Source: Maribacter sedimenticola (GTDB lineage Bacteria > Bacteroidota > Bacteroidia > Flavobacteriales > Flavobacteriaceae). Taken from it: DNA of 64,000 nucleotides. Below the pieces are notes generated by a model. The model was given only the letters and a program-made list of their open reading frames with translations, did not search any database and was not told where the DNA came from. Position numbers and translations under genes: made by a program. The stretch spans positions 415,339 to 479,338 of the forward strand of contig NZ_FZNV01000002.1 in assembly GCF_900188415.1 (NCBI RefSeq), given 5' to 3'. Below, in pieces: positions 1-64,000 of the stretch (position 1 is the stretch's first letter; each line of letters starts with the position of its first letter).

Positions 1-279
1 TATGCCTTTGGTGAACCAGTGGTCAAAAGGTTGGACTTGTATAAGCGTTATATGTCCGTTAGAGATACAAACTATATAGATTGGTGTATTGACAAAATGG
101 TTCATTGGAAACAAAGTGAGTTGCCCAATAATTTAGTACACATTCACGGAGAAAAGGATACGGTATTTCCCATAACCAAGATAAAGGATTGTATTACGGT
201 TCCCAACGGTACGCATACAATGATAATACATCGCGCAAAATGGTTTAATGAGAACTTGCCTGCAATTATTTTGGAATAA
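1..279 (+). CDS. alpha/beta hydrolase, C-terminal part only
   Basis: The reading frame is open from base 1, so the gene begins outside the window and only the last 92 or so residues are present. The piece carries the end of an alpha/beta hydrolase fold: a short HIHGEKDTVFP segment, where the family places the acidic catalytic residue (the D of EKD), followed by PNGTHTMIIH, where it places the catalytic histidine. The nucleophile elbow (GxSxG) would lie upstream and cannot be checked. The substrate is unknown. It is followed on the same strand by a lytic transglycosylase after about 65 bases. The fold call is reasonable; any narrower function would be guesswork. Confidence 0.6.
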   Translation, partial: YAFGEPVVKRLDLYKRYMSVRDTNYIDWCIDKMVHWKQSELPNNLVHIHGEKDTVFPITKIKDCITVPNGTHTMIIHRAKWFNENLPAIILE

Positions 280-343
280 GAAAGTTCTATATATACCTTT
301 GGTAGAAACCTATTAGAGGTTGAAAATTTTTAAATTGTCATAT

Positions 344-1261
344 ATGAAAGTCATAAAGAATATATTGATGCTTTTGGGCGTCGTTTTTGTAGCGGGAACT
401 TTAATTTTTGCCGTACAATCTACTAGTGTAAATAATTTAAACGCTACAGTGGTTGCCAATGATAGTGTACAAATTAATGTAGCATCTGAGTATAGAATCT
501 CGTCTATAGATATTCCGGAGGACTTAAATTTTGCCGGCGAGGTGGTACCACAGCAAGATCCAGAAATTATGGAGCGTGTGGATAGGGAATTTTTGGTCAA
601 TACCTATTGGCAGTCCAATGCCTTATTGTTAATGAAAAGGGCGAACAAATATTTTCCGATCATAGAACCAATATTGGCTAAAAATGGTATTCCAGATGAT
701 TTTAAATATTTGGCAGTTGCGGAAAGTGGTCTTACCAATGTGGTTTCACCCGCAGGTGCAACAGGATTTTGGCAAATAATGAGAGATACTGGTAGGGAAT
801 ACGGTCTTGAGGTTAACGCTAACGTAGATGAACGCTATCATTTGGAAAAGTCCACGGAAGTTGCCTGTAAATATTTAAAGAAATGGAAGGAGAGGTATGG
901 TAGTTGGGCATTGACAGCGGCAGCATATAATGCAGGCCCTGGGGCCGTGAACAAATATTTAAAGATTCAACAGGTAGATACGTATTGGGATCTTTTATTG
1001 GGTAGCGAAACCGGTAGGTATGTATTTAGGATTATGGCCATTAAGGAAATACTTTCCAATCCTGAGAAATATGGATTTCATATCGATAAGGATGATATGT
1101 ATACTGCAGTACCGACCTTTACGGTAGAGGTAGATACACCTGTAAGTGATTTTGCCGACTTTGCACAGGAATACGAAATCAATTACAAAATTTTAAAGCG
1201 CCACAATCCTTGGTTAAGGGAGCCTCATTTAAATAATGCCTCCGGTAAAAATATACTATAG
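344..1261 (+). CDS. membrane-bound lytic transglycosylase (SLT/MltD type), C-terminus probably frameshifted
   Basis: This is a lytic transglycosylase that cleaves the MurNAc-GlcNAc bond of peptidoglycan in the periplasm. I chose the ATG at 344 because it gives a clean N-terminal signal or anchor segment (MKVIKNILMLLGVVFVAG); a TTG 24 bases upstream is also in frame. The SLT domain covers roughly residues 100-230, with the catalytic Glu at about residue 127 (VAESGL), followed by the SPAGATGFWQIM and AAYNAGPG motifs. The last 60 residues look like the LysM-related tail of flavobacterial MltD proteins. The frame ends at TAG 1259-1261, but the -1 frame continues with IEIPNKGYYVMGK to a stop at 1297-1299, which looks like the normal family ending. 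One missing A in the A5 run at 1247-1251 would explain this. Confidence 0.85.
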   Translation: MKVIKNILMLLGVVFVAGTLIFAVQSTSVNNLNATVVANDSVQINVASEYRISSIDIPEDLNFAGEVVPQQDPEIMERVDREFLVNTYWQSNALLLMKRANKYFPIIEPILAKNGIPDDFKYLAVAESGLTNVVSPAGATGFWQIMRDTGREYGLEVNANVDERYHLEKSTEVACKYLKKWKERYGSWALTAAAYNAGPGAVNKYLKIQQVDTYWDLLLGSETGRYVFRIMAIKEILSNPEKYGFHIDKDDMYTAVPTFTVEVDTPVSDFADFAQEYEINYKILKRHNPWLREPHLNNASGKNIL

Positions 1262-1305
1262 AAATTCCTAATAAAGGATACTATGTAATGGGTAAGTAGA
1301 AATAA

Positions 1306-1821
1306 TTAGATTTTTTTCATTTGCTGTTGCATCATCTTAATCTGATCGGTCAACATATTGTTTTTATCCAATTTTTTAGCTTCGTTCAGTAACGTAGTCG
1401 CCTCTCTTTTACGTCTTTTTTGCATGGCTATACCGGCAAGGCTTAGTTTGGCCATGGCTACATCATAATCCATGGTCAGGCCAAGTTTTAGGGCTTTCTT
1501 AAAATATTTTTCCGCTTGGGTAAGATTGGTCTGTGAGAATATAATGCCATGTAGGTAATTAAAATATCCCTGTTGTTTTACGGTCAATGCCGCTTCTGGT
1601 TTTTTTATTTTATCGAGCCATTTCTTTGTTCCTTCCAAATCTTGTTTTCTCATGCGCATAAATGCCAAAAGAATGATTTCATTTCTGAAATAAAGGAAGA
1701 TAAAAATAGTGGATAACAATAGAAGGCTTATACCATTACCTATATATCCTTCTATAAATTGATAAATGGCAAAAGCAATGATGAGTCCGGCTATGACTAA
1801 TTTTAAATTTTTATTGAACAT
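1306..1821 (-). CDS. TPR-containing membrane protein, function unknown
   Basis: This 171-residue protein has two predicted membrane helices near the N-terminus (about residues 9-25 and 29-45, the second reading ISLLLLSTIFIFLYF). A cytoplasmic, lysine-rich helical region follows, reading as two or three TPR-like repeats (for example AEKYFKKALKLGL and EATTLLNEAKKL). It is probably a small scaffolding or assembly protein at the inner membrane. It is convergent with the lytic transglycosylase and divergent from rpmH. No enzyme motif is visible and I do not recognise a named family. Confidence 0.6.
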   Translation of the reverse strand: MFNKNLKLVIAGLIIAFAIYQFIEGYIGNGISLLLLSTIFIFLYFRNEIILLAFMRMRKQDLEGTKKWLDKIKKPEAALTVKQQGYFNYLHGIIFSQTNLTQAEKYFKKALKLGLTMDYDVAMAKLSLAGIAMQKRRKREATTLLNEAKKLDKNNMLTDQIKMMQQQMKKI

Positions 1822-1990
1822 GTTTTAGGTTTGTTTTTATCTAATTGGTTGTTGGCCTATACTATGGTATGTACATGTAAGTCCAATAAAATATAGGCAA
1901 CGGCACTACTAAAGTTTAATTCTGGCAAAATTAGTCAAAAGCATTGTTTTCAGCCGTACGGAATTATAAAAATATTTTTTTCATAAGCAC

Positions 1991-2020
1991 TTGCCAAAGA
2001 AAAAACTCTTTGTATATTTG
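1991..2020 (+). promoter_or_regulatory. Bacteroidota-type promoter of rpmH
   Basis: TTG at 1991-1993 is followed after 19 bases by TATATTTG at 2013-2020. This matches the Bacteroidota vegetative pattern (a TTG-containing -33 element and a TAnnTTTG -7 element). The start codon of rpmH lies 56 bases downstream of the -7 element. It is the best-formed promoter in the window. Confidence 0.7.
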
Positions 2021-2076
2021 CGCCCAGTTTCACAGAGGATTCTGTAAAATATCAAATAATAGAAAAGGTTTAAGAG

Positions 2077-2244
2077 ATGCCCGGACAAAAAAGAACATAT
2101 CAGCCGTCAAAGAGAAAGAGAAAGAACAAACATGGTTTTCGTGAGCGTATGGCTTCCGTAAACGGTAGAAAGGTTCTTGCTAGACGAAGAGCAAAAGGAA
2201 GAAAGAAATTGACTGTTTCCTCTGAAACAAGACATAAAAAATAA
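2077..2244 (+). CDS. rpmH: 50S ribosomal protein L34
   Basis: This is a 55-residue, highly basic protein of the large ribosomal subunit. It carries the L34 signature: [18 protein letters not shown], then [19 protein letters not shown] and a KKLTVS ending. It has three extra residues at the N-terminus (MPGQ instead of MKR). A well-formed promoter lies 57 bases upstream and a strong hairpin terminator 26 bases downstream, so it appears to be transcribed alone. The usual neighbours rnpA and dnaA are absent, as is common in this phylum. Confidence 0.97.
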
Positions 2245-2270
2245 TGATTGTATAGTTTTTAAAATATTTA

Positions 2271-2304
2271 GGTGTTACTTTTCTGAAAGTAACACCTTTT
2301 TTTT
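2271..2304 (+). terminator. intrinsic terminator after rpmH
   Basis: An 11-base perfect stem, GGTGTTACTTT with AAAGTAACACC around a TCTG loop, is followed by a run of eight T. It lies between rpmH and carB, so carB is expected to use its own promoter or read-through. Confidence 0.85.
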
Positions 2305-2333
2305 GACCAATTCCCAAAATATATATTTCAAAA

Positions 2334-5186
2334 ATGCCGAAAAGAAAAGATTTAAACTCAATTTTATTAATAGGATCAGGCCCAATTGTAATAGGCCAAG
2401 CATGTGAATTTGATTATGCCGGTAGTCAGTCTTTGCGTTCATTACGTGAAGATGGTATAGAGACTATCTTAATTAATAGTAACCCGGCAACCATTATGAC
2501 GGATCCCTCTATGGCGGATCATGTATACTTAAAACCGTTGACCACAAAATCTATTGTTGAAATTTTAAAGGCCCATCCACAAATTGATGCGGTTTTGCCC
2601 ACCATGGGAGGTCAAACAGCATTGAACCTTTGTATAGAGGCCGATAAAAAGGGTATTTGGGAAGATTTTGGAGTAGAGTTGATCGGTGTGGATATCGACG
2701 CAATCAATATAACCGAAGATAGGGAGCAGTTTAGGGAACTTATGTTGAAAATAGGTGTAGGCATGGCACCACAGGCAACGGCAACCTCATTCTTGCAAGG
2801 AAAGGAAATTGCCCAGGAATTTGGATTTCCATTGGTAATTAGGGCTTCATATACACTTGGCGGTGCGGGAGCTTCTATTGTTTATAAGGCAGAGGATTTT
2901 GACGAACAGTTGAGTTATGGTCTGGAGATTTCACCTATTCATGAGGTAATGATCGATAAGGCCTTGATGGGATGGAAAGAATATGAGCTGGAACTATTAA
3001 GGGATAAGAACGATAACGTCGTAATTATCTGTGCTATAGAAAATATGGACCCAATGGGTATTCATACCGGAGATTCCATAACCGTGGCGCCGGCAATGAC
3101 CCTATCTGATAAAACATACCAAAAAATGCGTGATATGGCCATTCATATGATGCGCAGTATTGGAGATTTTGAAGGAGGGTGTAATGTGCAGTTTGCCGTT
3201 AGTCCAGATGAGAAAGAAGATATAATAGCAATTGAGATTAACCCACGTGTATCAAGGTCATCGGCATTGGCATCCAAAGCTACTGGGTATCCTATAGCAA
3301 AGGTTGCAACTAAATTGGCAATAGGTTATACGCTTGATGAATTGGATAATCAGATTACAAAGTCTACATCGGCATTGTTTGAGCCAACCTTGGATTATGT
3401 GATCGTAAAAATACCTCGTTGGAATTTTGATAAGTTTGAAGGTTCGGACAGGACATTAGGGCTTCAGATGAAATCCGTAGGGGAAGTTATGGGTATTGGG
3501 CGTTCATTTCAAGAGGCCTTACATAAAGCAACTCAATCCCTAGAAATAAAACGAAATGGATTGGGAGCGGATGGTAAAGGCTATAAAAATTATGAGCAGA
3601 TCATCAGTAAATTGACCATTCCAAGTTGGGACCGTGTTTTCGTGATCTATGACGCCATTCAAATAGGAATTCCGTTGAGTAGGATTCATGAAATCACCAA
3701 AATAGATATGTGGTTCCTAAAGCAATATGAGGAGCTTCATTTCTTGGAAAAGGAAATATCCAAATACACCATTGCAACTTTATCTAAGGATTTGTTGTTA
3801 GAGGCCAAGCAAAAAGGCTTTGCTGATAGACAAATTGCCCATATGTTGGATTGTTATGAAAGCGAAGTTTATAACAAACGTACCGAACTGAACATCAACA
3901 GGGTGTATAAACTGGTAGATACCTGTGCCGCAGAATTTAAGGCAATGACACCGTATTACTATTCTACTTTTGAAGCAGAAATTGAAACTGCTGAAGGTGC
4001 CCGTTATGTGGAGAATGATAGTATAGTTACCGATAAAAAGAAAATTGTAGTTCTAGGTTCGGGACCTAACCGTATTGGTCAGGGTATAGAATTCGATTAC
4101 TGTTGTGTACATGGTGTTTTGGCCGCGGCAGAATGTGGTTATGAGACTATAATGATCAATTGTAATCCAGAAACGGTTTCTACCGATTTTGATACTGCGG
4201 ACAAGCTATATTTTGAGCCTGTATTCTGGGAACATATTTATGATATTATCCGTCATGAAAAACCAGAAGGTGTAATTGTTCAGTTAGGTGGTCAAACCGC
4301 ATTGAAATTGGCGGAGAAATTATCCAAATACGGTATTAAGATCATAGGTACTAGTTTTGAATCGCTAGATTTGGCAGAGGATAGGGGAAGCTTCTCAGAG
4401 CTGTTAAAAGAAAATGATATTCCTTTTCCAAAATTTGGGGTAGCAGAAACGGCAGATGAAGCATTGACCCTTTCAGAAGAATTGGATTTTCCATTATTGG
4501 TAAGACCCTCTTACGTATTGGGTGGTCAGGGAATGAAAATTGTAATCAACAAAGAAGAATTGGAAGAGCATGTTGTGGACCTTCTTCGCAAAATACCAAA
4601 TAATAAATTATTGCTTGACCATTATCTAGACGGTGCAATAGAAGCAGAGGCAGATGCCATTTGTGATGGGGAAGATGTTTACATTATTGGTATAATGGAG
4701 CATATTGAGCCTTGCGGTATACATTCCGGGGATTCCAATGCTACATTGCCACCTTTTAACTTAGGGGAATTGGTAATGCAGCAGATAAAAGATCATACCA
4801 AGAAAATTGCATTGGCATTGAATACAGTAGGTCTAATCAATATACAATTTGCTATCAAGGATGAGGTAGTCTACATTATTGAAGCCAATCCAAGAGCATC
4901 ACGTACGGTGCCGTTTATAGCAAAAGCGTATAAGGAACCTTATGTAAATTACGCTACCAAGGTAATGTTGGGAGAAAAAAAGGTGAAGGATTTCACATTT
5001 AATCCACAATTGGAAGGTTTTGCAATTAAACAACCGGTATTCTCCTTCAATAAATTCCCTAATGTCAATAAGAATTTGGGGCCTGAAATGAAGAGTACAG
5101 GTGAAAGTATATTATTTATAGATAGTCTTAAGGACGATGAGTTTTACAATCTTTACGCAAGGCGTAAAATGTATTTAAGTAAATAA
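2334..5186 (+). CDS. carB: carbamoyl-phosphate synthase large subunit
   Basis: The large subunit makes carbamoyl phosphate from ammonia, bicarbonate and two ATP for arginine and pyrimidine synthesis. It shows the characteristic duplicated ATP-grasp architecture. The first half has GSGPIVIGQACEFDYAG and MGGQTALN; the second half, from about residue 565, has GSGPNRIGQGIEFDYCC and LGGQTALK. The metal-binding EINPR and EANPR motifs are present in the two halves. At 950 residues it is about 120 shorter than the E. coli enzyme and stops after the second synthetase domain, so the C-terminal MGS-like allosteric domain is missing. The same length is usual in flavobacteria as far as I recall. carA is not in the window. 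Confidence 0.97.
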   Translation: MPKRKDLNSILLIGSGPIVIGQACEFDYAGSQSLRSLREDGIETILINSNPATIMTDPSMADHVYLKPLTTKSIVEILKAHPQIDAVLPTMGGQTALNLCIEADKKGIWEDFGVELIGVDIDAINITEDREQFRELMLKIGVGMAPQATATSFLQGKEIAQEFGFPLVIRASYTLGGAGASIVYKAEDFDEQLSYGLEISPIHEVMIDKALMGWKEYELELLRDKNDNVVIICAIENMDPMGIHTGDSITVAPAMTLSDKTYQKMRDMAIHMMRSIGDFEGGCNVQFAVSPDEKEDIIAIEINPRVSRSSALASKATGYPIAKVATKLAIGYTLDELDNQITKSTSALFEPTLDYVIVKIPRWNFDKFEGSDRTLGLQMKSVGEVMGIGRSFQEALHKATQSLEIKRNGLGADGKGYKNYEQIISKLTIPSWDRVFVIYDAIQIGIPLSRIHEITKIDMWFLKQYEELHFLEKEISKYTIATLSKDLLLEAKQKGFADRQIAHMLDCYESEVYNKRTELNINRVYKLVDTCAAEFKAMTPYYYSTFEAEIETAEGARYVENDSIVTDKKKIVVLGSGPNRIGQGIEFDYCCVHGVLAAAECGYETIMINCNPETVSTDFDTADKLYFEPVFWEHIYDIIRHEKPEGVIVQLGGQTALKLAEKLSKYGIKIIGTSFESLDLAEDRGSFSELLKENDIPFPKFGVAETADEALTLSEELDFPLLVRPSYVLGGQGMKIVINKEELEEHVVDLLRKIPNNKLLLDHYLDGAIEAEADAICDGEDVYIIGIMEHIEPCGIHSGDSNATLPPFNLGELVMQQIKDHTKKIALALNTVGLINIQFAIKDEVVYIIEANPRASRTVPFIAKAYKEPYVNYATKVMLGEKKVKDFTFNPQLEGFAIKQPVFSFNKFPNVNKNLGPEMKSTGESILFIDSLKDDEFYNLYARRKMYLSK

Positions 5187-5207
5187 AAAATTTAAATCAG
5201 AAAATTT

Positions 5208-5247
5208 GGGGTAAACATGGCCAAGGCCGTTGTTTACCCCTTTTTTT
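5208..5247 (+). terminator. intrinsic terminator after carB
   Basis: A long hairpin (GGGGTAAACA with TGTTTACCCC, extended inside by GGCC and GGCC) is followed by seven T, 22 bases after the carB stop codon. Confidence 0.85.
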
Positions 5248-5405
5248 GTACCGGATTTTTAGTGTAACGATAACTTTCAGCAATATTCTTTACAATCTAC
5301 ATTATCCTTTTAAAATTATTGTTTAAGGTTAAAATAAAAATTTATAGCAAACTAAGTTCGTTCAAAAAATAGGTAATCTTACAGTATAGGAATTTAACTG
5401 TAGAA

Positions 5406-6701
5406 ATGGGCAAAAAAGTTCTTTTAGCTGTAATTATTGTGATAGCACTTTTTGTGGGTTTCACGTATTGGTCGCTTTCCAGTACTTCTAAAACCTTCGA
5501 CACTTGTGAAATTGTTGGTCGTGAAGAAATGAAACAAATCAATTTCAGGGAATTTGATTCTGTTTTGGTTGCGGCCAGCACACTTTATGAAGGCAATACT
5601 ATTAAGAACATAATGCAAGGAGAGCAATATAGAAAAGCGTGGTCAACTCCAGTAAAAGTACCTATCGTCTTTTTGGATACCTTACTTGACGGGGTACATA
5701 TTTTAGAAGAGGGTGGGGGTCACCAGACACATTCCTTAAAGTTGAAAACAGCAGATGGTACATTGCTTACCCTTAGAAGTGTTAGTAAAGATCCCTCGCC
5801 ATTAATTCCTAAAGTGGCAGAATCACTTGGATTGGAAAATATAGTGGTGGATGGTATTTCTGCACAACATCCTTATGCAGCCTTGGTGGTCGCCAAATTA
5901 GCTGATGCGGCAAAAATATTAAATACCAGACCACGGTTGGTCTTTGTTCCGGAACAGGACTTTTTGGGCAATTATAACGAGAAATTCGGTAACCGTTTAT
6001 TTCTATTGGAATATGAGACAGAAGGAAACGCACAGTGGCTAGGAATAAATGCGGTAAGGACATTGCTTGATACTGAGGATCTACAAGAACTTAAATTTGA
6101 GAAAAATAAAAATGTAATTGTTGATCATAGCGCCTTGGTAAGGGCCAGGTTGTTCGATCTGCTTATTGGTGATTGGGACCGCCATTCCAAACAGTGGGGG
6201 TGGGCAATCAAGGATAGTTCAGAGATGAAGGTAGCAATTCCCATGCCCTGTGATCGAGATAATGCGTTCTTTAATCTTGAGGGCGTACTCCCCACATTAA
6301 TTTCCAATAATACATTTCTGCCGGAGGTTCAATCATTTGAAAGTGATATTGATTTTTTAAAAGGTTTGGTTTCTCCCTTTGATATTTATTTTATGAGAGA
6401 TTTTGATGAAAATATTTTTGAGGTGGAAGCTAGGGAACTGCAAGTATTATTATCAGATGAGGAAATTACCAAGGCATTTGCGGTATGGCCTAAAGAAATT
6501 CGTGAATTGGATGCCGATAATTTGATTGGTAAAATAAAGCAAAGAAGGAATGATTTGGTAACCTATGCCAAGGAATTTCATGATGTTGTAGCTTCCGCAG
6601 AACCAGTAACCGAACCATTAAACGGCTCAGAGGATTTAAAGTTGAATGACACCCAATTGGCCTGTTTCAGTTGTTCGGGGAACGATAACAATGAAAGATA
6701 A
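5406..6701 (+). CDS. membrane-anchored protein with a kinase-like (HipA/FAM20/CotH-related) signature
   Basis: This 431-residue protein has one N-terminal membrane helix (KVLLAVIIVIALFVGFTYW), so the body is probably in the periplasm. Two motifs stand out: LLIGDWDRHSKQWGW at about residues 250-265 and PCDRDNAFF at about 281-289. The pairing of GDxDRHxxQW with a later PxDRDxAFF resembles the catalytic loop and metal-binding acid of HipA/PI4K-like, FAM20 and CotH kinases. It also resembles the C-terminal domain of some Bacteroidota metallophosphoesterase lipoproteins, but no phosphoesterase domain is present here. The tail ends in a Cys pair (CFSCSG). The gene is followed 52 bases later by the HD-PycTM gene. 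The kinase relationship is inferred from motifs only and the substrate is unknown. Confidence 0.5.
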   Translation: MGKKVLLAVIIVIALFVGFTYWSLSSTSKTFDTCEIVGREEMKQINFREFDSVLVAASTLYEGNTIKNIMQGEQYRKAWSTPVKVPIVFLDTLLDGVHILEEGGGHQTHSLKLKTADGTLLTLRSVSKDPSPLIPKVAESLGLENIVVDGISAQHPYAALVVAKLADAAKILNTRPRLVFVPEQDFLGNYNEKFGNRLFLLEYETEGNAQWLGINAVRTLLDTEDLQELKFEKNKNVIVDHSALVRARLFDLLIGDWDRHSKQWGWAIKDSSEMKVAIPMPCDRDNAFFNLEGVLPTLISNNTFLPEVQSFESDIDFLKGLVSPFDIYFMRDFDENIFEVEARELQVLLSDEEITKAFAVWPKEIRELDADNLIGKIKQRRNDLVTYAKEFHDVVASAEPVTEPLNGSEDLKLNDTQLACFSCSGNDNNER

Positions 6702-6753
6702 TAAATCAAAACATTAAAAGTCATAATAAAGAAATAAGGTAAATACCACAAGT

Positions 6754-7971
6754 ATGAATTCTACCCATGTAAAAAAAGCGGCCAAATATGTAAAAATTTT
6801 GTTAGCGGAACAATTGAATAAAAATTTTCTTTTTCATAGTCAAGGGTATACCAATAAGTTGGTGAAAAAAGCGGAATTGATTTTAGAGGAGGATAACACC
6901 CAAATAGATCAAAATCTTGTATTGGTCGCAATTTGGTTTTTAAATGCAGGATACGCTAAAGATTATGATGGGCACATTACAGAAAGTGTACAATTGGCCG
7001 TAGATTTTTTAAGGCAAGAAGAAGTTGCGGAAGAAGAAATAGATCAAGTTGGTAAGCTTATTGAAAAAGCTTGGTCCAATGAACATCCTACAACTAATGA
7101 GGAAGCATTGGTTAAGGATATCAATACCTATTTTTATGCTTCTAATGATTTTGAGGAACTTTTACAATTATTGCGTTTAGAACTTCAAAATTTTGAGAAA
7201 AAAGTTCCGGATCTGCATACATGGCGAATGGAATATGTGGAAAAACTTAGGGTTCAGCATACGTTCTATACGGATTATGCCAAGGAAAATTGGCAGGAAA
7301 AAAAGGAAGATAATATGCTTTCCTTAATTTCTTCCATCCAAAAAGCGGAAAAGAATTATAAAAAAGAGACGCTAAAGGCAAAATTGAAAGATGAGAGTCC
7401 TCAACGTGCTATACAATCCCTTTACCGTATTGAATTAAGAAACCATATTAAATTAAGTGATATAGCAGATACAAAAGCAAATATTTTACTATCGGTCAAT
7501 GCTATTATCATTTCATTGTTATTGGCCAATCTTTTGCCCAAGTTGGATGCGCCCTCCAATTCATATTTAATTTACCCAACAGTAATCTTTATATTGTTTA
7601 GTATTGCTTCTATGATTATGTCCGTTTTAGCAACCAGACCCAAAGTGGATAACGCTAATCTTATGGAAGATGATATAAAGAAAAAGGATACCAATTTTTT
7701 ATTTTTTGGCAACTTTCATTCAATGGATCTTTCAGATTTTAAATCAAAAATAAGGAACATAATAAAAAATAAAGAGTCAATATATGACTCCTTGACCATA
7801 GATCTTTACTATTTAGGAAAAGTACTTCAGCACAAGTATAGATTGCTACGTTGGACCTATACCATATTTTTGGTTGGCGTTATATTATCCGTAATTGCTT
7901 TCGGCTTCGCTTTAAAATATTTTGGTATGGAGGATGAACTGTTAGATGCCGTCACTCCGGCAGTACAATAG
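6754..7971 (+). CDS. degenerate HD domain fused to Pycsar effector-type (PycTM) membrane domain
   Basis: The protein has 405 residues. Residues 1-140 align by eye with an HD phosphohydrolase domain, but the metal ligands are mostly lost: Tyr32 replaces the first His, Leu63-Asn64 replaces the HD pair, while His74 (GYAKDYDGH) remains. From about residue 215 comes the hallmark of the Pycsar effector family (DUF5706): AIQSLYRIELRNHIKLSDIAD, then KANILLSVNAIIISLLL. It has two central membrane helices (about 243-262 and 270-292) and a C-terminal helix (about 368-390). In Pycsar systems such proteins damage the membrane when a cyclase makes cCMP or cUMP. No cyclase gene is in the window, so a defence role is unproven. 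Confidence 0.75.
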   Translation: MNSTHVKKAAKYVKILLAEQLNKNFLFHSQGYTNKLVKKAELILEEDNTQIDQNLVLVAIWFLNAGYAKDYDGHITESVQLAVDFLRQEEVAEEEIDQVGKLIEKAWSNEHPTTNEEALVKDINTYFYASNDFEELLQLLRLELQNFEKKVPDLHTWRMEYVEKLRVQHTFYTDYAKENWQEKKEDNMLSLISSIQKAEKNYKKETLKAKLKDESPQRAIQSLYRIELRNHIKLSDIADTKANILLSVNAIIISLLLANLLPKLDAPSNSYLIYPTVIFILFSIASMIMSVLATRPKVDNANLMEDDIKKKDTNFLFFGNFHSMDLSDFKSKIRNIIKNKESIYDSLTIDLYYLGKVLQHKYRLLRWTYTIFLVGVILSVIAFGFALKYFGMEDELLDAVTPAVQ

Positions 7972-8010
7972 ATTATGAAAAACGTGTAATGCTTTACAGG
8001 ACAATCTATA

Positions 8011-8382
8011 TTAATTGAACCAGACCGCATATTTTTTTCTGCGCAATTCCAATGCCAATTGTTTTTCCATCTTTAACGCCTCTACTTTAGTTGGTATTAA
8101 TGGAATATGATTGTATAGGCTTCCCCTAAGATAGAGCCCATATTTTCTAACGATGGATGATGAAATATTAATTCCTTTTTTACTTAATGTGCCATTTTTA
8201 TGTTGTTCAAAACGTTCTTTGGGTGTTTTGCTGGTCATACCTACATACAAACATTCCAGGACACCATTAAATTGAGGGTTGGCCTCCCTGAACTTTTTGT
8301 TTTCAGTATATATTTTCTTGGATAGTTCAATAACATAAATGGAATATTGTGCTTTTGCCATACCTAATGGAGTGAATATCAT
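8011..8382 (-). CDS. GIY-YIG nuclease superfamily-like protein
   Basis: This is a small protein of 123 residues, or 116 if the second ATG (8361) is used, which would give MAKAQYSIYVIEL. The pattern IYVIEL, then LYVGMTSKTPKERFEQHKNG, then VRKYG, and finally an E in EALKMEKQLALELRRKKY is that of the GIY-YIG fold. In that fold, IY and YVG form the core strand pair, Arg of ERF is catalytic, and a downstream Glu binds metal. It is a stand-alone domain with no UvrC or DNA-binding extension. It may act on nucleic acid, but the target is unknown. It converges on the HD-PycTM gene, with a 39-base gap. Confidence 0.65.
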   Translation of the reverse strand: MIFTPLGMAKAQYSIYVIELSKKIYTENKKFREANPQFNGVLECLYVGMTSKTPKERFEQHKNGTLSKKGINISSSIVRKYGLYLRGSLYNHIPLIPTKVEALKMEKQLALELRRKKYAVWFN

Positions 8383-8750
8383 TATAACAATTCTACATAC
8401 AAGTTAGGGTTTATAAAACAAAAGAAAATCAACCTTTTTGCATTATATAGGCAATCATCTTTTTTAAAATCGCAATAGTAGGGTGTAAAATTTATTAATC
8501 TTAATAAATCCATGTCAATATTGTTTTGTTTTGCTAAAATTCATACTATAAAATTGAAGAATATGCATGTATTTTTTTAAAAAATAAATTGTTTGTAAAT
8601 AAAATGTTAATTTTTTACAACCTATAAATAACTGAAAATCAATCAATTAATTGTTTTGTAAACTTTAAATCCATGTTTCGGAATGATTTGTCCATATTAA
8701 TTTCCTTAAGCTAAAATATATTCGGTCCGTAACTACTAAACAATCAACTT
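8383..8750. promoter_or_regulatory. AT-rich upstream region of the polysaccharide utilization locus
   Basis: These 368 bases without a gene separate the GIY-YIG gene from susC. They are very AT-rich, with several A and T runs. TATATTCG at 8717-8724 is one base off the TAnnTTTG -7 element and lies 27 bases upstream of the susC start codon, but no well-spaced -33 element is clear. The HTCS encoded downstream would be expected to bind here. I could not pick out a convincing direct or inverted repeat by eye. Confidence 0.35.
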
Positions 8751-11700
8751 ATGAACGGACTTAAAAAATTAATATGGGTCATTTGTCTGGGCCTGGGCTC
8801 TACATTATGGGCCCAAGATCAACTCTCTGGGGTTGTGAATGATGAAACCGGTACTCCTATACCCGGTGTAAACATTATGGTAAAAGGAACCTCTAACGGA
8901 ACGGTAACTGATTTTGATGGAAATTATCAAATAAGGGTTTCTAAAGGAGAAACGTTGGTATTCAGTTATCTAGGTTTTAAGGGTCAAGAAATTATCTACC
9001 AGGATCAAACTACAATAGATGTAGTTCTTATGGAGGATACGGCAAAGCTAGATGAAGTCGTAGTCATTGGTTATGGGTCCGTTAAGAAAACAGATTTAAC
9101 GGGCGCTGTAGCATCTATCGGAGCAGAGGAATTAACGGAACAGCGCAGAACGGATTTGGGTCAGGCGGTTCGTGGAACGGTTGCCGGTGTAGATGTAAGG
9201 CGTTTAAATTCCAAGCCTGGTTCACCGTTATCCATTAGGGTAAGGGGTAATACGGTAATTACCAATAGTAACCAGGCAAATGCGGATGGGCAGAGTGATG
9301 ATGTTACGGCAGATTTATCCAGACCTTTATACGTGGTAGATGGGATATTCTTGGATAACATCAATATTTTAAATCCTGCGGATATTCAACAAATGGATAT
9401 TCTAAAAGATGCTTCGGCCACTGCTATTTATGGATCAAGGGGAGCTAACGGTGTTGTTATAATTACCACCAAGAACGGTATTGAAGGTAAAACACAATTT
9501 TCATATGACGCCTCTTTTGGGGTAAGTTCCGCGAGCAATTTGGTGGATATCATGTCCGGAGATGAATATATTGAATTTATAGATGATAATTTAAGGGCAC
9601 AGCAATGGAAGGCAGAATGGTTGAATAGTTCAACACCAGATCCTACCCCTGCAGATTTTGATAATTATACGATTAATAGAAGCCAATCATTCTTTGATAA
9701 TGGCGAAACGGACAATATTGCCAATAGAAATTATTTTGATTGGATAGACTATATTACCAGGACAGCGGTTCAGTCAAGCCATACAGTTTCTATGTCCGGA
9801 GGGCAAAATGGTTTGGTATACAGCAGTTCTATAGGTTACTTAAAAGATGAGGGTGTCGTAGGTAATGACCAGGCATATGAGCGGTATACCGCCTCAACTT
9901 CCTTGTCCAAAAAGATGAATCGTTTTACCATAGGTCTACGGGCATATCTCTCCTATTCAGAACAAGAAAAAGGAAGTAGGGAACTATTTAGAAGCGCCTA
10001 TAGATTGCCGGTTACCGCAGATCCTTTTGATGATAATGGTGAATTGATATTATATCCTGATAACGAGGACCAGCGATTCGTAAATCCGTATTATGAGGTA
10101 AACGGGGCATGGAAAAACAATCAAAGGATTTTAAATGTAATCTCTAATTTCTATGTTCAATATGAGCCTAGCGATTGGTTAAAGTTAAAAACTACGTTCT
10201 CCCCTAATTTATCATCTACCAGAAATGGTGAGCATAGGGGACTACTTACTAAATCTGCAAGAAACGATCCCTCCAGGACCAGGGCTTATTATGGGGTAGA
10301 TTTAAGGAACTCATATACATGGGATAATACGGCCGATTTTAATTTTGACATTACGGACAAGCAGAAACTGGGTGCAACATTAATCACTTCTGTATATTAC
10401 AACCAATTGGAAGGAAATAATATAGAAACCAGGAATGTTCCGGATTTTCACGGTTTTTATAATACAAGCGCCGGTACGGATGTTAGGCAATATAGTTCTT
10501 ATTATGAAAAGGAAACCACGGCTTCTGTGGCAGGACGTATAAATTACAATGTCAATGATAAGTACTTGTTCACTTTTACAGGTAGATATGATGGAGCCTC
10601 TAAACTTGCCGAAGGTAACAAATGGAACTTCTTTCCATCCGCTGCTTTTGCATGGCGTGCCAGTGAAGAGCAATTTTTACAGAATGCAGATTGGTTGACC
10701 AACTTAAAATTCAGGATCAGTTATGGTAAATCCGGAAACTACAATACGGTATCGCCCTATAGATCGTTCGCTTTCTTGAACAATAGCAATTATCTATTTG
10801 GTGATGATCTAACGAACGGAAATATTGTAAACGGTCTTTCAAATCCGGAATTGACATGGGAAGTTTCAGACGAGGTGAACTTAGGTGTAGATTTTGGTAT
10901 GCTGAACAACAGGGTTAATTTTTCGTTGGAATTATATGACAAGACCACGGAAGGTGCCATATTTTCAAGAAACTTGTTGAATGTTACCGGATTTAGCAGT
11001 GCGGTAGGGAATTTTGGTTCTATGAACAATAGAGGTATAGAATTTACCTTGAATACCAAGAATATACAGACAGAGGATTTTAGCTGGAATACCAGTTTAA
11101 ATTTTGCCAAGAACAAAAATGAGATTTTGAAGTTGGAAGGAGATTTGGACTTACAAGTATTTGGTAGGCATAGTGCCTTAATAGTGGGCCAGCCATCAGA
11201 TGCTATATATTCTTATGAAAAGGATGGTATTTGGCAAATAGACGAAGCAGCTGAGGCCGCAGTATATAATGCAGTACCAGGGGAACATAAATATGTTGAC
11301 CAGAATAATGATGGTATACTTGATGCCGCCAATGATAAGGTCGTAATTGGGACTACGGCACCTGATTGGACGGGGGGTATGACCAATAATTTTAAATACA
11401 AGAATTTGGATATGTCAGTGATGATGTATACAAGACAAGGTGTTTTTGGCCATTCGGAATTTCATCAACATCATGATACCAATGGCGAAACGAGGTTTAG
11501 TAAGATAGATGCTGCCTATTGGACACCTGATTCACCAAATGCAGAAAACCCGTTACCGGGAATAGGCCCAACACAAGGTGAATACTTTTTTGAGGATATG
11601 TCTTTTGTTAAAATTGGAAATATTGGTCTAGGCTATAGTTTTCCTGCAACCTTGTTGGATAAATTTCATATGACCAGCGCAAGGTTGTCCATAGATGTTC

Positions 11701-11819
11701 AAAATCCTTTTACGTTCACGGATTTTCAAGGACCCGATCCAGAAACAGGTTTACAGAATTCATATGATATGAGTTTTCAGACCAGGACTACCTTAATTGG
11801 TTTAAAAGTAGCATTCTAA
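8751..11819 (+). CDS. SusC-type TonB-dependent outer-membrane glycan transporter
   Basis: This outer-membrane transporter imports oligosaccharides using TonB energy, with its SusD partner acting as a lid. At 1022 residues it has the family size. After a signal peptide ending in WAQ comes a carboxypeptidase-regulatory-like domain (GTPIPGVNIMVKGTSNGTVTD, about residues 35-100). The SusC TonB-box region (KLDEVVVIGYGSVKKTDLTG) and the plug follow, with VDGIFLDNINILNPADIQ and DILKDASATAIYGSRGANG. The rest is beta-barrel, ending in the typical terminal Phe (LKVAF). susD begins 17 bases after the stop. The lyase-like, GH92 and GH28 genes downstream suggest an acidic plant or algal polysaccharide as cargo. 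Confidence 0.95.
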   Translation: MNGLKKLIWVICLGLGSTLWAQDQLSGVVNDETGTPIPGVNIMVKGTSNGTVTDFDGNYQIRVSKGETLVFSYLGFKGQEIIYQDQTTIDVVLMEDTAKLDEVVVIGYGSVKKTDLTGAVASIGAEELTEQRRTDLGQAVRGTVAGVDVRRLNSKPGSPLSIRVRGNTVITNSNQANADGQSDDVTADLSRPLYVVDGIFLDNINILNPADIQQMDILKDASATAIYGSRGANGVVIITTKNGIEGKTQFSYDASFGVSSASNLVDIMSGDEYIEFIDDNLRAQQWKAEWLNSSTPDPTPADFDNYTINRSQSFFDNGETDNIANRNYFDWIDYITRTAVQSSHTVSMSGGQNGLVYSSSIGYLKDEGVVGNDQAYERYTASTSLSKKMNRFTIGLRAYLSYSEQEKGSRELFRSAYRLPVTADPFDDNGELILYPDNEDQRFVNPYYEVNGAWKNNQRILNVISNFYVQYEPSDWLKLKTTFSPNLSSTRNGEHRGLLTKSARNDPSRTRAYYGVDLRNSYTWDNTADFNFDITDKQKLGATLITSVYYNQLEGNNIETRNVPDFHGFYNTSAGTDVRQYSSYYEKETTASVAGRINYNVNDKYLFTFTGRYDGASKLAEGNKWNFFPSAAFAWRASEEQFLQNADWLTNLKFRISYGKSGNYNTVSPYRSFAFLNNSNYLFGDDLTNGNIVNGLSNPELTWEVSDEVNLGVDFGMLNNRVNFSLELYDKTTEGAIFSRNLLNVTGFSSAVGNFGSMNNRGIEFTLNTKNIQTEDFSWNTSLNFAKNKNEILKLEGDLDLQVFGRHSALIVGQPSDAIYSYEKDGIWQIDEAAEAAVYNAVPGEHKYVDQNNDGILDAANDKVVIGTTAPDWTGGMTNNFKYKNLDMSVMMYTRQGVFGHSEFHQHHDTNGETRFSKIDAAYWTPDSPNAENPLPGIGPTQGEYFFEDMSFVKIGNIGLGYSFPATLLDKFHMTSARLSIDVQNPFTFTDFQGPDPETGLQNSYDMSFQTRTTLIGLKVAF

Positions 11820-11836
11820 AAATAAAATTTAAGAAA

Positions 11837-13498
11837 ATGAATAGATATAAAAAAAATGTAGGGCGGTTGCTTATGCTTGCAGCTCTAGCTGTTACTGCCT
11901 ATTCTTGTAATAAATATATTGAAGAGGAAAATTTCTCTAATTTAACAGGGGAGGATTTTATAACGGAAGACAATGCAGATAGGCTGGTTGTTGGTGTATA
12001 TAACTCATTACGGGCCGTGTACAAAGGATATGATATCCATATGCTCGGTACGGATATATTTACCACCCAGGGCAATATAAATACAGATTTACACCCTTTA
12101 AACGTATATGTAAACATTAATAGTAGTACAGGGGAGTTTGCCAATGAGTGGCGAGATAATTATAATGTTATCAGTAAAGCCAATATTGCAATAAACCGAT
12201 ATACCAATGAAATAGAATGGACACCTTCTAATATTCCTGCAAGGGACAATGGTATTGCACAAGCTAGAACAATGCGTGCTATGGCTTATTTTAATCTGGT
12301 GCAACAGTTTGGTGGGGTAGTACTTACCTTAGAGGAAATCAATGAAATTAGTTCTGATTATGTCCGTGCTAGTGAGCAGGAAACATATGCACAAATAATT
12401 ACCGATTTAGAGGAGTCCATTCCAAATTTGGAGGATGTGCCCGCAACCGGCAGACTTTCAAAGAGAGCGGCACAGCATCTATTGGCAAAGGTATATTTGA
12501 CTAGGGCTTATACATCTTTTGGAGATAGTAATGATTTTAGTACGGCCGCAAGTTTGGCGGAAACTGCTATAGGTGGATATGATATCAGAACACAGAGTTA
12601 TGCTGAAGTTTTTGATTATGACAATCAGGTAAACGATGAAATCTTGTTTTCCATTCAATATGGTTCCGGAGGAGATTTTCAGGATAGAAACAACACCAAG
12701 CATTCAATCATAAGATTTGCAGTAAATGAATTACCGGGTATGAGCAGACAAAACCCATACGGTATAAGAGGTGGTGATGTTATGCCTACAGAATTTTTCT
12801 ATTCCCTTTTTGATGAAAACGATACCAGGGATGAGGCAACCTTTCATAGGGTGTTGTATACAGATACTGAGGATGCGGTAGGTACGGATAACATTGCGGT
12901 TGGTGATACCATCATCTATTTTCCAAAGCAGGCGATTTCAGAAGATGACCTATCGGATAAATTAAACAGATACTATGTGTATCAGCCAGATGAATATTAC
13001 TTTAATGATTCGCCGGAAAATGTGGCCGGAGTTAATTATCAGTATACGGATAATACAATCTTTGCAAATTTCCCGATATTCAAAAAATTTGAAGATGTTG
13101 GTTTTGATGAGCTTGAAGGTGGTTACCGGGATACTTTTGTATTTAGGATTGCAGAAACGCATTTAATTGCAGCAGAAGCTTATTTGGGAGCGGGAAGTCC
13201 TGCACAGGCGCTTTCCCATATCAATATTGTAAGGGAAAGAGCAACAGGAGAAGCGGATTTTTATGCTACCGTAACAATTGACGATATCTTAAATGAAAGA
13301 GCCTTGGAACTAGCCGGTGAAGCCAGTAGGTGGAACGATTTGAAAAGAACCGGAAAATTGCAGGAGCGTATTAATCAATACAACCCGCATGTAGTGGACC
13401 ATGGTTCATTTGATCCATCTGTTCATTTGTTAAGACCAATTCCGGCCACGGAAATTATTTTATCCAATAATAACATTGAGCAAAATCCTGGATATTAA
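11837..13498 (+). CDS. SusD/RagB-family glycan-binding lipoprotein
   Basis: This surface lipoprotein captures glycan for the SusC transporter next to it. The signal peptide ends in a lipobox (TAYSCNK, Cys at about residue 24). The SusD N-terminal TPR-like region is recognisable from AQARTMRAMAYFNLVQQFGG and LAKVYLTRAYTSFGD. The family C-terminal pattern includes RIAETHLIAAEAYLGAG, INIVRERATG, LNERALELAGEASRWNDLKRTG and LRPIPATEI. At 553 residues it is full length. A strong hairpin terminator lies 50 bases downstream, which may limit how much transcription continues into the enzyme genes. Confidence 0.95.
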   Translation: MNRYKKNVGRLLMLAALAVTAYSCNKYIEEENFSNLTGEDFITEDNADRLVVGVYNSLRAVYKGYDIHMLGTDIFTTQGNINTDLHPLNVYVNINSSTGEFANEWRDNYNVISKANIAINRYTNEIEWTPSNIPARDNGIAQARTMRAMAYFNLVQQFGGVVLTLEEINEISSDYVRASEQETYAQIITDLEESIPNLEDVPATGRLSKRAAQHLLAKVYLTRAYTSFGDSNDFSTAASLAETAIGGYDIRTQSYAEVFDYDNQVNDEILFSIQYGSGGDFQDRNNTKHSIIRFAVNELPGMSRQNPYGIRGGDVMPTEFFYSLFDENDTRDEATFHRVLYTDTEDAVGTDNIAVGDTIIYFPKQAISEDDLSDKLNRYYVYQPDEYYFNDSPENVAGVNYQYTDNTIFANFPIFKKFEDVGFDELEGGYRDTFVFRIAETHLIAAEAYLGAGSPAQALSHINIVRERATGEADFYATVTIDDILNERALELAGEASRWNDLKRTGKLQERINQYNPHVVDHGSFDPSVHLLRPIPATEIILSNNNIEQNPGY

Positions 13499-13547
13499 AA
13501 GCATACATGAAAATTTGTTAGTTGAGTGAGCAGTTTTTTGTTAGTTA

Positions 13548-13577
13548 GGGCGGACTGGTTTGTCCGCCCTTCTTCTA
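13548..13577 (+). terminator. hairpin terminator inside the polysaccharide locus
   Basis: An eight-base GC-rich perfect stem (GGGCGGAC with GTCCGCCC around TGGTTT) is followed by a T-rich stretch (TTCTTCT). It stands between susD and the enzyme genes, so it probably lowers transcription of the enzymes relative to SusC/SusD. Confidence 0.65.
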
Positions 13578-13707
13578 TTCATTTTTATAATACGTAAGAA
13601 ATTCACTAAAGACTACTATCAGCTTAGGATATTGAATGGTTCAGGGTCAATTAAGAGAATGAAATAGTACATTTAAAGGAAGAAATCATTTACCATTATA
13701 ACATACC

Positions 13708-15498
13708 ATGAAAAATAATATAAGTCGTGCACAATTTTTATCAGTGGGTAGCTTGGCCATGGCCGGATTATGGTATAGTCAAGGTATATGGGCAATGGGT
13801 ACAAAATTTGTAGATAAAAAAAGTGATAAGTTACTAATATCAAGATTTTTAGAGGCTAATGATCAAAGTGTCAAATCATTGTTAAATGAAGAGAAATTGT
13901 CCAGTTCAACAAGATTTTCTTCCTTTAGAAATGTTGCCAGGAATATATCCGTTATGGCAGCTTCTTTTTCCCATAAGGATTCAGACTTTTATCGGTCACA
14001 ACGCGTATTGGAAGCTTTGCAACTTTATGCTGATATTTTATTGAAAGGTCAATATGAAGATGGTACGTTGGATTCTGGAGGAAACCGGCAATCACCTCCG
14101 GATACGGCATTTGTATTGGAGCATGTATGTGGTGCAATGAGTGTTTTGAAAAAAGACAACTTCAAGAACACCAATATTTTGACAAAAAGCATAGAAAAAT
14201 TTATCTTAAATGCCGGGGAAGCAATGGTAACTGGTGGTGTACATACCCCAAACCATAGATGGGTGGTCTGTGCAGCTTTAGCGGGAATTTATGAACTTTA
14301 TCCTGACGAAAAATACGTCAATAGGATAGAGCAATGGTTGGCGGAAGGTGTTTATACCAATAATGATGGTCATTATCTTGAGCGTAGTGCCAATTATTCC
14401 GCCGTCATCAACAGGGCATTGATAACCATTGCAAAAACACTACAAAGGCCAGCGCTTCTAGATTCGGTTCTTAAAAACTTGATTACTTATTGCTATTATA
14501 CAGAGCCAAATGGTGATGTAGTCTCTATTGATTCTCGAAGGCAAGATCAATTACGACCTTCTACAATAACCAAGTTTTATGTGCAGTATAGATATATGGC
14601 TCTACGGACTAAAAATCCTTTACTGGTATATATGACGAAACAAATAGAAGGATTTGCTGATTTTGATTCGGTTATTCTTTCCCGTTCCTTGATAGAATTT
14701 ATGATTGAGCCAGAATTGGGGTATGAGTTGCCTAAATCCAATCTTATACTTGAGGAGTATGAAAAGATGTTTTCGTCGTCCCATTTGGTTAGGATAAAGA
14801 GAGGTAATATTACAATGGCCTTATTTGGTGGTATTGATAGGCCGTTGGAAATTGTATCGGGGAAATCATCGAACCCAAATTTTCTAACGTATCGTAAGGG
14901 AGCGGTGATATTAAAACACATGCGATTGTCAACATCATTCTTTAGAATGGGTTATTTTAGAAGCGAAGGAATTACAAAACAAGGAACATCCTATAAATTA
15001 CATGAAAAGAAAGAAGCCTATTATTACCAGCCTTTAGAAAAGCAGTATCATTTGTATAATGGGGATTATAAATTGTCAGAATCTCACGATAAAAGATTTT
15101 GGAACAAAATGGACTTTGATTCTAGGAAAAAGAGTAATGTTAAAACACAGGTTACGGACATAACATTAATTGAGCATAACGGAAAACTTAACATTGATAT
15201 CAAGGTAGATGGACCGCCCCATGTGGAAGTTACCTTAGAGATGTGTTTTGAAAAAGGGGGTACGTTAACCGGAACAACAACCTTGGATACCGATAAACAT
15301 TTACTTAAATCGGGTTTTGGAATGTATCAGGTAGGAGAGGATCAAATTACATTTGGGCCGGGGCTGTACATGCATGATCGGGTTTCTAGATTGGAAAGTG
15401 AACAATACGGATATCATAACGGAACACTACAAACAGATGGCGAATATGTATATATAACAGGTATTACACCTTTTGCCCATAGCTTAACCTTAAGTTAA
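13708..15498 (+). CDS. polysaccharide lyase-like (alpha/alpha toroid plus beta-sheet) secreted protein, family unassigned
   Basis: The protein has 596 residues and an N-terminal export signal (SRAQFLSVGSLAMAGLWYSQG) that resembles a Tat signal but has only one Arg. The first 330 or so residues are helical, with repeated segments suited to an alpha/alpha toroid (PPDTAFVLEHVCGAM, TPNHRWVVCAALAGIYEL, DGHYLERSANYSAVINRAL). The rest reads as beta-sheet. The layout is that of heparinase II/III-like and related lyases, where Asn, His, Tyr and Arg in the toroid cleft are catalytic. Here N/H in PNHRW and the Tyr in SANYSAV are candidates. I cannot place it in a numbered PL family. It lies between susD and GH92 and is likely to act on a uronic acid-containing glycan. 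Confidence 0.5.
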   Translation: MKNNISRAQFLSVGSLAMAGLWYSQGIWAMGTKFVDKKSDKLLISRFLEANDQSVKSLLNEEKLSSSTRFSSFRNVARNISVMAASFSHKDSDFYRSQRVLEALQLYADILLKGQYEDGTLDSGGNRQSPPDTAFVLEHVCGAMSVLKKDNFKNTNILTKSIEKFILNAGEAMVTGGVHTPNHRWVVCAALAGIYELYPDEKYVNRIEQWLAEGVYTNNDGHYLERSANYSAVINRALITIAKTLQRPALLDSVLKNLITYCYYTEPNGDVVSIDSRRQDQLRPSTITKFYVQYRYMALRTKNPLLVYMTKQIEGFADFDSVILSRSLIEFMIEPELGYELPKSNLILEEYEKMFSSSHLVRIKRGNITMALFGGIDRPLEIVSGKSSNPNFLTYRKGAVILKHMRLSTSFFRMGYFRSEGITKQGTSYKLHEKKEAYYYQPLEKQYHLYNGDYKLSESHDKRFWNKMDFDSRKKSNVKTQVTDITLIEHNGKLNIDIKVDGPPHVEVTLEMCFEKGGTLTGTTTLDTDKHLLKSGFGMYQVGEDQITFGPGLYMHDRVSRLESEQYGYHNGTLQTDGEYVYITGITPFAHSLTLS

Positions 15499-15552
15499 GG
15501 TTGAAGTAAAATCGATATAAAATTATAAGTAAGCAATCAATAAACCACACCA

Positions 15553-17862
15553 ATGGTCAACAAGAAAAAATCTTTATTCTGGGATAGTTTAAAATTGATA
15601 ATTCTAGCCTTGTGCCTTACCTCTTGCGAAAAGGATAAGAATGATATGGAAGTACAACTGGTAGATTTGGTATACCCACAATTGGATACTGAAAATTCAC
15701 GTTGGTTTTTCTTTTCATCTGCCAACAGGCCTTTTGGTATGGTAAACCTAAGTCCAGATACGGAAATTAATGGTGCTTGGGGTAGTGGTTATCGTTACAA
15801 AGTGGACACTATTAAAGGATTTAGCCATATACATGCATGGCAAATGTCCGGTCTTTCCGTTATGCCTATAAAAACCACAACAGAAAGGGATAGCACTATT
15901 TTTACTGATTTTTATTCAAGTTTTGACCATAATGAGGAAATTATATCACCGGGGTATCATTATTTGGAATTAGAGCGGTATGGTATCACAGCAGAATTGA
16001 CCAGTACAAAGAGGGTAGGTTTTCATAAATATACCTATGCTAAAGGAACTAAGTCACGATCGGTTCTATTGAATTTGAATACCGTATTGGGACCAAACGA
16101 AAATATTGATGGCACCCTGCAAAAAGATTCCAATATGGAACTTTCCGGGAGTTTTGTGATGACACCTACCAGAAGAAGGCCAAAACCGTTGACTACATAT
16201 TTTAAAATAAAGTTCAATACACCCATAGGTACTATTGAACAGGATGAGCAGACCAATAATTATATGGTGGTATTGAACGACACTGAAGATCCTGTGTTGA
16301 TGAAGGTTGGTATTTCATATACCTCTATCAATAATGCGGAGACCAATATAATTACGGAACTTCCCCATTGGGACTTTAGTAAAACTGTAAACGAGTCCAA
16401 GTTGGAATGGAATACAATGTTGTCCCGTATTCAGATAGAAGGGGGTTCCGATCAGGACCAACGAAGATTTTATACCGATCTGTGGCATGCCTTACAGGGA
16501 AGAAGGATTATTAGTGATGTCAATGGGGCGTATCCGGACAACACGGGCAAGGAGTTTAGAATAGGGCAATTACCCCTTAATGAGCAAGGAACTCCAAAGT
16601 TTAACCACTATAACTCGGATTCCTTTTGGGGTGCGCAATGGACGATAAATACCCTTTGGGGATTGGTATACCCTGATATTATGCATGAATTTAGCCAATC
16701 GTTAATGCAGTATTATAAAGATGGTGGGCTGGTACCAAGAGGACCATCTGGCGGCAACTATACCAATGTAATGACTGGCGCATCCTCAACACCCTTTATT
16801 GTATCTGCCATTCAAAAAGGAATTGTAAACGAACAATTGGATACCATTTATTCTGCTCTGAAAAAAAACCATATGCTTGGAGGAATCATGGGCAAAGCAG
16901 GTTATGAACATGATACGGATATAGGTGGAGGGCTAAAATATTATTTGGAGAAAGGCTATGTGCCTTGGCCTTTGCCAGAGGGTAAATTTGGTATTCATTT
17001 AGATGGATCTGGACAAACCTTGGAGTATGCCTATCAAGATTTTACCTTGGCTCAATTGGCCAAAAAAATTGGCAGGGAGGAAGATCGGCAATATTTTGAA
17101 AATCGTTCAAAGAATTACAAAAATGTATTCAATCCTGCTAGCGGATGGATGCAGGCTAGGAATGTGGAGGGGGAATGGTCAAAAGATTTTGATCCCTACG
17201 TATATGAAAACGGGTTTGTAGAATCTAATGCGGCCCAATCTACCTGGTTTGTTCCCCATGACATGGATGGCTTAAGTGCTTTAATGGGAGGAAAGGATAC
17301 TGCCGTTGAAAAATTAAACGCGCAATTTATAAAGGCAGAGGAATTGAATTTTACCTCGGGAAATTCCCATGAAAGTGAACTGCATCCGGAGTATAGAAGA
17401 ATTCCCGTAAACCTAGGTAATCAACCTTCTATACAGACCCCTTTTGCGTTCAATAAACTGGGTAGACCAGATTTAACGCAGTATTGGACCCGTAAGGTTG
17501 TTGAAAAAGCCTTTAGCGGACTAGCACCAAATACAGGATATAATGGCGATGAAGATCAGGGGTTAATGGGAAGCCTTAATGTATTATATAAAATAGGATT
17601 ATTTCAAATGAACGGAGGCACTGAGGAAAATCCTGAATACCAAATAGGGAGTCCTATCTTCAATAAAATTAGCATTAAACTTCATCCTGGATATTATCAA
17701 GGAGAAACATTTACCATACAGGCAAAGGACAACAATGCATCCAATATATATTCTGACATACCGGTATTCAATGGTACGGAATTGCCCAATTATAACATAC
17801 GGCATTCAGATATTGTAAAAGGAGGAGAATTGATATTGAATATGAAAAACAGTGCAAATTAA
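15553..17862 (+). CDS. GH92-family glycosidase (alpha-mannosidase family), general-acid position is Gln
   Basis: This is a lipoprotein (lipobox LTSC) of 769 residues with GH92 architecture: an N-terminal beta domain (GFSHIHAWQMSGLSVMP near residue 90) and an alpha/alpha toroid. The toroid carries SDSFWGAQWTINTLWGLVYP, QTLEYAYQDFTLAQLAKK, ESNAAQSTWFVPHDMDGL and NGDEDQGLMGSLNVLYKIG. GH92 enzymes are calcium-dependent inverting exo-alpha-mannosidases. In canonical members the acid is Glu in GNEPS; here it is Gln624 (GNQPS), while the base region DEDQG (666-670) is kept. An acid-less form is known in enzymes whose leaving group is a phosphate, so the linkage cut here may have a good leaving group or differ from plain mannose-mannose. 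It ends six bases before the GH28 start. Confidence 0.85.
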   Translation: MVNKKKSLFWDSLKLIILALCLTSCEKDKNDMEVQLVDLVYPQLDTENSRWFFFSSANRPFGMVNLSPDTEINGAWGSGYRYKVDTIKGFSHIHAWQMSGLSVMPIKTTTERDSTIFTDFYSSFDHNEEIISPGYHYLELERYGITAELTSTKRVGFHKYTYAKGTKSRSVLLNLNTVLGPNENIDGTLQKDSNMELSGSFVMTPTRRRPKPLTTYFKIKFNTPIGTIEQDEQTNNYMVVLNDTEDPVLMKVGISYTSINNAETNIITELPHWDFSKTVNESKLEWNTMLSRIQIEGGSDQDQRRFYTDLWHALQGRRIISDVNGAYPDNTGKEFRIGQLPLNEQGTPKFNHYNSDSFWGAQWTINTLWGLVYPDIMHEFSQSLMQYYKDGGLVPRGPSGGNYTNVMTGASSTPFIVSAIQKGIVNEQLDTIYSALKKNHMLGGIMGKAGYEHDTDIGGGLKYYLEKGYVPWPLPEGKFGIHLDGSGQTLEYAYQDFTLAQLAKKIGREEDRQYFENRSKNYKNVFNPASGWMQARNVEGEWSKDFDPYVYENGFVESNAAQSTWFVPHDMDGLSALMGGKDTAVEKLNAQFIKAEELNFTSGNSHESELHPEYRRIPVNLGNQPSIQTPFAFNKLGRPDLTQYWTRKVVEKAFSGLAPNTGYNGDEDQGLMGSLNVLYKIGLFQMNGGTEENPEYQIGSPIFNKISIKLHPGYYQGETFTIQAKDNNASNIYSDIPVFNGTELPNYNIRHSDIVKGGELILNMKNSAN

Positions 17863-17868
17863 ACAGGA

Positions 17869-19404
17869 ATGAAAACGAATCCATTATATATACCATTAGT
17901 ATTTACCTTGTTATTGTTGACCCACTGTACCACAATGGGCCAAACGCAACTCCAAAACATAAAAGAGTACCAAGTAACTGATTTTGGGGCATCGGACAAA
18001 GGAGAGGAATTAAGTACGCAAGCCATACAGCAAGCTATAGATGCGGCACATAAAGCTAAGGGAGGTAAGGTTGTTTTAACAGAGGGTACATATTTATCAG
18101 GTACCATTGAGCTAAAGGATAATGTACATCTACAATTAAACGAGGGTGCTATATTATTGGGCACTACAGACGCCTATCAATATAAAAAATTGGAGCAGGG
18201 TAACCTGGCTCTGATCGTGGCAAAGGAAGCCAATAATATCTCTATAACCGGTAAAGGAACTATAGATGGACAAGGGAGGAAATTGGCATTGGCCATAGAT
18301 AGTCTTCACCACATTGGGGAGCGTATAGACCCTAAATATAACAAGAAACGCATGCGGCCAAATGAGTTGCATAGACCAGAATTGATAAATTTACTTAGGT
18401 GTACCAATGTAAATTTTTCCAATGTTACCCTAAAGAGTTCCGCCAGTTGGCTCCAGACCATTGAGCAATGTACGGATGTTAGGTATGACAGTGTCACTAT
18501 TCATAACCGAGCCTATTGGAACAACGATGGTTTTGACATTGTAGATTGTAAAAATGTAAGTATAACCAATTGTAATATAGATGCTGCAGATGACGGTATT
18601 TGTTTAAAATCGCATTCTAAAGACCATTATAATGATGGTATATATATTGCAAATTGCACCATTAGGTCCAGCGCCAGTGCCATTAAGTTTGGTACGGCAT
18701 CCTTAGGTGGTTTCAAGAACGTAACCATAGAGAACATTAAAGTTTTTGATACGTTTAGATCTGCCATTGCCATAGAATCGGTTGATGGGGGAATTATAGA
18801 AAACGTTAAGGTAAATAACATAACGGCCTTAAATACCGGTAATGCATTATTTATACGTTTGGGTCATCGATCAGGGGACAGACCAGGTGTAGTCAAGGAT
18901 GTTAGTATAACGAATATAGATGTTCAGGTGCCATTTGGCAGGCCCGATATCGATTATGATTTAAGGGGACCAGAAGTAAATTTCTTTCATAATCCATTTC
19001 CATCTTCTATTACAGGTATTGAAGGGTACCATGTAGAAAATGTTCAATTAGAAAATATTACGATTAGATATCCGGGCAGGGCGTCAAAAGGAATGGCCTA
19101 TGTGCCATTGAGTAGATTAAATCAAGTAAAGGAAGAGGTAAAAGGCTATCCAGAATTTTCAATGTTTGGAGAGCTTCCTGCGTATGGGCTATATGTACGT
19201 CATGTAACGGGCATTACTATGAAAAATATCATCTTTACTTTGGAAAATGAGGATTTTAGACCTGCCATAATATTTGATGATGTCTCCAATATTACACTTT
19301 CAAGATTAGAGGTGCCAAAAAGTAATAAAAGTGAGATTATCCTCAAAGATGCATCAATTAATTCTATAGATGAGGAGCTTTTGCAACAACTAGAAAAGCT
19401 TTAG
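17869..19404 (+). CDS. GH28-family glycoside hydrolase (polygalacturonase family, divergent)
   Basis: This is a secreted right-handed beta-helix enzyme, probably a lipoprotein (LLLLTHC near residue 20), with 511 residues. The N-terminal pectate-lyase-3-like segment (YQVTDFGASDKGEELSTQAIQ) and the GH28 core are present. WNNDGFD (Asp220) replaces the usual NTDG motif and AADDGICLKS carries the Asp241-Asp242 pair. Where polygalacturonases have GHG, this protein has FGT (274-276), and there is no clear RIK motif. It therefore belongs to a divergent GH28 group, which makes the substrate uncertain: galacturonate or another sugar in a pectin- or rhamnogalacturonan-like chain. It is tightly coupled to GH92 (six-base gap) and followed by the HTCS. 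Confidence 0.85.
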   Translation: MKTNPLYIPLVFTLLLLTHCTTMGQTQLQNIKEYQVTDFGASDKGEELSTQAIQQAIDAAHKAKGGKVVLTEGTYLSGTIELKDNVHLQLNEGAILLGTTDAYQYKKLEQGNLALIVAKEANNISITGKGTIDGQGRKLALAIDSLHHIGERIDPKYNKKRMRPNELHRPELINLLRCTNVNFSNVTLKSSASWLQTIEQCTDVRYDSVTIHNRAYWNNDGFDIVDCKNVSITNCNIDAADDGICLKSHSKDHYNDGIYIANCTIRSSASAIKFGTASLGGFKNVTIENIKVFDTFRSAIAIESVDGGIIENVKVNNITALNTGNALFIRLGHRSGDRPGVVKDVSITNIDVQVPFGRPDIDYDLRGPEVNFFHNPFPSSITGIEGYHVENVQLENITIRYPGRASKGMAYVPLSRLNQVKEEVKGYPEFSMFGELPAYGLYVRHVTGITMKNIIFTLENEDFRPAIIFDDVSNITLSRLEVPKSNKSEIILKDASINSIDEELLQQLEKL

Positions 19405-19469
19405 GTAAAGTTTGTTTGTTAAGCGTTTAAATGCCTATTTTATGAGAATAAATAGATAGTGAAAATTCA

Positions 19470-22400
19470 ATGAAATATTGTTATAGTTTTATGTTGATGG
19501 TGTTGGTGAGCTTACAGTTAAGTTCGCAAAACCTGAAATTCAATCATTATAATGATAACAACGGGCTCTCCCATAATTCGGTTAGATATATTAACCAAGA
19601 TAAACATGGTTTTCTATGGTTTGGTACATTTTCCGGGCTTAATAGATTTGATGGCTATCAATTCAAACAATATCTAAGTACTTCTCCAGGACAAAAAACA
19701 TTGTTGAACGATGATATAACCGCCCTTGAGATAGATGAGCGGACCAATACCATGTGGATAGGTACCCGTGGCGGACTAACTCGTTTTAATATGGATACCC
19801 ACACGTTCCATACCTATCTTCCTGAGGACAATAAAAAAGATGCCTTGCCAGATCAAGAGATCAGATCTATATATATTGATCAATTTCAACGGATTTGGGT
19901 AGGAACTAAGAATGAGGGTTTAAGTATCCTGTATCCTGATAAAGATAGTTTTGAGCATGTTGAAATAGAGGGGTTTAACTACGTTAAAGATATATTTGAA
20001 GATAAGGAAGGTAATATCTGGATCGGTAGTTATGGCTCTGGCGGGGTGGCAAAAATTTATTTAAATGCATCAGGAGCCATTCAACAGATTAAAAGGTATA
20101 CTTTGGATATTCCCAATAGTACCGAAATAAACCCCTATATAAATTTCATAGATCAAGATCATAAGGGAGACCTATTTATAGGAACACGTGAGGGACTGTA
20201 TAAGTTAGATTTGGCAATAGATGGCTTTAACAATTTGGTTATTTCTAAAAATGAACAAGGTAATAATCTAGGACCGTATTTTTTGGCATTGGCAAGGGCC
20301 CCTGATGGCAAATATTGGTTAGGGACTTTAGATGGGGTAGTGGTATGCCATCAAATGGAAGATTTGACCACAGGGAAGTATGAACTTCACCAATCCGTTT
20401 TGTCAGACGGTACATCGTTGGTGGACAATTTGGTATCGGCATTGTTTTTTGATAAATCTGGTGTGTTGTGGATAGGCACCGAAGATGGTCTGGACAAGTA
20501 TGATCCGGTTGAAAATCAGTTTGCGCTCAATAAGGATATCTCAAGACTAATAGGTAACAAGGCCCCTAGAATCAGGGGATTCTCAAAAGCATTTGATGAT
20601 AGGATCATTGTAGCTACGCGAAATAACGGTCTTTTTGTTTCCAATGGTAATGGGTATGAAGCATTATTGGACATTGGTACGGATATGGCCAGTATTTATA
20701 CGGTAGATGGTAAGCTTTTCTATTGTGGACTATGGAACGGCAAAGTGCAGGTATATGACTACATCCGTAATAAAGCAAAAGTCATTGAGACCGGTTTTAC
20801 GGCTTCGCCAGTGTTGGCATTTACACAGCTCAACACAAATACTATTTTAGTAAGTTCTTTTGGTGAGGGAGCAGTACTCTTGAATACGGAAAATTTAAGC
20901 GTAACACCTTATGATCAAAGATTTTTAGATGGTTTTCAAATCAATACCATGGTCAAGGATGGTAATGACATATGGTCCGCAACAGAGACAGGTATTGTTC
21001 GTTTAAGTATGGATTCTGGGGAATTTAAGGTTTATGATGCACTTTCGGACGAAAAAATAAACTTTCCTGATGCTAATAACGTGAGTGATATCCTTAAAGA
21101 TGATAACGATATTATTTGGGCTTCCTCAAGATATGGATTTAGTTATTATGACCGTACATCAGATAGTTTTCAGACCTACTTAAAACATAAAGAACTTTCG
21201 GGCAGATGGGTAACCGATATTTTGAACGATAGTGATAATAACCTGTGGCTCAATATGAACAATAACAGTATTGCAAAACTCAATACTTTGACCAATGAGG
21301 CAAATATCTATCAAGTAAATAGTGGTAATAGATTAGACGTATTTAGCTCCGGGGGGTTTTACACCGCAGATGGCAGGAATATTTATCTTGGCGCCAAAAG
21401 TGGTATTATCCATTTTTCTACGGAAACATTGGAGAGGAACCTATCTAGTACAACACCGGTTATAACTGCGTTTAGGATACAGAACAAAGAAGTTACGCCT
21501 GGTATGGAAGTCAACGGCCAAGTTCCGTTACGATCGGATATCAACCTTTCTAAAAAGGTAGAGCTCAACTATGATAACCGAAATTTTTCGTTGCAATTTT
21601 CAGAACCTACTTTTGCCAACGAAAAGCTGAACAGTTTTGAATATATGTTAGAGGGTTTTGATGATCAATGGATCACTACCACAGGTTTTTCCCGTACGGT
21701 ACAGTATACCAATTTATTTCCAGGGGATTATATATTCAAGATTCGTTCCAGGAACGGTGATGGACAATGGAGTGAGACCGCATCTTATCAAATAGAGATT
21801 ACCCCCCCTTTTTGGATGACCCCCAAGGCAATCCTATTATTTTTGATTCTTTTAGGTTCGGTAATTTATTTGGTAAGGAGGGAGATTAAGAATCGTATTC
21901 GATTAAAACAAGAATTATTGACGGAAAAGGTCAATAGGGAACATGATGTTAAATTGAACAATGAAAAATTACGTTTCTTCACGAATATCTCACATGAGCT
22001 CAGAACACCACTGACCCTTATTTTAGGACCTGTTAAACAACTGTTGGAAGATAATGCACAGCAAGTGACAACGTACCAAAAAAGCAGGTATGAGCTAATT
22101 CATAACAATGCAAACAGGTTGTTTTCTTTGGTAAACCAGGTTCTTGATTTTAGAAAAGCACAAAGTGGTGAACTTAAGCTAAAAACAATGGAAACGGATA
22201 TTTTGGCCTATTCAAAAAATATATTCGATTCATATAAGGAATTGGCCAATAACAAGAATATTGAACTAAGCTTTATCACAGAAAATGAAGATATACATGG
22301 TTGGATAGATAATGACAAATTTGATAAAATTCTGTATAATCTATTATCCAACGCATTAAAATTTACGCCGGACTTTGGTAACGTAGAACTTTATTTACGC

Positions 22401-23498
22401 TATAATGAAAAAACAGGAAAATTAAATATAGAAGTAAGTGATAATGGGATAGGTATTTCCAAGAAAAGTCAGAAAAAGATTTTCAATAGGTTTTACCAAG
22501 CCACCTCTACTAAACAAAACAACACGGGGTCAGGAATTGGTCTTTCATTAGTACAATCATTGGTGGAACTTCATAAAGGTAGCATTGAGGTAAAAAGTAA
22601 TTTGGACAAGGGTAGCATATTTATGGTAGAATTGCCTATAGAACGTAGATTTTATGAGGACGATGAGGTGTTTGAACTTTCGTTGCCAAAACATAGCAAA
22701 AACGAAGAATTGAAAGATGCACCCAAAAAAATTATTCAAGATACCGGATTAAAACAAAAAATATTGGTAATAGATGACAATGCGGAACTAAGAAAATATT
22801 TAGTGGATTATTTGTCTGGATTTTATAAAGTATATGAAGCGGAAAATGGAGATCAGGCATTGACTATTTGTAGGCAGATAAGACCTACCTTATGTGTATC
22901 CGATGTAATGATGCCCGTAATGAACGGACTCGAGTTTTGTGAGAAACTAAAGAACGATCAATTTATAAGTCATATTCCCGTAGTATTATTGACTGCATTG
23001 TCAGATAATAAGGATAAGGTCAAAGGATATGGCACAGGTGCGGACGGTTATTTGGTAAAACCTTTTGATCCGTCATTGTTAAGATTAATGATAGAGAATA
23101 TTATTAAAACACGTTTGGATCTTAAAGCAAAATTTGCGGCCGAAACAGAAAGTGAGGTCAGCTTGCTCACGCATTCTCCCGTAGATAAGTCGCTTATGCT
23201 CAAGGTTACGGAGTTGATCAATTCCAATTTGGATAAATCAGATTTATCAACTTCTTTTCTATGCCAAGAGTTGGGAATGAGCTCCTCTAAATTATATCAG
23301 AAAATAAAGGAACTGACAGATTTGGCACCTACGGAATTTATTAGGACGGTACGATTGAAAAAATCAGCGTCCTTATTAAAATCAAAAAAGTACAATGTTT
23401 CTGAGGTTACGAATTTAATTGGGTTTAATGATCCGTTATATTTTAGCCGTTGCTTTAAAAAACAATTTGGATATCCCCCCAGTAAGCTATTAAAATAG
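19470..23498 (+). CDS. hybrid two-component system sensor-regulator (HTCS)
   Basis: One 1342-residue protein joins sensor, kinase, receiver and DNA-binding domains. After a signal peptide, a periplasmic two-bladed propeller sensor with many Reg_prop repeats (FLWFGTFSGLNRFDG, MWIGTRGGLTRFN) runs to about residue 700, followed by a Y_Y_Y domain. A membrane helix lies at about 790-808. The kinase has phospho-acceptor His842 (NISHELRTPLTL) and the ATPase motifs NALKF, DNGIGIS and GSGIGLSL. The receiver carries Asp1145 (SDVMMPVMNG) and Lys in LVKPF. An AraC-type helix-turn-helix is at the end. Such proteins bind a glycan breakdown product in the periplasm and switch on the adjacent locus; its position at the end of the SusC-GH28 cluster fits that. 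Confidence 0.95.
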   Translation: MKYCYSFMLMVLVSLQLSSQNLKFNHYNDNNGLSHNSVRYINQDKHGFLWFGTFSGLNRFDGYQFKQYLSTSPGQKTLLNDDITALEIDERTNTMWIGTRGGLTRFNMDTHTFHTYLPEDNKKDALPDQEIRSIYIDQFQRIWVGTKNEGLSILYPDKDSFEHVEIEGFNYVKDIFEDKEGNIWIGSYGSGGVAKIYLNASGAIQQIKRYTLDIPNSTEINPYINFIDQDHKGDLFIGTREGLYKLDLAIDGFNNLVISKNEQGNNLGPYFLALARAPDGKYWLGTLDGVVVCHQMEDLTTGKYELHQSVLSDGTSLVDNLVSALFFDKSGVLWIGTEDGLDKYDPVENQFALNKDISRLIGNKAPRIRGFSKAFDDRIIVATRNNGLFVSNGNGYEALLDIGTDMASIYTVDGKLFYCGLWNGKVQVYDYIRNKAKVIETGFTASPVLAFTQLNTNTILVSSFGEGAVLLNTENLSVTPYDQRFLDGFQINTMVKDGNDIWSATETGIVRLSMDSGEFKVYDALSDEKINFPDANNVSDILKDDNDIIWASSRYGFSYYDRTSDSFQTYLKHKELSGRWVTDILNDSDNNLWLNMNNNSIAKLNTLTNEANIYQVNSGNRLDVFSSGGFYTADGRNIYLGAKSGIIHFSTETLERNLSSTTPVITAFRIQNKEVTPGMEVNGQVPLRSDINLSKKVELNYDNRNFSLQFSEPTFANEKLNSFEYMLEGFDDQWITTTGFSRTVQYTNLFPGDYIFKIRSRNGDGQWSETASYQIEITPPFWMTPKAILLFLILLGSVIYLVRREIKNRIRLKQELLTEKVNREHDVKLNNEKLRFFTNISHELRTPLTLILGPVKQLLEDNAQQVTTYQKSRYELIHNNANRLFSLVNQVLDFRKAQSGELKLKTMETDILAYSKNIFDSYKELANNKNIELSFITENEDIHGWIDNDKFDKILYNLLSNALKFTPDFGNVELYLRYNEKTGKLNIEVSDNGIGISKKSQKKIFNRFYQATSTKQNNTGSGIGLSLVQSLVELHKGSIEVKSNLDKGSIFMVELPIERRFYEDDEVFELSLPKHSKNEELKDAPKKIIQDTGLKQKILVIDDNAELRKYLVDYLSGFYKVYEAENGDQALTICRQIRPTLCVSDVMMPVMNGLEFCEKLKNDQFISHIPVVLLTALSDNKDKVKGYGTGADGYLVKPFDPSLLRLMIENIIKTRLDLKAKFAAETESEVSLLTHSPVDKSLMLKVTELINSNLDKSDLSTSFLCQELGMSSSKLYQKIKELTDLAPTEFIRTVRLKKSASLLKSKKYNVSEVTNLIGFNDPLYFSRCFKKQFGYPPSKLLK

Positions 23499-23505
23499 AA
23501 AACTT

Positions 23506-24318
23506 TTATTCTTTAGGTGGTCTTCCAGTAAAATGGTCCATGGTATGATATACCCCTAGGACTTTACCGGTAAGCCAATCAAAAGTTGTTATTGGTAGTA
23601 CAGCTTGCGCAAAGCGTATCAATCTATACATATAACCGGGTATCGTAACCATTTTTTTGTTTTTCTCTATAGAGGTAATGATGGTCAATGCAGTTGCTTC
23701 AGGTTCCAAGATGGGAATTTTTGAACGTACTCCATTAAACATTCCGGTAGCTATATAATAAGGCATTACGGTGGTTACCTTAATGTTCTTGTTTAATTGT
23801 TCCATTTCTAGGCGTACACTTTCGGAAAAACCTATTAGGGACCATTTACTTGCTACGTACACGGACATTTTTGGGTTAGATAATAAGCCGCCGGACGAAG
23901 CAATATTACATATATGACCCGTATTTCTCTCCATCATGGAATTTATAAATGCATGGGTAACGTGTATAGGGGCTTTGGCATTAATTTGCATGGTCCTATC
24001 AATATCCGCTACGGTATGTTCAGATAAATACTTGCCTACAATGATACCTGCATTATTAATAAGAAAATCTACCCCGTTAAAGTTGTTTAAGACGTTTTTT
24101 GCCGTAGCATGTATACTTTGGATATCGGTAACGTCAACCTTCATAAGCACCAAAGAGCCCAAAGTGCCGTAAGTAGATTGCAACCTGGTAAAAGCACTAT
24201 CGTCAATGTCCCATATAATGACCGTAGCTCCTCTTTCAAGGAGTAATCTAACCATGATTTCTCCAATACCCGAAGCTCCTCCGGTTACGAGGGCAATCTT
24301 ATTGTGGAACGTTTGCAT
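23506..24318 (-). CDS. short-chain dehydrogenase/reductase (classical SDR)
   Basis: This is a 270-residue NAD(P)-dependent oxidoreductase with the full classical SDR set: TGGASGIG at the N-terminus, DVTD after the second strand, NNAG, the catalytic Ser in IASSGG and YVASK with the Tyr-Lys pair. A C-terminal extension (YRLIRFAQAVLPITTFDWL) suggests membrane association. The Asp in IIWDIDD after the second strand favours NAD. The substrate is unknown. It converges on the HTCS gene with only seven bases between the stops and heads a minus-strand group with the two small genes behind it. Confidence 0.9.
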   Translation of the reverse strand: MQTFHNKIALVTGGASGIGEIMVRLLLERGATVIIWDIDDSAFTRLQSTYGTLGSLVLMKVDVTDIQSIHATAKNVLNNFNGVDFLINNAGIIVGKYLSEHTVADIDRTMQINAKAPIHVTHAFINSMMERNTGHICNIASSGGLLSNPKMSVYVASKWSLIGFSESVRLEMEQLNKNIKVTTVMPYYIATGMFNGVRSKIPILEPEATALTIITSIEKNKKMVTIPGYMYRLIRFAQAVLPITTFDWLTGKVLGVYHTMDHFTGRPPKE

Positions 24319-24333
24319 TGTACTGTTTTTAGC

Positions 24334-24669
24334 TTAAATCTCTTCTATAATGGAAACACCTTCGGATTTATCTCCTGATGTCCAACGCCATTGCTCATGA
24401 AGTCTAATTTTTCCATTTGGCAGAACTTGGGGCGTTGATCGGCATATGCCTGTCATGAGCTCACCTTGCACATTAATTTGATGATAGCGCATATCTATTG
24501 TTCCGTTGGCATCAACAATACCGAGTATGTGTCCTGTTGTAATTTGGCCTCCTGAATAGGTGGCAGTAAGTACAGCACCGTTTTGTTTATAAAGAAAAAT
24601 GGTTCCATTCCCGGTTTCCCCATTTTCTGAAGTTGTAACAACTTTAAAACGTTTGTTGTCATAGTTCAT
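24334..24669 (-). CDS. small conserved protein, function unknown
   Basis: This 111-residue soluble protein is made of short beta strands with no signal peptide. Segments such as GHILGIVDANGTIDMRYHQ and RLHEQWRWTSGDKSEG are typical of a protein often named n-acetylglutamate synthase in flavobacterial genomes. I see no acetyltransferase (GNAT) motif, so that name is not supported by the sequence. It lies between the SDR and DUF3124 genes on the same strand with short gaps. Confidence 0.6.
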   Translation of the reverse strand: MNYDNKRFKVVTTSENGETGNGTIFLYKQNGAVLTATYSGGQITTGHILGIVDANGTIDMRYHQINVQGELMTGICRSTPQVLPNGKIRLHEQWRWTSGDKSEGVSIIEEI

Positions 24670-24701
24670 AATAAACTTGCCAATACCAGATTAAAAAAGG
24701 T

Positions 24702-25241
24702 CTATTCTTGCTCTACTTCAACACCTTCCGTTGTAAAGGAAAAAGCCTGTGCGCCAAGACCACCTACCATTACTGCCTGGAACAGGGGATTCAATTTTTT
24801 CTTGGAATACCAATCTATGATAAAATTGGCACCGCTACCTCCTGAGGTGTCCTGCTGTTCTATAACATAATCAATAGTTTCCATAGGCTTAAGGTAAATA
24901 GGGGCATCAAGATAACTTCTAACCAAATCTCCCTGAGTATTATAATAATCTATTTTACTAACGAATAGACTATCACGAATACTGGTGTTTCGTATGCTTA
25001 ACGTAGCGGTAAGTAACGTCCTTGTGTCCCTCGTCTGGTTATAGATATCGGAATAGATTGGCACATAAACCTGTCGCAATAATGAATCGCTAATGGTGGC
25101 ATTTGCCCTTCTGTTCAATGTATGGTCATCCAAAATTTCTACAGGTTGTTCCTTGGGGTTGACCTCTTTACATGAACTCATGGTATGTACCAAAAGTGCC
25201 ATTGTACAATATCCAAATATTTTAAATACGGATGTTTTCAA
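24702..25241 (-). CDS. DUF3124 lipoprotein, TTG start
   Basis: The protein resembles the DUF3124 family: RQVYVPIYSDIY, LTATLSIRNTSIRDSLFVS, then YLKPMETIDYVIEQQD and a GGSGANFIIDW ending. An upstream ATG (25316) would overlap gnd by 65 bases and give an N-terminus that reads poorly. The TTG at 25241, 11 bases after the gnd stop, gives an MKTSVFKIFGY start leading to a lipobox (TMSSC), which is far better. That start is inferred. The product would be an exported lipoprotein of 179 residues. The function of DUF3124 is not known to me. It may be co-transcribed with gnd. Confidence 0.65.
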   Translation of the reverse strand: MKTSVFKIFGYCTMALLVHTMSSCKEVNPKEQPVEILDDHTLNRRANATISDSLLRQVYVPIYSDIYNQTRDTRTLLTATLSIRNTSIRDSLFVSKIDYYNTQGDLVRSYLDAPIYLKPMETIDYVIEQQDTSGGSGANFIIDWYSKKKLNPLFQAVMVGGLGAQAFSFTTEGVEVEQE

Positions 25242-25251
25242 TTTTGTGATA

Positions 25252-26652
25252 TTAAGCTTCCCACTCGGTATGGAAAATTCCTTCTCTGTCCAATCGCTCA
25301 TAGGTATGAGACCCAAAGTAGTCGCGTTGAGCCTGAATAAGGTTCAGCGGTAACTTACTAGAGGTATAGGCATCAAAATAGGTAAGTGAATTGGATAGTC
25401 CTGGAAGCGGTATACCGTTTGTTGCCCCAAAGGCAACTAACTTCCTGGCTGCATCAACGGTATCTTTGATCTTATCCACAAATGTGGCAGAGAGCAAAAG
25501 GTTGGGTAATGCAGGCTCCGCCTTAAAAGCTTCGGTGATATCTGCTAGTAGGCCTGCACGGATAATACAACCGGCCCTCCATATTTTAGCAATGACAGAA
25601 ATATCCAGTTGATATCCATATTCTTTAGAGGCATCTGCCAATTGGTGCAATCCTTGGGCATAGGTAACAATAAACGAGAAATACAATGCCTTTTCTGAAA
25701 GATCGGTCAATTGTGCCTTTTCCATATGTTGCACGGTTGGTCTATCATAAAGGGCATCTGCCTTGAATCTTTCATCTTTTAATGCAGAAATCTCGCGCAT
25801 ACTAACGGCCACATCTATAGAGGGGACTGGTATACCCAAGTCCATCGCATTTTGGCTGGTCCATTTACCCGTACCTTTCTGCTTGGCCTTATCCAAAATT
25901 TGATCAACCAAACGGCCTTTGACCAGTGTGTCCTCTTGCTTAAAGATTTCAGAGGTTATTTCAACAAGAAAAGACTGTAACCTACCAGCGTTCCAACTGG
26001 CGAAAATGTCATGTAATTCATCATTATCATGATTGCCCCCTTTTCTTAATACATCATATATTTCGGAAGTAAGTTGCATTAGGCCATATTCAATACCGTT
26101 ATGCACCATTTTAACATAATTACCTGCAGATTTTGGACCTAAATAAGCTACGCAGGGTTCACCATTATATTTTGCGGATACAGCTTCAAATATGGGCTTT
26201 ATATGCTCATAGGCAGATTTGGATCCGCCGGGCATAATACTTGGGCCCTTACGAGCTCCTTTGGCACCTCCTGAAACCCCGGCCCCAAAGAAATTGATGC
26301 CCCGGTTCTGTAACGTAGCTTCCCTACGGTCGGTATCGGTAAAAAAGGAATTACCGCCATCAATGATGATATCGCCTTTGTCAATATGTGGTAACAATGA
26401 TTCTATTACGGCATCTACAACTTTTCCGGCAGGTACCAATAACATTATTTTACGTGGCTGCTTAAGATTCTTTACAAAGGTCTTAATATTGGTAGAGGCA
26501 TCTACTTGCTCTAAATTTCCTCCTTCATTTTTTAAGGAATTCACCTTTTCGGCATCTAGATCATACCCAAAGGCAGAGAATCCGTTATCCGCAACATTAA
26601 GTATAAAATTACGTCCCATTACTCCAAGACCTACCAATCCAAAATCGTACAT
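25252..26652 (-). CDS. gnd: 6-phosphogluconate dehydrogenase, decarboxylating
   Basis: This enzyme oxidises 6-phosphogluconate to ribulose 5-phosphate and CO2 with NADP in the oxidative pentose phosphate pathway. The Rossmann motif GLGVMGRNFILN lies at the start. Further motifs are GISGGAKGARKG-like (GVSGGAKGARKGPSIM), the catalytic Lys region NYVKMVHNGIEYG, and the C-terminal YFDAYTSSKLPLNLIQAQRDYFG with a histidine-rich substrate loop (GSHTYERLDREG). At 466 residues it is the standard long form. It is divergent from zwf across 185 bases that contain two palindromes. Confidence 0.97.
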   Translation of the reverse strand: MYDFGLVGLGVMGRNFILNVADNGFSAFGYDLDAEKVNSLKNEGGNLEQVDASTNIKTFVKNLKQPRKIMLLVPAGKVVDAVIESLLPHIDKGDIIIDGGNSFFTDTDRREATLQNRGINFFGAGVSGGAKGARKGPSIMPGGSKSAYEHIKPIFEAVSAKYNGEPCVAYLGPKSAGNYVKMVHNGIEYGLMQLTSEIYDVLRKGGNHDNDELHDIFASWNAGRLQSFLVEITSEIFKQEDTLVKGRLVDQILDKAKQKGTGKWTSQNAMDLGIPVPSIDVAVSMREISALKDERFKADALYDRPTVQHMEKAQLTDLSEKALYFSFIVTYAQGLHQLADASKEYGYQLDISVIAKIWRAGCIIRAGLLADITEAFKAEPALPNLLLSATFVDKIKDTVDAARKLVAFGATNGIPLPGLSNSLTYFDAYTSSKLPLNLIQAQRDYFGSHTYERLDREGIFHTEWEA

Positions 26653-26702
26653 AAAAAGTTGTTTATAGAATTAAATTATCACTTTAGGAATTTATTTTGT
26701 TA

Positions 26703-26714
26703 TAGGAATTCCTA
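26703..26714. promoter_or_regulatory. perfect palindrome between gnd and zwf
   Basis: TAGGAATTCCTA is a 12-base perfect palindrome in the divergent gnd/zwf region, 51 bases from the gnd start codon. A related half (TAGGAATT) occurs just before it. It could be an operator; this rests on symmetry alone. Confidence 0.35.
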
Positions 26715-26772
26715 GGCCCTATACGGTATAGTTCAAAATTAATTTAAAATATTGACTTTAATGGTTAATGCA

Positions 26773-26794
26773 GTTGCAAAGCAACGTAAATTTG
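26773..26794 (+). promoter_or_regulatory. probable zwf -7 element with adjoining inverted repeat
   Basis: GTTGC-AAA-GCAAC (26773-26785) directly precedes TAAATTTG (26787-26794), which fits the TAnnTTTG -7 element. The zwf start codon follows 43 bases later. No good -33 TTG is seen at the normal distance, so a regulator binding the inverted repeat could be involved. Confidence 0.4.
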
Positions 26795-26837
26795 CTTTTC
26801 TTATCAATATATTCTAAAAATAGTATAGAAAGCGTTT

Positions 26838-28370
26838 ATGAAGAACACAGACAATCAAATGCTCATCATATTTGGAGCATCTGGAGATTTGACCGCAAGA
26901 AAATTAATTCCCGCAATCTTTAATTTATATAAGGGCAATCATCTTCCGGAGAACTTTGTAGTGCTTGGTGTTAGTAGAAGTGACCTTGGTGATCTAAAAT
27001 TCAGGAACAAGGTAGTTTTGGAAAGTGTTTATCTTGAGGAGGACCGTAAGCAGTTTGATGAGGAATTTATTCAAAAGTTCGCCAATAAACTATTTTATGA
27101 GGACTTGGGTTCAGAATATGATACTTCGTATGAACGTTTGGAAAAACGCATTTCTGACCTTGATCAAAAATATGGCACTAACGGAAACCATATCTTTTAT
27201 TTATCTACCCCACCAAGTCTTTACGAGCCTATAGCTAAAAATTTATCCGATCAAGGATTAAACGATCAGACCAATGGTTGGCGAAGGCTGATCGTTGAGA
27301 AACCGTTTGGATATAGTTTAGAAACAGCACAGGATCTTAACAAAGGGCTACATTCCTATTTTAAAGAAGGACAGATATTTAGAATCGATCATTATTTAGG
27401 CAAGGAGACCGTTCAAAATTTATTGGTTACCCGTTTTGCCAACAGTATTTTTGAGCCGTTATGGAACAGAAATTACATACACCACGTAGAAATTACAAAT
27501 GCGGAGAGCGTGGGTGTTGAAAAACGTGGAGGATATTACGATAAGAGTGGGGCGTTAAGGGATATGTTTCAAAGTCATCTATTACAGATTGTAGCCTTGA
27601 TCGTAATGGAACCCCCATTAAGTGCCAATGCAGAGGAAATACGTAATGAGAAGTTAAAGGCGTTGAAGTCCCTTAAGATAATGACAGATGAAAAAACCCT
27701 CTATGAAAATACAATAAGGGCACAGTACGTGGCCTCTAAAATAGAAGGGGAGGAAGTTAAGGGATATAGGGAAGAAGATGGTGTGGACGAGGATTCAACA
27801 ACGGAAACCTTTGCCGCCATTAAGTTTTTTGTTGATAATTGGCGATGGGCAGATGTACCCTTTTATGTAAGAACGGCCAAACGTATGCCCACAAAGGTAA
27901 CAGAGGTGGTCATACATTTTAAGACACCACATCATCAAATTTTTAAGGAATCCGGTGTAAGCAATAAAGACAATAAATTAATTATTAGGATACAGCCAGA
28001 TGAAGGTATATTGTTGAAATTTGGTGTTAAGGTTCCGGGCCAAGGTTTTGAGGTGGAACGTGCCAATATGGACTTCTACTATTCTAGCTTGACCGAAAAT
28101 CATGTTATGGAAGCTTACGAGCGACTGTTATTGGACGCTATGCAAGGAGATGCCACCTTGTATGCCAGGGCAGATGAAGTGGAGGCGGCATGGGCCTTTG
28201 TTGATCCTATTTTGGATTACTGGAAAAATGGTAAAGATGTTAAAATGTACGGATACGCCGCAGGTGTTTGGGGTCCGGAAAATGCCAATGATTTGATAGA
28301 GGGTCTAGGGGAGTGGCGCAACCCTAGTGAAAATTTAGCCGATGACCCAGGTTTCTGTGTAATTTGCTAA
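26838..28370 (+). CDS. zwf: glucose-6-phosphate 1-dehydrogenase
   Basis: The first enzyme of the oxidative pentose phosphate pathway, forming 6-phosphogluconolactone and NADPH. It has the nucleotide-binding start IIFGASGDLTARKLIPAI, the active-site motif RIDHYLGKETVQN (His and Lys for substrate), and RGGYYDKSGALRDMFQSHLLQ. At 510 residues it is full length. pgl follows after 34 bases, and gnd lies on the other strand, so all three enzymes of the oxidative branch are together. Confidence 0.97.
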   Translation: MKNTDNQMLIIFGASGDLTARKLIPAIFNLYKGNHLPENFVVLGVSRSDLGDLKFRNKVVLESVYLEEDRKQFDEEFIQKFANKLFYEDLGSEYDTSYERLEKRISDLDQKYGTNGNHIFYLSTPPSLYEPIAKNLSDQGLNDQTNGWRRLIVEKPFGYSLETAQDLNKGLHSYFKEGQIFRIDHYLGKETVQNLLVTRFANSIFEPLWNRNYIHHVEITNAESVGVEKRGGYYDKSGALRDMFQSHLLQIVALIVMEPPLSANAEEIRNEKLKALKSLKIMTDEKTLYENTIRAQYVASKIEGEEVKGYREEDGVDEDSTTETFAAIKFFVDNWRWADVPFYVRTAKRMPTKVTEVVIHFKTPHHQIFKESGVSNKDNKLIIRIQPDEGILLKFGVKVPGQGFEVERANMDFYYSSLTENHVMEAYERLLLDAMQGDATLYARADEVEAAWAFVDPILDYWKNGKDVKMYGYAAGVWGPENANDLIEGLGEWRNPSENLADDPGFCVIC

Positions 28371-28404
28371 AACCTGTAATACGTTATAAAATATAGTATA
28401 GAGA

Positions 28405-29130
28405 ATGGAAATTAAAGTTTATCAAAATAAAGAAAAGGTTGCAGAGGAATTTTCAAAGTATTTTATAGAAAAATCATCCACTAAAAGCCCATTTCATGTG
28501 GCGTTATCTGGTGGTAGTACCCCTAAAATAGTCTTTGATGTCCTAGCGGAAAAATTTTCCGATAAAGTAGATTGGAACCTTATTCATTTTTATTGGGGAG
28601 ATGAGCGTTGTGTAGCACCGGATGATGACGAGAGTAATTATAAGATGACGGTAGAACATTTGTTGTCCAAAATTAATATACCGGAGAAAAATATCCATAG
28701 AATCAAAGGTGAAGAAAATCCAAAGGAAGAGGCAAAACGTTATGGTGAACTCTTAGAAGATCTGTTGCCCAAGGAATTGGGTTTGCCACAATTTGATTTG
28801 GTCATACTTGGAATGGGAGATGACGGGCATACGGCATCCATATTTCCACATGAATTAAAGTTGTGGGTCTCACCGGACAATTGTGAGGTGGCCATGCATC
28901 CGGAATCGGGTCAACTTAGGGTTTCATTGACCGGTAGGATTATCAACAATGCTAAAACAGTAACGTTTTTGGTTACTGGAGAAAGTAAGGCGGAGAAAGT
29001 AAAGGTTATAATTGATCGGGAAGAGGACTATTTGGATTACCCTGCAAGTCATGTATCTCCAAAGACTAAGGATTTAGTTTGGTTCTTGGATGCCGCAGCG
29101 GCAAAACTGCTTACTTTAGATCAATCTTAA
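28405..29130 (+). CDS. pgl: 6-phosphogluconolactonase
   Basis: It hydrolyses 6-phosphogluconolactone between the Zwf and Gnd steps. The SugarP isomerase-like fold is recognisable from HVALSGGSTPKIVFD, FYWGDERCVAPDDDESNYKM and LGMGDDGHTASIFP. The protein is 241 residues, usual for the DevB/Pgl type. Its end overlaps the 3' end of the convergent thioesterase gene by 20 bases. Confidence 0.95.
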   Translation: MEIKVYQNKEKVAEEFSKYFIEKSSTKSPFHVALSGGSTPKIVFDVLAEKFSDKVDWNLIHFYWGDERCVAPDDDESNYKMTVEHLLSKINIPEKNIHRIKGEENPKEEAKRYGELLEDLLPKELGLPQFDLVILGMGDDGHTASIFPHELKLWVSPDNCEVAMHPESGQLRVSLTGRIINNAKTVTFLVTGESKAEKVKVIIDREEDYLDYPASHVSPKTKDLVWFLDAAAAKLLTLDQS

Positions 29131-29656
29131 TATTTTCATTTTCCAACTCCTTGATATAGGCTTGCGGGTTAAACGTCTTTGATTCAAATTTGGTATCACG
29201 TTCCTGGGCTTCTAATTTGCGGTATTTGCTCCTTGCAAAACGGCGTACCCCTTGATCATCGGATATGATTAGTCCGGGAACGGGAACGTTTTTGCCATCA
29301 TCTCCTTTGGCAACCATTGTAAAATAAGAGGAATTACAATGCTTTTTCTTTCCTGAGGTAATATTTTCAGATTCCACGCGTACACCAACCACCATTGAGG
29401 TACGCCCCGTATAATTAATGCTTGCCTTTAAGGTAACCAGCTCGCCCACTTCAATTGGATTAAGAAAATTCACCCTATTGACAGATGCCGTAACGCAATA
29501 TTGTTGTGAATGTTTGGATGCACATGCAAATGCTATTTGATCCATTAAGTTTAAAATATAGCCGCCATGAACCTTGCCTCCAAAATTGGAGTGTGAGGGT
29601 AGCATAAGTTCTGTTATGGATACCCTTGATTCCTTTACGTTTTTATACTTTTCCAT
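29111..29656 (-). CDS. acyl-CoA thioesterase (hotdog fold)
   Basis: This is a hotdog-fold hydrolase of acyl-CoA, most like the cytosolic YciA/BACH group. Motifs are HSNFGGKVHGGYILNLMDQIAF with the conserved Asn-then-His-Gly-Gly strand/helix, and VNRVNFLNPIEVGELVTLKASINYTGRTSM. I took the ATG at 29656; a TTG at 29680 is also in frame. The 181-residue length suggests one hotdog domain plus a basic C-terminal tail. Acyl chain preference cannot be read from the sequence. Confidence 0.88.
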   Translation of the reverse strand: MEKYKNVKESRVSITELMLPSHSNFGGKVHGGYILNLMDQIAFACASKHSQQYCVTASVNRVNFLNPIEVGELVTLKASINYTGRTSMVVGVRVESENITSGKKKHCNSSYFTMVAKGDDGKNVPVPGLIISDDQGVRRFARSKYRKLEAQERDTKFESKTFNPQAYIKELENENIKIDLK

Positions 29657-29692
29657 CTGTTGGGGATGTGCTTTAAACAATTATAAATTCAA

Positions 29693-30058
29693 CTAATTTC
29701 TAAAATGTGGAGATTGTTCACGTTCTACATCGGTAATAAAATATTTAGTGTCTCCCAACCAGAAAAAAGTGGCATAACGCTCTGTGTAATTTACCTTAAC
29801 GTACTGGCCTTGGTATTCCTTTAACTTTTCTATGACCTCTTTGTCCTTGTCCAGAACAGAAAAAGAAAAAATTTGTGCACCGGATATTCCTTGACTGATC
29901 TCACCTTCCCATGTTTTTGCAATAACGCCTTTACGGGTAAGTTTGATCAATTCACCGGAACGCACTCCTTCGCTAAATGACACAAAGTAGATAAAGGCAT
30001 AATAAATGGCTCCCAGTGCTATAACACCAAAAACTATTAGTGAAAGTATTTTTTTCAT
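29693..30058 (-). CDS. small single-pass membrane protein, function unknown
   Basis: This 121-residue protein starts with one membrane helix (ILSLIVFGVIALGAIYYAFIYFV), with the rest probably outside the cytoplasm. The body has a conserved-looking stretch SEGVRSGELIKLTRKG, then KTWEGEISQG. Relatives are sometimes named 6-phosphogluconate dehydrogenase in flavobacterial genomes, but nothing in this sequence resembles that enzyme. It sits between rmuC and the thioesterase on the same strand. Confidence 0.6.
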   Translation of the reverse strand: MKKILSLIVFGVIALGAIYYAFIYFVSFSEGVRSGELIKLTRKGVIAKTWEGEISQGISGAQIFSFSVLDKDKEVIEKLKEYQGQYVKVNYTERYATFFWLGDTKYFITDVEREQSPHFRN

Positions 30059-30178
30059 GTGGTTTATATTTTAAATAAATCTGTTCAACAACAAAATTAA
30101 TGCGAGGTCAAGATATAGCTGAAATTTTAGTTTTACTAGTAAACCTTTAATATGTTATACCGTAGTTGTTAAAGTTTC

Positions 30179-31528
30179 TTATAATTCCAATTTTGGTTCT
30201 TCCTTTATGTCTTCATCTTCCAAAGCTCTATTTAAAACAGCTTCCGGAATCGTTTTTTTGGCCTTGGCACCCATTTTCTTTAATTTTTGAATACTCGTTA
30301 CAATATTGCCGCGGCCTTCTACCAGTTTGTTCATAGCCCCTTTGTATTCACTTTTTGCCTCATCCATTTTTTTGCCCACTTTCATTAAATCCCCAACAAA
30401 CCCTTCAAACTTATCATAGAGCGCGCCTGCTTGTCGTGCAATTTCAATGGCATTTCGTTGTTGTTTTTCATTATTCCACATACTGTCTATAGTACGTAAC
30501 GTAGCTAAAAGGGTAGAGGGAGTAACAATGATAATATTCTGCTCAAAGGCTTTATTGTATAATGAACTATCTTGATTAATCGCTATTGCAAATGCGGGTT
30601 CTATGGGAACGAACATCAATACAAAATCGGGACTTTCCATTTCATAAAGGTCCTCATATTTCTTAGCGGACAACTGGGCAACATGCCTACGTAATGAGTT
30701 GATGTGGTCTTTTAAATAGGAATCCTTAAGCTCTTCATCAGCATTTACATAACGCTCATAATCAGTAAGTGACACTTTAGAATCTACGATCATTTTTTTG
30801 CCATCGGGCAGATTGATGATGACATCGGGAAGTACACGACTACCATCAGCTCTAGTAAAACTTTGTTGAACCGTATATTCTCGGTCTTTTTCTAAACCTG
30901 ATTTTTCTAAAACACGTTCTAGAACCAATTCGCCCCAATTCCCTTGCATTTTACTATCACCTTTTAAGGCTTTGGTTAAGTTTTCAGCCTCTTGGGTAAT
31001 TTTCAAGTTTTGAGATTGAAGATTCAACAGTTGTTCTCTCAGGGCAGAATGAATGCTGATATTCTCTTTCTGACTAGCTTCTACCTTCTTTTCAAAAAGC
31101 TGTATTTTATCATTTAAAGGGGTTAGAATATCTTTAATATTTTTCTCATTCCGCTCCGTGAATTTTAAGCTTTTTTCTTCTAGAATCTTATTGGCTAAGT
31201 TTTCAAATTCCTTTGTAAATTTTTCCTGTAGCTTTTCTACCTCTTCTTTCTGTTCACGGTTTTTATCGTGCAAGTGCTCCATATCAGCTTGTGCCCGTAC
31301 AATTCTGTTACCAAGCTGTTCCTTTTCTGATTGTAGCGAAAGTTTCTGTTGCTCTGTCTCTTTAAGGCGTTCTTGTAAAACCGATAAATTAGCTTGCATT
31401 TGCTGTTCGCGCTCCTCCAAAGCACTTTGCTTAGAAGTTGTTTTTAATTGCTGTATATAATTACCTAGAAAATAGCCGATTGCAAGGCATAGAATAGCAA
31501 TTAGGAAGTAAATATATAATTCGTTCAT
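30179..31528 (-). CDS. rmuC: DNA recombination protein RmuC
   Basis: RmuC is a membrane-anchored protein with a nuclease-like fold that limits inverted-repeat rearrangements. One N-terminal helix (LYIYFLIAILCLAIGYFLG) is followed by a long coiled coil (about residues 30-180, rich in E, K, Q). The RmuC core then shows GNWGELVLERVLEKSGL, VLPDVIINLPDGKKMIVDSKVSL and FVPIEPAFAIA. The D...D-x-K arrangement in PDVIIN...VDSKVS matches a restriction-endonuclease-like site. Length 449 is normal. Confidence 0.95.
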   Translation of the reverse strand: MNELYIYFLIAILCLAIGYFLGNYIQQLKTTSKQSALEEREQQMQANLSVLQERLKETEQQKLSLQSEKEQLGNRIVRAQADMEHLHDKNREQKEEVEKLQEKFTKEFENLANKILEEKSLKFTERNEKNIKDILTPLNDKIQLFEKKVEASQKENISIHSALREQLLNLQSQNLKITQEAENLTKALKGDSKMQGNWGELVLERVLEKSGLEKDREYTVQQSFTRADGSRVLPDVIINLPDGKKMIVDSKVSLTDYERYVNADEELKDSYLKDHINSLRRHVAQLSAKKYEDLYEMESPDFVLMFVPIEPAFAIAINQDSSLYNKAFEQNIIIVTPSTLLATLRTIDSMWNNEKQQRNAIEIARQAGALYDKFEGFVGDLMKVGKKMDEAKSEYKGAMNKLVEGRGNIVTSIQKLKKMGAKAKKTIPEAVLNRALEDEDIKEEPKLEL

Positions 31529-31641
31529 GAGTGTTTAATGTGATACAGTAAAGATACTGGATCAGGTATTAAAAATATAAAGCACCTATCCTGATTTATT
31601 CAACATAAGGAAGACCTAAATTGATATGGATTTTAAACCCT

Positions 31642-32443
31642 TTATTTTTTAATTTTAAAAGAACCAGAGTTGGCATTAAATGAAATCAGTTCTGCAGGAA
31701 ATAAAGTTTCAAAATTTTTATGTTCAATATGTTTACAAGGCTCTTCAAACGAATTGGTATGTCCGTCTAAAATCAACATTTTGTCACATAACTGTATGGC
31801 CAATTCTATTTCATGGCTCGTAAAAAGAATTGTTTTTTCGGTTTGATGAGCTATAGATTTCAAGAGTTTTAAAATCTGCACTTTATGATATAAATCTAAA
31901 TGCGTAGTAGGTTCATCTAAAAGAATCATACTTGTGTCTTGAACCAAGGCCCTAGCAATCATTACACGTTGCAATTGTCCGTCGCTTAATTCAAAGCATT
32001 TTTTATCGAGAAACGGGGTTAGCTCCAATAGCTTAACACTTTTGGTAATGAATGCTATGTCATCATCAGATAATTTCCCTAACCAATTTGTATATGGTTG
32101 TCTTCCTAATGCCAATAACTCTTTTACGGACATGTTCTTAGAAGCGATAGGTTCTGTAAGTACTACACTCACCTTTTTGGCCAAGTCCAACGAATCAATA
32201 TTTGCTAATTCTTTTCCTTCAATTTGTATGGAACCGGATAGTTTTGGTTGAAATCCGGCAATGGTGCGTAGTAATGTAGATTTACCAATGCCGTTAACGC
32301 CAACAATAGCAACAAGTTCCCCTTTTTTTAAGTCGAATGAAATACTATCGGCAATGACTTTTTTGTCATATCCAATAGATAAATTACTGACAGTCAGTGT
32401 GCTATTTATGTTTTTGTCTTTGATAACTTTATCTCGTTTGCAT
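31642..32443 (-). CDS. btuD: ABC importer ATP-binding protein (BtuD/FecE type), start out of frame
   Basis: This is the cytoplasmic ATPase of the importer whose permease and binding protein lie just upstream. Walker A is AIVGVNGIGKSTLL, the signature is ELSDGQLQRVMIARAL, Walker B is MILLDEPTTHLDL and the switch His is in FTSHE. The coding frame is open back to the permease stop (32445-32443) but contains no ATG, GTG or TTG before Walker A. The ATG at 32443-32441, overlapping the permease stop as TAATG, is one frame off and reaches TAA after four codons. Removing one base (for example one A of CAAACG) gives an intact MQRDKVIKDKNIN start. The first in-frame TTG (32190) lies after Walker A and would not give a working protein. 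Confidence 0.75.
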
Positions 32444-33474
32444 TAAAACATCATTTTCTTTTTCCGGACCAATAACCAAATGACTACAGGAGCCCCAAAC
32501 AAGCTTGTTATGGCATTAATTGGCAATACGCTCATTGAACCTGGTAGTTGCGCAATTGTATCGCAAATCAACATTAAGATAGCGCCACAACATAGAACAG
32601 CTGGTATTAAAATTTTATGGTTGGTTGTGTGAAATAGTTGTCGGGTTAAATGGGGTACCGCTAAACCAATAAACGCTATGGGTCCTGCAAATGCGGTTAT
32701 ACATCCGGCTAAAAGTCCGGTGGCAATGATAATGGTATAACGCGATTTTTTCAAATGGATACCTAAACTCTTTGCGTAATTCTCACCTAGTAAATATGCG
32801 TTGAGAGATTTAATGGAAAATATACTTAATAGTATGCCTATGCATGTACAAAGGCACAGAATTGATAATTGTGTCCAGGTAAGATTACCTAGACTTCCAA
32901 ATTCCCAAAAGATATACTGCTGTAATTTTTCAGCTTTTGTAAAATAGGAGAGTACACTTACAATAGCACTCGTAATACTACCAAACATTAAACCAATAAT
33001 AAGAAGTGCCATGGTATCTTTTATTTTAATGGCTACGGTAAGCACAACTAAAAGCACAAGAAAACTACCTGTACTTGCTGCGACTGCCAAAGCTATGTCG
33101 TTAAAAGCGGAAAACGTCATAATTCCTGAAAATAGGGAGGAGCCCATAATCAATAACGCTGCGCCTAAACTTGCCCCGGAACTGATACCCAATACATACG
33201 GGCCAGCAAGTGGATTCCTGAACAGGGTTTGCATTAATAGACCGCTTAAGGCCAAACCACTACCAACTAAAATGGCGGTTAGGGCTTTCGGTATACGATA
33301 ATTCCAAATAATATATGAAGTTGATGAATCGGTAATATCGGCACCAAAAATAACATTCATGGTGTCCATGACCGAAATGCTGACAGAACCAAGACTGATA
33401 TTTAAGCCCAAACAAAAAAGCAGTACTATCAGTAAAGCAATAAAATGGATACTATATGTAGGTTGTTTAACCAA
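32443..33474 (-). CDS. btuC: ABC importer permease (BtuC/FecCD family), TTG start
   Basis: The inner-membrane channel of a cobalamin- or siderophore-type importer has 343 residues and about nine or ten hydrophobic helices. Family motifs include RIPKALTAILVGSGLALSGLLMQTLFRNPLAGPYVLGISSGASLG and the coupling region PIAFIGLAVPHLTRQL (the permease-ATPase contact helix). The only workable start is the TTG at 33474, directly after the stop codon of the binding-protein gene, so translation is probably coupled. The nearby riboswitch favours cobalamin as substrate. Confidence 0.9.
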   Translation of the reverse strand: MVKQPTYSIHFIALLIVLLFCLGLNISLGSVSISVMDTMNVIFGADITDSSTSYIIWNYRIPKALTAILVGSGLALSGLLMQTLFRNPLAGPYVLGISSGASLGAALLIMGSSLFSGIMTFSAFNDIALAVAASTGSFLVLLVVLTVAIKIKDTMALLIIGLMFGSITSAIVSVLSYFTKAEKLQQYIFWEFGSLGNLTWTQLSILCLCTCIGILLSIFSIKSLNAYLLGENYAKSLGIHLKKSRYTIIIATGLLAGCITAFAGPIAFIGLAVPHLTRQLFHTTNHKILIPAVLCCGAILMLICDTIAQLPGSMSVLPINAITSLFGAPVVIWLLVRKKKMMF

Positions 33475-34623
33475 TTAATTTAGTGGTTTAAAAAAGAAAG
33501 GTTCATGCTCGGGTAAAAGACCGGGATGTAAAATATGAATTAAATCTTTCAACACAATATCTGGGCGTTGAGGTGCTAGTTCATAATACAGATTACCACC
33601 GGTTTCACCAACGGTATTGGCAAAAGTGTATACTTTTTCATTTTTAAACGCATCAAACTGAGCATAATGTGCACTCGAGGATTCCATTTCAGTGTACGAC
33701 TTAAACTGCGCCGGTCCAATCCAATATTCAGCAGTTTTGGCTTCGAGTAAAACATTTTCCCAACTTAAGGATAGACTACCGCTATCAGGTGTTTCTTTCC
33801 ATAAGTAATTTGAGTTGGCATCTTTAAGAAAATTTGCCGCCCAACTTTTACCACCCGGTAAATACCATACATCTTTATACATTGCGCCGCTAAGTACAGT
33901 GGGCGTTGTATCTGCAGTTTCTGCTAATTTTTTTGCATCGAGGTAGGACTTTTCAATTTCAGCGAAAATGACATCTGCTTCAGATTCTTTATTGAAAAAG
34001 GGTGCGAAAAATTTAATCCATTCCGCTTTACCCAATGGTGTTTCTTCAACCCAATCACCATTATAAATTACGGGTATCTGAGAGCGTTGTAATGTTTCGT
34101 AAGCGCTATTACTGCCACTAACGGCAAAACCCACTACCAAGTCGGGTTTAAGGGCTAAAACAGCTTCTGTGTTTAAGCTTTCGTTGATGCCAAGTTCTTT
34201 GATTTGGCCAGCGTCAATTCGTTTTCGCGCGGCTTTAGAAGATACGTATTTGGTATCTGAGAACCCTACAAGCTTATCCAGAGCTCCCAAAGCTTCAAGT
34301 GCAGGTATATGGGTAGTTGAGGTTACTACAATATTATCGATTGGTACGGAAATTATGGCGTCATATTGATTTTTATCCAACGATATAAATGCTTGTTTCT
34401 CTTTAGGAATCAATGCATACGTAAAAGAAGCTTCCGCATTTGGCCAAGGTGCCAATATTTTAAGAATCGTAATGCCAGAGGCTTGTTTTTCTATTGTAAA
34501 ACCATTTGCATGACTAATAGCTACATTTTCAACTGCAGATTCTAGTGGGGGCGATTCTGTCTTTTGTTGTTTACACCCACATAAAAAGAGTAAGTAACTG
34601 AGTAAGAGAAGTTGTTTAAGCAT
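33475..34623 (-). CDS. btuF: ABC importer periplasmic binding lipoprotein (BtuF/FecB type)
   Basis: This solute-binding lipoprotein delivers substrate to the permease downstream. The ATG at 34623 gives a short signal peptide with lipobox FLCGC; a TTG at 34647 is less likely. The two-lobe TroA-like fold shows in VVTSTTHIPALEALGALDKLVGFS, LKPDLVVGFAVSG and KNEKVYTFANTVGETGG. Its gene runs away from the TonB receptor gene, with a 396-base gap that contains the cobalamin riboswitch on the other strand. Cobalamin is inferred as the ligand from that context. Confidence 0.85.
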   Translation of the reverse strand: MLKQLLLLSYLLFLCGCKQQKTESPPLESAVENVAISHANGFTIEKQASGITILKILAPWPNAEASFTYALIPKEKQAFISLDKNQYDAIISVPIDNIVVTSTTHIPALEALGALDKLVGFSDTKYVSSKAARKRIDAGQIKELGINESLNTEAVLALKPDLVVGFAVSGSNSAYETLQRSQIPVIYNGDWVEETPLGKAEWIKFFAPFFNKESEADVIFAEIEKSYLDAKKLAETADTTPTVLSGAMYKDVWYLPGGKSWAANFLKDANSNYLWKETPDSGSLSLSWENVLLEAKTAEYWIGPAQFKSYTEMESSSAHYAQFDAFKNEKVYTFANTVGETGGNLYYELAPQRPDIVLKDLIHILHPGLLPEHEPFFFKPLN

Positions 34624-34644
34624 TTGTATTTTACATCTATTTTT

Positions 34645-34652
34645 CAAAAGTA
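34645..34652 (-). promoter_or_regulatory. possible -7 element of the btuFCD-like operon
   Basis: TACTTTTG on the minus strand fits TAnnTTTG and lies 21 bases upstream of the ATG at 34623. No good -33 TTG is found at the usual distance. Confidence 0.4.
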
Positions 34653-34711
34653 GTATTATAAAAGTTTACCTAGAAAGATTAAACAAAATGTTTATTTTCG
34701 CCGTGAATTTT

Positions 34712-34932
34712 GGTTTTCGCTGCTTATGGCAGTGAAATTAAAAGGGAATCCGGTGTAAATCCGGAACTGTTCCCGCAACTGTAAGTTTATACCGACCACA
34801 TCTATTGACGAATAGGTTTTAATTGGTACCTCGTTTAAGAGGATGTTATTTACTGCATAGCCACTTTGTTTTCTAATCCGGTATAGAAACATGGGAAGGC
34901 AAAATAACATAAAACGAGTCAGGAGACCTGCC
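34712..34932 (+). ncRNA. cobalamin riboswitch (class I-like leader)
   Basis: The leader of the TonB receptor mRNA binds adenosylcobalamin or a related corrinoid and lowers expression when the vitamin is plentiful. The diagnostic pieces occur in order: AAAGGGAATCCGGTG, AAATCCGGAACTGTTCCCGC, AACTGTAA, a B12-box-like AGCCACTTTG at 34859-34868, GGGAAGGC, and the closing GAGTCAGGAGACCTGCC (34916-34932). The receptor start codon lies 87 bases after this. The segment between the core and the B12 box is longer than in compact examples, which is normal for the variable stem. It does not cover the ABC genes, which run on the other strand. Confidence 0.93.
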
Positions 34933-35019
34933 TTATTCAAACAACAATGTTAAACTTTCGGGATAAAGGTTTACGTATGGGTACAGACATACTATGCTCC
35001 CGTTTATGAATTTAAACGA

Positions 35020-36891
35020 ATGAAAAATTATTTTTTGTGGCCTACGGTCACATTATTGTTATGCGCTAAAGTAGGAGCGCAACAAGAACAGGATTCAACC
35101 AACATTTTACAACTAGACGAGGTCGTGGTGAGTGATTCACGATTTGAGCTAAAGCGTGAAAACTCCGGTAAAACAGTCATTTCCATTTCTCAAAAAGAAT
35201 TGGAGCAAAATCAAGGTAGGTCCGTTGCCGAAATCATCAATACCAAAAGCGGTATAGAAATAAATGGTACAAGAAGTTATGCCGGTCAAAATTTATCAAC
35301 CTATGTTAGGGGAGGAAATAACCGCCAGGTATTGGTGATAATTGATGGAATTCAGGTTTCTGACCCATCAGGTACCAGTGCAGAGTTTGATTTACGTTTA
35401 TTAAATACTTCACAAATCGAAAGCATTGAAATTTTAAAAGGAGCTGCAAGTACACTTTATGGTAACTCTGCGGCAACAGCTGTAATTAATATTACTACCA
35501 AAAAGGCAAAGAAAGAGGGACTTGCTATGGAGGTAATTTCGAGTATGGGAACCAATCAATCTCAGGATGACCAAAACTTTAATATCTCTGATTTTTCCAA
35601 TACGGTAAATGTATCGGCAAAACATGGAAAACTCTCTGTATTGGCCTCTGGCGGACATCAATTTACGGATGGGCTATCTGCAGCTATTGGTACTGAAGTA
35701 GATGTTTTTTCACGAGTTGATGGTAATTTGAAAGTAGGTTATCAATTTACAGAACGTTTTGGCGTTACAGCTTCTGCATTTTATAATAAACTGAACAGTG
35801 ATTATGACAACGGTTTTCCAATTGAAGATGCCGATTTCTCGTTTTCCGGTGAGCAATCTCGTTTTGGTCTAGCTTCAACGTATGGGTATGAAAAAGGAAG
35901 TATTCATGTAAATACGGCGTTTAATCAAATAGACAGGTCTTTTGTTTCAAGCTTTCCCGCGGCATACGATTCACAATCTTATATTTTAGATGTATTCAAT
36001 AAGTATACATTTAATGAGAACATACATACTATTGTAGGTTTAAATTATATAGACAGTCAGACTTTGTTCAGTGAAGAGCAAAACACAAATACAGTAGACC
36101 CTTATATAAATGTTGTGTATGTGGGTGAGCGTGGAATTAACCTAAATGCAGGTGTGCGTTTAAATAATCATAGTGATTATGGTTCTAATTTTATCTACAA
36201 TTTTAATCCATCATATAGAATAAATATTAATTCTGGATATCTGAAGTTTTTAGGTTCATTTGCTACCTCATATATAGCGCCTAATTTATCACAGCTATAT
36301 GGGCCATTTGGTGCAAACCCAGATTTGAATCCTGAAGAGGATACTACTATTGAAGGAGGTTTAGAATATAGACTTTCAGATAGGTTTATGATAAATGCGG
36401 TTTATTTTAATAGAACCGAAGATGATAGAATCGATTATGTAACCATAGACCCAAATACGTTTGAAAGTCAGTATCGCAATTTGGTAGATACAGCACATTT
36501 TAATGGGGTAGAAGTAGGGTTTTCTGCTGTACCAACAAAAGATTTAACTATTAACGCCAACTACACGTATACCAATTCAAAAGAAGGTTTGGCATTGAGA
36601 ATACCAAAGAGCAAGGTCAACGCTACAATTGGTTACACTATTGCGGATAATACATTTTTAGGCGCATCTTATCAGTTTGTATCTGATCGTACCGATACTG
36701 ATTTTGCCACCTTTACCAATGTAAACTTAGATAGTTTCTCATTGGTAAACCTTCAGGTGAAACATCAGTTTTCGGATAATTTCGGAGCTTTTGTAGGTGT
36801 TGATAATCTTTTGAATGCAGAATATACAGAATTAGTTGATTATACGACTAAAGGTTTAAATTTAAGATTAGGGTTTAAACTAAATTTATAG
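35020..36891 (+). CDS. btuB: TonB-dependent receptor, probable cobalamin transporter
   Basis: This outer-membrane receptor of 623 residues is close in size to BtuB. After a signal peptide (LLLCAKVGAQ) there is a TonB box region (LDEVVVSDSRFEL), the plug (QNQGRSVAEIINTKSGIEINGTR, RQVLVIIDGIQVSDPSG, IESIEILKGAASTLYGNSA), and a barrel ending in a terminal hydrophobic residue. Unlike SusC it has no carboxypeptidase-like N-domain and no SusD partner. The riboswitch in its leader is strong evidence for cobalamin or a corrinoid. The stop codon abuts a bidirectional terminator. Confidence 0.92.
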   Translation: MKNYFLWPTVTLLLCAKVGAQQEQDSTNILQLDEVVVSDSRFELKRENSGKTVISISQKELEQNQGRSVAEIINTKSGIEINGTRSYAGQNLSTYVRGGNNRQVLVIIDGIQVSDPSGTSAEFDLRLLNTSQIESIEILKGAASTLYGNSAATAVINITTKKAKKEGLAMEVISSMGTNQSQDDQNFNISDFSNTVNVSAKHGKLSVLASGGHQFTDGLSAAIGTEVDVFSRVDGNLKVGYQFTERFGVTASAFYNKLNSDYDNGFPIEDADFSFSGEQSRFGLASTYGYEKGSIHVNTAFNQIDRSFVSSFPAAYDSQSYILDVFNKYTFNENIHTIVGLNYIDSQTLFSEEQNTNTVDPYINVVYVGERGINLNAGVRLNNHSDYGSNFIYNFNPSYRININSGYLKFLGSFATSYIAPNLSQLYGPFGANPDLNPEEDTTIEGGLEYRLSDRFMINAVYFNRTEDDRIDYVTIDPNTFESQYRNLVDTAHFNGVEVGFSAVPTKDLTINANYTYTNSKEGLALRIPKSKVNATIGYTIADNTFLGASYQFVSDRTDTDFATFTNVNLDSFSLVNLQVKHQFSDNFGAFVGVDNLLNAEYTELVDYTTKGLNLRLGFKLNL

Positions 36892-36892
36892 C

Positions 36893-36926
36893 AAAAAAAA
36901 GGGCAGCTGATAAGCTGCCCTTTTTT
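36893..36926. terminator. bidirectional terminator between btuB and the S41 genes
   Basis: An A8 run, an eight-base perfect stem (GGGCAGCT with AGCTGCCC around GATA) and a T6 run form a hairpin that works in both directions. It ends the btuB transcript and the convergent S41 protease transcript. Confidence 0.9.
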
Positions 36927-36948
36927 CTTTATTAAAGTTAAATGAAAA

Positions 36949-38415
36949 CTATTGGTCATAGACCGTATCATCAATCATTTTGTTGTTCATAGGATTTGTC
37001 ATCTTTGAACTTCCGATGATATCTATAGGGTTATGGACCGTAAAATCGCGCTTGCCCGTTTCTGACGTTATTTCCTGTATGGCCCTTGCCAATAAAGGTT
37101 CATTTTGATCACCTAAAATACCTAGATTGCCATAATCTTCCTTTAAAAAAATATCTGGTTGTAATCCAGAGGTATAGTCAAAGAAACCTTCCGCATTTTC
37201 GTTTCTACCTATTAAGGGCTGTATGGCCCATTGATTGTCAGGATTAATTTTATTGACCCTTGATGGGGTATATAAATAGGAATTGTCACGATCATCTACC
37301 AAAGTGGTTGAAAATTCGTTCTTACCTCTTGTAACATCCCCAATTTGAATAACGTCCATATAAGGTTCCAAACTATTGATCAACAATTCACTTGCCGAGG
37401 CAGAACTAGCGGATGTTAGCACATATAATTTATCAAGTCCTAAGCTATTAATGGTGGTACCATCTATCTTGTCCGTAAAATATACCTCTAACTGACTATC
37501 GTTAAACTGCTCCTGCAATTTATCATTGTACCTTTTCCTTAAAAAAATATTAGAAGTATTGGTATCATAAATCATGCTTGCAAGCAAACGTGTTGTATTT
37601 ACCGAGCCACCCGGATTATATCTTAAATCCATCACCAAGCTGGTAATACCTGCTGATTTTAAGGCTTGTATGGCACTATATAACTGATCATCATATTCGT
37701 TGGTAAATTGATTATACATGATATAACCAATATTGGCACCGCCAATTTCAAAGGATTTGGAAATTAAAATTGGGTTTTCCGCTAAAGCTTCTTCTTTGGT
37801 AAGTTCTACTTCCTCATCAGTAGGGCTTATGGAGCCATTGACAAATTCGGCCATATTCAACGTATAGGTATCGTTGCCAGTAAATAAGAGTTGCTGATAG
37901 TTGGATAAGGTCAATGTTTGTCCATCCACTCCCGTAAACAAATCGCCCCTTTTGATGCTGGTAGTTGCAGCATTGGAGTTGGGAACAACGTAACGAACCA
38001 CACCAAACAGTTCTTCACTATCCTGAAAACGTACCAGACCATATTCCAATCCGTTACTTTTTGAAATACCGGCTAAAGAATTGGTGAGTTCCCTATAATC
38101 ATCGTTGTAAAAACTAAAACGGTCCTCAATATACTGAAGCTTGTTTACAAAGAACGCAGCAGGACTGTTTTCAGAATCTAAAAATGCGGTGTATTCTGCC
38201 CTACCTTCAGTAGTATTTGTAAACCGGTCATCTGCAAGGTCATCTACATTTTCTTGCCAGAAATACCAAAAGTTCATGGCCTTCCACATAAAATCCTGTA
38301 CCTCTACATCTGCGGAGCCATCTGGGTCTACCGTAGTGGGCAAGGTTAAATCCTCATCCTTTGAGCATGATAGTACAAGGCAAAAGATGAGAAGCGCCAA
38401 AAATTTCTTTTTCAT
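36949..38415 (-). CDS. S41 peptidase-like lipoprotein, copy 1
   Basis: This 488-residue lipoprotein (lipobox VLSCSK) resembles C-terminal processing proteases. It has an N-terminal helical domain (FMWKAMNFWYFWQENV), a PDZ-like region (LFTGVDGQTLTLSNYQQLL), and the catalytic part with LVMDLRYNPGGSVNTTRLLA. The nucleophile loop is SSASASELL and the Lys region GDVTRGKNEFS. These give the expected Ser-Lys dyad, so it is probably active. It acts at the cell surface or in the periplasm; the target is unknown. A clear paralogue lies 27 bases upstream on the same strand. Confidence 0.9.
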   Translation of the reverse strand: MKKKFLALLIFCLVLSCSKDEDLTLPTTVDPDGSADVEVQDFMWKAMNFWYFWQENVDDLADDRFTNTTEGRAEYTAFLDSENSPAAFFVNKLQYIEDRFSFYNDDYRELTNSLAGISKSNGLEYGLVRFQDSEELFGVVRYVVPNSNAATTSIKRGDLFTGVDGQTLTLSNYQQLLFTGNDTYTLNMAEFVNGSISPTDEEVELTKEEALAENPILISKSFEIGGANIGYIMYNQFTNEYDDQLYSAIQALKSAGITSLVMDLRYNPGGSVNTTRLLASMIYDTNTSNIFLRKRYNDKLQEQFNDSQLEVYFTDKIDGTTINSLGLDKLYVLTSASSASASELLINSLEPYMDVIQIGDVTRGKNEFSTTLVDDRDNSYLYTPSRVNKINPDNQWAIQPLIGRNENAEGFFDYTSGLQPDIFLKEDYGNLGILGDQNEPLLARAIQEITSETGKRDFTVHNPIDIIGSSKMTNPMNNKMIDDTVYDQ

Positions 38416-38442
38416 ATATGTTTAAACTAAACTATTCCTTAT

Positions 38443-39972
38443 TTATTCTTTGGGCAATAGTAAATCACCGGTAGGCATTCTACCATTATTAAGCAAAAGC
38501 GTGGCGTTACGTGGATTATGAAGCTTTGAACTGGAAATAAGGTTTGCAGGTATCTGTACCTCAAAATTTCTTTTGGCTCCTTGACCAACGATTTCCTGAA
38601 TAGCCCTTGCCAATAGGGGCTCATTTGCATCTCCCAAAATTCCAAGGTTGGTAATATCTTCGTCAAGTTCAATATCTGGATTTAAACCTTCTGAGTAGTC
38701 AGAAAACCCACTGGCGTTCTCCACTTTACTTATAATAGGCTGTAATCCCCACTGCACGTTGGGGTTAATTTGATCTTCTCTTTCTGGATCATATACATTG
38801 CCGCCTTCCGGGTCATCTACAAATAAGACTGAACCTTGGTTTTTACCTATGGTGGTCGTACCAACGTGTACCACATTAATGTATGGCTCAAGGCCTACCA
38901 TGACCAATTCACTGGCTGAGGCAGAGCTACCTGTGGCTATAATGTATACTTGAGGTAAATTTAACGATGTCAATGCCGCATCGCTATTACCATCTTGCGT
39001 ACCTGTAGTACCTACAAAGTAATTATCGGTAAAACTACTGTCAAATTGCGATTGTAGTTTATCATTGTACCTGGTTCTATAAAAAAGGTCGTTGGTATTG
39101 GTACCATAGATTAAACTGGCCAATACGGCGGCAGTTGAGCCACGACCTCCAAGATTATACCTTAAATCCAATACCAAGTCCGTGATGTTTTGCGCTTTAA
39201 AATCGGCAAAAATTGCGTTCATTTCATCTTCTGTACCAGAAACGAACTGATTGTACATGAAATAGCCGATTTTCCTGTCGCCAGCAGTAATGATTTCAGT
39301 AACATGAATTGGGTCTTCTACCAAACCTTCTACCTTGTTCAGTGTTACTTCCTTATCGGTAGGGCTTATGGTATTATTATTTATTTCGGCCATGTTAAGC
39401 GTATACGTATCATTATCGCCGAACAAAAGCGAAATATAATTATCCCTGTTCAACCGGGTACCGTTAACACCAATAAAAACATCACCTCTTTTAATATCTT
39501 TACCGGCTGCATCAGAGTTTTTGATAATATATTCTACATAACCAAATACATCATCCGTATTGCCGATCAAGGAAAGTCCAAATTGTAGACCGTTACTTTT
39601 GGATACCCCTGCAGAACTGTTGACCAATTCTCTATAATTTTCATCGTAAAAGGTAAATCTGTCCTCGGAAAAAAGCAACTTATTTTCCAACAGGTCTACT
39701 GGATTATCATTTTCCGTTAAATAGGCCTCATAAGCAGCTTGTGTATCAAAACGGTCATCCGCAAGATCCGTAACTTCGCCCTGCCAAAAATAATATAGGT
39801 TTAGGGTCTGCCATAAAAAATTCTGTACTTCAATGTCAACAACTTCTTCTTCCTCAACGGGGGGTTCAATCTCTTCTTTTTCTTCTTCTTCAATAATGGG
39901 GTCGTCGTCATTTTTGTTACAAGAAGTTGCAATTAACCCTAGGCACAGTAGGGATAGGAAAAATTTTTTCAT
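38443..39972 (-). CDS. S41 peptidase-like lipoprotein, copy 2
   Basis: This is a paralogue of the gene downstream, 509 residues, with the same order of parts: lipobox ATSCNK, FLWQTLNLYYFWQGEV, PDZ region with GDVFIGVNGTRLNRDNYISLL, DLRYNLGGRGSTAAVLA, nucleophile loop SSASASELV and TTIGKNQGSV. It differs by an acidic stretch after the lipobox (about residues 25-48, mostly Glu, Pro and Val), which may act as a flexible surface linker. In copy 1 the corresponding part is much shorter. The pair looks like a tandem duplication followed by divergence. Confidence 0.9.
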   Translation of the reverse strand: MKKFFLSLLCLGLIATSCNKNDDDPIIEEEEKEEIEPPVEEEEVVDIEVQNFLWQTLNLYYFWQGEVTDLADDRFDTQAAYEAYLTENDNPVDLLENKLLFSEDRFTFYDENYRELVNSSAGVSKSNGLQFGLSLIGNTDDVFGYVEYIIKNSDAAGKDIKRGDVFIGVNGTRLNRDNYISLLFGDNDTYTLNMAEINNNTISPTDKEVTLNKVEGLVEDPIHVTEIITAGDRKIGYFMYNQFVSGTEDEMNAIFADFKAQNITDLVLDLRYNLGGRGSTAAVLASLIYGTNTNDLFYRTRYNDKLQSQFDSSFTDNYFVGTTGTQDGNSDAALTSLNLPQVYIIATGSSASASELVMVGLEPYINVVHVGTTTIGKNQGSVLFVDDPEGGNVYDPEREDQINPNVQWGLQPIISKVENASGFSDYSEGLNPDIELDEDITNLGILGDANEPLLARAIQEIVGQGAKRNFEVQIPANLISSSKLHNPRNATLLLNNGRMPTGDLLLPKE

Positions 39973-40202
39973 AATAATTTTTTTAGTGAATATTTACCTA
40001 AAGAACAAAAAACATTCCAAAAATAGAATGTTTGTATAGCACCTAAGTAAATGCATTTTCATTTATGTACGTAATTTACAAGCTTTAAGATGTTAAATTT
40101 ACTCACAAGTCATCAGAATAAAAATTAATTGTAACAAAAATCGTTCTACTTCGTCTTCATTTTGTAAGCCTGTTAGCAAGCTTATGAACAGCCAAACCAA
40201 AA

Positions 40203-40712
40203 ATGAAACAAACAGAGTTTTTAAATATTGTAATGCCTTTTAAGGATAAACTTTTTCGCATGGCCAAAAGGTTGTTGGTATCTACGGAAGAAGCTGAGGA
40301 CGCTACGCAAGAGATACTGATCAAATTATGGTCCAAGAAAAGTAAAATTACATCCTATAATAACGTAGAGGCATTTGCCATGACCATGACCAAAAATTTT
40401 TGTTTGGATAGATTAAAGTCAAAACAAGCTGGAAATTTAAAATTGGTTCATAGTAATTATACGGATTCCAGTACATCGTTGCAGAACGAGGTAGAAGCTA
40501 AGGATAGTGTCAATTGGGTAGAACGTATTATGGATGAGTTGCCGGAACAGCAGAAAATGGTGTTACAATTAAGGGATGTGGAACAATATGATTACGATGA
40601 AATAGAAAAATTACTGGATATGAAACCTACAGCTATACGGGTTGCATTGTCCAGGGCAAGAAAAACGGTAAGAGAAAAATTAATGGAAAAGCATAATTAT
40701 GGAATTGCATAA
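40203..40712 (+). CDS. ECF-type RNA polymerase sigma factor
   Basis: This is a 169-residue alternative sigma factor. Sigma region 2 is at the N-terminus (LFRMAKRLLVSTEEAEDATQEILIKLW, DATQE being typical) and region 4 at the C-terminus (LPEQQKMVLQLRDVEQYDYDEIEKLL, then IRVALSRARKTVREKL). The next gene begins inside its end (14-base overlap), so the two are co-translated. That gene encodes a single-pass membrane protein of the kind that may act as anti-sigma. Three DUF4252 genes follow on the same strand and are the likely targets or partners. Many such units regulate their own transcription, but I found no clear promoter repeat. Confidence 0.93.
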   Translation: MKQTEFLNIVMPFKDKLFRMAKRLLVSTEEAEDATQEILIKLWSKKSKITSYNNVEAFAMTMTKNFCLDRLKSKQAGNLKLVHSNYTDSSTSLQNEVEAKDSVNWVERIMDELPEQQKMVLQLRDVEQYDYDEIEKLLDMKPTAIRVALSRARKTVREKLMEKHNYGIA

Positions 40713-41133
40713 TATAGAAAGATTAATAGAGAAATATTTTGAAGCGACCACTACGGTAGCAGAGGAAGAAATGTTAAGGTCGTATTTCTCAGGTGACGAT
40801 GTTGCACCACATTTAGCGCAGCATGCCCCTATGTTCAATTATTTTACCCAGGCAAAAAAAGAACGCTTTACAAAGCCGGTCCCATTAAAACCTAGAAAAC
40901 AGTATTTAAAATGGGTTTCTGTAGCTGCAATTGCAGTCTTTATATGTGGGCTATACTTTTATCAACCTACACCGGCGCCGGTTACTTTGGCAGATGAGTA
41001 TACCCAAGAGGAAATAGAGTCCGCAAAAGAGGCCTTTGCGTTATTGGCAATGAATTTCAATAAAGGCACAGAGCAACTCTATCACTTAGAGGAATTTGAG
41101 AAAACAACGAATAAATTTTTAACGAAAAAGTAA
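40699..41133 (+). CDS. single-pass membrane protein, possible anti-sigma factor
   Basis: The protein has 144 residues: a cytoplasmic N-terminal helical part (IERLIEKYFEATTTVAEEEMLRSYF, about residues 5-35), one membrane helix at about 72-90 (VSVAAIAVFICGLYFY), and a 50-residue outer tail. The start overlaps the sigma gene by 14 bases. The N-terminal pattern (a short helix pair opening with a YFEATTTVAEEE-like stretch) is often seen in Bacteroidota proteins encoded right after ECF sigma genes. No zinc-binding HxxxCxxC motif is visible, so an anti-sigma role rests on position and topology. Confidence 0.6.
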   Translation: MELHNIERLIEKYFEATTTVAEEEMLRSYFSGDDVAPHLAQHAPMFNYFTQAKKERFTKPVPLKPRKQYLKWVSVAAIAVFICGLYFYQPTPAPVTLADEYTQEEIESAKEAFALLAMNFNKGTEQLYHLEEFEKTTNKFLTKK

Positions 41134-41138
41134 ATAAA

Positions 41139-41696
41139 ATGAAAAAGATAATACTATTGGCCCTGTTGGTATTGGCCCCAATACTTTCTAAAGCACAGGA
41201 TATATTTGAAAAGTATGAGGACAATGATAAGGTGACATTTGTTGCCATGCAGCCAAAAATGTTTCAGATGCTCGGTAAAATGAGTGTAAGTTCAGATGAT
41301 CCAGAGGCAAAGGAGTTTTTTGAACTGGTCAATTCAATCACCAGTTTTAAAGTAATAACAACGGAGGACCCGGCCATTTCCAAGGATGTGGATAATTGGG
41401 TGACCAACCGGTTAAAGAGTTCATCTTTTGAAGAGTTAATGCGCGTACGCGATGGCGGTTCTAATGTGAAATTCTATGTCAAGGAAGGCAAGGATAGTGA
41501 TCACGTAAAGGAATTGCTAATGTTCGTGACCGGCATGAAGGAAATGGATATTGATATCAACGGTAAAAAATTGGAAACCGTACTATTGTCCTTAACGGGA
41601 GATATCAATTTAAAATCAGTTTCAAAATTAACCGATAAGATGGATTTACCTGGTGGCGATCAATTAGGTAAAGCAGGAAATAAGGGAAATAAGTAA
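41139..41696 (+). CDS. DUF4252 protein, copy 1
   Basis: A secreted protein of 185 residues with signal peptide MKKIILLALLVLAPILSKAQ. The DUF4252 body runs from SVSSDDPEAKEFFELVNSI through SFEELMRVRDGGSNVKFYV to KLETVLLSLTGDINLKSVS. It begins five bases after the preceding gene stop. It resembles the second copy closely, as seen from the shared EELMRV, NVKFYV, ELLMFV and SLTGDI segments. The molecular function of DUF4252 is not known to me; the setting suggests a role in an envelope response directed by the ECF sigma factor. Confidence 0.85.
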   Translation: MKKIILLALLVLAPILSKAQDIFEKYEDNDKVTFVAMQPKMFQMLGKMSVSSDDPEAKEFFELVNSITSFKVITTEDPAISKDVDNWVTNRLKSSSFEELMRVRDGGSNVKFYVKEGKDSDHVKELLMFVTGMKEMDIDINGKKLETVLLSLTGDINLKSVSKLTDKMDLPGGDQLGKAGNKGNK

Positions 41697-41808
41697 CAAG
41701 TTCAGGATATGGTGGCCCTTACACAACGCATCATAAATGAACGACTAATATTCATCAATTAATCGATCATGGAAACTAATTAAGTGAAGTGATCTAAAAA
41801 CAACAATC

Positions 41809-42351
41809 ATGAAAAAAGTAGCAGTAGTATTTTTAATGGCAATGGTACCCTTAATGGGCTTTTCACAATCTGTATTCGACAAATACGAGAATATGGACAA
41901 CGTAGGTTCTGTAATCGTTAATAAGGGGATGATAGACCTGGTCTCTAAAATTGGCGGTATGAGCGATGATGCTGAAGCTAAGGAATTTATGGACATCGCA
42001 AGTGGATTAAAGAATGTTAAGGTCTTTATGACAGAGGATGCCGGGGTTTCGGCAGATATGACGGCGACCGTTAAAAAATATCTTAAATCTTCTAAACTTG
42101 AGGAACTGATGCGTGTAAAGGATAAAGATGTTAATGTAAAATTCTATGTTAGGGATGGAGCCAAAAAGGACCATGTCACAGAACTGTTAATGTTCGTATC
42201 CGGTTTGGAAAATGTTGAGGTCGGTGATCATGGTCGCAAATTGGAGACCGTATTGGTAAGTCTTACGGGTGATATTGATCTAAATAAAATTGGTTCATTG
42301 ACCAATAAAATGAATTTGCCAAAGGATTTGAACAAGGCATCGGGCAAATAG
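41809..42351 (+). CDS. DUF4252 protein, copy 2
   Basis: A secreted protein of 180 residues, signal peptide MKKVAVVFLMAMVPLMGFSQ, with the same body as copy 1 (KLEELMRVKDKDVNVKFYV, then ELLMFVSGLENVEV and LETVLVSLTGDIDL). A 112-base gap separates it from copy 1, and a hairpin follows 15 bases after its stop. The two are tandem duplicates. No catalytic residues are evident. Confidence 0.85.
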   Translation: MKKVAVVFLMAMVPLMGFSQSVFDKYENMDNVGSVIVNKGMIDLVSKIGGMSDDAEAKEFMDIASGLKNVKVFMTEDAGVSADMTATVKKYLKSSKLEELMRVKDKDVNVKFYVRDGAKKDHVTELLMFVSGLENVEVGDHGRKLETVLVSLTGDIDLNKIGSLTNKMNLPKDLNKASGK

Positions 42352-42365
42352 ATAAAATAGGATAT

Positions 42366-42396
42366 AAGGTCTTTTCCTTTTGGAAAAGGCCTTTGT
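42366..42396 (+). terminator. weak hairpin between DUF4252 copies 2 and 3
   Basis: AAGGTCTTTTCC pairs with GGAAAAGGCCTT around TTTT with one mismatch and is followed by a few T. The T run is short, so it may only reduce transcription of copy 3. Confidence 0.5.
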
Positions 42397-42415
42397 CATT
42401 TAATAACTGAATAGT

Positions 42416-42955
42416 ATGAAAAATATAAAAAGGATTTTGGTTGTTTTATTGGTCGTGGTAGTTACTTCGTGTTCTTCTGAACAGAGCCTACAGCAATATT
42501 TTGTTGCAAATGCGGAAAACCCCAACTTTATGTCATTTGATATCCCGGCAAATATATTAAACGTAGAAAAGGCCAATTTAAGCGAGACCCAGGCAAAGAC
42601 CGCAAATTCTCTCAAAAAGCTAAATATTCTGGCCTTCAAGAAAAATGAAGTGAACGCGGCCGATTATGAAACGCAAAAGGTAGCGATAAAGAATATTTTA
42701 AAAGGTGGTGATTTTAGCGAATTAATGAAAATGAATACCTCCTTTGGTAAAGCCACTATACAATTAAAGGGTGATGACGATTCAATAGACGAAATTGTTA
42801 TTTACGGCGATAATGATGAAAAAGGGTTGATTCTCGTTCGTGTCTTGGGTGACGATATGAATCCCGCCAGTTTCGTTCAATTGTTGCAAGCTATGGAAAA
42901 ATCGGACTTTAATGGAGAAGGCTTGGAACAGTTAGGAAGTTTTTTTAAAGGTTGA
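42416..42955 (+). CDS. DUF4252 lipoprotein, copy 3
   Basis: A 179-residue lipoprotein (VVVVTSCSS lipobox) more diverged than the first two: NILKGGDFSELMKMNTSFGKATIQLKG replaces the EELMRV...NVKFYV region, and the end (LILVRVLGDDMNPASFVQLL) lacks the SLTGDI motif. It reads as a relative of DUF4252 by overall layout. It carries a lipobox where the others have ordinary signal peptides, so it may anchor in the outer membrane. It closes the unit with a strong terminator 24 bases downstream. Confidence 0.75.
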   Translation: MKNIKRILVVLLVVVVTSCSSEQSLQQYFVANAENPNFMSFDIPANILNVEKANLSETQAKTANSLKKLNILAFKKNEVNAADYETQKVAIKNILKGGDFSELMKMNTSFGKATIQLKGDDDSIDEIVIYGDNDEKGLILVRVLGDDMNPASFVQLLQAMEKSDFNGEGLEQLGSFFKG

Positions 42956-42979
42956 GTTTTTGAGTTTTAACTATAAACG

Positions 42980-43012
42980 GCCCGTTATTTTTAGATAACG
43001 GGCTTTTTTTTT
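42980..43012 (+). terminator. intrinsic terminator closing the ECF/DUF4252 unit
   Basis: A nine-base perfect stem (GCCCGTTAT with ATAACGGGC) around a six-base loop, followed by nine T. Confidence 0.9.
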
Positions 43013-43104
43013 GTTAACGCAGTAGAGAGCGATTAAAGTGACTTTAAACAAATTATGGTGTCTTATAAATAAGAACAATAAATAACAACCTAAAATTGAA
43101 AAAC

Positions 43105-43914
43105 ATGGAGAAAGCACAATTATGGATTGACAAAGGAATTGATTTGGTAATGGAATATGGGCCAAAAGTAATTATGGCCATTATAATGTATTTGATAGGC
43201 TCATGGATTATAAAGAAATTGGTAGGGGTAATAAGAAAAGGAATGGCCGCCCAAGATTACGATGAATCTTTAAAGAAATTTTTGTTGAGTTTGGTAAAGT
43301 GGGCACTTACCATCTTTTTGATTATTACGGTAATATCCGTATTAGGTGTAGAAACCACCAGTTTTGCAGCTGTTATTGCAGCGGCAGGTTTGGCCATAGG
43401 TTTGGCTTTACAGGGATCACTGTCCAATTTTGCAGGAGGTGTGCTTTTAATCATATTTAAACCTTACAAGATTGGTGATTTGATCGAAGCACAAGGTGTT
43501 TTGGGAAATGTAAAGGAAATTGAAATTTTCACCACAAAATTAATTACCCCACAGAACAAATTGGCTATTGTACCAAATGGAGCCATGGCCAACGGTAATA
43601 TCATTAATTATACAGCAGAAGGTAAAATGAGGGTAGATACAACGGTAGGTGTGGATTACGGTTCTGATCTTAAAAAAACCAAGGAAGTTTTGTTAGAGAT
43701 GTTGGTGGCCAACCCTAAAGTGCTAAAAGATCCGGCTCCGTCGGTTAATGTTTCAGAACTGGCAGATAGTTCCGTAAACTTGGTGGTAAGACCTTTTTGT
43801 AAGCCAGAAGATTATTGGGATGTATTTTTTGCTACGGTAGAAGGAAGTAAACATGCATTGGATAAAGCTGGTATTGAAATACCTTATCCACATGAAGTAC
43901 AAATTAATAAATAG
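43105..43914 (+). CDS. MscS-type mechanosensitive channel, copy 1
   Basis: This small-conductance channel opens under membrane tension and releases solutes on osmotic downshock. The 269-residue protein has three N-terminal helices; the pore-lining TM3 is SFAAVIAAAGLAIGLALQGSLSNFAGGVLLI, with the Gly/Ala spacing of MscS. The beta domain follows (GDLIEAQGVLGNVKEIEIFTTKL, VPNGAMANGNIINYT). I took the ATG at 43105; a TTG at 43096 is also in frame. Length is like E. coli MscS. It is convergent with the second copy and shares the hairpin between them. Confidence 0.95.
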   Translation: MEKAQLWIDKGIDLVMEYGPKVIMAIIMYLIGSWIIKKLVGVIRKGMAAQDYDESLKKFLLSLVKWALTIFLIITVISVLGVETTSFAAVIAAAGLAIGLALQGSLSNFAGGVLLIIFKPYKIGDLIEAQGVLGNVKEIEIFTTKLITPQNKLAIVPNGAMANGNIINYTAEGKMRVDTTVGVDYGSDLKKTKEVLLEMLVANPKVLKDPAPSVNVSELADSSVNLVVRPFCKPEDYWDVFFATVEGSKHALDKAGIEIPYPHEVQINK

Positions 43915-43931
43915 ATTAGTTGAATTTTAAT

Positions 43932-43967
43932 AAAAATCCCGTTGTAGTTTTACAACGGGATTTTTTA
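43932..43967. terminator. bidirectional terminator between the two MscS genes
   Basis: TCCCGTTGTA pairs perfectly with TACAACGGGA around GTTT, with A-rich sequence before and T6 after, so it can stop transcription from both sides. Confidence 0.9.
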
Positions 43968-43968
43968 T

Positions 43969-44856
43969 TTATGCTTGGTCTTTGACCATTTGTAGACTGT
44001 TCTTGCCAAAATCCAAGGTACGTATTGGGAACGGAATATTGATTTCCCGATCATCAAAATGTGTCTTGATCAATTTAATGGCCTTATGTCTTGCAGCATG
44101 TTCTTGTTTTACATTGACACAATCTGCCCAAAACCGAACCATAAAATTAATGGAGCTATCTCCAAACTCAGTAAAGAAGAACTCTACGGATTCCCCGTCG
44201 TTCTGTTTAAAATTATCCTGGATAATCTTCACTGTCAAGTCTTCTACCATTTGTAGATCACTTTCATAACCAACACCGCAATGAACAAAAATTCTATTTC
44301 TGTTGTTCATGGAATAATTGGTAAAGGAACCGTCAATAAATTTTGAATTTGGAATAACCACAACATTATTGTCCGGTTGTTTTATAATGATATTGCGTAA
44401 ACTTATCTCAGTAACAAATCCAGATACACCGTCTGCCTTTATAAAATCATTTATTTTAAGCTGAGGCATAAAGGACAATATCAATCCGCCAAATGTATTG
44501 CTAAGTGTGCCCTGTAAGGCCAAACCTATGGCCAAACCAACAACACCTGCACCGGCCAAAATACTGGTAAGCACTTTATCAAGGTCCAATACGCCAAGAG
44601 CTATAAAAAACCCTATTAAAATAATGGTTACGAAAACGACTTTTGCAATAATTTCCTGTATGGATACTTGAGAGATTTTCCTTAGGATGGTTCTTCGTAA
44701 AACTTTACGTATTCCCCTGGCCAATAAATAAAATAAGAACATGACCAAAATTGCCATTATCAAATTTGGCAATTTTAAAATAATGGCATCTAACCAGCCC
44801 CCTAATTTTTCCCAAAGACTACTAACTGATTCTTCTACTGAGAAATTTGCTTGCAT
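43969..44856 (-). CDS. MscS-type mechanosensitive channel, copy 2
   Basis: This second MscS homologue has 295 residues, with TM3 reading LAGAGVVGLAIGLALQGTLSNTFGGLILSF and a beta domain with NDFIKADGVSGFVTEISLRNIII and VVIPNSKFIDGSFTNYS. It is not a recent copy of the other gene: loops and ends differ and the N-terminus is longer. The two probably have different opening thresholds, which is inferred. Confidence 0.95.
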   Translation of the reverse strand: MQANFSVEESVSSLWEKLGGWLDAIILKLPNLIMAILVMFLFYLLARGIRKVLRRTILRKISQVSIQEIIAKVVFVTIILIGFFIALGVLDLDKVLTSILAGAGVVGLAIGLALQGTLSNTFGGLILSFMPQLKINDFIKADGVSGFVTEISLRNIIIKQPDNNVVVIPNSKFIDGSFTNYSMNNRNRIFVHCGVGYESDLQMVEDLTVKIIQDNFKQNDGESVEFFFTEFGDSSINFMVRFWADCVNVKQEHAARHKAIKLIKTHFDDREINIPFPIRTLDFGKNSLQMVKDQA

Positions 44857-44975
44857 ATACGTTTAATTTTGTGTTTAATTAATAATGTTAAAACACAAAA
44901 CTAAAATTTTGAAAGTCAAATCATTAGCTTTAATCGAAATGAACCAAAGAAAAATGTAAATGAATTAAAAGTGAC

Positions 44976-46319
44976 TTAAATTCCCGTATAATTGCTTGGA
45001 GAAATCTGTTTTAGCTCTTCTTTAATTTCATTGGATACATCTAAAGTATCGATAAAATTGGCAATGGAATTTTTATTTATAGTTTCATTGGTGCGTGTTA
45101 GACCCTTTAAAGCTTCATAAGGATTAGGATAACTTTCTCGTCTTAATATAGTCTGTATTGCCTCTGCAACTACGGCCCAGTTATTTTCAAGGTCTTGTTC
45201 AAACTTTATTTTGTTCAATAATAGTTTGTTCAATCCTTTTAGGGTAGATTGAAAAGCGATCATCGTATGTGCAAAAGGTACTCCTACATTACGTAGAACG
45301 GTACTATCCGTAAGGTCTCTTTGTAATCTGGAGACGGGTAGTTTGGCAGACAGGTGTTCAAAAACGGCGTTGGCAATACCAAGATTACCCTCGGAATTCT
45401 CAAAATCTATAGGGTTCACTTTATGCGGCATTGCGGAAGAGCCAACTTCACCAGCCTTAATTTTTTGTTTAAAATAATCCATGGAAACATAGGTCCAAAA
45501 ATCTCTATCTAAATCCAAGACAATGGTATTGATGCGTTTAAGGCAATCAAATAAAGCGGCCATATGATCATAGTGCTCTATTTGCGTTGTAGGAAATGAA
45601 TGTTGAAGACCTAATTTTTCCTGAACAAAATTGCGACCAAACGTTCTCCAATCTATAGATGGGTATGCCACCAAATGTGCATTAAAATTTCCTGTAGCAC
45701 CACCAAATTTTGCAGCGCTAGGGATATCGTTCAATAAATTAAATTGCTCTTTTAAGCGTACTACATAGACCATAATTTCCTTGCCCAAACGGGTAGGGGA
45801 TGCAGGTTGCCCATGTGTTCTGGCAAGCATGGGTACATTGCTCCATTCTTCTGATAGGGCGTTGATTTTCTCCAGTAATTCTTGATACTGGGGAACATAA
45901 ACATCGTTCATGGCTTCCTTGATCGATAACGGAATAGCAGTATTGTTAATGTCTTGGGATGTCAATCCAAAATGGATAAATTCCTTATACTTTGCCAAGC
46001 CCAAAGAATCGAACGCTTTTTTTATAAAATATTCTACAGCTTTGACATCATGATTGGTAGTTTTTTCAATTTCCTTAATCTCTTGTGCATCAGCGGTAGA
46101 AAAATCTGTATATAGTTTTCTGAGCGCTTCGAACTTATTGCTATCAAAATCGGCCAATTGGGGCAATGGTATTTCGCATAGTGCTATGAAATATTCAATT
46201 TCTACCCTAACCCTGTATTTTATAAGTGCTTCTTCAGAAAAAAAGGGAGATAGTGCTTTGGTTTTTGAGCTATAGCGGCCATCAATTGGAGAAATGGCAT
46301 TAAGTGCGTTAAGAGACAT
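44976..46319 (-). CDS. purB: adenylosuccinate lyase
   Basis: PurB catalyses two steps of purine synthesis, cleaving SAICAR and adenylosuccinate to release fumarate. The fumarase-family signature GSSAMPHKVNPIDFEN is present with the flexible-loop Ser, along with LARTHGQPASPTRLGKE and HFGLTSQDINNTA. The ATG at 46319 gives 447 residues; a TTG two codons earlier is less likely. A promoter-like TATATTTG lies upstream. Its length and motifs are those of the E. coli-like PurB group. Confidence 0.97.
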   Translation of the reverse strand: MSLNALNAISPIDGRYSSKTKALSPFFSEEALIKYRVRVEIEYFIALCEIPLPQLADFDSNKFEALRKLYTDFSTADAQEIKEIEKTTNHDVKAVEYFIKKAFDSLGLAKYKEFIHFGLTSQDINNTAIPLSIKEAMNDVYVPQYQELLEKINALSEEWSNVPMLARTHGQPASPTRLGKEIMVYVVRLKEQFNLLNDIPSAAKFGGATGNFNAHLVAYPSIDWRTFGRNFVQEKLGLQHSFPTTQIEHYDHMAALFDCLKRINTIVLDLDRDFWTYVSMDYFKQKIKAGEVGSSAMPHKVNPIDFENSEGNLGIANAVFEHLSAKLPVSRLQRDLTDSTVLRNVGVPFAHTMIAFQSTLKGLNKLLLNKIKFEQDLENNWAVVAEAIQTILRRESYPNPYEALKGLTRTNETINKNSIANFIDTLDVSNEIKEELKQISPSNYTGI

Positions 46320-46344
46320 AATCAATGGTTGTATTATTAAGCGG

Positions 46345-46352
46345 CAAATATA
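46345..46352 (-). promoter_or_regulatory. -7 element of purB
   Basis: TATATTTG on the minus strand, 25 bases upstream of the purB ATG, fits TAnnTTTG. A GTTT lies 20 bases further up, near the -33 position. Confidence 0.6.
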
Positions 46353-46434
46353 CCTATTAGCGCTATAGTTTAAAACACTTATGCGCAGAAGTTACAAGGG
46401 CATTTATTTAAAATTAGGTATACGGGTAGATGTC

Positions 46435-47001
46435 TTAGTCCTTTTTAAGCTTTTCAATTGCTTTCAATGTCATCCTTGCGCGGGCTTTATAAGCGGCACT
46501 CCCATATTCAAAGTTAAGTTTCAAGATTTGCTCCAATTCTGGATGTATCCAATCAATACTTTTTCCTAGTGAGAATAATGTGGTCATTGCATACGCTTTG
46601 GTGGCCACTTTATGCTCACCTATCAACCAATCAAAAGCTACCTCTGCAATAGTATTTAATTCTGTTTTGGTGAGTTTGTATTTTGGGCCGTCGCCGTAAT
46701 GATAGCTTACCAATAGTTCACAAATCTTGGATGCGGGCCTAATGGAAGATTCAAGTGATAGATAAGGCAAAGCATCCTTAAAAGGTTGTATGTTATGGAA
46801 TATATGGTGAATATCATCTTTGGCAACAAATTCCAACACCCAACTGGCCTTGGCGGACAACGGAGCCTTATCGTCTTTCATAATTTCGATTAGCAAAGGT
46901 ATTAATGAGGGTTGGGATAAAATGGTTGCCGCCATTTCACCTCTTTTCTCCCGTGATGCATTGATGTAATTCAAAGCATTACAAAGCATTTCCTTTGTCA
47001 T
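46435..47001 (-). CDS. HEAT-like helical repeat protein, function unknown
   Basis: This is a soluble helical protein of 188 residues. The pairs of helices (PLLIEIMKDDKAPLSAKASWVLEFVAKD and VATKAYAMTTLFSLGKSID) look like HEAT or armadillo repeats. Relatives are sometimes labelled adenylosuccinate lyase because they adjoin purB, but no lyase motif is present. Location just upstream of purB on the same strand, with a 115-base gap, suggests only proximity. Confidence 0.6.
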   Translation of the reverse strand: MTKEMLCNALNYINASREKRGEMAATILSQPSLIPLLIEIMKDDKAPLSAKASWVLEFVAKDDIHHIFHNIQPFKDALPYLSLESSIRPASKICELLVSYHYGDGPKYKLTKTELNTIAEVAFDWLIGEHKVATKAYAMTTLFSLGKSIDWIHPELEQILKLNFEYGSAAYKARARMTLKAIEKLKKD

Positions 47002-47035
47002 AAAATTGTATCTTTATTTCATATTTCCCCCAAAT

Positions 47036-47509
47036 ATGAAAATACTAAAAAAAATTAGCCTAGGCGTGGTTTTGATATTGGTTGCCATGCAGTTTTATAG
47101 TCCTACAAAAAATATTTCCCCAGGTGATCATACCGTAATTTTTACTAAGGAAACAAACCCGTCACAAAGCCTTAAAAATACCCTTAAAAATTCTTGCTTT
47201 GATTGTCATAGTGACAATACGGCCTACCCATGGTACAATAATATTGCGCCTATATCTTATTGGATCGCTGACCATGTACAGGAAGGTAAGGAACATTTGA
47301 ATTTTTCAAAATGGGAGCACTACACATTGGATAAAAAAAATCATTTGTTACAGGAAATTGAAGAGGTGGTAGGCAATGAAGAAATGCCATTGACTTCATA
47401 TACCTATTTGCACCGTGAGGCCGCACTGACCGAAATTGAAAAAAATGAAATTTTAGATTGGGTAAAGCGCACTCGAGTTATTTATCAATTAGGGAAGCTA
47501 CCAAAGTAG
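47036..47509 (+). CDS. haem-binding domain protein (c-type CxxCH)
   Basis: A 157-residue protein with one N-terminal helix (ISLGVVLILVAMQFYSP) and a periplasmic domain. That domain holds one CFDCH motif for covalent haem c, followed by the family sequence NTAYPWYNNIAPISYWIADHVQEGKEHLNFSKW. I used the ATG at 47036 (MKILKK), which gives a proper signal sequence; an ATG ten codons earlier does not. It probably carries or senses electrons at the inner membrane. The 3' end overlaps the convergent sirtuin gene by 32 bases. Confidence 0.85.
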   Translation: MKILKKISLGVVLILVAMQFYSPTKNISPGDHTVIFTKETNPSQSLKNTLKNSCFDCHSDNTAYPWYNNIAPISYWIADHVQEGKEHLNFSKWEHYTLDKKNHLLQEIEEVVGNEEMPLTSYTYLHREAALTEIEKNEILDWVKRTRVIYQLGKLPK

Positions 47510-48170
47510 GGACCCCTTCTACCGCTTTTTTGGAAATTACGGTTAAATTTTTTGCACTGCTTAAAGCAGGATTGGGATCAACAAAATATATAGGGGTTTC
47601 CGGTCTGGCAAAATCTATTAGACTAGCGGCAGGATATACTTGCATAGAAGTTCCTATGATGATCAAAATATCTGCCATTTGGGTATACGCAACGGCGTCC
47701 TCCAATAATGGTACCGCTTCGCCAAACCAAACAATGTGTGGTCTAATTTGATGACCATTCTTGCAGAGGTCACCTACGCAGATATTATTGGAACAGTAAA
47801 ATATATCATGTGGATTTTTTGTGCTTCTGGCCTTTAATAATTCTCCATGAAGATGCACAACATGGCTACTGCCGGCCCTTTCGTGAAGATCGTCGACATT
47901 TTGGGTAACTATCGTAACATTGTAGAGCTGCTCCAACTTTACCAGTGCCCTATGGGCTTGGTTGGGCGAAACGGTCAGTAGCTGCTTTCTGCGTTGGTTA
48001 TAGAATTCAAGCACTAACTCCGGATTTTTATTGAACCCTTCTGGGGTGGCAACCTCCATAACATCATGACCTTCCCATAACCCATTGGCATCTCTAAAGG
48101 TTTTTAATCCACTTTCTGCAGAAATTCCAGCTCCGGTCAATACAACAATGTTTTTCATATAGTCGTTCAT
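47478..48170 (-). CDS. cobB: NAD-dependent protein deacylase, sirtuin (CobB-like, SIRT5 type)
   Basis: Sirtuins remove acyl groups from lysine using NAD. The family motifs are TGAGISAESGLKTFRD, TQNVDDLHERAG, HLHGEL and IIGTSMQVYPAA. EFYNQRR carries the Tyr-x-x-Arg pair that in SIRT5/CobB binds succinyl or malonyl groups, so desuccinylation is likely as well as deacetylation. The four zinc cysteines are not seen as two CxxC pairs: only three scattered Cys (YCSNNICVGDLC) precede the IRPHIVWFGE block. The start may instead be the ATG at 48158. The gene is divergent from trmH. Confidence 0.92.
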   Translation of the reverse strand: MNDYMKNIVVLTGAGISAESGLKTFRDANGLWEGHDVMEVATPEGFNKNPELVLEFYNQRRKQLLTVSPNQAHRALVKLEQLYNVTIVTQNVDDLHERAGSSHVVHLHGELLKARSTKNPHDIFYCSNNICVGDLCKNGHQIRPHIVWFGEAVPLLEDAVAYTQMADILIIIGTSMQVYPAASLIDFARPETPIYFVDPNPALSSAKNLTVISKKAVEGVPTLVASLIDK

Positions 48171-48206
48171 TTCAGCTTAAAAATATACTTTTCTTATCTT
48201 GTCAAC

Positions 48207-48863
48207 ATGATAAATGAAAAGCTTTTAACATATTTGGAGCAATTTATTTCCGAGGAAAGAATCGAGCGTTTTAATGAGGTATTGAGCCAAAGGACCAATT
48301 ATATAACGGTAGCCATAGAAGATGTATATCAAATGCACAATACCAGTGCGGTCATTCGTAGCTGTGAGTCTTTTGGAATACAGCAAGCACACGTTATTGA
48401 GCGTAAATACGGTCAACGTTTGGATAGCGAAATTGCAATGGGCGCCCAAAAATGGGTGGATATTATACGTTATCAGGAATCAAGTGAAGCTATGGTTGCA
48501 TTGCGCGGCCAAGGTTATAAAATTGTTGCAACAAGCCCCCATGCCAATAGTTCCTTACTTCAAGACTTTCAAGTAACGGATAAAATAGCCTTGTTCTTTG
48601 GTACGGAAAGAAAAGGTTTAAGTGAATATGTATTAAATAATGCGGATACCTCCTTAAAAATACCAATGGTAGGCTTTACGGAAAGTTTGAACATTTCCGT
48701 CTCGGCTGCAATAATCCTTCAACAATTGACCGCACAATTAAAAGCAACCGAAATAGATTGGCAACTAACTCCCGATGAAATGATCGCCAAGCGATTAGAT
48801 TGGACCAAAAAATCCATTAAAAGCATTGATGATATTCTTGAACGATATGAACGGGATAATTAA
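48207..48863 (+). CDS. trmH: tRNA/rRNA 2'-O-methyltransferase, TrmH type
   Basis: This SPOUT methyltransferase transfers a methyl group from SAM to the ribose 2'-OH, most likely of tRNA G18. The trefoil-knot motifs are present: HNTSAVIRSCESFGI (catalytic Arg), LFFGTERKGLSEYVL and IPMVGFTESLNISVSAAIIL. At 218 residues with a C-terminal helical extension it resembles TrmH more than RlmB or TrmL. Confidence 0.88.
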   Translation: MINEKLLTYLEQFISEERIERFNEVLSQRTNYITVAIEDVYQMHNTSAVIRSCESFGIQQAHVIERKYGQRLDSEIAMGAQKWVDIIRYQESSEAMVALRGQGYKIVATSPHANSSLLQDFQVTDKIALFFGTERKGLSEYVLNNADTSLKIPMVGFTESLNISVSAAIILQQLTAQLKATEIDWQLTPDEMIAKRLDWTKKSIKSIDDILERYERDN

Positions 48864-48904
48864 TTTTTTATTAACTTGTTGTAAATAACCAATTTACCAC
48901 CAAC

Positions 48905-49435
48905 ATGTATACCCTCATCATTATTTTAGGAATAGTATTGTTCATTGTATTGGTACTTGCCTTGATTGCCCCTAAAAATTATCATGTCTATAGAAGTATA
49001 GAATTAAATCATCCAACTAGTAAGGTTTGGGAACATATTAAATACTTGGAAAAGCAGACCCAATGGTCACCTTGGTCTAGAAAGGATCCTAACATGGAAC
49101 AAAAAATTATTGGTACAGATGGTACTGTAGGTGCTGTCAGTTACTGGAACGGTAATAAAGAAGTAGGAGAGGGGGAGCAAGAAATCACCAAAATTGTAGA
49201 AGGAAAGCGTGTGGAACAAGATTTAAGGTTCTTAAAACCTTATAAGTCCGAATCTGAATGTTATATGGATTTAATAGAATTAGGCCCTAATAAAAGTAAA
49301 TTAACATGGGGCTTTGCCGGGCAGAATAAATTTCCAATGAGTATAATGATGTTGTTTATGAACATGGATAAAATGGTAGGCAAAGATTTTGAACAAGGGT
49401 TGCAAAATTTAAAGGCTCAACTGCAAGGTGAATAA
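48905..49435 (+). CDS. SRPBCC-fold protein with N-terminal membrane helix
   Basis: A 176-residue protein: a first helix (TLIIILGIVLFIVLVLALIA) and then a START/Bet v1-like domain (YHVYRSIELNHPTSKVWEHI, LEKQTQWSPWSRKDPNM, GEQEITKIVEGKRVEQDL). The fold usually binds hydrophobic ligands. No ligand can be named. It follows trmH by 42 bases on the same strand. Confidence 0.8.
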   Translation: MYTLIIILGIVLFIVLVLALIAPKNYHVYRSIELNHPTSKVWEHIKYLEKQTQWSPWSRKDPNMEQKIIGTDGTVGAVSYWNGNKEVGEGEQEITKIVEGKRVEQDLRFLKPYKSESECYMDLIELGPNKSKLTWGFAGQNKFPMSIMMLFMNMDKMVGKDFEQGLQNLKAQLQGE

Positions 49436-49627
49436 TTAGTTATTCGTGAACAAACCATCTTAAATGGTTAGAATTTTTCGTAGGCACAGAATTGACATTT
49501 TGAGTTCATAAAACTTTAAAGCGGTCTATATCAATTTTGCTATCGTTATTTATATTGGGTACTAACTATTACAGCTGCTCTTTATTCGTTCTAATTAATT
49601 ATCATGTGATTATATGAAATCAAATAA

Positions 49628-51325
49628 TTATTGCTCGGCGAGTTCCAGAATAGCAGTGTTAAACTCATTTTCCAATTCAACCTGTTGATTGGCCACAACG
49701 ACATAGGTATCCGTATACCGATCATATAATTTTGTGCCATTGCCAAAAATGCCTTTTACGGAGATTGATTTTTTACCTTTAGGAAGGTCTAGTCCAATTA
49801 CGACTTTATCCGTGTACTTTTCGTTAGAGAAATATCTACTAAAAGCATAAGGTTTTTCAGTAAGGCGATTATGGATTCCTGCACCGATACTTGGGTGATC
49901 ATTTCTAAAACGCCCAATTTTCTGCCAATGTTCCAGAATGTTTTTTGTTTGTGGAATGCTATCCAATTCGTTCCAATTCATAAAGGACCGCAGTGTGGCA
50001 TCACCCTGAGTACCTTCAATCGTTAAGTTTCTTGCCGTTTCATCACCATAATAAATCTGAGAGGCTCCTGGGGTCAATAATAATACGTTGGCAGCCCTAA
50101 ACGGGTCGTTACGCTCTTTGTCAAACGGTTGGCCATCATCATGTGAGGTAAGATAATTAACCACGCTTTTGTCCTTTAAGGTTGTGTGCAACAGTTTACT
50201 GTATTTTTTAAATATGGTTTCATACTCCTTTTCTGCGTCTGTCTTTAGTTCAAAGTTGATAAGACTCTTAAAACCGTTGGCGTAATAGTCAACCTTTTTA
50301 TCCCCCAAATCAAAATCCCTTCCGCTTGAGATACCATAGTTGTAAACTTCGCCCACCATATAAAACGGATTATCGTCCAAGACCAATGATGCATTTTTTT
50401 GCTTCCAAAGCTTAAATGCAGCAGCAGCTTCCGTATATAATTCTGCCCATGCGTTTTCGTTGACGTGCTTAACGGTGTCTACCCTAAAGCCATCTATTCC
50501 AAATTGGTGTATATAATCCGTAAGCCATTTCATGATATAGAAGCGGGGTGCCCTGGGGTGTCCTGTTCTGTTGAAAAATACGTCAAGCTCGTCTAGTTCT
50601 TCACTAAGTCTACCTTCTTTTTTCCATTTGGCCAATAAGGCATCGGGTAGTTTTACAGCTGTATTGGATTCTGTTAGTATATCTGGAAGGTTCTCAACCA
50701 AGGTACAACTTGTAGTATTTTCATAGGTTGTAAATTCACACGTTGGTGAGGTCCTGACCCATTCTTGCGGCCAGACCGGATCTTGGTCCGTTACCGGGCC
50801 GGTATGGTTCAAAACTACATCCAACAGAACGCGAATTCCTTTATTGTGTGCCTTTTTTACCAAATTCCTCAAATCTTCCTCGGTACCAAAATTAGGGTCC
50901 AAAGAGGTCCAATCCTTGGCCCAATATCCATGATAGGCATATGTGTTACCGGTACCTTCGTCCGTTGCGCCATGCACTTGTTCAATTACCGGAGTAAACC
51001 AAATTGCATTAACACCAAGGTCCGTAAAATAACCATCTTCAATTTTTTGGATTATTCCCTGTATGTCACCGCCCATGAACCCTCTTAATTTGCCAGTCTC
51101 TTGATCGCGCCCATAATTAATATCATTATTAGGGTTGCCGTTATTAAAACGATCGGTAAGTAAGAAATAGATTGTGGCAGATTCCCATTGAAAATTTGGG
51201 TTTGGAGTAACCGCTTGACCTGTTGTGAGGGATGAATTCTGGGTTTTTTCTTTATTCTCTTTAACGGTAGACTGGCAGGCTACAAAAAGAAAAATAGAAA
51301 GTATGGCAAGTATGTTAGATTTCAT
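49628..51325 (-). CDS. GH13 alpha-amylase family lipoprotein
   Basis: A surface or periplasmic glucan hydrolase of 565 residues, exported as a lipoprotein (FLFVACQS). GH13 conserved regions appear in order: LLDVVLNHTG, GFRVDTVKH with the nucleophile Asp, MVGEVYNYG with the acid-base Glu, and YLTSHDDGQP with the transition-state Asp. The C-terminal part reads as a beta-sandwich. It lies on its own, not in a starch utilization locus, so it may serve glycogen or maltodextrin scavenging. The 192 bases downstream hold no gene. Confidence 0.92.
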   Translation of the reverse strand: MKSNILAILSIFLFVACQSTVKENKEKTQNSSLTTGQAVTPNPNFQWESATIYFLLTDRFNNGNPNNDINYGRDQETGKLRGFMGGDIQGIIQKIEDGYFTDLGVNAIWFTPVIEQVHGATDEGTGNTYAYHGYWAKDWTSLDPNFGTEEDLRNLVKKAHNKGIRVLLDVVLNHTGPVTDQDPVWPQEWVRTSPTCEFTTYENTTSCTLVENLPDILTESNTAVKLPDALLAKWKKEGRLSEELDELDVFFNRTGHPRAPRFYIMKWLTDYIHQFGIDGFRVDTVKHVNENAWAELYTEAAAAFKLWKQKNASLVLDDNPFYMVGEVYNYGISSGRDFDLGDKKVDYYANGFKSLINFELKTDAEKEYETIFKKYSKLLHTTLKDKSVVNYLTSHDDGQPFDKERNDPFRAANVLLLTPGASQIYYGDETARNLTIEGTQGDATLRSFMNWNELDSIPQTKNILEHWQKIGRFRNDHPSIGAGIHNRLTEKPYAFSRYFSNEKYTDKVVIGLDLPKGKKSISVKGIFGNGTKLYDRYTDTYVVVANQQVELENEFNTAILELAEQ

Positions 51326-51376
51326 TTCCGTGTTATTTTTGCTAAAGCTATAACAAGGAACCGAGTCTAAAAAATA

Positions 51377-52147
51377 TTATTTTTTTCTATTTAGAACTTT
51401 GTATTCTTCATAGCAACTGCTTATGGCATCCAAAATTTGAAGGTCATTGGCCGTTGTGATAAATGATTTGGAGTAATTGCAATTATTAAGGATGTCTTGA
51501 ATATCAACTTTTTCCAATTGAAGAAATTCCGTCAAAGTTTCACGATCAAATTTAGATGCAAGTAGATTTCTTATTTCGTCGTCTTCGCGCATTTGCCTTA
51601 ATTTACGTAATTGTGCGGGTTTTTTGCCAAATAGATTCCGTAACAGGTCAGCAGGATTTAATATGGCACCCAATACCTTTGTTACCGCGCTAGGGTTCTT
51701 GTTTCCGCCCTCATAGCTTACGCCCAATCCAGAAATACTATATTGGTATGCATTGTTGATCGGAAGGTTTTTGACGTCAATTTCTAAATAGCCGGTAAGT
51801 TGATAAGGCCTTACAATAACTTCTTCAAGGGCATAGGCCAATTCAGTAAGGGCAATTTCAGTATTTTCAAATTTGAACATGTCATTGGTTACGCGTACTT
51901 TTTGTGATTTAAAACCAAGAAATGAAAAGTATAGCGTATCATTTACTGCCGCTGTAATGGTAAATTCCCCTTTTTCGTTGGTTATTGTACCAAATACCTG
52001 GTTTAAATTGACAACGTGCACACTTTCTAAAGGGGAAGCTGTCTGCGCATTGATAACTACTGCTTTTATACGTTGTGCGTCATCCCCGTCCTGGGCAAAA
52101 CCAATAAATGATAAACAAATAAAAAATAAGACTAGAATATGCTTCAT
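51377..52147 (-). CDS. carboxypeptidase-regulatory-like domain protein
   Basis: A secreted protein of 256 residues; the ATG at 52147 gives the signal peptide MKHILVLFFICLSFIGFAQ. The N-terminal half is a carboxypeptidase D regulatory-like domain (AVVINAQTASPLESVHVVNLNQV, GTITNEKGEFTI, TLYFSFLGFKSQKV) like that at the start of TonB-dependent receptors. The rest does not form a barrel or plug, so it is a stand-alone domain protein. The second half (LRKLRQMREDDEIRNLLASKF) is helical. Function unknown. Confidence 0.75.
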   Translation of the reverse strand: MKHILVLFFICLSFIGFAQDGDDAQRIKAVVINAQTASPLESVHVVNLNQVFGTITNEKGEFTITAAVNDTLYFSFLGFKSQKVRVTNDMFKFENTEIALTELAYALEEVIVRPYQLTGYLEIDVKNLPINNAYQYSISGLGVSYEGGNKNPSAVTKVLGAILNPADLLRNLFGKKPAQLRKLRQMREDDEIRNLLASKFDRETLTEFLQLEKVDIQDILNNCNYSKSFITTANDLQILDAISSCYEEYKVLNRKK

Positions 52148-52181
52148 GCTGTTAACAAGGGGTTTAATATGCAAACAAAAC

Positions 52182-52208
52182 AAAAAAATACGCCGAAGCG
52201 TATTTTTT
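52182..52208 (-). terminator. intrinsic terminator after the DEAD-box helicase gene
   Basis: AAAAAATACGC pairs perfectly with GCGTATTTTTT around CGAA, just beyond the helicase stop codon and before the start of the next minus-strand gene. Confidence 0.85.
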
Positions 52209-52221
52209 AATATACAATTAA

Positions 52222-54024
52222 CTAAAAGAAATCACCTCTTCTTTTAGTGCCTGATCTTCTTTTTCCCGAGTTTGGACTATCAGATTTGCTCCGTTCCCTT
52301 CTTCGTCCCTTGCCGGAACCACTTCTGTCATCATCCCTTTTTGCGCCTCTTTTGCCTTTAAAGCCACCGCCTCCGCCAAAGCTTCTACGTTTACCGCCGC
52401 CACCGCCACCGGGGTTTTTGGATACTTCCACATTAACAAATCTACCATCTACCTTAAAATCTGTAAACTTGTCCAAAATTTGTTGCGTGGATGAAGATTC
52501 AGTATTAAAGAAAGAAAAACTTTCCTTTACATCTACTTTAAATACGTCTTCTTGTCCCAGACCAACGGTATCTCGTACAAAATCCTTCAATGACATCCAG
52601 TCATACCCATCTTTTTCACCAACGTTGATGAAGTAACGAACCGCACCATTAGTAGGTATTTCACCACCTCTTCTGCTATCTCCCCTGTCCTTTCCGCCAT
52701 CAGGTGAATTTAGGTCCTTGGATTTGTTATAATAGTTTGAGAATCTTGTGAATTCCGCGGAAATCAATTTTTTTATCAGTTCCTCACGATCTATACCTTC
52801 CAATATTTCGTTAATGGCGGGTAAGTAACTGTCTATATCAGAACTGGTTTCGGTATCCTTGATTTTATTGGCCAAATGATGAAGTTGAATACCACAGATT
52901 TCCATTCCCGTGGGTACTTTTTTCAATTCAAACTTTTGGTTGATCTTGTTTTCGATTGCCCTGATCTTGCGTTGTTCGCTTTTGGTGATCAAAACCATTG
53001 AAATTCCGGTTTTACCTGCACGTCCCGTTCTTCCGCTACGGTGTGTATAGGTTTCTATTTCGTCCGGTAACTGGTAATTGATTACATGGGTAATATCGTC
53101 AACATCAATTCCACGTGCAGCAACATCCGTAGCTACCAACATTTGAATTTGGCGTTTACGGAACGAGTTCATTACCAAATCTCGTTGGTTTTGGCTCAAG
53201 TCACCATGCAGTGCACCTGCATTATATCCGTCTTCTATTAAATTTTCAGCAACCTTTTGGGTGTCTCTCTTGGTTCTACAAAAAACAACTGCAAATATGT
53301 CCGGGTTGGTATCTGCCAATCTTTTAAGCGCAGGATAACGATCACGTCCGCCTACAACATAATATTCGTGCTGTACCGTAGTAGCGCCTGAATTTTTGGC
53401 TCCCACCGTAATTTCCTGTGGTGAGTGCATGAATTTTTTAGCAATAATGGCGACTTCCTTGGGCATGGTTGCAGAGAACAGCCATGTAGATTTGTCGTTG
53501 GGGGTTCCGGAAAGGATATCCTTGATATCCTCCATAAAGCCCATGTTCAGCATTTCGTCAGCTTCATCAAGAATACAATAGTCGATCTTGGAAATGTCTA
53601 CCAGTCTTCTACTGATCATATCCTTCATTCTACCGGGGGTGGCCACTATAATTTGGGCACCACGCTTAATTTGCCTTGCTTGCTCCGTAATACTGGCGCC
53701 ACCATAAATGGCTACAACGTTGATGTTGCGCTCGTATTTGGAATAGGCTTGCATTTCTTTGGTGATCTGTAAGCAAAGCTCACGGGTAGGAGATAGGATC
53801 AAACCTTGTGTGGTTCTACTGTCACTATCAATTTTTTGGATTAATGGAAAACCGAATGCGGCGGTTTTACCGGTACCGGTCTGTGCCAAGGCAACTAGAT
53901 CGGTTTCGCTTTCCAATAAAATTGGAATTGCTTTTTCTTGTACTTCAGATGGATTTTCAAAACCCATGTCGGTAACAGCATCTAATAAGGACTTCTGCAG
54001 TCCCAGTGCTTCAAACTTTGTCAT
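52222..54024 (-). CDS. DEAD-box RNA helicase with C-terminal RNA-binding domain and Gly/Arg-rich tail
   Basis: An ATP-dependent RNA helicase of 600 residues for ribosome assembly, RNA decay or cold adaptation, as in the DeaD/CsdA group. The motifs run in order: Q motif, AQTGTGKTAAF (I), PTRELCLQI (Ia), DEADEML (II), SATMP (III), VVFCRTKRDTQ (IV), ATDVAARGIDVDDI (V) and HRSGRTGRAG (VI). A DbpA-like RNA-binding domain follows at about residues 470-545. The end (about 548-600) is Gly-, Arg- and Lys-rich (GGGGGGKRRSFGGGGG), suited to RNA binding. A perfect hairpin terminator lies just downstream. Confidence 0.95.
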   Translation of the reverse strand: MTKFEALGLQKSLLDAVTDMGFENPSEVQEKAIPILLESETDLVALAQTGTGKTAAFGFPLIQKIDSDSRTTQGLILSPTRELCLQITKEMQAYSKYERNINVVAIYGGASITEQARQIKRGAQIIVATPGRMKDMISRRLVDISKIDYCILDEADEMLNMGFMEDIKDILSGTPNDKSTWLFSATMPKEVAIIAKKFMHSPQEITVGAKNSGATTVQHEYYVVGGRDRYPALKRLADTNPDIFAVVFCRTKRDTQKVAENLIEDGYNAGALHGDLSQNQRDLVMNSFRKRQIQMLVATDVAARGIDVDDITHVINYQLPDEIETYTHRSGRTGRAGKTGISMVLITKSEQRKIRAIENKINQKFELKKVPTGMEICGIQLHHLANKIKDTETSSDIDSYLPAINEILEGIDREELIKKLISAEFTRFSNYYNKSKDLNSPDGGKDRGDSRRGGEIPTNGAVRYFINVGEKDGYDWMSLKDFVRDTVGLGQEDVFKVDVKESFSFFNTESSSTQQILDKFTDFKVDGRFVNVEVSKNPGGGGGGKRRSFGGGGGFKGKRGAKRDDDRSGSGKGRRRERSKSDSPNSGKRRSGTKRRGDFF

Positions 54025-54181
54025 AAATATGTTATACTAAATCGCAAATATGAATGTTGCATAGAGCGATTATCGATATAACCTTAAATTAGACTCAGCG
54101 CAACACATGCTATACCAGCGGCGTTAATTAATTTGCAAAGGTACTACGAATTATTGGACTAGTATAATAAATAGGAAAGTA

Positions 54182-54826
54182 TTAAGGAGCCAATACATAG
54201 CCGTATATAGATAGGATGCTTCCTATAATGCCAAATATAATCATAAGTACGATTAGGCTTTTTTGCAACAAGGGATTATCATAAATAATTATACAGACAG
54301 CGCCCAATACAATGCATATTTGATAAAAAAGCATACCATAGTCAAATTTTTTGGTGGCATAATCATAAGATGCTGCCAGTTCTTGCCATTCCTTGACACC
54401 GGTTATTTTTCCTAATTCGCCTTCAAGGTCTTGGGTCCAGTTATCTTGTCCTACACTGGCGGAACCGTTTAGAATTTCAGTTTTTTCGGCTCCATATTTC
54501 TCTATCTTGTATTGTACCGCTTTAATTTTTTCTTCTACAATGGGAATTTTATCTTCGGTAACGATTCCTGTGCTGATCAAGGCGTTTAAATAGTCATATT
54601 CACTTTCCTTGAGACTTTCCTTGATGCTTTTGGATTGGTACCAGTTGGAGTAGCTGACTACATTGTTGTGTGCGATCATCATTTCTTCCTCCAGCTCTCC
54701 GTTTACCATTTGTGAAATAGCCATGAGGGCGGCAAATATTGCAATAAGGACACCGCCTATGGCTTCCGCTTTTTCAGATGCGACCGAAACTTCTACTGTT
54801 TCCCTGTAGTTTTTATCTTGTGACAT
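54182..54826 (-). CDS. DUF4337-like membrane protein
   Basis: A protein of 214 residues with one N-terminal helix (IGGVLIAIFAALMAISQMV), a central helical, Glu/Lys-rich part outside the membrane, and two C-terminal helices (YQICIVLGAVCIIIYD and LIVLMIIFGIIGSILSIYGYVLA). This topology, with the NVVSYSNWYQSKSIK segment, is that of the DUF4337 family. Function unknown. It overlaps rdgB by 14 bases, so the two are probably co-translated. Confidence 0.7.
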   Translation of the reverse strand: MSQDKNYRETVEVSVASEKAEAIGGVLIAIFAALMAISQMVNGELEEEMMIAHNNVVSYSNWYQSKSIKESLKESEYDYLNALISTGIVTEDKIPIVEEKIKAVQYKIEKYGAEKTEILNGSASVGQDNWTQDLEGELGKITGVKEWQELAASYDYATKKFDYGMLFYQICIVLGAVCIIIYDNPLLQKSLIVLMIIFGIIGSILSIYGYVLAP

Positions 54827-55400
54827 TAGTATGCTTTAAATACGCTATTAATTTTTGAAACGCCCTGCCTCTGTGACTAATCTTATTTTTTTCGAACAAA
54901 GGTAATTGTGCAAATGTTTGGTCATAGCCTGTAGGTTTAAATATGGGGTCATAGCCAAACCCTTGTTCTCCATATTGAGACATGGTAATTTCACCATCCA
55001 CCTTTCCCTCAAATATATGGGTTTCACCGTTTAGATTTAGTGCTATAACGGTTTTAAAATAAGCCGAACGATCTTTTGACCCTTCTAATTTGGTCAATAA
55101 TTTAGACATATTGGCCTGTGCATTGTTTTCAGGACCGGCATATCGTGCGGAGAGAACGCCGGGCTCACCATTTAGTGAGGTTACCAACAGTCCTGTATCA
55201 TCTGCAAAGCATGGTAATTGATAGGTGTTCGTAATATAATTGGCCTTTAATCTTGCGTTGCCTTCCAAAGTATTCTCGGTTTCTGGAATGGCTTCGTGGC
55301 ACCCCAGCGTTTCTAAGCTTATTAGTTCTAACGAAGGAGGAACCAATTTTTGTAATTCTATTAATTTGTTAGGATTGTGTGTAGCAAAAACAAGTTTCAT
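54813..55400 (-). CDS. rdgB: RdgB/HAM1 non-canonical purine NTP pyrophosphatase
   Basis: It hydrolyses dITP, ITP and XTP to monophosphates, keeping deaminated purines out of DNA and RNA. The N-terminal substrate motif is VFATHNPNKLIELQKL, followed by FADDTGLLVTSLNGEPGVLSARYAG with the metal-binding acids, GFGYDPIFKP and the C-terminal SHRGRAFQKL. The ATG at 55400 gives 195 residues; a TTG at 55421 is less likely. A TACTTTTG element lies 39 bases upstream. Confidence 0.96.
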   Translation of the reverse strand: MKLVFATHNPNKLIELQKLVPPSLELISLETLGCHEAIPETENTLEGNARLKANYITNTYQLPCFADDTGLLVTSLNGEPGVLSARYAGPENNAQANMSKLLTKLEGSKDRSAYFKTVIALNLNGETHIFEGKVDGEITMSQYGEQGFGYDPIFKPTGYDQTFAQLPLFEKNKISHRGRAFQKLIAYLKHTNVTR

Positions 55401-55439
55401 TGCAATAATTTGGGGGACCAATTAATTAGTTTTGATTTT

Positions 55440-55447
55440 CAAAAGTA
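55440..55447 (-). promoter_or_regulatory. probable -7 element of rdgB
   Basis: TACTTTTG on the minus strand fits TAnnTTTG and lies 39 bases before the rdgB ATG. The -33 position is AT-rich without a clear TTG. Confidence 0.45.
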
Positions 55448-55460
55448 GTAATTTTATAAA

Positions 55461-55913
55461 ATGGAATTAAAGTTACCTCCCGCTTTGGTGTTTTTGGTCT
55501 TTGGCTTTTTAATGTACGGTCTTGATTTTGTATTGCCTTTTGGCCATTTTGATTTTTTTGGACGCATGTTGCTTTTTAAGGCTTTAATGGTTTCAGCCTT
55601 TGTAATTGTTTTTATATCCTTATTTCAATTTTATAGGGCAAAGACTACCGTGGATCCAACCCGTCCGGACAAGGCGGCCAAATTAGTGGTAGATGGTATT
55701 TTTAAATACTCTAGAAATCCTATGTATTTAGCCATGTTGCTTACGTTATTGGCCTTAGGAGTGTATTTGGGCAATGCGTTTAATACTCTGGTAGCCGCTG
55801 CATTTGTTGCTTATATGAACCGTTTTCAGATAATTCCGGAAGAATTGGTTTTAAAGGAAAAATTTGGGCGTGCATATAAGGAATATTGTACGTTGACCAG
55901 ACGTTGGTTTTAG
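55461..55913 (+). CDS. isoprenylcysteine carboxyl methyltransferase-like membrane protein
   Basis: A 150-residue integral membrane protein with four helices. The core shows VDGIFKYSRNPMYLAMLLTLLALG and NRFQIIPEELVLKEKFGRAYKEYC, the pattern of the PEMT/ICMT-like methyltransferases (YSRNPMY near one helix end, then EE...FG.Y.EY). These transfer methyl from SAM to a lipid or lipid-linked acceptor; the acceptor here is unknown. Confidence 0.85.
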   Translation: MELKLPPALVFLVFGFLMYGLDFVLPFGHFDFFGRMLLFKALMVSAFVIVFISLFQFYRAKTTVDPTRPDKAAKLVVDGIFKYSRNPMYLAMLLTLLALGVYLGNAFNTLVAAAFVAYMNRFQIIPEELVLKEKFGRAYKEYCTLTRRWF

Positions 55914-55942
55914 ACAATTTACAATGTATATATTATCTAAAT

Positions 55943-55994
55943 CACTAATACTTAAAAATATTAGTTAATTTGCTTATAATTGAATATATTAGTG
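55943..55994. promoter_or_regulatory. three copies of an ACTAATA/TATTAGT motif upstream of the SatD-like gene
   Basis: CACTAATA (55943-55950) faces TATTAGT (55959-55965) as an inverted repeat with an eight-base gap, and a second TATTAGTG copy lies at 55987-55994, 15 bases before the start codon of the HTH-containing gene. The repeats suggest binding of a dimeric regulator, possibly the downstream product itself. Confidence 0.5.
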
Positions 55995-56009
55995 TTTTAA
56001 ATAATAGTT

Positions 56010-56615
56010 ATGATTGCAATTATAACAGGTGACATTATAAATTCTGAAAATTATCCATCCTCACAATGGATTGAAATGTTAAAAACATATTTTAATCAAT
56101 TTGGTGCATCGCCCATGAATTGGGAAATTTATAGAGGAGATGAATTTCAATTAAAGGTTACCAAACAAAATGCGCTGTTTACTGCAATAAGAATAAAGGC
56201 AATGCTTAAGACCATAAAGGGTCTTGATGTTAGAATGGGAATAGGAATAGGGTTAGAAACCTATATAGGTTCTGGGGTAACGGAATCTAATGGTCCTGCA
56301 TACCAACGTTCAGGTAGGAATTTTGAATCGCTCAAGGATAGCAAGGTCAATTTAAGCATTGCAACAGGCGTGGCCCAATATGATCGTACTTTGAACCTAA
56401 TGTTGCAATTAGCACTTGATTTTATGGATGATTGGAGTGTGGTATCTGCAGAAATTGTAGCCTTGGTCTTAGATCATCCTGATGATTCCCAAAAAGAAAT
56501 AGCCCAAAAACTGGGAATAAAGCAATCTGCGGTTAGCCAACGTTTAAAACGTGCCAGGCTGGATTTGGTATTGGATTTATTGAATTATTATAAAGAGATA
56601 ATCACGGAAATTTAA
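56010..56615 (+). CDS. SatD-like protein with C-terminal helix-turn-helix
   Basis: A 201-residue protein in two parts. Residues 1-140 follow the SatD family (MIAIITGDIINSENYPS, then YRGDEFQLKV, RMGIGIGLETYIGSGVTESNGPAYQRSG). Residues 150-201 form a helix-turn-helix (SQKEIAQKLGIKQSAVSQRLKRARLDL) related to sigma-70 region 4-like domains. It may act as a DNA-binding regulator. A motif repeated three times lies in its upstream region. The DUF3307 gene starts one base after its stop, so they form one unit. Confidence 0.75.
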   Translation: MIAIITGDIINSENYPSSQWIEMLKTYFNQFGASPMNWEIYRGDEFQLKVTKQNALFTAIRIKAMLKTIKGLDVRMGIGIGLETYIGSGVTESNGPAYQRSGRNFESLKDSKVNLSIATGVAQYDRTLNLMLQLALDFMDDWSVVSAEIVALVLDHPDDSQKEIAQKLGIKQSAVSQRLKRARLDLVLDLLNYYKEIITEI

Positions 56616-56616
56616 G

Positions 56617-57321
56617 ATGTTGATATTTATAAAATTGATTTTGGCACATTTAATAGGGGATTTTGTCCTTCAGCCAACTAAGTGGGTGGTACATAAGGAA
56701 TCCAATAAAGTTTCCTCCAAGTATTTGTACTTACATGTTTTACTGCATTTTGTACTTTATATGCTTTTATTGTGGGACCTTGCCCTATGGAAAATGGCGA
56801 TGGTCATAGCTATTGGCCATTTAGGTATAGATATTCTTAAATTATATACCGATCCCATGTTTAAAAATAAGAGCATTCCTTTTTTTATAGATCAAGGATT
56901 ACATGTGTTATTGATATACATATGTGTATTTTATGGGGATCTAAGTGGAAGGACCGTTTTGTTGTTTCAGGATATGGACTGGTACTTGGTTACGGCAATT
57001 GTATTTGTAACTTATCCGGCAGCGATCATAATGGGTAAAGTTTTGGAAGGCATGGCCAACCAGATAGAAACAGATCATAAATCCTTGCCAAATGCCGGTA
57101 AATATATTGGAATGATAGAGCGTCTATTTGTTTTGATCTTCATCGTTATTGGCAGGTGGGAGGTCATTGGTCTATTGATAGCCGCTAAATCCGTATTCCG
57201 GTTTAATGACCTTAAGGAACGAAACAATAGAAAGCTTACGGAATATATTTTGATAGGAACTCTGGTTAGTTTTGGTTTGGCAATTTTGGCCGGATTATTA
57301 TATATGTCTCAATACCATTAG
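56617..57321 (+). CDS. DUF3307 membrane protein
   Basis: A protein of 234 residues with about six membrane helices. The N-terminal pattern ILAHLIGDFVLQPTKWVVHKE is characteristic of DUF3307. In many genomes this family is linked to SatD-like proteins, and here it directly follows one. Function unknown; it might be the effector or sensor in that pair. Confidence 0.8.
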   Translation: MLIFIKLILAHLIGDFVLQPTKWVVHKESNKVSSKYLYLHVLLHFVLYMLLLWDLALWKMAMVIAIGHLGIDILKLYTDPMFKNKSIPFFIDQGLHVLLIYICVFYGDLSGRTVLLFQDMDWYLVTAIVFVTYPAAIIMGKVLEGMANQIETDHKSLPNAGKYIGMIERLFVLIFIVIGRWEVIGLLIAAKSVFRFNDLKERNNRKLTEYILIGTLVSFGLAILAGLLYMSQYH

Positions 57322-57322
57322 T

Positions 57323-58108
57323 ATGTGTGGAAAAAGTGTTCTAATAACATGCCTTATACTTTTTTGTTCAATTGGTGGTGCCCAGGAAAATACCTTTGTT
57401 TCATTTGATGGGGTACCTATTGTATATACAGATGAAGGGGAAGGAAAGCCGGTATTGTTAATACATGGGTTTATAAATACACGAAAGTCATGGGACAATA
57501 CCGAACTAAAAAAAGATTTGTTGGCAAATGGTTACCGGGTAATAATACCAGACTTAAGGGGAAATGGAGAATCTGGAAAACCCCAGAAGGATGCTGCATA
57601 TGCCGGTAATTCCGAAATTATGGATCTTAAATTATTAATGGATCATTTGCGGATCACTGCATATTTAGCAATTGGATATTCCAGGGGAAGTATTCTGTTG
57701 GCCAAATTGTTGACCGAGGATAAACGAATATCAAAAGCGGTACTGGGCGGTATGGGAATAGATTTTATCAACCCACAGTGGGATAGGCGGATCATGTTCG
57801 CAAATGCATTCAACGGAGATGTAAACGAACTAACTATTGGTGCGGTCAATTATGCAAAGTCGATCAATGCAGATCTAAGGTCATTGCATTTGCAGCAGAA
57901 ATATCAACCTGTAACTTTAAAAAAAGAATTGAAGGCCGTTAAAACGGAAGTTTTGGTGGTGCGCGGAGATCAGGATCTTGAAAACGGAAATTCAGAAAGT
58001 TTGAGCAAAGCCTTTAAAAACGGTAAGTTTGCCATAGTAAAAGGAGATCATAACAAGACATATAAGACCAAGGGTTTTGCCAGCGTAATACTACAATTTT
58101 TGGAGTAG
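57323..58108 (+). CDS. secreted alpha/beta hydrolase
   Basis: The ATG at 57323, two bases after the DUF3307 stop, gives a protein of 261 residues with a signal peptide (SVLITCLILFCSIGGAQ). The alpha/beta hydrolase core is complete: HGFINTRKSW near the oxyanion hole, DLRGNGESG, the nucleophile elbow GYSRGS, the acid in VVRGDQDLENG and the catalytic His in KGDHNKT. It is probably a periplasmic esterase or lipase-like enzyme. Substrate unknown. Confidence 0.88.
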   Translation: MCGKSVLITCLILFCSIGGAQENTFVSFDGVPIVYTDEGEGKPVLLIHGFINTRKSWDNTELKKDLLANGYRVIIPDLRGNGESGKPQKDAAYAGNSEIMDLKLLMDHLRITAYLAIGYSRGSILLAKLLTEDKRISKAVLGGMGIDFINPQWDRRIMFANAFNGDVNELTIGAVNYAKSINADLRSLHLQQKYQPVTLKKELKAVKTEVLVVRGDQDLENGNSESLSKAFKNGKFAIVKGDHNKTYKTKGFASVILQFLE

Positions 58109-58195
58109 GTCTATGTCTTTTGATTATATATGCATCATAACCAATCCTTTTTGTTTTATTTACAGGATATCGTTTAACAGGACAAATTTAATTTT

Positions 58196-58203
58196 TACTT
58201 TTG
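58196..58203 (+). promoter_or_regulatory. probable -7 element of the serB-serA fusion gene
   Basis: TACTTTTG fits TAnnTTTG and lies 46 bases upstream of the ATG at 58250. The -33 position (GTTTAAC) is a partial match. Confidence 0.5.
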
Positions 58204-58249
58204 ATGCTTAATTTTAACCAGAAACCTAAATCTAAAACAGTAGTTGGCA

Positions 58250-60142
58250 ATGACCGAATTGAGTAGAAAATACGTTTTTGATTTCGATAGTACTTTGACC
58301 AGGGTAGAGGCATTGGATGTTCTTGCGGAAATGACCTTAGAGGGTAAGTCCAATAAAGAAGATGTGATCAAGGAAATACAGAAGATTACTAATCTGGGTA
58401 TTGATGGAGATATCTCGTTTACGGAATCCTTGGAACGTCGTATCAAGTTGCTCAATGCCAAAAAGGAAGATTTGGACGGTTTGGTAAAGGAACTACGTAA
58501 TAAGATTTCAAAATCTATTGAATCCAATAAAGAGTTTTTTCAGAAATACGCAGATGATATCTATGTAATATCCTGTGGTTTTAAAGAATTTATTGATCCA
58601 ATTGTAGAGGAATATAATATTCCGTCTGAAAGAGTGTATGCAAATACATTTAAATTCGACGAAGAAGGTAATATCATTGGTTTTGATGAAAAAAATGTAC
58701 TATCTCAGCATAATGGCAAAATTGATTGTCTTAGGCAAATGGATTTGGACGGAGAGGTTCAAGTAATAGGAGATGGGTATAGTGATTACGTAATGCGCGA
58801 GGCAGGTATTGCAGATAAATTTTTTGCATATACCGAGAACGTGCATAGAGAAAAGGCCGCAAACAATGCGGATTATGTTACACCAAGTTTAGATGAATTT
58901 TTATTTGTGAATAAATTGCCAAGAAATATCTCGTACCCAAAAAATAGGATTAAGGTCCTATTATTAGAAAATGTGCACACCGCTGCATTTGAAAATCTAT
59001 CTGAAGACGGATTTTCCGTAGAACTTATTAAACACAGCTTGCCAGAAGAGGAGCTACTTGAAAAAATCAAGGGCGTACATGTTTTGGGTATAAGGTCAAA
59101 GACCCAGGTTACCCAAAAAGTTTTGGACGCCGCGGATAAATTATTGGTAGTAGGTGCGTTTTGTATAGGAACTACCCAAATAGATCTACAACATGCTAAG
59201 AAAAAAGGTGTTGTAGTATTCAATGCTCCTTACAGCAATACAAGATCAGTAGTAGAATTGGCCATTGGTGAGATCATTATGTTAATGCGTAGTGTATTTG
59301 ATCGTAGTAGGGAAATACACGAAGGGCAATGGCAAAAAACGGCTGCAGGCTCTCGTGAGGTACGTGGAAAGAACTTGGGAATTGTAGGTTATGGAAATAT
59401 TGGTAAACAATTATCCGTACTTGCAGAAGCCATGGGCATGCGGGTATATTATTATGATGTGGATGACAAATTGGCCTTGGGCAACGCGGTAAAATGCAAC
59501 TCATTGGAAGATTTGCTAAACGTATCGGATGTGGTCACGTTGCATATAGACGATAATAAGGCCAATAAGAATTTTATTGGGGCACGTGAGATAAAGCAAA
59601 TGAAAAAAGGAGCCATGCTTATTAATTTGTCTCGTGGTTTTGTGGTGGACATAGATGCTTTGGCAGATGCGTTAAAAGAAGGTCATATTGGCGGTGCGGC
59701 CATAGATGTATATCCGGATGAACCTGCCAGTAACGGTAGTTTCCAAACAAAACTTCAAGGTTTTGACAATGTAATATTAACTCCACATGTGGGTGGCAGT
59801 ACAGAAGAGGCACAAAGGGATATTGCGGACTTTGTACCCAACAAGATTATGGATTATATCAATTCCGGTAATACGGTAGATGCGGTAAACTTCCCAAACA
59901 TACGTTTGCCAAAGCAAAATAAATCTCACCGTTTCTTACACATTCATAAAAACGTACCTGGTATTATGGCCAAAATCAATAAGGTATTGGCAGAATATGA
60001 GTTGAATATTTCCAGTCAATATTTATCTACCGATAATGAAGTAGGCTATGTAATAACGGATTTGGATAGGGAATATAATAAGGATGTAATCAAGGCTTTG
60101 AAAAAAGTAGAGAATACCATTAAGTTTAGGGTCCTATATTAA
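58250..60142 (+). CDS. serA: phosphoserine phosphatase-like/phosphoglycerate dehydrogenase fusion
   Basis: One 630-residue protein joins two enzymes of serine synthesis. Residues 1-220 form an HAD phosphatase of the SerB type: DFDSTLTRVEALD (Asp11 nucleophile, Asp13 acid), VISCGFKEFIDP and IGDGYSDYVM. Residues 228-550 form the SerA dehydrogenase: VVGAFCIGTTQIDL, VVGYGNIGKQL with the NAD-binding glycines, NLSRGFVVD and LTPHVGGSTEEAQ. A C-terminal ACT domain (FLHIHKNVPGIMAKINKVL) could bind serine for feedback control. This fusion would start and finish the pathway on one chain; serC is not in the window. The ATG at 58250 is used rather than the TTG at 58244. Confidence 0.92.
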   Translation: MTELSRKYVFDFDSTLTRVEALDVLAEMTLEGKSNKEDVIKEIQKITNLGIDGDISFTESLERRIKLLNAKKEDLDGLVKELRNKISKSIESNKEFFQKYADDIYVISCGFKEFIDPIVEEYNIPSERVYANTFKFDEEGNIIGFDEKNVLSQHNGKIDCLRQMDLDGEVQVIGDGYSDYVMREAGIADKFFAYTENVHREKAANNADYVTPSLDEFLFVNKLPRNISYPKNRIKVLLLENVHTAAFENLSEDGFSVELIKHSLPEEELLEKIKGVHVLGIRSKTQVTQKVLDAADKLLVVGAFCIGTTQIDLQHAKKKGVVVFNAPYSNTRSVVELAIGEIIMLMRSVFDRSREIHEGQWQKTAAGSREVRGKNLGIVGYGNIGKQLSVLAEAMGMRVYYYDVDDKLALGNAVKCNSLEDLLNVSDVVTLHIDDNKANKNFIGAREIKQMKKGAMLINLSRGFVVDIDALADALKEGHIGGAAIDVYPDEPASNGSFQTKLQGFDNVILTPHVGGSTEEAQRDIADFVPNKIMDYINSGNTVDAVNFPNIRLPKQNKSHRFLHIHKNVPGIMAKINKVLAEYELNISSQYLSTDNEVGYVITDLDREYNKDVIKALKKVENTIKFRVLY

Positions 60143-60175
60143 AAGTTCTTAGAAATTTGAACATAACATCTTAAA

Positions 60176-60218
60176 AAGTTCGAAATTGGGTTAAGTACTC
60201 AAATTCGGACTTTTTTTG
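60176..60218 (+). terminator. terminator after the serB-serA gene
   Basis: AGTTCGAA pairs with TTCGGACT (one G-T pair), with a further inner TTGGG/CTCAA stem, followed by seven T. Confidence 0.6.
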
Positions 60219-60255
60219 TACATATAAAAAGTTTAAAACGGTTACAAAGGCTAAT

Positions 60256-60729
60256 CTATTGGTGATGATACGGTTCGTTTCTTAAAATGGTATAGGCCCT
60301 ATATATTTGTTCTGTAATGAATAAGCGCACCATTTGATGTGAAAAGGTCATTTTGGATAGACTGATTTTACCAGAAGCTTTGGCATATATTTCATGACTG
60401 AAGCCATAAGGTCCACCAATTAGAAAGACCAGTTGCTTTATACCTGAATTCATTTTTTTCTGTAAAAAAGTAGAAAATTCTACAGAGGAGTAGTGTTTAC
60501 CTTTTTCGTCAAGGACTATAAGTACATCGGTAGGGGCTATTTTTTTAAGAATCAATTCGCCCTCTTTGCTTTTTTGTTGTTCTTCGGATAGATTTTTGGT
60601 TTTCTTTAAATCGGGTATCAGCTCTATTTCAAAATTGATATAGTGCTGTAATCGTTTATCGTATACATCAATTAGTTCTTGTAATTGGGAACTATCGGTT
60701 TTGCCAATGGCCAAAAGTTTTATAGTCAT
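60256..60729 (-). CDS. rlmH: 23S rRNA (pseudouridine1915-N3)-methyltransferase
   Basis: RlmH methylates pseudouridine 1915 in helix 69 of 23S rRNA on the assembled ribosome. It is a small SPOUT protein of 157 residues. Motifs are IKLLAIGKT, LDEKGKHYSS, FLIGGPYGFS and the C-terminal knot SKMTFSHQMVRLFITEQIYRA, ending in PYHHQ, in all respects typical. Confidence 0.97.
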   Translation of the reverse strand: MTIKLLAIGKTDSSQLQELIDVYDKRLQHYINFEIELIPDLKKTKNLSEEQQKSKEGELILKKIAPTDVLIVLDEKGKHYSSVEFSTFLQKKMNSGIKQLVFLIGGPYGFSHEIYAKASGKISLSKMTFSHQMVRLFITEQIYRAYTILRNEPYHHQ

Positions 60730-60733
60730 AGTT

Positions 60734-60741
60734 CAAAAGTA
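60734..60741 (-). promoter_or_regulatory. possible -7 element immediately before rlmH
   Basis: TACTTTTG on the minus strand fits TAnnTTTG but lies only four bases before the ATG, so transcription from it would give an almost leaderless message. Confidence 0.3.
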
Positions 60742-60793
60742 AATCAATTTCACAAATGGATTTGTAAATTAGCATAGCAATACATTCTAATAT

Positions 60794-61651
60794 ATGATTT
60801 CAGAAGCACAATTTAAGGAGGAGATAAAGTTAATAATAGCCAATGCCATTCGTGAGGATGTGGGTGATGGAGACCATAGTTCATTGGCCTGTATACCCAA
60901 TACCGCTACCGGAAAGGCAAAATTACTCGTAAAGGACGAAGGTGTAATAGCTGGTGTAGATTTTGCAAAACTGGTCTTTTACTATGTAGACCCAGATTTA
61001 ACAATTGATGTAAAGATTAAGGATGGGTCATCTGTTAAATATGGTGATATTGTATTCTATGTTGAAGGAAGTTCACAAAGTATTTTAAAGGCGGAGCGTT
61101 TAGTACTTAATGCCATGCAACGAATGAGTGCTATTGCAACAAAGACCAATATGTTCGTCAATTTATTAAATGGCACGGGAACAAAAATTTTGGATACCAG
61201 AAAAACTACACCGGGAATACGTGCATTGGAAAAATGGGCGGTAAAAATAGGAGGAGGGGAAAATCATAGATTCGCATTGTATGATATGATTATGTTAAAG
61301 GATAACCATATAGATTTTGCAGGAGGAATTACCAAAGCTATCGAAAAGACAAAAAAATATTTAGAAGTTACCGGCAAAGATCTAAAGATTATCGTGGAAG
61401 CAAGAAATTTGGAAGAAATAAAGGAAATTTTACAGTCCAGTGGTGTGTACAGGATTTTAATAGATAATTTTAATTATGAAGATACCCGTAAAGCAGTAGA
61501 ATTAATTGGAGATACATGCCTTACAGAATCTTCTGGGGGTATTAATGAAAAAACCATTAGGGAATATGCTGAATGTGGGGTAGATTATATTTCCTCTGGG
61601 GCTTTGACCCATTCTGTATATAATATGGACTTAAGCTTAAAAGCGGTGTAA
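60794..61651 (+). CDS. nadC: nicotinate-nucleotide pyrophosphorylase (carboxylating)
   Basis: NadC converts quinolinate and PRPP to nicotinate mononucleotide in NAD synthesis. The motifs are EDVGDGDHSS, RLVLNAMQRMSAIAT, LDTRKTTPGIRALEKWAV, GGGENHRFALYDMIMLKDNH and SSGGINEKTIREYAECGVDYIS. Length 285 is normal. nadA and nadB are not nearby. The YihY gene starts directly after its stop codon. Confidence 0.97.
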   Translation: MISEAQFKEEIKLIIANAIREDVGDGDHSSLACIPNTATGKAKLLVKDEGVIAGVDFAKLVFYYVDPDLTIDVKIKDGSSVKYGDIVFYVEGSSQSILKAERLVLNAMQRMSAIATKTNMFVNLLNGTGTKILDTRKTTPGIRALEKWAVKIGGGENHRFALYDMIMLKDNHIDFAGGITKAIEKTKKYLEVTGKDLKIIVEARNLEEIKEILQSSGVYRILIDNFNYEDTRKAVELIGDTCLTESSGGINEKTIREYAECGVDYISSGALTHSVYNMDLSLKAV

Positions 61652-62620
61652 ATGTCATTGGAGGTCGAAGAAAAACTAGATAAAATCCCTATTATTAACT
61701 GGCTCGTAAAGTTATTGAAAGAGATTAGGTTGCCAGGCTTTGAGGGGCTATCTGTATATGACCTTTTGGAAATGTATGTTTTGGGCATATTAAAAGGAAC
61801 TTTGTCCACACGCGCAAGTGCAATTGCATTTAGCCTGTTTATGGCACTTTTCCCTTTATTGATTTTTATGGTGACTTTGGTCCCTTTTTTATTACCCTAT
61901 ATTAATATTGAACATGGAGATTTTGAGGTACAGTTTAGATTGTTCTTGGAATCATTTTTGCCCACGGCCACAGGAGAATATTTTGGAGAGGTGTTTCAAC
62001 AGATCAAGGATCAAAAGAGAGGTGGGCTTCTTTCTTCATCTTTTGTATTGTCCATTTTTCTAATTGCCAATGGTGTCAACTCCATTTTTGGGGGTTTTGA
62101 GACATCGTATCATATAGAGCTTACACGTCATTTTTTCAGGCAGTATCTTTATGCGTTAATGGTAGGTCTTATTTTGGCCATTTTAATAATCCTTGGTTTT
62201 GTGGCCTTTGTATATTTTGAATTTTACGTACTGGGCTATTTATCGGAATTTGCAGCAAGGCAAGGAGGATACATTCTTGGTGAAGAGGAAGTAGTAGGTG
62301 TCCAAATTGCAAAAGTGTTATTTTTTATTGTTCTATCGTACTTTACTACGGCAATCTTATATTATTTTGGAACCAGGGAAGGAAAGCAAGCTAGGTTTTT
62401 TTCCTTTGGAGCATTAATGACAACCATTCTTTTTTTAATCACTTCATATTTGTTCGGTATTTATGTAGAGAAATTTGCACGGTATAATGAATTATATGGG
62501 GCGTTGGGAGGTTTATTGATATTAATGGTATACATCTGGTTAAATTCCAATATATTGCTGTTGGGGTTTGAGCTTAATGCCTCCCTGAATACACTTAGAA
62601 AAATCACAAGAAAAGAATGA
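61652..62620 (+). CDS. YihY/virulence factor BrkB family membrane protein
   Basis: An integral membrane protein of 322 residues with six hydrophobic helices. The family signature at the first helix, TRASAIAFSLFMALFPLLIFM, is present, as is GALGGLLILMVYIWLNSNILLLGFELNA at the end. Once called ribonuclease BN, the family has no confirmed nuclease role. The gene begins at the nadC stop and its end overlaps the DUF2147 gene start (ATGA). Confidence 0.92.
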   Translation: MSLEVEEKLDKIPIINWLVKLLKEIRLPGFEGLSVYDLLEMYVLGILKGTLSTRASAIAFSLFMALFPLLIFMVTLVPFLLPYINIEHGDFEVQFRLFLESFLPTATGEYFGEVFQQIKDQKRGGLLSSSFVLSIFLIANGVNSIFGGFETSYHIELTRHFFRQYLYALMVGLILAILIILGFVAFVYFEFYVLGYLSEFAARQGGYILGEEEVVGVQIAKVLFFIVLSYFTTAILYYFGTREGKQARFFSFGALMTTILFLITSYLFGIYVEKFARYNELYGALGGLLILMVYIWLNSNILLLGFELNASLNTLRKITRKE

Positions 62621-63057
62621 GAGACCTAATTATAAAGTTTAGTTACCTATGTATAATAATGTGTACGGTAAGTGCATACGGTCAATCCGTATTTGGTAAA
62701 TGGAAAACCATAGATGATCGTACCGGATTACCAAAAGGGGTCATAGAAATTTATGAAAAGGACGGTTTAATGTATGGTAAGGTCATTAAAATATTGGAAG
62801 AAGGTAAAGAGGGGGTAACCTGTGTTAAATGCGATGGGGAGTTAAAGGATAAACCGGTAGAGGGCATGGAAATTATTACGGCAGGAGAACGAAATGATGA
62901 TGGGGAGTGGAAAGGTAAAAGGCTTTTTGACCCAGAACAGGCCATGACATTCAGGTTTAAGATTTGGTTGAATCCTGATAATTCAGATGAATTGAAGGTA
63001 AGGGGGTATTTGGCCTTTATCTATAGGACGCAAACTTGGGTCCGCGTAGAGGGGTAA
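62617..63057 (+). CDS. DUF2147 secreted protein
   Basis: A small exported protein of 146 residues (signal ending in SAYGQ). The DUF2147 pattern is VFGKWKTIDDRTGLPKGVIEI, then GMEIITAGERNDDGEWKGKRLFDPEQAMTF and KVRGYLAFIYRTQTWVR. Its start overlaps the YihY stop by four bases, so translation is coupled. The fold is lipocalin-like by family; function is not established. Confidence 0.88.
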   Translation: MRDLIIKFSYLCIIMCTVSAYGQSVFGKWKTIDDRTGLPKGVIEIYEKDGLMYGKVIKILEEGKEGVTCVKCDGELKDKPVEGMEIITAGERNDDGEWKGKRLFDPEQAMTFRFKIWLNPDNSDELKVRGYLAFIYRTQTWVRVEG

Positions 63058-63062
63058 TTGGT

Positions 63063-64000
63063 ATGGCAAACTTTATCAATGTCATATTGCCCATTCCGTT
63101 AGAGCGTCTATTTACATATAGTATTACAAGTGAAGAAGCTGGTTTGTTAAAGCCTGGTATGCGTGTTGCGGTACCTTTTGGCAAATCAAAAATTTATACA
63201 GGTTTGGTATATAGTATACACCAAGACCCGCCACAAGCCTATGAAGCTAAGGAGATTCACCAGCTTTTAGATGATTATCCTATTGTACATGATACACAGT
63301 TAAAACATTGGGAATGGATAGCTTCATATTACATGTGCACATTGGGGGAAGTGGTGCGCAGTGCACTGCCAAGTGCATTTTTGTTGGAAAGTGAAACCTT
63401 GGTACTCCGTAATACGGCTTATGAGATTGATGAAAATGATTTGCTGGACGATGAATTTTTAGTGTTCGAGGCATTGCAGCATCAATCTGTCCTTAAGGTT
63501 CAAGAAGTTTCTGCCATTGTGGAACGGAAAAACATTTTGCCCGTCCTAGAACGGTTATTGGCCAAAAAAGTCATTGTGCTTAAAGAAGAGGTATATGAAC
63601 AATATAAACCTAAGTTGGTCCGCTATGTTCGGTTAGGTTCCCAGTATACAACGGATGAGAAATTAGAGGCCCTATTACATACCTTAAATAGGGCACCTAA
63701 ACAAAGCCAAGTTGTACTCACTTTATTTCAATTACAGGGAAGTACCGGAAAACCAATAAAGGTTTCCGAGCTGGAAAAATCGAGCAACACTTCAAAAGCT
63801 ATTATTAAATCTTTGGTGGACAAGGCTATTCTAGAGGAATATTATATAAAAACCGATAGGGTAAACTATGATGGTGGTACGGAGCATGTTGATAGTAAAG
63901 CGCTGAACGAGTATCAGGAACAAGCCTTGCTGGATATTAAAGCATCTTTTCAAGAAGATAAGGTCACGTTGCTGAAAGGAGTAACATCTTCCGGTAAAAC
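63063..64000 (+). CDS. priA: primosomal protein N' (PriA helicase), N-terminal part only
   Basis: PriA restarts stalled replication forks. Only the first 312 or so codons are inside the window. The N-terminal 3' DNA-binding domain is recognisable (VILPIPLERLFTYSI, GMRVAVPFGKSKIYTGLVY, WIASYYMCTLGEVVRSALPSA), followed by a winged-helix part. The last residues are the start of the helicase domain with Walker A (LKGVTSSGKT), just at the window edge. It begins five bases after the DUF2147 stop. Confidence 0.95.
   Translation, partial: MANFINVILPIPLERLFTYSITSEEAGLLKPGMRVAVPFGKSKIYTGLVYSIHQDPPQAYEAKEIHQLLDDYPIVHDTQLKHWEWIASYYMCTLGEVVRSALPSAFLLESETLVLRNTAYEIDENDLLDDEFLVFEALQHQSVLKVQEVSAIVERKNILPVLERLLAKKVIVLKEEVYEQYKPKLVRYVRLGSQYTTDEKLEALLHTLNRAPKQSQVVLTLFQLQGSTGKPIKVSELEKSSNTSKAIIKSLVDKAILEEYYIKTDRVNYDGGTEHVDSKALNEYQEQALLDIKASFQEDKVTLLKGVTSSGK

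Follow-up and report, generated by a model that had tools for sequence, protein, structure and literature searches.

The window, a stretch of 64,000 nucleotides from Maribacter sedimenticola, contains a gene for an HD-like/PycTM membrane protein, which is preceded by a gene for a short kinase-like protein and flanked by carB and by a GIY-YIG gene (Table 1).

Table 1. Genes and protein features at the locus (positions in the window).
Feature	Position	Strand	Remark
carB, carbamoyl-phosphate synthase large chain	2334..5186	+	syntenic flank in Maribacter, outside the module
Short kinase-like partner, 431 aa	5406..6701	+	52 bp upstream of the HD-like gene
Kinase partner, N-terminal hydrophobic anchor			residues 5-23, followed by a CotH/PI4K-like fold
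Kinase partner, catalytic-type motifs	DWDRH 6171-6185; DRD 6252-6260	+	intact
HD-like/PycTM membrane protein, 405 aa	6754..7971	+	gene under study
HD-like domain, about residues 1-135	6754..7158	+	metal site lost; alignment of 134 homologues and fold prediction
HD-like domain, substitutions	Y32 6847-6849; L63-N64 6940-6945	+	
HD-like domain, ligand positions kept	H28 6835-6837; H74 6973-6975; D122 7117-7119	+	
Charged helical linker, residues 136-227	7159..7434	+	low-confidence model
PycTM half, residues 228-405	7435..7968	+	profile match and hydropathy
PycTM hydrophobic segments (three), residues 244-262, 276-294, 369-387	7483-7539, 7579-7635, 7858-7914	+	
GIY-YIG domain protein	8011..8382	-	syntenic downstream flank in Maribacter, outside the module

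The C-terminal half of the protein, which the earlier note had ascribed to the PycTM/DUF5706 family, does belong there: it matches PF18967 with E=4e-31 and 108 bits against a curated cut-off of 27.2, and PADLOC defence-system profiles also recognise it. A search of the NCBIfam profiles gave no match above cut-off, and sequence searches of solved structures, carried out with the HD-PycTM protein as well as with the short kinase, gave no useful match. The structure model places an HD-type helical core at residues ~1-135, in agreement with the HD domain proposed for this part. Beyond the HD part, the model of the whole protein is of poor quality (mean pLDDT 61), and confidence is also weak at residues 21-30, where H28 is located. 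Specifically, the protein departs from the H...HD...D metal-ligand pattern of HD phosphohydrolases by the substitutions H32Y, H63L and D64N, with D122 kept.

Relatives of the window protein are found in 146 of 199 genomes of the family (E≤0.001; some are partial or weak) and in all 36 Maribacter genomes. Full-length homology and an identical domain order place it in the fused HD-PycTM family of Bacteroidota, whose intact members share its architecture and are about 38-51% identical to it. For motif reading, 100 of the at least 144 near-full-length matches outside the genome itself were taken together with the genus loci; the other 44 listed matches, whose identity to the window protein does not exceed 45%, lie outside the count. 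The motif HHHDHD, at H28, H32, H63, D64, H74 and D122, is present in 117 of the 134 distinct proteins read, and the alignment of these homologues confirms that Tyr32 and Leu63-Asn64 stand in the window protein where His and His-Asp are expected. In the 17 deviating proteins H63 and D64 are lost throughout and H32 in 16, whereas H28 and H74 are retained in 16 of 17 and D122 in all. No single replacement prevails at the lost positions: at position 64, 12 of the 17 have His, the window protein has Asn, three other members have Tyr and one has Phe. Such a pattern could be read as a remodelled metal site that still catalyses, built from H28, H74, D122 and, in most members, His64, and the conservation of these residues would fit it. 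The Asn, Tyr and Phe at position 64, however, mean that no new ligand set is conserved, and we regard continued catalysis as very improbable.

In a tree built from columns outside the HD domain (73 chosen rows), the 17 dead-HD proteins form one clade with 100/100 support, on a stem roughly 1 change per site long, which indicates a single origin, so that the 17 losses are not independent events. An intact copy is co-resident in all 17 clade genomes: the genome studied here has three fused copies, namely the window gene and two intact ones (L047 and L048), G172 and G189 have one at L056 and L062, respectively, and in the other 14 genomes all 20 additional copies fetched are of the intact-HD type. 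Judging from alignment and tree, the HD site died within a single clade of paralogues; its loss is derived and not a family-wide property.

Among the 15 Maribacter members of the clade, mean pairwise identity is 60% over residues 1-135, 84% over the linker and 92% over residues 228-405, and the corresponding parts of the intact Maribacter paralogues (11 and 10 rows) show 61-65%, 70-76% and 83-86%. For the eight closest clade pairs, the dead HD has a dN/dS of 0.14-0.26, as compared with 0.03-0.12 in the linker and 0.02-0.05 in the PycTM half; for intact HD domains it is 0.06-0.10 (eight paralogue pairs with defined dS, several dS values being above 1). The dead domain therefore appears relaxed, at about twice the intact value, yet still selected, and by this codon-level measure the pseudo-HD is under purifying selection. 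A competing explanation is that the domain binds nothing and is a decaying structural or dimerisation leftover, the function being carried by the PycTM half and the kinase. The divergence of the HD part relative to the PycTM half, the twofold elevated dN/dS and the variety of replacement residues are in its favour, but the level at which dN/dS is still held, the kept length and fold and the near-constant H28, H74 and D122 argue against it; we consider this explanation rather unlikely.

As regards the partner, its predicted kinase fold and catalytic-type acidic residues are those of a CotH/PI4K-like kinase, although its sequence identity with CotH spore-coat kinase, PI4K type II, CtkA and HipA is only about 10%. 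By the general features of these folds, we take the motif residues of the partner to be catalytic and those of the metallophosphoesterase (MPE) motifs considered below to be metal ligands. The earlier note had described the gene under study as an orphan, which is not borne out, given the kinase-like gene directly upstream; a short kinase gene adjoins the HD-like gene in all 17 clade members and is the nearest partner-type gene for every deviating protein. One intact-HD locus (L062) also has a short kinase, but about 4.7 kb off and behind a full partner.

Within Maribacter the locus keeps its place wherever it occurs. The gene order LTG-TPR-carB-short kinase-HD-like-GIY is common to L036, L040, L201 and L202, and the GIY gene lies downstream of the HD-like gene in all 14 genus loci examined (L154-L167). 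Among the matches listed, a full window-type copy is present in 15 of 36 Maribacter genomes and 19 are without a window-type match; G222 has a window-type piece at a contig edge, and all that G216 keeps, in the interval from carB to the GIY-YIG gene, is a relic of residues 335-403 that contains a stop (L199:8880-9086). This patchy presence indicates that the short kinase/HD-like pair is dispensable. A link of the module to pyrimidine nucleotides through carB, which it follows in Maribacter, was considered and rejected: carB is separated from the module by 219 bp in the window but by about 1.9 kb in the four relatives read, and the neighbours in G189 and G172 are different.

Besides the window's own kinase, 25 other short kinases, at 45-55% identity, were found in 24 of 199 genomes. 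Two of them, in G172 and G189, are paired with an HD-like gene; of the remaining 23, 20 were fetched (all except those of G101, G007 and G198), and each of the 20 is solo within about 4 kb, so the kinase does not need the HD-like protein. One solo kinase (L261) sits in G189, a genome that also bears a paired one. A tree of the kinases nests the 17 paired members among the solo ones, with three solos mixed in, and the fork that joins the 17 and these three has support of 92/83. The solo genes (L243-L262), which encode CotH/PI4K-like kinases with an N-terminal anchor, are spread over many Flavobacteriaceae. Near them, menD-like and thioesterase-like genes, named by guess from their first residues, are seen in five to six of the 20 loci.

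In most loci of intact relatives, the neighbour is a fusion gene. Within 400 bp of 86 of the 117 intact-HD copies lies a gene that fuses an MPE domain, a CotH/PI4K-like kinase and an Omp85 barrel, and the usual module in Flavobacteriaceae consists of an intact HD-PycTM membrane protein beside this lipoprotein-like fusion. The same proximity is seen across Bacteroidota, in well over a hundred sampled genomes. The intact relatives are thus tied to another system, both in the family and phylum-wide, an association that the earlier note had named as speaking against its proposal. The window gene has neither the HHHDHD motif nor the fusion gene beside it. Its partner holds the kinase-like part alone, lacking MPE and barrel, and on that count the pair is not a canonical module.

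A joint stripping, in which MPE and barrel were lost together with the HD site, was rejected, since all 20 unpaired short kinases fetched are solo and the paired ones nest among them; the short kinase is accordingly older than the HD loss, which points to a partner swap. The most economical account would be that an HD-PycTM duplicate landed by a pre-existing short kinase and then lost its HD site, the pair being broken later in some lineages. Because the gene order in G172 is unlike that of the other clade loci, adjacency either survived a rearrangement or arose twice. In conclusion, comparison of sequences supports, in anatomy and history, a pseudo-HD paralogue that has swapped its partner and that derives from a gene pair conserved in Bacteroidota.

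Loss of a phosphoesterase site is also seen on the other side of the module. The second intact-HD copy of the same genome has a partner (L048:3623-7351) with broken MPE motifs, GGLG, GNNEW and GHEE, as compared with the intact GDAG, GNHDW and GHEH. Of 20 further regions of this second type (L223-L242), 15 contain a complete partner, all 15 sharing the ligand losses; one partner is incomplete and four regions missed it. Together with those of L048 and L057, all 17 complete second-type partners have a dead MPE, and the neighbouring HD-PycTM proteins of the 15 retain an intact HD motif in all 13 checked (those of G210 and G213 were outside the check). Among the complete first-type partners, 77 of 81 keep all seven MPE ligand columns checked, and the four exceptions lie in tandem loci whose second copy has these columns intact. 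Such tandem genes, with one copy broken in MPE and the other not, are found at L105, L124, L143 and L145. Nor does every module conserve its kinase, as two first-type partners (L136 and L152) have altered kinase motifs; L136 is likewise a tandem locus, and the altered copy is the one with the intact MPE. By their motifs, pseudo-phosphoesterases recur in this module, with dead HD in one clade and dead MPE in another.

The PycTM half raises the question of a Pycsar system. Five class III cyclases are matched in the genome, none of them in the 64 kb, as the earlier note had stated, and a CD-NTase (SMODS) partner is absent from the genome. A tblastn search with the five cyclases of this genome, which could miss a divergent one, gave no cyclase match around 100 family loci, out to a distance of about 5.5 kb. 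The cyclase expected to be encoded with a Pycsar effector is thus lacking at the window gene. The reading of the gene in the earlier note as an orphan Pycsar effector is not supported.

One of the five cyclases is encoded among HD and PycTM genes. About 120 kb from the window gene, an operon-like set (L046:7202-11826, G000:C11) encodes in order a sensor kinase, a receiver, a receiver-cyclase that matches PycC at 7e-26, an HD protein of 202 aa with its motif intact by eye and a PycTM protein of 197 aa. G202, G206, G229 and G230 (L191-L194) carry the same cyclase (94-98% identity) with the PycTM gene immediately after it and no intervening HD gene. The strongest hint that a cyclase product is what HD and PycTM act on, at least at that site, comes from the L046 set. 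Separately, the seven Maribacter genomes fetched for this purpose (L183-L189) have yet another gene for PycTM alone, about 195-217 aa in length; at L184, L188 and L189 no cyclase was noticed among the first residues of the ORFs.

The window protein might accordingly act as a Pycsar effector in trans: on infection, a distant cyclase would produce a cyclic nucleotide for the dead HD to bind, and the PycTM half would break the membrane. Defence genes are expected to be patchy and mobile in distribution, and the window-type copy is patchy within Maribacter among the matches listed; the Pfam and PADLOC matches and the PycC-like cyclase operon also lean this way. On the other hand, the gene is syntenic wherever present in the genus, its relatives are spread over 146 of 199 family genomes, the 100 family loci searched have no matched cyclase nearby, and the L046 operon has HD and PycTM genes of its own. 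Phage and plasmid origins were both rejected: phage records gave no match, a single-protein query, sensitive to close relatives only, found no viral contig, and the two plasmid matches are distant, at 32% and 30% identity, their replicons (859 and 141 kb) being predicted as non-mobilizable. Altogether, we judge action in trans improbable.

With its lost metal site and kinase-like neighbour, the gene is more suggestive of a regulator of the envelope than of a stray gene for phage defence. Our preferred, still tentative reading is that it encodes a non-hydrolysing regulatory paralogue within a Bacteroidota envelope module, the pair tuning envelope physiology beside the intact copies and not acting as a stand-alone suicide effector. 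Of the roles considered in the earlier note, a housekeeping or stress function would be the likelier. The observations carrying this regulatory reading are the modelled fold, the ligand loss, the selection, the adjacency and the co-resident intact copies, and from them we infer binding, gating, topology and the envelope role. Specifically, the HD-like domain, predicted to be cytoplasmic, would no longer hydrolyse the substrate of the intact copies, a nucleotide or another phospho-ligand; it may bind that ligand or a partner and so set the state of the PycTM membrane part, and the adjacent kinase domain may act on the periplasmic side in concert with it. Lys and Arg are more frequent on the presumed inner sides of the three hydrophobic segments, and two Lys precede the kinase anchor; hydropathy and flanking charges of this kind suggest a cytoplasmic HD-like domain and a periplasmic kinase domain. 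Against the regulatory reading stand the PycTM half, still recognisable to defence-system profiles, the dispensability of the pair, the solo short kinases elsewhere, the altered kinase motifs of two first-type partners and the low quality of the structure model outside the HD part and around H28.

A broader proposal, made with somewhat more reserve, is that PycTM serves chiefly as the inner-membrane part of a signalling module that spans two membranes and occurs throughout Bacteroidota (HD-PycTM with MPE-kinase-Omp85), and that phage defence shares it or has borrowed it. This module would repeatedly yield pseudo-phosphoesterase copies, with dead MPE or dead HD, as regulatory subunits beside catalytic ones, and the window gene would be the most extreme seen, a dead-HD copy that exchanged an outer-membrane for an inner-membrane kinase partner. 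A domain named after phage defence is encoded close to an outer-membrane-type kinase/phosphoesterase fusion in well over 100 sampled Bacteroidota genomes, which calls for caution in labelling lone PycTM genes as defence genes and offers a testable route to the PycTM ligand. In addition, the separate site losses in extra copies, HD in one clade and MPE in another, provide a clean system for the role of pseudoenzymes in bacterial envelope signalling.

As a weak negative, no description of the HD-PycTM/kinase gene pair was found in the open-licence literature, nor anything there on PycTM together with an HD domain or on DUF5706, and a word search of two papers on Bacteroidota BAM and TamL (PMC12611786, PMC12045153) found no phosphoesterase, kinase or metallophosph in the text. 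Compared with known systems, the window protein is like Pycsar PycTM (PF18967) in its C-terminal half, by profile, and differs in having an N-terminal pseudo-HD and a kinase-like neighbour instead of a cyclase beside it. Panoptes mCpol-2TMbeta, described as a small membrane effector controlled by a nucleotide and held off by its ligand (PMC12657230, PMC12657218), is a precedent for a nucleotide-controlled membrane effector, although its sensor is a beta-barrel, unlike that of the window protein. The full-length partners of the intact copies share the pairing of PF00149 with an Omp85 barrel that is described for the Omp85 'Metallo' subfamily (Heinz and Lithgow 2014, PMC4104836), and by this domain pair they would be members of it; the window's partner has neither part. 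The kinase-like middle domain is not named in the main text of that paper, where the word kinase occurs 0 times in a word search. The same paper labels PF00149 as a metalloprotease domain; in Pfam it is a calcineurin-like phosphoesterase.
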